Below the pieces are notes generated by a model that was not told where the DNA came from, did no database searches, and was given only the letters and a program-made list of their open reading frames with translations. DNA of 18,998 nucleotides, taken from the NCBI GenBank assembly GCA_030613505.1, contig JAUWLW010000048.1:1-18998 (forward strand). Reading direction: 5' to 3'. The stretch is from Candidatus Zixiibacteriota bacterium (GTDB lineage Bacteria > RBG-13-66-14 > B26-G2 > WVWN01). Below, in pieces: positions 1 to 18,998 of the stretch; the stretch's first letter is position 1, and each line of letters opens with the position of its first letter. Both the position numbers and the translations under genes were made by a program.

Positions 1-920
1 TCGAAGTAGGCCGTCACCAGCGCCACGACGGAGTCCGCGGCGCCGTAGTAGACGCGGAGCTCGCGCGTCTCCTCGTCCAGCACGGTGCCGCACGGGAAGA
101 CCACGCCCGGGACGTCGCCTATCATCTCGTAGTAGGCGTGCGGACCGAAGCCCCAGGCCGCGCGGCGGCGGATGCCGTGCCCCGGCTCGGCGAGGTCGAG
201 AAGGGCGAGGCCGCTGCGGTAAAGGCTGCCGGAGGCGGTGCTCCGCACGCCGTGGTAGATGACGAACCATCCCTCGGGCGTCTCGAGCGGCGGCGGCCCC
301 AGGCCTACGCGGTGGACGTCCCAGGAGGCCGGGCGCGTGGTCAACAGCAGGCGGTGGTCGCCCCAATACTTGAGGTCGGGCGAGAACGACATCCACATAT
401 GGGCCTCGCCGCGGATGATGGGGCGGTGGATGAGCGCGAAGCGGCCGTTTATCTTCCGGGGGAAAAGCGAGGCGTCCTTGTCCTCCGGCGGCAGCAGGCG
501 GCCGTAGCGCGTGAAAGTCTTGAAGTCGGCGGTGGTGGCGAGCGATATCACCGTCTCGTTGCGGATGAACGACGTGTACGTGACGGCGTACTCCTCCCGG
601 GGCGCGAGCCACACGACGCGCGGGTCCTCGACGCCGTAGTGTTGCTCGTCGCAAGCGAGGTCGGCGACGAGCGCGGGTTCGGCCTCCACCCGCCACTTCG
701 TCTTGCCGTCGGCGCTGCGGGCGACGGCGAGGTGGGAGAAACCACGCAGGTCCTCCACCCGCACCAACAGCAGCGTCTCGCCGTCGACGAGGGCCGCGCC
801 GGGGTTGAAGACGGCGTGCGCGCGGTAGGGCCAATTATCCGCGGTCAGGATGGGGTTTTTCTCGTACCGTTTGAAGAGCGCGTCCTCGCTGAGCTCGCGA
901 CCTTTTTCGGCGCCGGCCAT
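1..920 (-). CDS. GH130-family beta-mannoside phosphorylase/glycosidase (3' end cut by window)
   Basis: The gene starts at 920 with AGGAGG at 926-931 and runs off the left edge after 306 residues, so the C-terminus is missing. Family signatures are visible: GVEDPR at residues 96-101 (in GH130 this segment carries the catalytic acid Asp), an HRP motif near 165, a PPPLETPEGW...YHGV block at 209-224, and FPCGT followed by YYGAADSV near 275-298. GH130 enzymes are cytoplasmic or periplasmic five-bladed propellers that phosphorolyse or hydrolyse beta-1,2- or beta-1,4-mannosides. No signal peptide is seen, so the protein is probably cytoplasmic. The usual family length is about 310-350 residues, so little is missing. 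The exact substrate cannot be read from the sequence. Its promoter is listed separately. It is convergent with nothing in the window and lies back to back with an IS remnant. Confidence 0.87.
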   Translation of the reverse strand, partial: MAGAEKGRELSEDALFKRYEKNPILTADNWPYRAHAVFNPGAALVDGETLLLVRVEDLRGFSHLAVARSADGKTKWRVEAEPALVADLACDEQHYGVEDPRVVWLAPREEYAVTYTSFIRNETVISLATTADFKTFTRYGRLLPPEDKDASLFPRKINGRFALIHRPIIRGEAHMWMSFSPDLKYWGDHRLLLTTRPASWDVHRVGLGPPPLETPEGWFVIYHGVRSTASGSLYRSGLALLDLAEPGHGIRRRAAWGFGPHAYYEMIGDVPGVVFPCGTVLDEETRELRVYYGAADSVVALVTAYF

Positions 921-941
921 AACAACCTCCTGCGTCCCGCT

Positions 942-971
942 ATCATAGCGCCTCAGCGGTAAACTTGTCAA
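942..971 (-). promoter_or_regulatory. Sigma-70 promoter of the GH130 gene
   Basis: On the minus strand a perfect -35 TTGACA (971-966) is followed by an 18-base spacer and the -10 box TATGAT (947-942). The predicted start falls near 935, a few bases before the AGGAGG ribosome binding site of the gene starting at 920. This would give an unusually short leader. Confidence 0.72.
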
Positions 972-1075
972 CGCTTAACCACGCCAAAGGGGCTTCGCAA
1001 ACCCTTTCAAAACAGTACACCACTGATAACACCAGTTATTGTTAAGTATGGTGCACGCTTAAACGCTTCTGCTTT

Positions 1076-1760
1076 CTTGGCAGACGGTCGGAGGTCCGAG
1101 TACTATCGCGCCCACCCGGTAGTAACTTTGCCGGCAAAGGCCGCGGCGACGGCTGTGGCTGACCGACGGTTCGTGCCTCCGCCTCCGGCCGCAACGCAAG
1201 AACCACGTATGGAGCTACGACTTCTTAAGCGCCCGGACGAGCGACGGCCTGCCCCTCCGCCTCCTGACAATCCTCGACGAGTATACGCGGGAGTGCCTGG
1301 CCATAGACGTGGGCAGGAGGTTCACGGCCGAGGACGTACTACACCGCCTGGTGCAGCTGTTTTTAAAGCGCGGCGTCCCGGCCCATATCCGCTCCGACAA
1401 CGGCCCGGAGTTCACGGCGCGGGCGGTACGCGGGTGGCTGGCGCGGGTAGGGGTGAGGACCCTGTATATCGAGCCCGGTAGCCCCTGGGAAAACGGCTAC
1501 ATCGAGTCTTTCAACGGGAAGTTCCGCGAGGAGTTCCTGAACCGCGAGCTGCTGGATACGGTGTTGAAGGCTAGGGTCTTGACGTATCGTTGGCGGAGGG
1601 AGTATAATGAGGTGCGTCCCCACAGCGCGTTGAACTACCGGCCCCCGGCGCCGGAAGCGTTCGAACCGTTGCCTGCCCGTTCCTTAAATTAGCGGTGATC
1701 CGGGGACTCATAGGCTACGCGAGTAACTTTAACTGTGGTACTAAGAATGGGGCCAAGTCA
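1076..1760 (+). mobile_element. Remnant of an IS3-family insertion sequence
   Basis: The core is a decayed IS3-type orfB (separate entry). Downstream of its stop, the stretch 1715-1758 (AACTGTGGTACTAAGAATGG and following) resembles the right terminal region typical of such elements, where a GGTACTAAAAATGGGG-like end is common; that comparison is from memory. No matching inverted repeat and no orfA are visible on the left side, so the left half of the element is gone. The borders given are approximate. The right edge lies only about 25 bases before the tldD start, so the remnant may supply part of the tldD leader. Confidence 0.55.
1126..1692 (+). pseudogene. Truncated, frameshifted IS3-family transposase (orfB, integrase core)
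   Basis: Reading from just after a double stop at 1120-1125, the frame gives RRRLWLTDGSCLRLRP, then NHVWSYDF near 1201, LLTILDEYTRECLAI, and HIRSDNGPEF, ENGYIESFNGKFREE and RRYNEVRPHSALNY-type blocks up to the stop at 1690-1692. These are the hallmarks of the rve (DDE) catalytic domain of IS3 orfB: the first Asp in WSYDF, the second in SDNGPEF, and the Glu in GYIESFNGK. All three acidic residues are present. A short piece that looks like the preceding segment (VVTLPAKA, about 1116-1140) lies in a different frame, so there is a frameshift near 1138-1145. The N-terminal HTH half is absent, so the gene cannot make a working transposase. The internal ATG at 1309 would give only a fragment. Confidence 0.82.
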
Positions 1761-1783
1761 CATCGCGAAAGGGTCCGGGCTTT

Positions 1784-3154
1784 ATGAAAAATTTGAAGGA
1801 TTACCTCCCCGACCGCGGCGACTTCCCGCCGGCCGATTTTTGGGAGGTCCGCCTGGAGACGGAGGCGCAAACGTTGATTCGAGTCAAGAACGGCGACGTC
1901 GAGGCCATCAACCGGCGCGACACCGACCGCGGCAACGTACGCGTCCTCTACCGGGGCGGTTGGGGTTTTTCGTCTTTCAACGACCACGGCGACGTGCGGG
2001 AGCACATCGCACAGGCGCTCGACTTCGCCCGGAGCGTCGGCGGCGGGGACGCGCGGGTGGGGGAACTCGGGCCGGGGGAGGCGACCGTGGCCGCTCGATT
2101 CGAGCGGCACCCCCGCGAAGTGCCGCTGGCCGAGAAGCTCGACGCCGCCCGGTCGTACGACGAGCTCGTGCGGCGGCACCCGCGCGTGGACTCGGCCGAG
2201 GTGACGTACGAGGATACCGTCAGGAACTCGGTTTTCCTCAACGCCGAGGGGAGGTTGATCGAGGCCGAACAGGTGTTCTCCCGCGGCATCGTGTGGGCGA
2301 CCGGCAAGGCGAACGGCGTCCCTGAATCGCACGGCGCGCACTACCGCTATCGCGCCGGGTTCGAGGCCTTCCTCGAGCTGCGAGACGAGATACCCGAGAT
2401 GCTGGAGGGGCTGGAGGAGCAGCTCGCGGCCGAGGACGCTCGCGGCGGCACGTGCGACGTCATCGCCAACCCCAAGTTGGCGGGGGTCTTCGCCCACGAG
2501 GCTTTCGGCCACACCAGCGAGGCCGATCACTTTTACCGCGACCCGCAAAAGGCCGAGGTCATGCGCCTGGGCCGGACGCTGGGCTCGCCGGCGATATCCA
2601 TCGTCGACGACCCCACCCTCGACCCCAAGCAGGCCGGCTCTCTGGCCTACGACGATGAGGGCGTCGAGGGAAGGGGGACGGTTCTCCTGCGGGACGGCGT
2701 CCTGACCGGCCACCTCCACGACCGGATGACCGCGGCGATGCTCGGCGAGGAGCTCACCGGCAACGCTCGGGCCCTCACCGCCGCGTACCCGCCCATCGTC
2801 CGGATGACCAACACGCTCATCGAGCCCGGGGAAGCGACGCTCGAGGAGCTGCTGCGCGAGATGGGCACCGGCCTGCTCGTCAAGGATAGCCGGGGCGGCA
2901 CCGGCGGCGAGAACTTCACTTTCTCGGCCCGCGTCGGTTACGTCGTCGAGAACGGCAAGCTAACGAAGCCGGTCAAGAACTTCACTCTCAACGGGAACCT
3001 GTTCACGACGTTGAAGAACATCGCCGCGTGCTCGAACGAGCAGGAGTGGTTCAGCACCGCCGGCGGCTGCGGCCGGGGCGAGCAGTTCCCGCTGGGCGTG
3101 AGTTTCGGCGGCCCCCACGTTTGGATCCGCGGCGCCCTCATAGGAGGCAGGTAG
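1784..3154 (+). CDS. tldD: TldD, zinc metalloprotease subunit of the TldD/TldE complex
   Basis: This 456-residue protein has the TldD catalytic motif HEAFGH at residues 238-243 (H238, E239 and H243, the HExxxH zinc site). A late Cys429 sits in GGCGRGEQFPLG, the usual third zinc ligand region of this family. With TldE it forms a cytoplasmic heterodimer that threads and cleaves unfolded peptides; in E. coli it matures microcin B17 and degrades the CcdA antitoxin. Length is slightly below the E. coli protein (about 480 residues), with the difference at the N-terminus. The start at 1784 has only a weak ribosome site (AAAGGG about 11 bases upstream), and no better in-frame start is seen. The tldE start follows the stop by 3 bases, so the pair is an operon. 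No RiPP precursor is recognisable nearby, which suggests a housekeeping role. Confidence 0.93.
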   Translation: MKNLKDYLPDRGDFPPADFWEVRLETEAQTLIRVKNGDVEAINRRDTDRGNVRVLYRGGWGFSSFNDHGDVREHIAQALDFARSVGGGDARVGELGPGEATVAARFERHPREVPLAEKLDAARSYDELVRRHPRVDSAEVTYEDTVRNSVFLNAEGRLIEAEQVFSRGIVWATGKANGVPESHGAHYRYRAGFEAFLELRDEIPEMLEGLEEQLAAEDARGGTCDVIANPKLAGVFAHEAFGHTSEADHFYRDPQKAEVMRLGRTLGSPAISIVDDPTLDPKQAGSLAYDDEGVEGRGTVLLRDGVLTGHLHDRMTAAMLGEELTGNARALTAAYPPIVRMTNTLIEPGEATLEELLREMGTGLLVKDSRGGTGGENFTFSARVGYVVENGKLTKPVKNFTLNGNLFTTLKNIAACSNEQEWFSTAGGCGRGEQFPLGVSFGGPHVWIRGALIGGR

Positions 3155-3157
3155 ATA

Positions 3158-4444
3158 ATGGGCGACAGGCAATTCGACATTTATCGGGTGACGGCGGACG
3201 CCGTGCCCGTGAACTTCGAGGCCAGTACGCTGACGGAGGTCCAGGGGAGGACGAACTCCTTCGCGACCTGCCGGGTCGTGGTGGACGGCAAGGCCGGCTA
3301 TTGTACCAGCAACACCCTCGCCGACGAGGAATTGGTCGCGCGCGCGGCGGAGACCGCCGCCTACGGCAAGGAAATCGACGTCGACTTGCCCGGGCCCGCC
3401 GCGGTCGCCGCGGTGGACGTATTTTCGCCGGAGACGGCGGAGTTGGCCACTTCCGAACTCGCGGACTGGGGCAGACGCATCATCGACGGCGTCAAGAAAG
3501 GGATCGGGAAAAATTTACCGGTGAGCGTGAGGTTGGACAAGAACATCGACCGTTTTTCGATCCGTAACTCGCGGGGCGTGTCCTACGACCACTCTTCCAC
3601 AGGCCTTATGATAATGGCCGAATTGACCGACGCGCGGGAGGGGGATATCCACGAAGTGTTCGACGTCGAGTATTCCCCTGAGCCGGGCGGTGTCCAGCCC
3701 GAGCGCATGGTCCGCTATCTGGTGGATTACTACGAGATGGGCCGAGAGGCCGCGGGCGTCGCCACCGCGGCGATGCCGGTGCTCCTCCACCCCTTCGCCG
3801 TTCCCCAGTTCTTGCTGCCGCTGCTGGTGGGCCTCGGCGGCGAGAGGATAAAGGACGGTACGTCGCCCCTGAAAGATAGAATCGGCGAGCGGATTTTCGA
3901 CGAAGCCGTCACGGTCTGGGACGACCCCTTCTGGGCCGGTTCGCCCGGGAGCGCCCCCTTCGACGGCGAGGGCGTCGCGGCCCGGAAAAGGGCCCTGGTG
4001 GAGAGGGGCGTTTTGAAGTCCTTCAACCACACGCTGGAGACGGCCAAGGCCGTGGGCCAGGAACCGACGGGGGGCGCGAGCCGCCGCGACGACGGGAGGC
4101 CGACCCCCGGCATATTCAACCTTGTGATGGAGGCGGGCGACGCGCCGCACGAGGAAATCCTGAACTCGATCGACAAGGGCTTGTTCCTGAGGTATATGGC
4201 CGGGAGCGGCCAGGCCAACAACCTCGCCGGCGAGTTCTCCATGGGCGTCTACTCGGGGTTCCTGGTCGAGCGCGGCCGGCTGACCAAACGCGTCAAGAAC
4301 GTCATGGTTACGGGGAACGTTTACGACGTTTTCGGCCGGGTGGCGGCTGTTTCGTCGGACCGCGTCAACAGCTGGACCGACGACAACAAGTTCGCGTTGA
4401 TGCCGTACGTGCTGTTGGACGGCGTGTCCGTCGCGGGCGGGTAG
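3158..4444 (+). CDS. tldE: TldE/PmbA, non-catalytic partner of TldD
   Basis: The protein has 428 residues and starts 3 bases after the tldD stop, with AGGAGG at 3142-3147 inside the end of tldD. It shares the TldD-like fold signals: N-terminal LTEVQGRTNSFATCRVVVDGKAGY, a central region with LPLLVGLGGERIKDGTSPL in place of the zinc motif, and the C-terminal MAGSGQANNLAGEFSMGV and VKNVMVTGNVYD blocks. HExxxH is absent, as expected for TldE/PmbA, which forms the second half of the heterodimer and does not bind zinc. It is co-transcribed and probably translationally coupled with tldD, and a strong terminator follows 30 bases after the stop. Confidence 0.93.
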   Translation: MGDRQFDIYRVTADAVPVNFEASTLTEVQGRTNSFATCRVVVDGKAGYCTSNTLADEELVARAAETAAYGKEIDVDLPGPAAVAAVDVFSPETAELATSELADWGRRIIDGVKKGIGKNLPVSVRLDKNIDRFSIRNSRGVSYDHSSTGLMIMAELTDAREGDIHEVFDVEYSPEPGGVQPERMVRYLVDYYEMGREAAGVATAAMPVLLHPFAVPQFLLPLLVGLGGERIKDGTSPLKDRIGERIFDEAVTVWDDPFWAGSPGSAPFDGEGVAARKRALVERGVLKSFNHTLETAKAVGQEPTGGASRRDDGRPTPGIFNLVMEAGDAPHEEILNSIDKGLFLRYMAGSGQANNLAGEFSMGVYSGFLVERGRLTKRVKNVMVTGNVYDVFGRVAAVSSDRVNSWTDDNKFALMPYVLLDGVSVAGG

Positions 4445-4473
4445 CGGGCGCCTTGGGGGCGCATGAGCCGATA

Positions 4474-4501
4474 ACGGCCGCCGGCGGGCGGCCGTTTTTA
4501 T
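4474..4501 (+). terminator. Rho-independent terminator of tldD-tldE
   Basis: A perfect 9-bp GC-rich stem (ACGGCCGCC at 4474-4482 with GGCGGCCGT at 4487-4495) and a 4-base loop run directly into TTTTTATT. It sits 30 bases after the tldE stop. On the minus strand the T-tract is absent, so it probably acts only rightward. Confidence 0.9.
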
Positions 4502-4546
4502 TCAGCGTCGGGGTCTCTCGGGCCGGCCTTCCCAGGCGTGGGCTTT

Positions 4547-4645
4547 TTACGCTGCCGCGAGCCTCCGGCCTATTCCGGCAGGAGGCGCCGGCGTATCGAC
4601 CGCTAATAGAACCGGTGCCAATAAAACCGTTGCCGAAACTCTCAT
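4547..4645 (-). CDS. Very short ORF, signal-peptide-like (32 aa), possibly a broken exported protein
   Basis: On the minus strand an ATG at 4645 follows AAGGGGG at a 7-base spacing. The product begins MRVSATVLLAPVLLAV, a charged start plus hydrophobic run like a signal peptide, then DTPAPPAGIGRRLAAA and a stop. It lies 25 bases after the stop of the 56-residue ORF upstream, so both could share the strong promoter at 4868-4897. The abrupt stop after the hydrophobic segment suggests the remains of a secreted protein gene; a real small membrane peptide is the alternative. No function is proposed. Confidence 0.3.
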   Translation of the reverse strand: MRVSATVLLAPVLLAVDTPAPPAGIGRRLAAA

Positions 4646-4670
4646 ATTAAAACCCCCTTGGCGAGAATCA

Positions 4671-4841
4671 CTACTGAATATTCAGGTCCGTCTTGTAGGC
4701 CGGTACGCAGTTTTCCCTGGTAGCGGTAAGATGGACGTTACTCGCGGCCTCGGGAACGATGAATTCACAAACGACTTTGAAAAATACAAAACCGCCGCTG
4801 CCGCGAAGGGCGCGCCGGCTGGGAATAATTTCCTCTACCAT
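4671..4841 (-). CDS. Small protein of 56 residues, unknown, behind a strong promoter
   Basis: The ATG at 4841 is preceded by a GGAGGG ribosome site and, further up, by a near-perfect promoter (4868-4897). The product begins MVEEIIPSRRALRGSGG, continues with a hydrophobic stretch FVFFKVVCEFIVPEA, and ends TRENCVPAYKTDLNIQ. It has two cysteines (residues 25 and 45) and no recognisable domain or signal peptide. Promoter, ribosome site and start codon in correct order favour a real gene over chance. It could also be the surviving 5' end of a larger broken gene. I do not recognise it. Confidence 0.45.
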   Translation of the reverse strand: MVEEIIPSRRALRGSGGFVFFKVVCEFIVPEAASNVHLTATRENCVPAYKTDLNIQ

Positions 4842-4867
4842 ACTTCCCTCCTCGTTCCTTCTAGTTA

Positions 4868-4897
4868 ATTATATGCTTTGATCAACTCCTGCGTCAA
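4868..4897 (-). promoter_or_regulatory. Strong sigma-70 promoter for the small ORFs at 4841 and 4645
   Basis: On the minus strand the -35 box TTGACG (4897-4892) is separated by 18 bases from a perfect -10 TATAAT (4873-4868). The predicted start is near 4861, giving a leader of about 20 bases that contains the GGAGGG ribosome site. Confidence 0.68.
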
Positions 4898-4965
4898 GCA
4901 ATTTTATTATTAAGAAGAAACAGCCCCGGAGCCGGTGATACGTAACAGCGAACGGCCGCTCGCCC

Positions 4966-5364
4966 CTACTTGAACAACGCCTTGATCCGCCCCACCGACG
5001 AGGGCACGACCGCAGGATGCGACCCGCGGAAGTACTGGATGCGGTGGTTATAAGGATCGGCAACGTGGACTCTGGTACCGTTCGGTAAAGGGGCGACGCC
5101 GAGGGGGTCAGAAAATTGGCCGTTACCCGAACCGGGCGTACCCCATTTTCCTAAAAAGGAACCGGTGGGGGTGAAGTATTGGACGCGGTCGTTATCCTGG
5201 TCGGCGACGTATACGTTACCATTGGGCGCCACCGCTACAAAGCCGGGTTTGTTAAATTGGCCGTTGCCCGTGCCTTCGCCGCCCCATTCCCCCTCGTACT
5301 CCCAGGCGCCCCGGGCCGCGGCCGCGACAGCCGCCGCCGTTGCGATAATTGACACCCTTTTCAT
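4966..5364 (-). CDS. Short exported NHL-repeat protein with conserved C-terminal tail
   Basis: The 132-residue product starts MKRVSIIATAAAVAAAARG, a probable Sec signal peptide. Two NHL-type blades follow: GNGQFNKPGFVAVAPNGNVYV-ADQDNDRVQYF near residues 32-64 and NGQFSDPLGVAPLPNGTRVHV-ADPYNHRIQYF near 81-112. The protein ends in SSVGRIKALFK. NHL propellers normally need about six blades (over 200 residues), so two blades cannot close a propeller alone. The protein is a shrunken copy, or it oligomerises. The start is well supported by AGGAGG at 5372-5377, seven bases before the ATG. That ribosome site overlaps the stop of an orphan tail just upstream, as if another exported gene had once preceded it in an operon. 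NHL domains usually mediate protein or ligand contacts; no specific partner is evident. Confidence 0.7.
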   Translation of the reverse strand: MKRVSIIATAAAVAAAARGAWEYEGEWGGEGTGNGQFNKPGFVAVAPNGNVYVADQDNDRVQYFTPTGSFLGKWGTPGSGNGQFSDPLGVAPLPNGTRVHVADPYNHRIQYFRGSHPAVVPSSVGRIKALFK

Positions 5365-5375
5365 CTCTTAACCTC

Positions 5376-5486
5376 CTATTTAAACAACGCCTTCAGGCGG
5401 CCGAGGGAGGCCGGCGCGGCAGGAGGGTTGGAATAAACGAGCGCCGGGAGGAGCCCCGGTAGCCGGCCTCCCGTAACGCTTTTCCA
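5376..5486 (-). pseudogene. Orphan C-terminal fragment of an exported protein (tail copy 2)
   Basis: An open stretch of 36 codons runs from an in-frame stop (5489-5487) to TAG at 5378-5376. It has no plausible start codon. It reads VTGGRLPGLLPALVYSN, then PPAAPASLGRLKALFK. Its last ten residues match the tail of the NHL protein just downstream (SVGRIKALFK), so it looks like the 3' end of a related gene whose body has been deleted. Confidence 0.55.
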
Positions 5487-5503
5487 CTATCTAAAACTAC
5501 CCC

Positions 5504-5539
5504 CTACCTGAACAGCGCTTTCACGCGGCCGAGTCGCCG
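5504..5539 (-). pseudogene. Orphan C-terminal tail (tail copy 3)
   Basis: Eleven codons between an in-frame TAA (5542-5540) and TAG (5506-5504) read RRLGRVKALFR. This matches the tails at 4969-4998 and 5379-5408. Nothing else of the parent gene is visible upstream, so it is the last trace of another member of the same exported-protein family. Confidence 0.45.
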
Positions 5540-5582
5540 TTATATATCTCCGACAACGCGTGTTCGCACAAACACATAACGT

Positions 5583-5652
5583 CGCTTGAGCGCGTCTGCT
5601 TGCACAGCAGAAGCGTTACCCGCTTAGCAGCCCTTCTGCTCGTCTAGCAGAA
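5583..5652. repeat. Cluster of short inverted repeats (TCTGCT/AGCAGA hairpins)
   Basis: The non-coding stretch 5540-5698 holds two hairpins of the same arms: TCTGCT-N5-AGCAGA at 5595-5611 and TTCTGCT-N5-AGCAGAA at 5634-5652. Between them are a further AGCAG (5626-5630) and the pair AAGCG (5611-5615) / CGCTT (5621-5625). No T-run follows on either strand, so a classical terminator is unlikely. It may be a folded 3' end for the transcript of the gene starting at 6076. I see no gene in this stretch. Confidence 0.45.
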
Positions 5653-5698
5653 AGCCAATTGCTACGTTTGGCGTGCATCAAAATCAAAACCCCTGGAC

Positions 5699-6076
5699 CT
5701 AATCTAAACGACTCTCGGCAAAAGCGTCAATCCCATTCGCGTTAAGTACTTCCGCAAACGCCTTTGCGTATGCCTTCTTGCGTTCGACGCTCTGGCCGCC
5801 CCCGCCAATCCAAATCTTTACACCACCGCCCTCACCCCGGCTAGCTAAACCCTTTTTCAGAAGCCAACGTGCGAACTTCGACGAGGCGGGTCGAATAACG
5901 ACCCACGTAAAACCACACAAACCCTCCGGAATATACTCCGCGTCGACTATTTCGGAAGTTTCGTCGAACGGGTTCTCCCGCTCAACAACGGTCATGGGCG
6001 TAGGGGTTACCGCCCGGAGCGCCTTTAACCCGGCTTTGTGAACCGTTAAGTAAATCTCCTCTGTCGCATCTACCAT
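5699..6076 (-). CDS. Conserved phage-type hypothetical protein
   Basis: The 125-residue product has no signal peptide. It contains the segment GLCGFTWVVIRPASSKFARW near 53-71 and then LLKKG, followed by VKIWIGGGGQSVERKKAYAKAFAEVL. From memory this layout (a CGFxWVxIxPAxxKFxxWL block, a G-rich stretch with xIWI, then a QSxERKxAYAxAF helix) matches a small hypothetical protein common in phages and prophages, where its function is unknown. The start at 6076 is the only good one; a weak AAGGG ribosome site lies about 3 bases upstream. A TATAAT sequence lies 30 bases before it. It is separated by 76 bases from the end of addA and may or may not be co-transcribed with it. Confidence 0.7.
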   Translation of the reverse strand: MVDATEEIYLTVHKAGLKALRAVTPTPMTVVERENPFDETSEIVDAEYIPEGLCGFTWVVIRPASSKFARWLLKKGLASRGEGGGVKIWIGGGGQSVERKKAYAKAFAEVLNANGIDAFAESRLD

Positions 6077-6106
6077 TGCCCTTTCTACCTTCGATCACAG
6101 ACACCT

Positions 6107-6112
6107 ATTATA
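6107..6112 (-). promoter_or_regulatory. Possible -10 box for the gene starting at 6076
   Basis: On the minus strand TATAAT occurs at 6112-6107. No convincing -35 box lies 16-18 bases upstream, so this is a weak assignment based on the -10 match and the distance to the start codon. Confidence 0.3.
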
Positions 6113-6152
6113 TGTGAAACCCCGCCGCGAAATGGGAAGGCCGCGTCGTCGT

Positions 6153-9100
6153 CTACAGCGGCACACCCTCATAGCGGGGGCGTAACCCTTCGGCCCCCAC
6201 GAAAAACAAGCCGACCTCTTTCACGCGTCCGCCTGTCATCTCCTCCCACGCCCGGGCGTAGGCGCGCACTTGCGGCCCGTAGTAGGTGACGTACGGCGCG
6301 TAATCGCCGTCGGGGGGGGCGGAGGTCTTGTAATCGATTATAACCCAACCGTCGTCCTCCATAAAGGCGAGGTCTATAACGCCAGCGACGATGCCGGGCG
6401 AATGACCCGGTTGGCTTACCTTGCGGAAATAAGGAACCTCAGATAGAACCATCTTGGCGGCCCGGGCCCGCTGCCAGTGCGGCGTCCCCATAACTTCTTC
6501 CACCGCGGTTACAGCTTCGTCGGCTTTGCTCTGGTCCCTACCCTCGTTCCTTAATAACCACCGCGCCATTCGCAATAAATCGAGGTCTTGCCTGCGGATA
6601 GCCGCTTCTAATAGGCCGTGGATGACGTTGCCCCAGACGCGGTTACCCTCGGGCCATTCACCACCACGGTCCGCCGATGCCAGCGCCAGCTCCTTCTCGG
6701 CTGCCCGCTCGTAGCTCGCGCGTATTACGTTATTGCGCCGTTCGGCCAAAGCCTCGCGCGCAGCGGCGACTTCCTCGACCGTCACTGCGATAGGTTGGGC
6801 GGCCGGTAGTTCTTCTTCTCCCGGCGCTTCCAGGGGCTCGGCCTCGCCCAAATCCTTTTCGAAGTGGTACCACGGGCTTCTCTTATTGCGCCTTTCGGTG
6901 ACGACCATCATCGCGCCAGCGCGTGTCGCCGCGACATAACGTAGGCGCGCTTTCTCAGCCGCTTCGTACTTCCGCGCCTCTTCCTCCGCTTGTTCCCAAT
7001 CTGGCGGAACAGCGATTTCCTTTCCCTGCCGGGCGATTCCCTTTCTCGGTTCATCGTAGACGACGATATGGCCTCGCGGCATCTCGCCCCGTCGGTCTAT
7101 GTGGACTCTCGGCCCGCGGTCCGATTCTCCCGCGGGGTCCGCCAGAAAGACTACCGGTGCTTCAAGCCCCTTGGCTTGATGTAGGTTCATAACGCGCGCC
7201 AGTGTTCCCCCGACCGCAGCCTTCGCCGGTATCGCGTCTTGCCATAGCTCCTTATCATCAGTCGCTACGAGAGCTTCTAAGCCATCCGCGAGAGCCGCCG
7301 CCGACCACTCCTGGTCGTGAAGGCCGCGTAGCATTTCCAAAGCCTTAAGCAGGCCACCGGCCCGGCCGTTGCCGCCGACCGCCGCGGCCGCGTAGGCGAC
7401 GAGGCCGAGGTCTTCCAAGATACGCTCGACCGCCGCTACGGGAGGGAGGTTTTTTAACCAACGGTCGTATTCACGTAGGCGGTCGACCGCCTCCGCGATG
7501 ACGGCGCCTCCTTGCTCGGCACCTCGCGGGACCTTCTTTTTATAACTAAATCTACCGCCGCCCTTATTAAACTCGTAGAGCTCCTCGTCGCTCGCGCCCC
7601 AACCCTCGCCCCGTAAAAACCCGACGAGCTTTATCGGATCTTCCGGGTAAACTGCCGCCGCGAGCGCGCCTTTGAGGATCGAAAGCTCGGCGAGCGCATT
7701 CAGCGCATCGCTCCCGGTTACGGCGTGGGGTATCCGCCGGCGTTGAAACGCGTCGGCGTACGACGACAATCTTCGCTTCACCCGCGTTAGAACCATGAAA
7801 TCGCCGGGTTGAGCAGGCACCGCTTTCGGGTCGGCCTCTTTTCTAACGGGAAAGGGAATGGTGTAGCCTTTCGTTAGCGCGGCGGCGACGAAGGCCGAGA
7901 TCACGTCGGCGTCGTAAGCTGCGGATTCGTCTTGGTTACGGGCCACATCTTCCGGAAGCCGGATGGCATATAGACCCCTTAAATCCCCCTCGCCCGTATC
8001 GGTCCTACCCATCTCGAGCGGAACGTAAGCGGGCGCGTAGTCGTCCGCCTTTTCCGGGAATACTTCTCTGAAATGGTTGTTCACCCAGTCGACAAGTGGC
8101 TGGACAGCACGGAAGTTAGCGGTGAGCTGGACGAGCCGGCCGCCGCCTTTCAACATGATGCCCTTAACCTCGTTATAGGTTGCTACGTCGGCCCGGCGGA
8201 AACGGTAAATGGACTGCTTAGGATCGCCAACGACGAACAGGGAACCCGGCCTTGGACGGCACTTTCGCCAATCTTTTTCGCCCGCGTCGTTGGCCGCGAG
8301 CAACATCAAAACCTCGGCCTGTATCGGGTCGGTGTCCTGAAATTCGTCCACCAGCAAGTATTTGTACTTGCCGGCGAAGTATCCGCGTACGGCGCGGTGT
8401 TCCCGCAAGAGCGCCGCGGCTTTCATCAGAAGGTCCTGGAAGTTAAGGACGCCGAGCTCCCTGCGCCGCTCCGCGAACTCGGCGGCGACGACGCGATATA
8501 GTTTGATTACGAACTGATATCGGTATTTGAGAAGCTGCGTACGGAAAGGCCCGATGACGGCGGCATAGAAATCATTCCACCGCGCTTCCTCCTGTTTCGC
8601 GAGGAGGTTTTGTTGGCCTTTCTTTTCACCCCGCCAATACTTTTGCGTCAGTTTCACCGACGCGGGAACGTCTAATATCGCGTGGACGTCGCGCACGTCC
8701 GCCCAACCGATGTCGTAGACGAGGTCGCAGAACGCCTCCAACTCGTTCATAAGTTTGTCAGTGCCGCGCTCCTCAGGAGTCGGAAAAGAAGACCGTAAAG
8801 CGCCAATGTGCTTAGCGTACTCTCCGCATTCTTTACGGAAGGCCTCAAGATCCGGCGCCGCCATTTCGCGCTCACCCCAGTCCGTTATGTCGGGGTAGTT
8901 GGCGAAGGTAAGAAACCCATCTTTAAGGTCGTTCAATTTTACGCCGAGGGAACGAAGGGTCACGACCTCTGCGTCGTCCGCAGCGCGGAGGGCTTCCAGC
9001 ATCTCCCGCCAAACGTGCGCCGCGAGCAAGTGGTCGTCTCTTTCTTCTATCTCGGCAAACTCTAAATCCACGCCGGCCTCCACCGGCCGCTCGCGCAGGA

Positions 9101-9467
9101 GGCGCCCGCAGAACGAGTGGATAGTACCGACGAAGAGATGAGATATATCGTCTAGCGCCCGGCTGAACCGTTCACGGCGTACGCGTGCTCCGTCGTCGGG
9201 CGCTTCTTTTTTTACTTCCCTCTCCAATTCTAATTGGAGGCGCGCGCGCATCTCCGCCGCCGCCTTGTGGGTAAAAGTCACCGCGGCCATCTCCCGCGCG
9301 CCGCATTTCCCCGCTGCTAAAAGTTCTAACATGCGGTCGATAAGGCAAGTCGTCTTGCCGGTCCCAGCCGCCGCCTCCACGAGCATATTCCCGTCCAGCT
9401 CGCTGGTAATTTTGTCCCGTTCCCGCTGGTCCGGCGGTAAGGTATTATTTACTTTTCGTCTCGCCAT
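6153..9467 (-). CDS. addA: AddA-like helicase-nuclease (UvrD/RecB family) subunit
   Basis: The 1104-residue protein carries the full set of superfamily 1A helicase motifs. These are Walker A AAGTGKTT at 33-40, Walker B LLVDEFQD with D374 and E375, motif III VVGDPKQSIYRFR, motif V NLHQAKGLEAPVVFL, and motif VI LRYVAATRA. The C-terminus has a RecB-type nuclease domain: GVID (D1032), DYK (D1045, K1047) and QVRAY (Q1066, Y1070). With AddB it would resect DNA double-strand ends for RecA loading and also degrade linear foreign DNA. Its start overlaps the end of addB by 23 bases with GGGAG about 10 bases upstream, so the pair is translationally coupled and expressed from the addB promoter. Both nuclease and ATPase residues look intact. 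Length is close to known AddA proteins (about 1150-1250 residues). Confidence 0.9.
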   Translation of the reverse strand: MARRKVNNTLPPDQRERDKITSELDGNMLVEAAAGTGKTTCLIDRMLELLAAGKCGAREMAAVTFTHKAAAEMRARLQLELEREVKKEAPDDGARVRRERFSRALDDISHLFVGTIHSFCGRLLRERPVEAGVDLEFAEIEERDDHLLAAHVWREMLEALRAADDAEVVTLRSLGVKLNDLKDGFLTFANYPDITDWGEREMAAPDLEAFRKECGEYAKHIGALRSSFPTPEERGTDKLMNELEAFCDLVYDIGWADVRDVHAILDVPASVKLTQKYWRGEKKGQQNLLAKQEEARWNDFYAAVIGPFRTQLLKYRYQFVIKLYRVVAAEFAERRRELGVLNFQDLLMKAAALLREHRAVRGYFAGKYKYLLVDEFQDTDPIQAEVLMLLAANDAGEKDWRKCRPRPGSLFVVGDPKQSIYRFRRADVATYNEVKGIMLKGGGRLVQLTANFRAVQPLVDWVNNHFREVFPEKADDYAPAYVPLEMGRTDTGEGDLRGLYAIRLPEDVARNQDESAAYDADVISAFVAAALTKGYTIPFPVRKEADPKAVPAQPGDFMVLTRVKRRLSSYADAFQRRRIPHAVTGSDALNALAELSILKGALAAAVYPEDPIKLVGFLRGEGWGASDEELYEFNKGGGRFSYKKKVPRGAEQGGAVIAEAVDRLREYDRWLKNLPPVAAVERILEDLGLVAYAAAAVGGNGRAGGLLKALEMLRGLHDQEWSAAALADGLEALVATDDKELWQDAIPAKAAVGGTLARVMNLHQAKGLEAPVVFLADPAGESDRGPRVHIDRRGEMPRGHIVVYDEPRKGIARQGKEIAVPPDWEQAEEEARKYEAAEKARLRYVAATRAGAMMVVTERRNKRSPWYHFEKDLGEAEPLEAPGEEELPAAQPIAVTVEEVAAAREALAERRNNVIRASYERAAEKELALASADRGGEWPEGNRVWGNVIHGLLEAAIRRQDLDLLRMARWLLRNEGRDQSKADEAVTAVEEVMGTPHWQRARAAKMVLSEVPYFRKVSQPGHSPGIVAGVIDLAFMEDDGWVIIDYKTSAPPDGDYAPYVTYYGPQVRAYARAWEEMTGGRVKEVGLFFVGAEGLRPRYEGVPL

Positions 9468-12400
9468 TGGGCCGCAACTCCCTGAAATCGTTAAGTGCTT
9501 CGTTCTCCGGGTTGTCCAACTTGGCGCGCGCGAACGCCGGTTCGTCGGCGCAGATCGGCGCGTAGTCGCAATACTTACAGTCGCCGACGTCGTCGGTAGC
9601 GGCGTAGGTACCCGCGCCGGCGACGCCGCAGAGCGCCGCTATGATTCCCTGTCCCATTTCCATCAACTCATCGCGCCGATACCGTATCCGCCGCCCCCTA
9701 CCTTTCGCGCTGGTAAAGAAATAACCGAACGACTCCACGGCGACGTCCCCCCTTCCCTGCGCCGCGAGCGCCGCCTCCAGGAGGGCGATGTAATAGAAAT
9801 TCTGGATTACTCGGCCATTGAAGAACGGCGGTTCTTTTTCAAACCGCCAAGCGCTCCCGGACTTATAATCCCATATCGCGAGTGACTTGTCGGCCTCTTC
9901 GTCTACGCGATCCAACCGGCCGCGACCACGAATGCGCGCGCCGTTAGGCAACGCGATGTCCACCGGTTCGGCCGTGTCAAAAGGCGTACCGGCCCCCTTC
10001 GGTTCCATCCCGAACGTAACTTCGCAATGTTGCGGCGTACTTGTTTCGCAGTGGACCTCTTCATTAAGCAGGAAATAACGACAGGCCTTTTCGAGTTGGT
10101 CAACCTGTTCTTCGAAAACAGTTTCGCGGGCTGGCGGATACATCTTCCGGTACTCGCCTATCTTTTGGTTTAAAATCGCGAAAAGACACTCTTCATCTCT
10201 CTTCGCCTGGGGCCGTGTTCCTTCACGCACCAAAGCCGTCATGAACTCGTAAAACACGTCGTGAAGCAGAGACCCTGCAGCGCGGGCGTCTAACCAAGTA
10301 TCCTCGTCCACCGCGTAATCCTCGGGGAGTTCTAGGCCGAGGACGTATTTAAAGAAGAAACGGCGAGGGCAGGCGCCTATCGTCTCAAGTCGGTGAGAGG
10401 AATACGGCGGCGCGTCGTCGGCCGTGAACGCTAGACCGGCTTCCGGGACAGAACCGTCGTAAGCGGTGAAGGCGTCGCTCTTCCGCGCGGCGCACGCGGC
10501 CATACCGCGGACGAGATTCTCATAATGGCCGGCAACGACGGCCCGGTTGTCGGCCCCCGCATCCTCAGACAAAAGCCGCCACAACCACCACTCGCTTAAA
10601 TCCAAAGCTTTATCCTCAGCGTCGGGGCAGAACGAAGCCGGCGGTCCGAGCCAACGTTTCATTGCCTCTAAGTCCCCCGCGCGTTCTCCCGAAAGTAAGC
10701 GGTACGCCTTAACCACAACGGCGGACGGAAAGGATTCGCGGTCATCCGCTAAGTCGTAACAGCTATAACTCAGCGTAACGTGGCCGCGCAGACGCGCAAG
10801 GAGGCGGGCGAATTCACCCTCTCGCTCATCCAACCGCCGCTCTCCCGTAGGAAGGTCGGCCGATAACTTGGCCCGTTCGCCGTCCAATAAAACAGGTTCC
10901 GGGAGCCCCGCACCCGGGAAACGACCATCATCCAGGCCTAGAATGAAAGTATACGGCCGGTCAGAATGACCTCCGGCGTAAAGGTTAGACACGTACAAGT
11001 GCCCCGGGCGCGGGCCCGCACCCCCCACGGGCGTCTCTGCGGGGAGGCTTTTCAGCCATTCCCAACCGTTCACGTACGATAGCGCTTGCTCTCCCTCGGC
11101 CCATCCTATCAACTCGTTTATGGCATCCATCAACGCGCGACCCGCGTACTCGTCAAACCGTCCGGTCAGCTCGCGCTTGAACTTTTCCAGGAAAGTCTTA
11201 CCGGCGGCGAGAACGTCGACTAAAGGCGCGTCAACGTCGGGCGTTAGCGTAATAAGATCTCTTACCCGATCCCGCAATACGCCGACCGCCGTGCGGCGCC
11301 TTTCGAAGTAAGACGTATCCAACGGCTCGCCATCCTCATCCACCAACTTCTCCTTACGTTCTACAAGGGCGTCTAAACCGGTAATTACGGCGTCAAGCTG
11401 CGTCAGGTAGCGTTCGCGACCCGCTCCTACGCCAGCGCGTCTGAGCTCGTCAGCCAGAAAACTAAAACTGAACTCGGTTTCGTCGCCGACGGCGAGAAGC
11501 CCATCCTGGATCATACGGACGAGCGTCTGCTGTGGGAAGTTCTCGCTGGACCATTCCACCCAAGCGCGAAGGGCTCGGCCCGGACGGGAATAGGAAGCCG
11601 GAACGCCGTCGGCGAAAGTGACGGGGAGGCCGAATTCGCTTCCGTCGCTCTCGCTCGCGGCGGATTCATCTTCCGCGTCATCCGTAGCGAATAGACGTGC
11701 TGCTACTTCATAAATAAGTCGGCGGTAAACGTCGGCGTCGGCGTAGATTATCTCTACGCTATCGAACGGCGTCCCCTCGGCCAATATACGGCGGAAAACC
11801 TCGCGGACCTCGTTCGTCTCGCCAACGGCCGCAAAAATCGACGCGGTTTTGTCCCCCCGAGGCGGTGGCGCAACGGCCGGGTTCTTTAACCAGCGCAGTA
11901 ACGCAAGGTCCGTATAGCTCTCTGGCCAGGCAATGTCGCTCGCGACCGGTTCGTCCACCGCCAGCTCTCGCAATTGGCCTACCGGCAACGCGGCCAAGAG
12001 ATCGCGTTCCATTTTGTGCCGGGCGACATATTTAGGATAAATAACAAGGGCATCCGGGGGTACGGGCGAAGGGCTTTCATTAAGCCGGTTGATGGCGAGG
12101 GCTAATACGCCGGCGTAGTCTAAGAGATTCTTCTCGCGGAGGACAGCGGCGTAAGAGCGCAACAACTCGCGGATAGCCGCGCCCTTTATTCTGATCTCCA
12201 ATTTCTCCGGGTCGACGTCGTCGGCACTCAAGCCGGCGAGGCGGAGATCCATCATTGTACGGGCGAGCGCTGTAAAGAAACCCGGTGACGTCTCGACACG
12301 CGCGAAATACTGGCGGCTTTCTGCGTCGAGCCTCGCCCAAGCTATCTCCGTAGCGACCTCGACGCCGAGGCCCGAAATGAATTCCGCACCTTCCTTCGCC

Positions 12401-12681
12401 ATCGCGTCGCGCGCGCAATAACGTGCGAGGTTGACGAGGGTGTCGTGCCGCTCGTCCAGGATGTATTCCAGCTCCCGGTCTTCGGGTAAATCGACACCCT
12501 CCGCGTCATCTGCCGACCGCCCCGGGAGATACCCGAGGCGGACGTTGACGACCGGGTGCCCCTCCCGCGCTACCGCCTCGAGCCACTGCCGGGCGACGCG
12601 CCGCGACGGCGCTACAATCCACTTCTCCTCGAAGAGGTATTCGCGAAAAATATTTGCGAGTTCCTGCGTGAAAACGTTCAT
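9445..12681 (-). CDS. addB: AddB-like nuclease subunit with Fe-S cluster motif, no Walker A
   Basis: The 1078-residue protein has the AddB C-terminal arrangement. GACPRRFFFKYVLGLELPED carries C771, then GRLDRVDEE and IWDYKSG (D938, K940) form the PD-(D/E)XK nuclease site, followed by Q and Y in IQNFYYI. The final CKYCDYAPIC carries C1035, C1038 and C1044. The C-x(263)-C-x2-C-x5-C spacing fits the 4Fe-4S nuclease domain of AddB. The N-terminus reads EEKWIVAPSRRVARQWLEAV, where many AddB proteins have a GxGSGKT loop, so the degenerate helicase domain here seems unable to bind ATP. In B. subtilis the AddB helicase core is also not the motor. The gene heads a leftward operon with addA. A GGAAGG ribosome site lies 4 bases before the ATG. 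The upstream region contains an inverted repeat shared with the AAA+ gene. Confidence 0.86.
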   Translation of the reverse strand: MNVFTQELANIFREYLFEEKWIVAPSRRVARQWLEAVAREGHPVVNVRLGYLPGRSADDAEGVDLPEDRELEYILDERHDTLVNLARYCARDAMAKEGAEFISGLGVEVATEIAWARLDAESRQYFARVETSPGFFTALARTMMDLRLAGLSADDVDPEKLEIRIKGAAIRELLRSYAAVLREKNLLDYAGVLALAINRLNESPSPVPPDALVIYPKYVARHKMERDLLAALPVGQLRELAVDEPVASDIAWPESYTDLALLRWLKNPAVAPPPRGDKTASIFAAVGETNEVREVFRRILAEGTPFDSVEIIYADADVYRRLIYEVAARLFATDDAEDESAASESDGSEFGLPVTFADGVPASYSRPGRALRAWVEWSSENFPQQTLVRMIQDGLLAVGDETEFSFSFLADELRRAGVGAGRERYLTQLDAVITGLDALVERKEKLVDEDGEPLDTSYFERRRTAVGVLRDRVRDLITLTPDVDAPLVDVLAAGKTFLEKFKRELTGRFDEYAGRALMDAINELIGWAEGEQALSYVNGWEWLKSLPAETPVGGAGPRPGHLYVSNLYAGGHSDRPYTFILGLDDGRFPGAGLPEPVLLDGERAKLSADLPTGERRLDEREGEFARLLARLRGHVTLSYSCYDLADDRESFPSAVVVKAYRLLSGERAGDLEAMKRWLGPPASFCPDAEDKALDLSEWWLWRLLSEDAGADNRAVVAGHYENLVRGMAACAARKSDAFTAYDGSVPEAGLAFTADDAPPYSSHRLETIGACPRRFFFKYVLGLELPEDYAVDEDTWLDARAAGSLLHDVFYEFMTALVREGTRPQAKRDEECLFAILNQKIGEYRKMYPPARETVFEEQVDQLEKACRYFLLNEEVHCETSTPQHCEVTFGMEPKGAGTPFDTAEPVDIALPNGARIRGRGRLDRVDEEADKSLAIWDYKSGSAWRFEKEPPFFNGRVIQNFYYIALLEAALAAQGRGDVAVESFGYFFTSAKGRGRRIRYRRDELMEMGQGIIAALCGVAGAGTYAATDDVGDCKYCDYAPICADEPAFARAKLDNPENEALNDFRELRPNGETKSK

Positions 12682-12776
12682 CTGGCCTTCCCGAAGTATA
12701 CGAAGTTAATAGTTTAAGATAGCAACAAAGATTAACATCGATAATATCACCCTTTTCTTCAAGAAATAACTATTTT

Positions 12777-12786
12777 ATTATATAAT
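12777..12786. promoter_or_regulatory. Palindromic -10 element shared by divergent addB and WYL promoters
   Basis: The ten bases ATTATATAAT are their own reverse complement. They give a perfect TATAAT on the plus strand (12781-12786, toward the WYL gene) and on the minus strand (12782-12777, toward addB). Neither direction has a good -35 box: TTCAAG is the best 17-base spaced match on the plus strand, and ACCGTG on the minus strand. The predicted starts are near 12793 (plus) and 12770 (minus). Confidence 0.6.
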
Positions 12787-12792
12787 GCGGGT

Positions 12793-12811
12793 AGTGACGC
12801 ACGGTGTCACT
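12793..12811. promoter_or_regulatory. Inverted-repeat operator, site 1 (addB/WYL intergenic)
   Basis: GTGACG-CACGG-TGTCAC (12794-12810) is an imperfect 6-5-6 inverted repeat, extended by an A/T pair on the flanks. On the plus strand it covers the predicted start of the WYL transcript. On the minus strand it occupies the -35 position of the addB promoter, ending 11 bases before that -10 box. The same 17-bp pattern recurs at 13925-13941 and 15740-15756. Confidence 0.6.
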
Positions 12812-12887
12812 GCTTACGAATTAAAGCCTCGGCCAGCAGTAGATCCCGATTTTATAGTCATCTTAGCTGAAAGGCTGGGTAAAATAA

Positions 12888-13889
12888 ATGGTTAAGAGAC
12901 GAACACTTGCGACGCGCGGCCCTCACGAACGAATAATCGAAATTGACCGACGTATCCGCCGTAACCAATACCCTTCGGTCTCGCGCCTTGCTCAGGCACT
13001 CGGTGTCACACAACGTACCGTATACCGGGATCTCGATTACATGCGCAACGTCATGGGTTACCCGATCAAATTCTCAAAAAAAAATCGCGGTTATTATTAC
13101 GAGGGTTCGGCCCCAACTCTCGGCTCAGTAGTATTAAACGAGGGCGAACTTTTCGCTCTCTTCGTCGGGCGGAAAGTGCTTGCCCAATACCGCGGAACGC
13201 CCTACGAAAACGCGCTCCGCTCGGCCTTCGAGAAAATACGCGCCGCGCTCACAGATGACGTCGAGTTGTACCTAGACGAATGGGAACGGAAGCTCTCGTT
13301 CGACGTAGGCGGCGTCATGGATGTTGACCCGGAGATATTTGCGAAACTCCAGGAAGCCGTCGATTGCGGTTTTCGGATAAGGATGTTCTACTACACTGCC
13401 TACCGGGACGAAAGAACCTGGAGAGAAATCGACCCCTACTTCCTCTTCAATATCGACGGCGAGTGGTACTTGGTAGGATTCTGTCACCTTAGAAAACAAC
13501 TGCGTACGTTCATGCCCGGCCGCATCGAGGAGATCGAACTCACGGACAAGGTCTTCAAACCTCCCGCCGAACTCACACTTACGGACTTCTTGCGTGACGC
13601 GTTCCGGGTCGAGGTGAGAGTAGGACAAGTTCCCCAAAACGTGCGCGTTCGGTTCTCGCCTGAGCAAGCGCGCTATATACGCGAGCGCCGTTGGCACTCG
13701 AGCCAGGCGATAGAAGAGCAACCCGACGGTTCGGTTATACTAAACCTCACCGTCGTAGGGGAAAAAGAACTTATCCGATGGGTCTTGAGGTACGGCGCCG
13801 ACGCGGAAATACTCGAACCGGCGGCGCTCCGTGATAAAGTAAAGGAGATCACTGGACGTATGGTGAGTATTTACTCCGGCGAATCTTAA
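12888..13889 (+). CDS. HTH-WYL transcriptional regulator (PafB/PafC/DriD type)
   Basis: The 333-residue protein has an N-terminal winged HTH at about residues 12-73 (the SVSRLAQALGVTQRTVYRDLDYM recognition region, then a wing ending RGYYYEG). A central WYL domain follows, with the eponymous GEWYLVGF (W193-Y194-L195) and the basic RKQLRTFMPGRI segment that in this family lines a nucleic-acid ligand pocket. The C-terminal part from about 235 on resembles the WCX extension. WYL regulators such as mycobacterial PafBC and Caulobacter DriD sense DNA damage, DriD through single-stranded DNA; BrxR and CapW control phage-defence operons. Its position divergent from addB, with an inverted repeat between them, makes control of addBA likely. 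The ribosome site is weak (AAGG, 13 bases upstream), so expression is probably low. No upstream in-frame start fits better. Confidence 0.9.
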   Translation: MVKRRTLATRGPHERIIEIDRRIRRNQYPSVSRLAQALGVTQRTVYRDLDYMRNVMGYPIKFSKKNRGYYYEGSAPTLGSVVLNEGELFALFVGRKVLAQYRGTPYENALRSAFEKIRAALTDDVELYLDEWERKLSFDVGGVMDVDPEIFAKLQEAVDCGFRIRMFYYTAYRDERTWREIDPYFLFNIDGEWYLVGFCHLRKQLRTFMPGRIEEIELTDKVFKPPAELTLTDFLRDAFRVEVRVGQVPQNVRVRFSPEQARYIRERRWHSSQAIEEQPDGSVILNLTVVGEKELIRWVLRYGADAEILEPAALRDKVKEITGRMVSIYSGES

Positions 13890-13922
13890 AATCCAGGCAT
13901 CGACCGTTTCAACTTTTCCCTG

Positions 13923-13951
13923 CGGTGACACTTTTTGTCACCGTTTTTTTT
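13923..13951 (+). terminator. Intrinsic terminator of the WYL gene, also operator-like site 2
   Basis: A perfect 8-bp stem CGGTGACA (13923-13930) / TGTCACCG (13936-13943) with loop CTTTT is followed by eight Ts (13944-13951). It lies 33 bases after the WYL stop and is a textbook rho-independent terminator. Its inner part, GTGACA-N5-TGTCAC (13925-13941), is also the best copy of the repeat found upstream of addB and of the AAA+ gene, so the element may double as a binding site. TTAATA stands 11 bases after it, but this is a poor -10 box. Confidence 0.85.
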
Positions 13952-13996
13952 GTTAATAGGATATGTATGAGAGTGCTTCGAAAAAATGAAGAGTAA

Positions 13997-14077
13997 GGGC
14001 TGGCGGCCGAGTGGTTAAAGGTACCAGACTGTAAATCTGGTCCTTCGGGTTCGGTGGTTCAAATCCATCCCCACCCA
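13997..14077 (+). tRNA. tRNA-Tyr(GTA)-like gene with a damaged acceptor stem
   Basis: The 81-base sequence folds as a class II tRNA. It has a D arm GCC...GGT, anticodon stem CCAGA/TCTGG with loop CTGTAAA (anticodon GTA at 14031-14033), a 12-base variable arm with a CC-TTC-GG mini stem, and T arm GGTGG-TTCAAAT-CCATC. The 3' strand is CCCACCC followed by A73, with no encoded CCA. The 5' acceptor strand GGGCTGG mispairs at two adjacent positions (C4-A69 and T5-C68), and position 8 is C where T is almost universal. It may be a decaying or divergent tRNA-Tyr. The rest is well conserved. Confidence 0.75.
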
Positions 14078-14125
14078 GGTGAGATTTAAATGAATTTCGT
14101 TAAGTATAAATGAGGAGATGATATT

Positions 14126-14590
14126 ATGAGGGTTTCGCCTGGTGAGCTTTTAGTGCTTTTATTAGCAACGTTTTTAATTCTCTGTGTCTTTACCGTTGCC
14201 TCCGTCCAGAGTGGAGAATACCCTTGGAAGGTAAGTGATGAGTATCTCTTCTCTGGCGATAAATACAATACAGTTGTAGGGTTTCATACGCTCTACGTCC
14301 ATATCCTAACTTACTATCCCAGCAAACACGATATTACAATCTATAAACAGGAAAAGTTCCACGACCTTTTCTTTGAAGTAGTTATGGATGCGATTCCTGA
14401 AATGGAATGCGGAGAGAACGACAAGATTATAGTATACCGTGCATTTTGGGTCGGAAACGATGGAGACGTACTCTGCCAATGGGGATTTTATGAGAGTCTG
14501 GATTGTGAAGAGTATAAAAAAGATGAGAAGGTATTCGATACCTATTTCTATTTTCCAAGTTGTTGCTTAGGAGACCAATCAGTAAACTGA
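14126..14590 (+). CDS. Putative exported protein of unknown function, AT-rich
   Basis: This 154-residue protein starts MRVSPGELLVLLLATFLILCVFTVASVQS, a charged start and long hydrophobic run, so it is either a signal peptide or an N-terminal membrane anchor (a lipobox is not convincing). The mature part is rich in aromatic and acidic residues and has five further cysteines, in MECGEN, VLCQW, DCEEY and FPSCCLG. This suggests an oxidised extracytoplasmic domain. A good AGGAG site (14113-14117) lies 8 bases before the ATG. Codons end in A/T far more often than in addA or the WYL gene, pointing to recent transfer. It begins 48 bases after the tRNA-like gene. I recognise no family. Confidence 0.62.
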   Translation: MRVSPGELLVLLLATFLILCVFTVASVQSGEYPWKVSDEYLFSGDKYNTVVGFHTLYVHILTYYPSKHDITIYKQEKFHDLFFEVVMDAIPEMECGENDKIIVYRAFWVGNDGDVLCQWGFYESLDCEEYKKDEKVFDTYFYFPSCCLGDQSVN

Positions 14591-14602
14591 AAAATAGTCG
14601 GT

Positions 14603-14815
14603 ATGAAAAAGTACAAATTCGAATTCGGAGACTTGGTGGTTATAGAGAAGATAATTGTTGAGCCAACAGACTTGGAGACGCTTATTGGACGCCTACAAAG
14701 GAATTTCGTAGGAGAGACTTGCAAAGTAGTGGGTATACGGCACTTCCCAAAAAGAACCCCTTATCTGCTAATGGCTCATCGTGAGCCTGGATCCAAAAAA
14801 GAACCGCCCGGGTAA
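14603..14815 (+). CDS. Small hypothetical protein (70 aa), AT-rich
   Basis: The product reads MKKYKFEFGDLVVIEKIIVE, then PTDLETLIGRLQRNFVGETC and a basic, proline-containing end. The opening FEFGDLVVIE resembles the start of small SH3-like or KOW-like barrels, but this is only an impression. It starts 12 bases after the previous gene, in the same A/T-rich codon style, so the two probably form one transferred unit. The ribosome site is weak. No function is proposed. Confidence 0.42.
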   Translation: MKKYKFEFGDLVVIEKIIVEPTDLETLIGRLQRNFVGETCKVVGIRHFPKRTPYLLMAHREPGSKKEPPG

Positions 14816-14835
14816 AGGCATGCGCCAACTCTTCA

Positions 14836-14855
14836 CCCGACGGAAATAAGTCGGG
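14836..14855 (+). terminator. Hairpin after the AT-rich pair, possible weak terminator
   Basis: CCCGAC (14836-14841) pairs with GTCGGG (14850-14855) across an 8-base loop GGAAATAA. No T-run follows, so it may be only an RNA hairpin between the small gene and the sigma factor gene. Confidence 0.3.
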
Positions 14856-14918
14856 CGCCCCTGTTCCGTCCCGTAATCGCTTATCCTTTCTAAACTAACA
14901 AGCACCCCAGACCGAAGT

Positions 14919-15683
14919 ATGGCGACCGTCGGCAAACCCTTTAAAACGAGATACAGGAAGTCGAGTAGGTTACCCATGAACGAAATAGAAAGAGAAGCAG
15001 ACGCAACGCAAGACGACACCGCGGATGTCGCTAGCGAATTTACCTGCCCGGACTCGGATACTCCGCCTTTATCCCTGAACTTAAAAACGATCTACTTCCA
15101 GGAGGTGGCCAGGTCGCCAAGGCTTTCGAGAAGAGAAGAACGAGCGATAACCGAACTAGCTGCGGCCGGCGGCGAAGGAGCTGCGGCCGCACTCGCCACG
15201 TCGTACTTGAGAATGGTCATTAAGTTTGCTTCCACATACGCTCGCCGCTTCCCGTATCCCGGTACGGTGTACCTCGACTTAATCCAAGAAGGCAACGTTG
15301 CACTACTATTAGCCGCTCGGCGTTTCTCGCCGAATTACGGTGCCCCCTTTTACTCGTACGCCCGCGTAGCCGTGGAACGGGCTATCCGGCGTGCGCTCGG
15401 GAAGAATTTTAAAAGGTTTTCCGACCTACCGATAGAGGAAACTCTACCAGGAAAGGGGTGTGCGGAAACTGACGTACTGGCTTGCGCAACCGTCCAAAAA
15501 ATTTTACGCACGTTGAGTCCGCAAGAACGTAAGGTCATCGAACTCCGCTTCGGCTTACTCAACGGCGAACGCCACACGTTACGGGAAGTCGCGTCTATAG
15601 TCGGTATTACCCGCCACAATGTACGTCAGATCGAGAAAACGGCAATGACGGCGATGCGCAACATAGTAGACAAAATCGGGTAG
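14919..15683 (+). CDS. Small sigma-70 family sigma factor with region 3 nearly missing
   Basis: The 254-residue protein has a region 1.2-like segment (LKTIYFQEVARSPRLSRREE, about 56-75) and region 2 at about 95-160 (YLRMVIKFASTYARR, YLDLIQEGNVALL, then FYSYARVAVERAIRRAL). A linker of about 30 residues follows, then region 4 at about 193-250 with SPQERKVIELRFGL and the HTH LREVASIVGITRHNVRQIEK. Housekeeping sigma has a region 3 of roughly 75 residues and the WWIRQAI tryptophans of region 2.3; here that place reads RVAVERAI. This is therefore an alternative sigma with changed -10 recognition or melting. The start is uncertain: ATG at 14919 has no clear ribosome site, and the in-frame ATG at 14976 (235 residues) has only AGGAAG 15 bases away. 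Its neighbours, the WYL regulator and AAA+ gene, suggest a dedicated regulator. Confidence 0.85.
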   Translation: MATVGKPFKTRYRKSSRLPMNEIEREADATQDDTADVASEFTCPDSDTPPLSLNLKTIYFQEVARSPRLSRREERAITELAAAGGEGAAAALATSYLRMVIKFASTYARRFPYPGTVYLDLIQEGNVALLLAARRFSPNYGAPFYSYARVAVERAIRRALGKNFKRFSDLPIEETLPGKGCAETDVLACATVQKILRTLSPQERKVIELRFGLLNGERHTLREVASIVGITRHNVRQIEKTAMTAMRNIVDKIG

Positions 15684-15739
15684 GTAACACGCGCTGATTC
15701 TTTATCAAAAGCCCCTAAAAACCTATTTTTACCGCAACA

Positions 15740-15773
15740 ATGACAGCATTTGTCACCCCGCTCCCGATATACT
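15740..15773 (+). promoter_or_regulatory. Operator site 3 and promoter of the AAA+ gene
   Basis: ATGACA-GCATT-TGTCAC (15740-15756) matches GTGACA-N5-TGTCAC with one change. After exactly 11 bases comes TATACT (15768-15773), a good -10 box. No -35 consensus stands at the right distance, so the repeat occupies the -35 region. The predicted start near 15780 leaves a 23-base leader containing AAGGAG. The same repeat-to--10 distance is seen for addB. Confidence 0.6.
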
Positions 15774-15802
15774 TGTTAAGGATAAAAGGAGCGCGAAAAA
15801 AT

Positions 15803-17137
15803 ATGCCGAAAAAGAGTAACCCCATTAAATATGGCCGCGACGACACCCTGCTAGAGGAATGGCTTAACTTCGTGGGCTACCTCACTGAGGGGCCTCGTAC
15901 TAAAACATTACGGCCCCAAAAAACGCGAACGGGAAAGGAAAGTCGCAAGGAGGGGCTCTCCCGCCTTTGGCCCAAAACCTGCGTGGATAACCTCGACGAA
16001 TGTAAAACGGGCCTCCAGGTTTTCGTGCGTATGCACCAGCTTTCCCCCGAGGAGACGCTCATAGTAGCCACGTTATTGCTGGAACAGTTGGCCATAAACG
16101 CGGGTTTGCGCCGCGAAATAATAATGACACCCCTATTAAAGGACAAAGGGGAGGCAGCGGGTCTCCTTCATTTCTCGGAACTAATGGGCCCTAACAGCCA
16201 TTTGGTTGAGAGGAAGATAATCGCCCGCTCGGGGATGTTCGGCGAAGACATCCTACTCACGTCGCGTGCCGTTTCCACGCTGCTGGGGAAGAAGTTTAAT
16301 CGCCCGCGCCGCCAACGGCCCGAATGGGCCCGTCGCGGAAGAGAAGCAAAAAGGGAGTTGGTCGAAAGCATCGAACCGCGGGTAAAATTAGATGATGTTG
16401 TCTTGCCAGAAAAAACGAGGGAAGAAATCGAAGACGCGTTATTCTACGTTAAGCAACGTCACCGAATATTAAAAGACTCTGGGCTCGGTGGCGTAATCGA
16501 GAAAGGCACCGGTCTGGCCGTTTTGTTCTACGGTCCCCCCGGAACAGGAAAGACTATGGCCGCGGAAGCTTTCGCGGGTGCCCTCGGGAAGCAAGCTAGC
16601 ATAGTGCGAACCGAATCGGTGGTGGATTGTTACTTCGGTGAGACCGAGAAAAATATTAGCCGGTTGTTCTCGCACGCCAAGAAAAAAGACCTCGTCATCA
16701 TCTTCGACGAATGCGACAGCCTTTTCTTTAATCGCCCGCGTGGTGGCCGCTACCAAGACGCCGTGGTGTCCCGTGAAGTAAATACCCTACTACGCGGTAT
16801 CGAAGAAGGTGAGGGGGTCTACATATTGACGAGCAACAGAGCGGATTTCCTTGACCCGGCTCTCGACCGTCGCCTCGCCTTTAAAATATTCTTCGCGCCG
16901 CCGGACCTGGAATGCCGGTTAGCGCTGTGGTCACGGTTGCTACCGAAGAACCACAAACTCGACGATACCGATCTACGCGAACTCACGGCCCGATACCCCG
17001 TAACCGGGGGCGTCATTAAACAAGTGGCCCTCGCGGTCGCACGACGGTCGGCCCGAAAGGGTTCAAACGTGACGATGAACGACGTTTTAATCGCTTTGAA
17101 CCAGTTTAAATCAGAGGAGAAGAGGATAGGTTTTTAA
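15803..17137 (+). CDS. AAA+ ATPase with unrecognised N-terminal domain
   Basis: The start is set at 15803 (444 residues) because AAGGAG (15786-15791) lies 11 bases before it. The in-frame ATG at 15740 falls inside the operator and upstream of the predicted transcript start. The first roughly 190 residues match no domain I know; they include a helical region SPEETLIVATLLLEQLAI and MGPNSHLVERKIIARSGMF. Such N-terminal parts often recruit substrates. The AAA+ module follows: LFYGPPGTGKT with K250, Walker B IIFDECDS (D302, E303), sensor 1 ILTSNR, arginine-finger-like DPALDRRL, and a C-terminal lid ending LNQFKSEEKRIGF. It is closest in style to CDC48/FtsH-like single-ring remodellers, but no protease domain is present. 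It is read in the same direction as the sigma gene, 119 bases downstream, yet has its own promoter and operator. Confidence 0.85.
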   Translation: MPKKSNPIKYGRDDTLLEEWLNFVGYLTEGPRTKTLRPQKTRTGKESRKEGLSRLWPKTCVDNLDECKTGLQVFVRMHQLSPEETLIVATLLLEQLAINAGLRREIIMTPLLKDKGEAAGLLHFSELMGPNSHLVERKIIARSGMFGEDILLTSRAVSTLLGKKFNRPRRQRPEWARRGREAKRELVESIEPRVKLDDVVLPEKTREEIEDALFYVKQRHRILKDSGLGGVIEKGTGLAVLFYGPPGTGKTMAAEAFAGALGKQASIVRTESVVDCYFGETEKNISRLFSHAKKKDLVIIFDECDSLFFNRPRGGRYQDAVVSREVNTLLRGIEEGEGVYILTSNRADFLDPALDRRLAFKIFFAPPDLECRLALWSRLLPKNHKLDDTDLRELTARYPVTGGVIKQVALAVARRSARKGSNVTMNDVLIALNQFKSEEKRIGF

Positions 17138-17376
17138 GCTCGGACGTAGTTAGTCTCGAGTCAAGTGGTGCCTGTGCTCGGTTACCGCTTCTCGACGGGA
17201 GCGAGCGATACGAAACGACTTTTAGCGCTAGGGGGAAAACCGTATTGGTGCAAGCCAAAGCGCTATCGGCACTCGATGCTATCCTCGCCGCTTAACGCAT
17301 CCCGGCCGATCGCTCCTCTGACCTACTATTGGACAAACACGAACCGCGCCGAAAATAAACCAGCAGGGCTGGAATT
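17138..17376. other. Intergenic stretch between AAA+ gene and nuclease gene, no supported gene
   Basis: No start codon with a ribosome site opens a credible frame here. One plus-strand frame is open from 17110 to the TAA at 17293-17295 and ends with a protein-like run (KTVLVQAKALSALDAILAA), but it has no start codon before a GTG inside that run. I treat it as a possible gene remnant or a chance frame. No intrinsic terminator for the AAA+ gene is evident. Confidence 0.4.
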
Positions 17377-17404
17377 TTGAAGGAAAAGGTGCTATATTTA
17401 AAAT
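17377..17404 (+). promoter_or_regulatory. Probable promoter of the PD-(D/E)XK gene
   Basis: TTGAAG (17377-17382), a 16-base spacer and TAAAAT (17399-17404) stand 26 bases before the start codon. An overlapping alternative -10 is TATATT at 17393-17398. The operator repeat seen at the AAA+ and addB promoters is absent here. Confidence 0.45.
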
Positions 17405-17429
17405 TATCTAATCGTAACGGAGGCTTTAT

Positions 17430-18788
17430 ATGGCCGATATTTTCAAATGGCTTGACGCTTACACCCCAACGCAAAAGAGGAACCCTAGAGAAGACCGCCT
17501 TACCGCGTCATTGGGCTATTTATTGAGTGCCTCCGCTCGATTTAAAAGGGCATTCTTTAAATGGGTTTTCAGCAATGAAATAAAGGAACGAAGATTAACT
17601 TGGAAAATATTGCGGAATGCGGAAGTTGAAATGCATCCAGAATATTCCCTTAATATTCCCCAAAAAGATAAAAAGCGAGCTGTACCCGACTTATTGATAC
17701 ACGCAGGGGAAAATGCCGGTTTCGTGCTTTTTATTGAAAGTAAATGGGGCGCCGACGCTGAATTATTACAAATAGAAAAATATAAAAATATATTAGAAAA
17801 TGATTTCGCGAAAGTTCAGACAAGGAAGCTCGTTTTACTATGCCGCGATCGCCCAACGAAGATGCTTCAGGAGATAGAAAATATATGTGATATAAAAACG
17901 TGGGACGAATTATTCGATAATGTAGTGTATCCCCAAAAAACAGATACTCAAGTAGAACCTTTCTTCGAGTTCGCGCAGGAGGATTTAAACATGGGTTCCT
18001 TTACGGGTATACCGGCATTCAGCCCCGACGATAATCCCTTTGCACTAGAAAAAGCTAAACGTTTACTCGAAAGAATAATCGAGTCTAAAGAAATCCAAAA
18101 CTGGATGAAAAAAAGTGAGCTTCGAATTGTTAAAAAGCCCTCCGCTAGGCAAGGAGGAAATTACGCGTGGGTACCGATTGGACCAAAAAACAACGATACA
18201 AGGAAATTTTATAAGTACCCACAATTAACGTTATCTCTAGAAGAGACCGCATTCGAAATAAGCGTGATCTTACCTTACGGCGTGCGTTCCGTTTTTCGGA
18301 AAAATTTGTTGGATAGCCTTAAGGAAAACGCAGGTAAAAATTTCTATATAAAACTTTGGGAATGCCGGTCAAATCTGGGTCCCATAGCGGAATATTGGAT
18401 AAAAATCCTGCAACGCCACGCCTACGCCGGTCAAACCTTAGTAGAAGATGCAAAAAGCGAGTACAAGATAGATGTTTTAGGATCATTGCTACCTGAGGAA
18501 GCGAAGAGTTTCGAAAGCGATTCCTTTAAAAGATCCGATTTCTCCAAGAACGCTTTATTAGAAGCCCTCATGCTCATCATTGAAAAAGAAGTTAACATCG
18601 AAATCGATTTCGCGGCGCGCTACTACGTAAACGATAAATGCCCTGCGGCAAAGAATCGCCAAAAAAAAGCACAGCAGAAAGGGCGAAAATCAGCATATCC
18701 GGACATCCACGACCGTTCGTTTATCAAAGAGGTTGAGCGGGCTCTAGATATCCAATTGCGCGTTTACCGTACTATTCTAAGTCCTTAA
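17430..18788 (+). CDS. PD-(D/E)XK nuclease-superfamily protein, AT-rich, unknown role
   Basis: The 452-residue protein opens MADIFKWLDAYTPTQKRNPREDRLTASLGYLL; the NPREDRLT start is typical of PD-(D/E)XK proteins found in defence islands. The catalytic set follows: PDLLI with D87, then FIESKWG with E103 and K105. The region after about residue 190 (CxLW-containing, with ERIIESKEIQNWM and a YYVNDKCPAAKNRQKKAQQKG basic stretch near the end) is not recognised and may bind DNA or a partner. A GGAGG site (17419-17423) lies 6 bases before the ATG, so the start is firm. Codon choice is clearly more A/T-ending than in the AAA+ gene upstream, and it has its own promoter, so it may have arrived separately. 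It could be a restriction-like effector; this is inference. Confidence 0.75.
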   Translation: MADIFKWLDAYTPTQKRNPREDRLTASLGYLLSASARFKRAFFKWVFSNEIKERRLTWKILRNAEVEMHPEYSLNIPQKDKKRAVPDLLIHAGENAGFVLFIESKWGADAELLQIEKYKNILENDFAKVQTRKLVLLCRDRPTKMLQEIENICDIKTWDELFDNVVYPQKTDTQVEPFFEFAQEDLNMGSFTGIPAFSPDDNPFALEKAKRLLERIIESKEIQNWMKKSELRIVKKPSARQGGNYAWVPIGPKNNDTRKFYKYPQLTLSLEETAFEISVILPYGVRSVFRKNLLDSLKENAGKNFYIKLWECRSNLGPIAEYWIKILQRHAYAGQTLVEDAKSEYKIDVLGSLLPEEAKSFESDSFKRSDFSKNALLEALMLIIEKEVNIEIDFAARYYVNDKCPAAKNRQKKAQQKGRKSAYPDIHDRSFIKEVERALDIQLRVYRTILSP

Positions 18789-18998
18789 TAACTCCAAGAC
18801 GCGGGCCACGTATTAGGTTTCGAGGCGCACTTATCATACTGTTATCTGAGTAATCTCCTGCTCGAGCAGACGGTCGTCCTATACAACCCTTCCCCGAGCC
18901 GTACTCCCTAAATAAAATAAGACGTCCGCTATTCGTGCGCCCGAGGAGCTTCACGTATCCATACCGTTACCGAAAAACGCCATTTCCGAGTCGAAGGA
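18789..18998. other. Right edge, no supported gene
   Basis: I see no credible coding frame, terminator with a T-run or repeat here. A short minus-strand frame (18954-18772) starting at a GTG lacks a ribosome site and overlaps the end of the nuclease gene. Confidence 0.4.

Follow-up and report, generated by a model that had tools for sequence, protein, structure and literature searches.

The DNA around a WYL regulator gene in this Candidatus Zixiibacteriota genome contains two palindromic sites, S1 and S3, that lie at the same distance from predicted -10 elements. With slightly better than even confidence, these are promoter-proximal sites of the neighboring WYL protein, which would be a DriD/PafBC-like DNA-damage activator of addB-addA and of an AAA+ ATPase gene. 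S1 is a GTGAC-N7-GTCAC dyad (12794-12810, minus strand, center 12802) and is the proposed WYL site overlapping the addB-addA -35 region. S3 is an ATGAC-N7-GTCAC dyad (15740-15756, plus strand, center 15748) and is the corresponding proposed WYL site over the AAA+ -35 region. Positions refer to the analyzed window of 18,998 nucleotides, which is the whole of contig 64. The genome that was searched comprises 2.86 Mb in 100 contigs.

An earlier note on this DNA described three copies of a 6-5-6 inverted repeat, GTGACA-N5-TGTCAC, at S1, S3, and a third site, S2 (13925-13941). Re-reading of the sequences confirmed all three positions. They are the sole matches in the window at zero or one mismatch; the note had found no further copy by eye. 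The claim that all three are non-coding holds provided that 15803, which follows an AGGAG ribosome-binding site, is the AAA+ start. The same open reading frame (ORF) can also be read from the ATG inside S3 (15740), but this is an unlikely alternative start. A literature search for the literal motif found no paper.

Genome-wide, the exact pattern RTGACR-N5-TGTCAY matches at S1, S2, and S3 and nowhere else in the 2.86 Mb. Allowing one mismatch adds approximately 17 sites, nearly all within ORFs. The 6-5-6 repeat is present at all three sites, but the natural unit is RTGAC-N7-GTCAY, which is a better form for S1 and S3 than GTGACA-N5-TGTCAC; rewritten in this way, S1 and S2 are perfect dyads. This unit occurs at 8 sites in the genome. 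Three of the 8 are in this 3-kb stretch and the other five are inside ORFs; we estimate a probability of ~6e-5 that three of 8 randomly placed sites would lie in one 3-kb stretch. Judged as a hit of a blind search for repeats, the triple stands out only moderately. Some triple over spacers of 0-15 appears in 2% of the shuffles made from the 808 nt of non-coding sequence, and one comparable triple was found in 400 kb of the same genome. The significance of the sites rests on promoter geometry; the repeats would not be sufficient by themselves.

The promoter geometry is shared by S1 and S3. In the direction of addB (minus strand), the S1 sequence is GTGACACCGTGCGTCAC-TACCCGCATTA-TATAAT, where the hexamer (12777-12782, minus strand) is the -10 of the proposed addB-addA promoter with a predicted transcription start at about 12770. 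In the direction of the AAA+ gene (plus strand), the S3 sequence is ATGACAGCATTTGTCAC-CCCGCTCCCGA-TATACT. This hexamer (15768-15773, plus strand) is the sole good -10 before the AAA+ gene, and the predicted start is at about 15780. Common to both is GTCAC-N11-TATAAT/TATACT, with 11 nt between GTCAC and the -10. The distance from the dyad center to the first base of the -10 hexamer is 20 bp in each case, i.e., the dyads are centered at -32. Both promoters have poor -35 elements, with best matches of at most 2/6 over a spacing range of 15-19 nt. When the flanks were dinucleotide-shuffled, 0.6% of trials gave S1 and S3 a common distance anywhere up to 40 bp, and 0.06% gave them a common distance within 18-21 bp.

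The composite pattern TGAC-N7-GTCA-N12-TAnnnT has exactly two matches in the genome, at S1 and S3, although the pattern was written after both had been seen and its uniqueness is partly circular. Genome-wide, the composite is found at no other DNA-repair gene; most of its one-mismatch matches fall in coding sequence, and none is in front of a recognizable DNA-repair gene. A genome-wide regulon was considered and rejected, since the one-mismatch sites are nearly all in ORFs and none precedes a recognizable DNA-repair gene.

S2 is a textbook intrinsic terminator of the WYL gene. The element (13922-13951, plus strand) reads GCGGTGACA-CTTTT-TGTCACCGT followed by a T run, and the stem, CGGTGACA-CTTTT-TGTCACCG followed by T8, contains the GTGACA-N5-TGTCAC repeat. 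In a terminator scan, this G+C-containing hairpin has a 9-bp stem, a loop of 5, and T8, and lies 35 nt past the WYL stop codon. The folding energy is -13.7 kcal/mol (z -6.5). The earlier picture of three equivalent operators was therefore not borne out: S2 as a third operator equal to S1 and S3 is rejected as the primary reading, and only S1 and S3 have the promoter layout. The half-site match in S2 may be due to chance or may be a second use of the terminator. S1 folds well and S3 poorly; neither is a terminator because neither has a T run behind it.

A weak promoter-like match, TTGTCA-N16-TAGGAT (9/12), overlaps S2 ahead of a tRNA-Tyr gene (GTA anticodon, 13997-14077). This is the sole tRNA-Tyr found in the assembly. 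It is ~74% identical to the tRNA-Tyr of congeners, where the gene is within a Thr-Tyr-Gly cluster. Possibly it is an additional gene of foreign origin, and the native tRNA-Tyr was lost at an assembly gap.

The WYL regulator (12888-13889, plus strand) is a protein of 333 amino acids with an N-terminal HTH_11 domain followed by WYL and WCX domains (PF08279, PF13280, and PF25583, all above curated cut-offs). No other WYL gene was found in the genome. A profile built from the protein and its relatives matches PafBC at 1e-37 and DriD at 1.5e-28. The same profile is far weaker against the repressors BrxR (2.8e-11) and CapW (3.1e-9), and on these profile scores the protein is assigned to the PafBC/DriD class, not to BrxR/CapW. 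PafB requires the residues R181, Y196, R204, and R208 for single-stranded DNA (ssDNA) binding (PMC11804915). All four are conserved here, where R179, Y194, R202, and R206 align with them.

The earlier note had also joined addB-addA, the WYL gene, and the AAA+ gene into one regulon around the three repeats. What is supported of this is the link that S1 and S3 make between addB-addA and the AAA+ gene, through genome-wide exclusivity, identical and correctly oriented spacing, and a fitting class of regulator. What does not stand is the part played by S2, a terminator and not evidently an operator.

No WYL orthologue above 37% identity was found in the collections of relatives, genome contigs, and viral contigs that were searched. 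The nearest named relatives are plasmid-borne, CRISPR-associated regulators of cyanobacteria (36-37% identity), several of which are beside cas6/cas3. In contrast to these, the locus here has no cas gene, and the DNA upstream of theirs lacks the motif. The motif is likewise absent upstream of the closest of the distant WYL homologues (26-37% identical), and 5-bp spacers are not enriched at the loci of these distant homologues. A 7-5-7 palindrome in two Flavobacteriia loci was considered as a conserved site and rejected, as it is conserved coding sequence.

DriD is an HTH-WYL-WCX protein, as is the regulator here. The DriD consensus is ATACGAC-N7-GTCGTAT, with conserved guanines contacted in each half-site (PMC12340889). 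DriD sites cover a poor -35, which falls at their center, and keep a fixed distance to the -10 (PMC12340889). S1 and S3 have the GAC-N7-GTC core in the same register and are likewise centered over a poor -35, with a constant distance to the -10. The outer half-site differs, with RT before GAC at S1 and S3 and ATAC in DriD. In Caulobacter crescentus, DriD is an activator in an SOS-independent DNA damage response and controls the scattered genes didA, bapE, recJ, and dnaG, whereas the sites here are at one locus only. We know of no DriD control of addAB.

PafBC is a mycobacterial activator that responds to ssDNA and is the best-scoring solved relative of the WYL protein; the conserved ssDNA-binding residues are a further likeness. 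Its promoter motif is tTGTCRgtg-8nt-TannnT (PMC5656591). Both systems combine TGTCR with TannnT, but the match is incomplete: at S3 (TTGTCA-N12-TATACT) the spacing is 1 bp longer and gtg is missing, and S1 lacks the T before GTC. PafBC also differs in being a heterodimer of PafB and PafC (one solved form is a fusion) that has a non-palindromic motif and controls a broad regulon, whereas the locus here has a single HTH-WYL-WCX subunit and a palindrome. BrxR Arg38 contacts G:C and T:A at ±6/±7 of a 5-bp-spaced palindrome (PMC9122589), and these are the G and T positions of the sites here. The agreements with DriD, PafBC, and BrxR carry weight because they were found after the motif had been fixed. 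What the layout suggests is a DriD/PafBC-like activator at the -35, and not simply an unspecified operator.

According to the preferred activator reading, a WYL dimer would read GAC in each half of RTGAC-N7-GTCAY, centered at -32 over the poor -35. The bound dimer would help RNA polymerase to start at the weak promoters of addB-addA (TATAAT, S1) and of the AAA+ gene (TATACT, S3). The signal would most likely be ssDNA that arises from DNA damage or phage attack and binds to the WYL domain. S1 is also just downstream of the likely start point of the WYL gene and could act as a brake on that gene. AddAB starts double-strand-break repair and degrades phage DNA, and this end-processing machine itself handles ssDNA. 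Against this reading speaks the lack of the composite element at any other DNA-repair gene of the genome, unlike the broader DriD and PafBC regulons. The differences from DriD in the outer half-site and from PafBC in spacing, and the absence of the motif upstream of distant WYL homologues, also count against it.

Most of the better-known WYL proteins of defense islands (BrxR, CapW, and Sll7009) are repressors, and a BrxR/CapW-type autorepressor is the main rival, though an unlikely one. A WYL dimer on S1, at its own start, and on S3, before the AAA+ gene, would block both until released by a ligand, and addB-addA may be a bystander. Relative to a perfect TATAAT on the plus strand (12781-12786), the -10 of a possible WYL promoter with a start at about 12793, S1 occupies +2 to +18, much as R-BOX1 is directly downstream of PbrxR (PMC9122601). 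BrxR palindromes have 5-bp spacers, and one is at brxR and one before the defense genes (PMC9122601). A palindrome near the regulator's own promoter together with a defense-type gene is a feature of BrxR and CapW (PMC9122601, PMC9122589, PMC9122588), and the AAA+ protein of this locus is closest to the anti-phage ATPase IetA. The class of the WYL protein, PafBC/DriD rather than BrxR/CapW, argues against the repressor, which also leaves unexplained the identical 20-bp spacing to the addB and AAA+ -10s and the poor -35s. The sequence relation to BrxR and CapW is weaker, BrxR arms are longer (10-11 bp), and there is no addAB link in these systems.

Less probable still is coincidence, in which S2 has no role beyond termination and the palindromes at S1 and S3 arose by chance beside AT-rich sequence that resembles a -10. 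The textbook terminator at S2, the yield of triples from blind searches (2% of shuffles and one in 400 kb of genome), and the choice of the pattern after the data had been seen are all in its favor; it is opposed by the genome-wide exclusivity of the sites, the same-distance test (0.06-0.6%), and the agreement with the DriD/PafBC layout that was found afterwards. Very improbable is a regulator other than the WYL protein, for example one encoded elsewhere in the genome or one that works with the sigma factor (14919-15683). Palindromes alone name no protein, and a sigma-70-family gene is located between S2 and S3. However, sigma factors do not read palindromes, the sites have WYL-type geometry and lie on either side of the genome's sole identified WYL gene, and the lack of sites elsewhere is what a local regulator would show.

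The activator reading can be extended to a local, SOS-independent switch, an idea that is possible but tentative. An ssDNA-sensing WYL homodimer would directly activate AddAB and the IetA-like AAA+ protein from two geometrically identical promoters, with S1 braking the regulator gene. If true, this switch would couple broken-end processing to a defense-type ATPase. The activator reading itself, if true, would link the PafBC/DriD class directly to AddAB. It would also supply RTGAC-N7-GTCAY-N11-TAnnnT as a specific site of a WYL regulator that is distant from those of Caulobacter and mycobacteria, and would suggest that GAC-N7-GTC at a fixed spacing to the -10 is a grammar common to the class.

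The genes on either side of the regulator are named from domain matches. The addB-like gene (9445-12681, minus strand) encodes a PD-(D/E)XK nuclease (PF12705, 3.4e-26; TIGR02773 addB, 1.1e-11). The addA-like gene (6153-9467, minus strand) encodes a UvrD helicase and nuclease (PF00580, 1.1e-54; TIGR02784 addA, 1e-71). Both the addA and addB names rest on matches below the curated equivalog cut-offs. The AAA+ ATPase (15803-17137, plus strand) matches PF00004 (1e-23), PADLOC IetA (1.2e-37), and NCBIfam IteA (6e-36, below cut-off), and resembles IetA in the C-terminal ATPase part only. No IetS-type protease gene was recognized on the contig, which ends at 18998. Close relatives of addB and of the AAA+ N-terminus were searched for and none were found.

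The sigma-70-family factor at 14919-15683 is short, contains regions 2 and 4, and is encoded between the tRNA and the AAA+ gene. It has weak matches to MzaA of the MZA defense system and to phage sigma factors. Downstream of the AAA+ gene, 17430-18788 encodes a 452-amino-acid protein that belongs to no known family and weakly matches the defense candidate PDC-S26. An ExK-like motif (VPDLLIHAGENAGFVLFIESKWG) suggests that this protein is perhaps a PD-(D/E)XK nuclease; its predicted structure has a pLDDT of 40 and is unusable.

The segment 12700-18998 has a G+C content of 0.40-0.54, compared with 0.57-0.69 in the left part of the contig, and its genes are without close relatives in the genus. 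It is possibly an acquired island. A misbinned contig was considered and rejected, as tldD, also on this contig, shares 71% identity with that of a congener and at least the left part is therefore native. Elsewhere on the contig, a secreted-looking protein (4966-5364, minus strand) and one in a congener (L099, 885-1643) have near-identical tails, SSVGRIKALFK and ASLGRVKALFR, perhaps a lineage-specific sorting signal.
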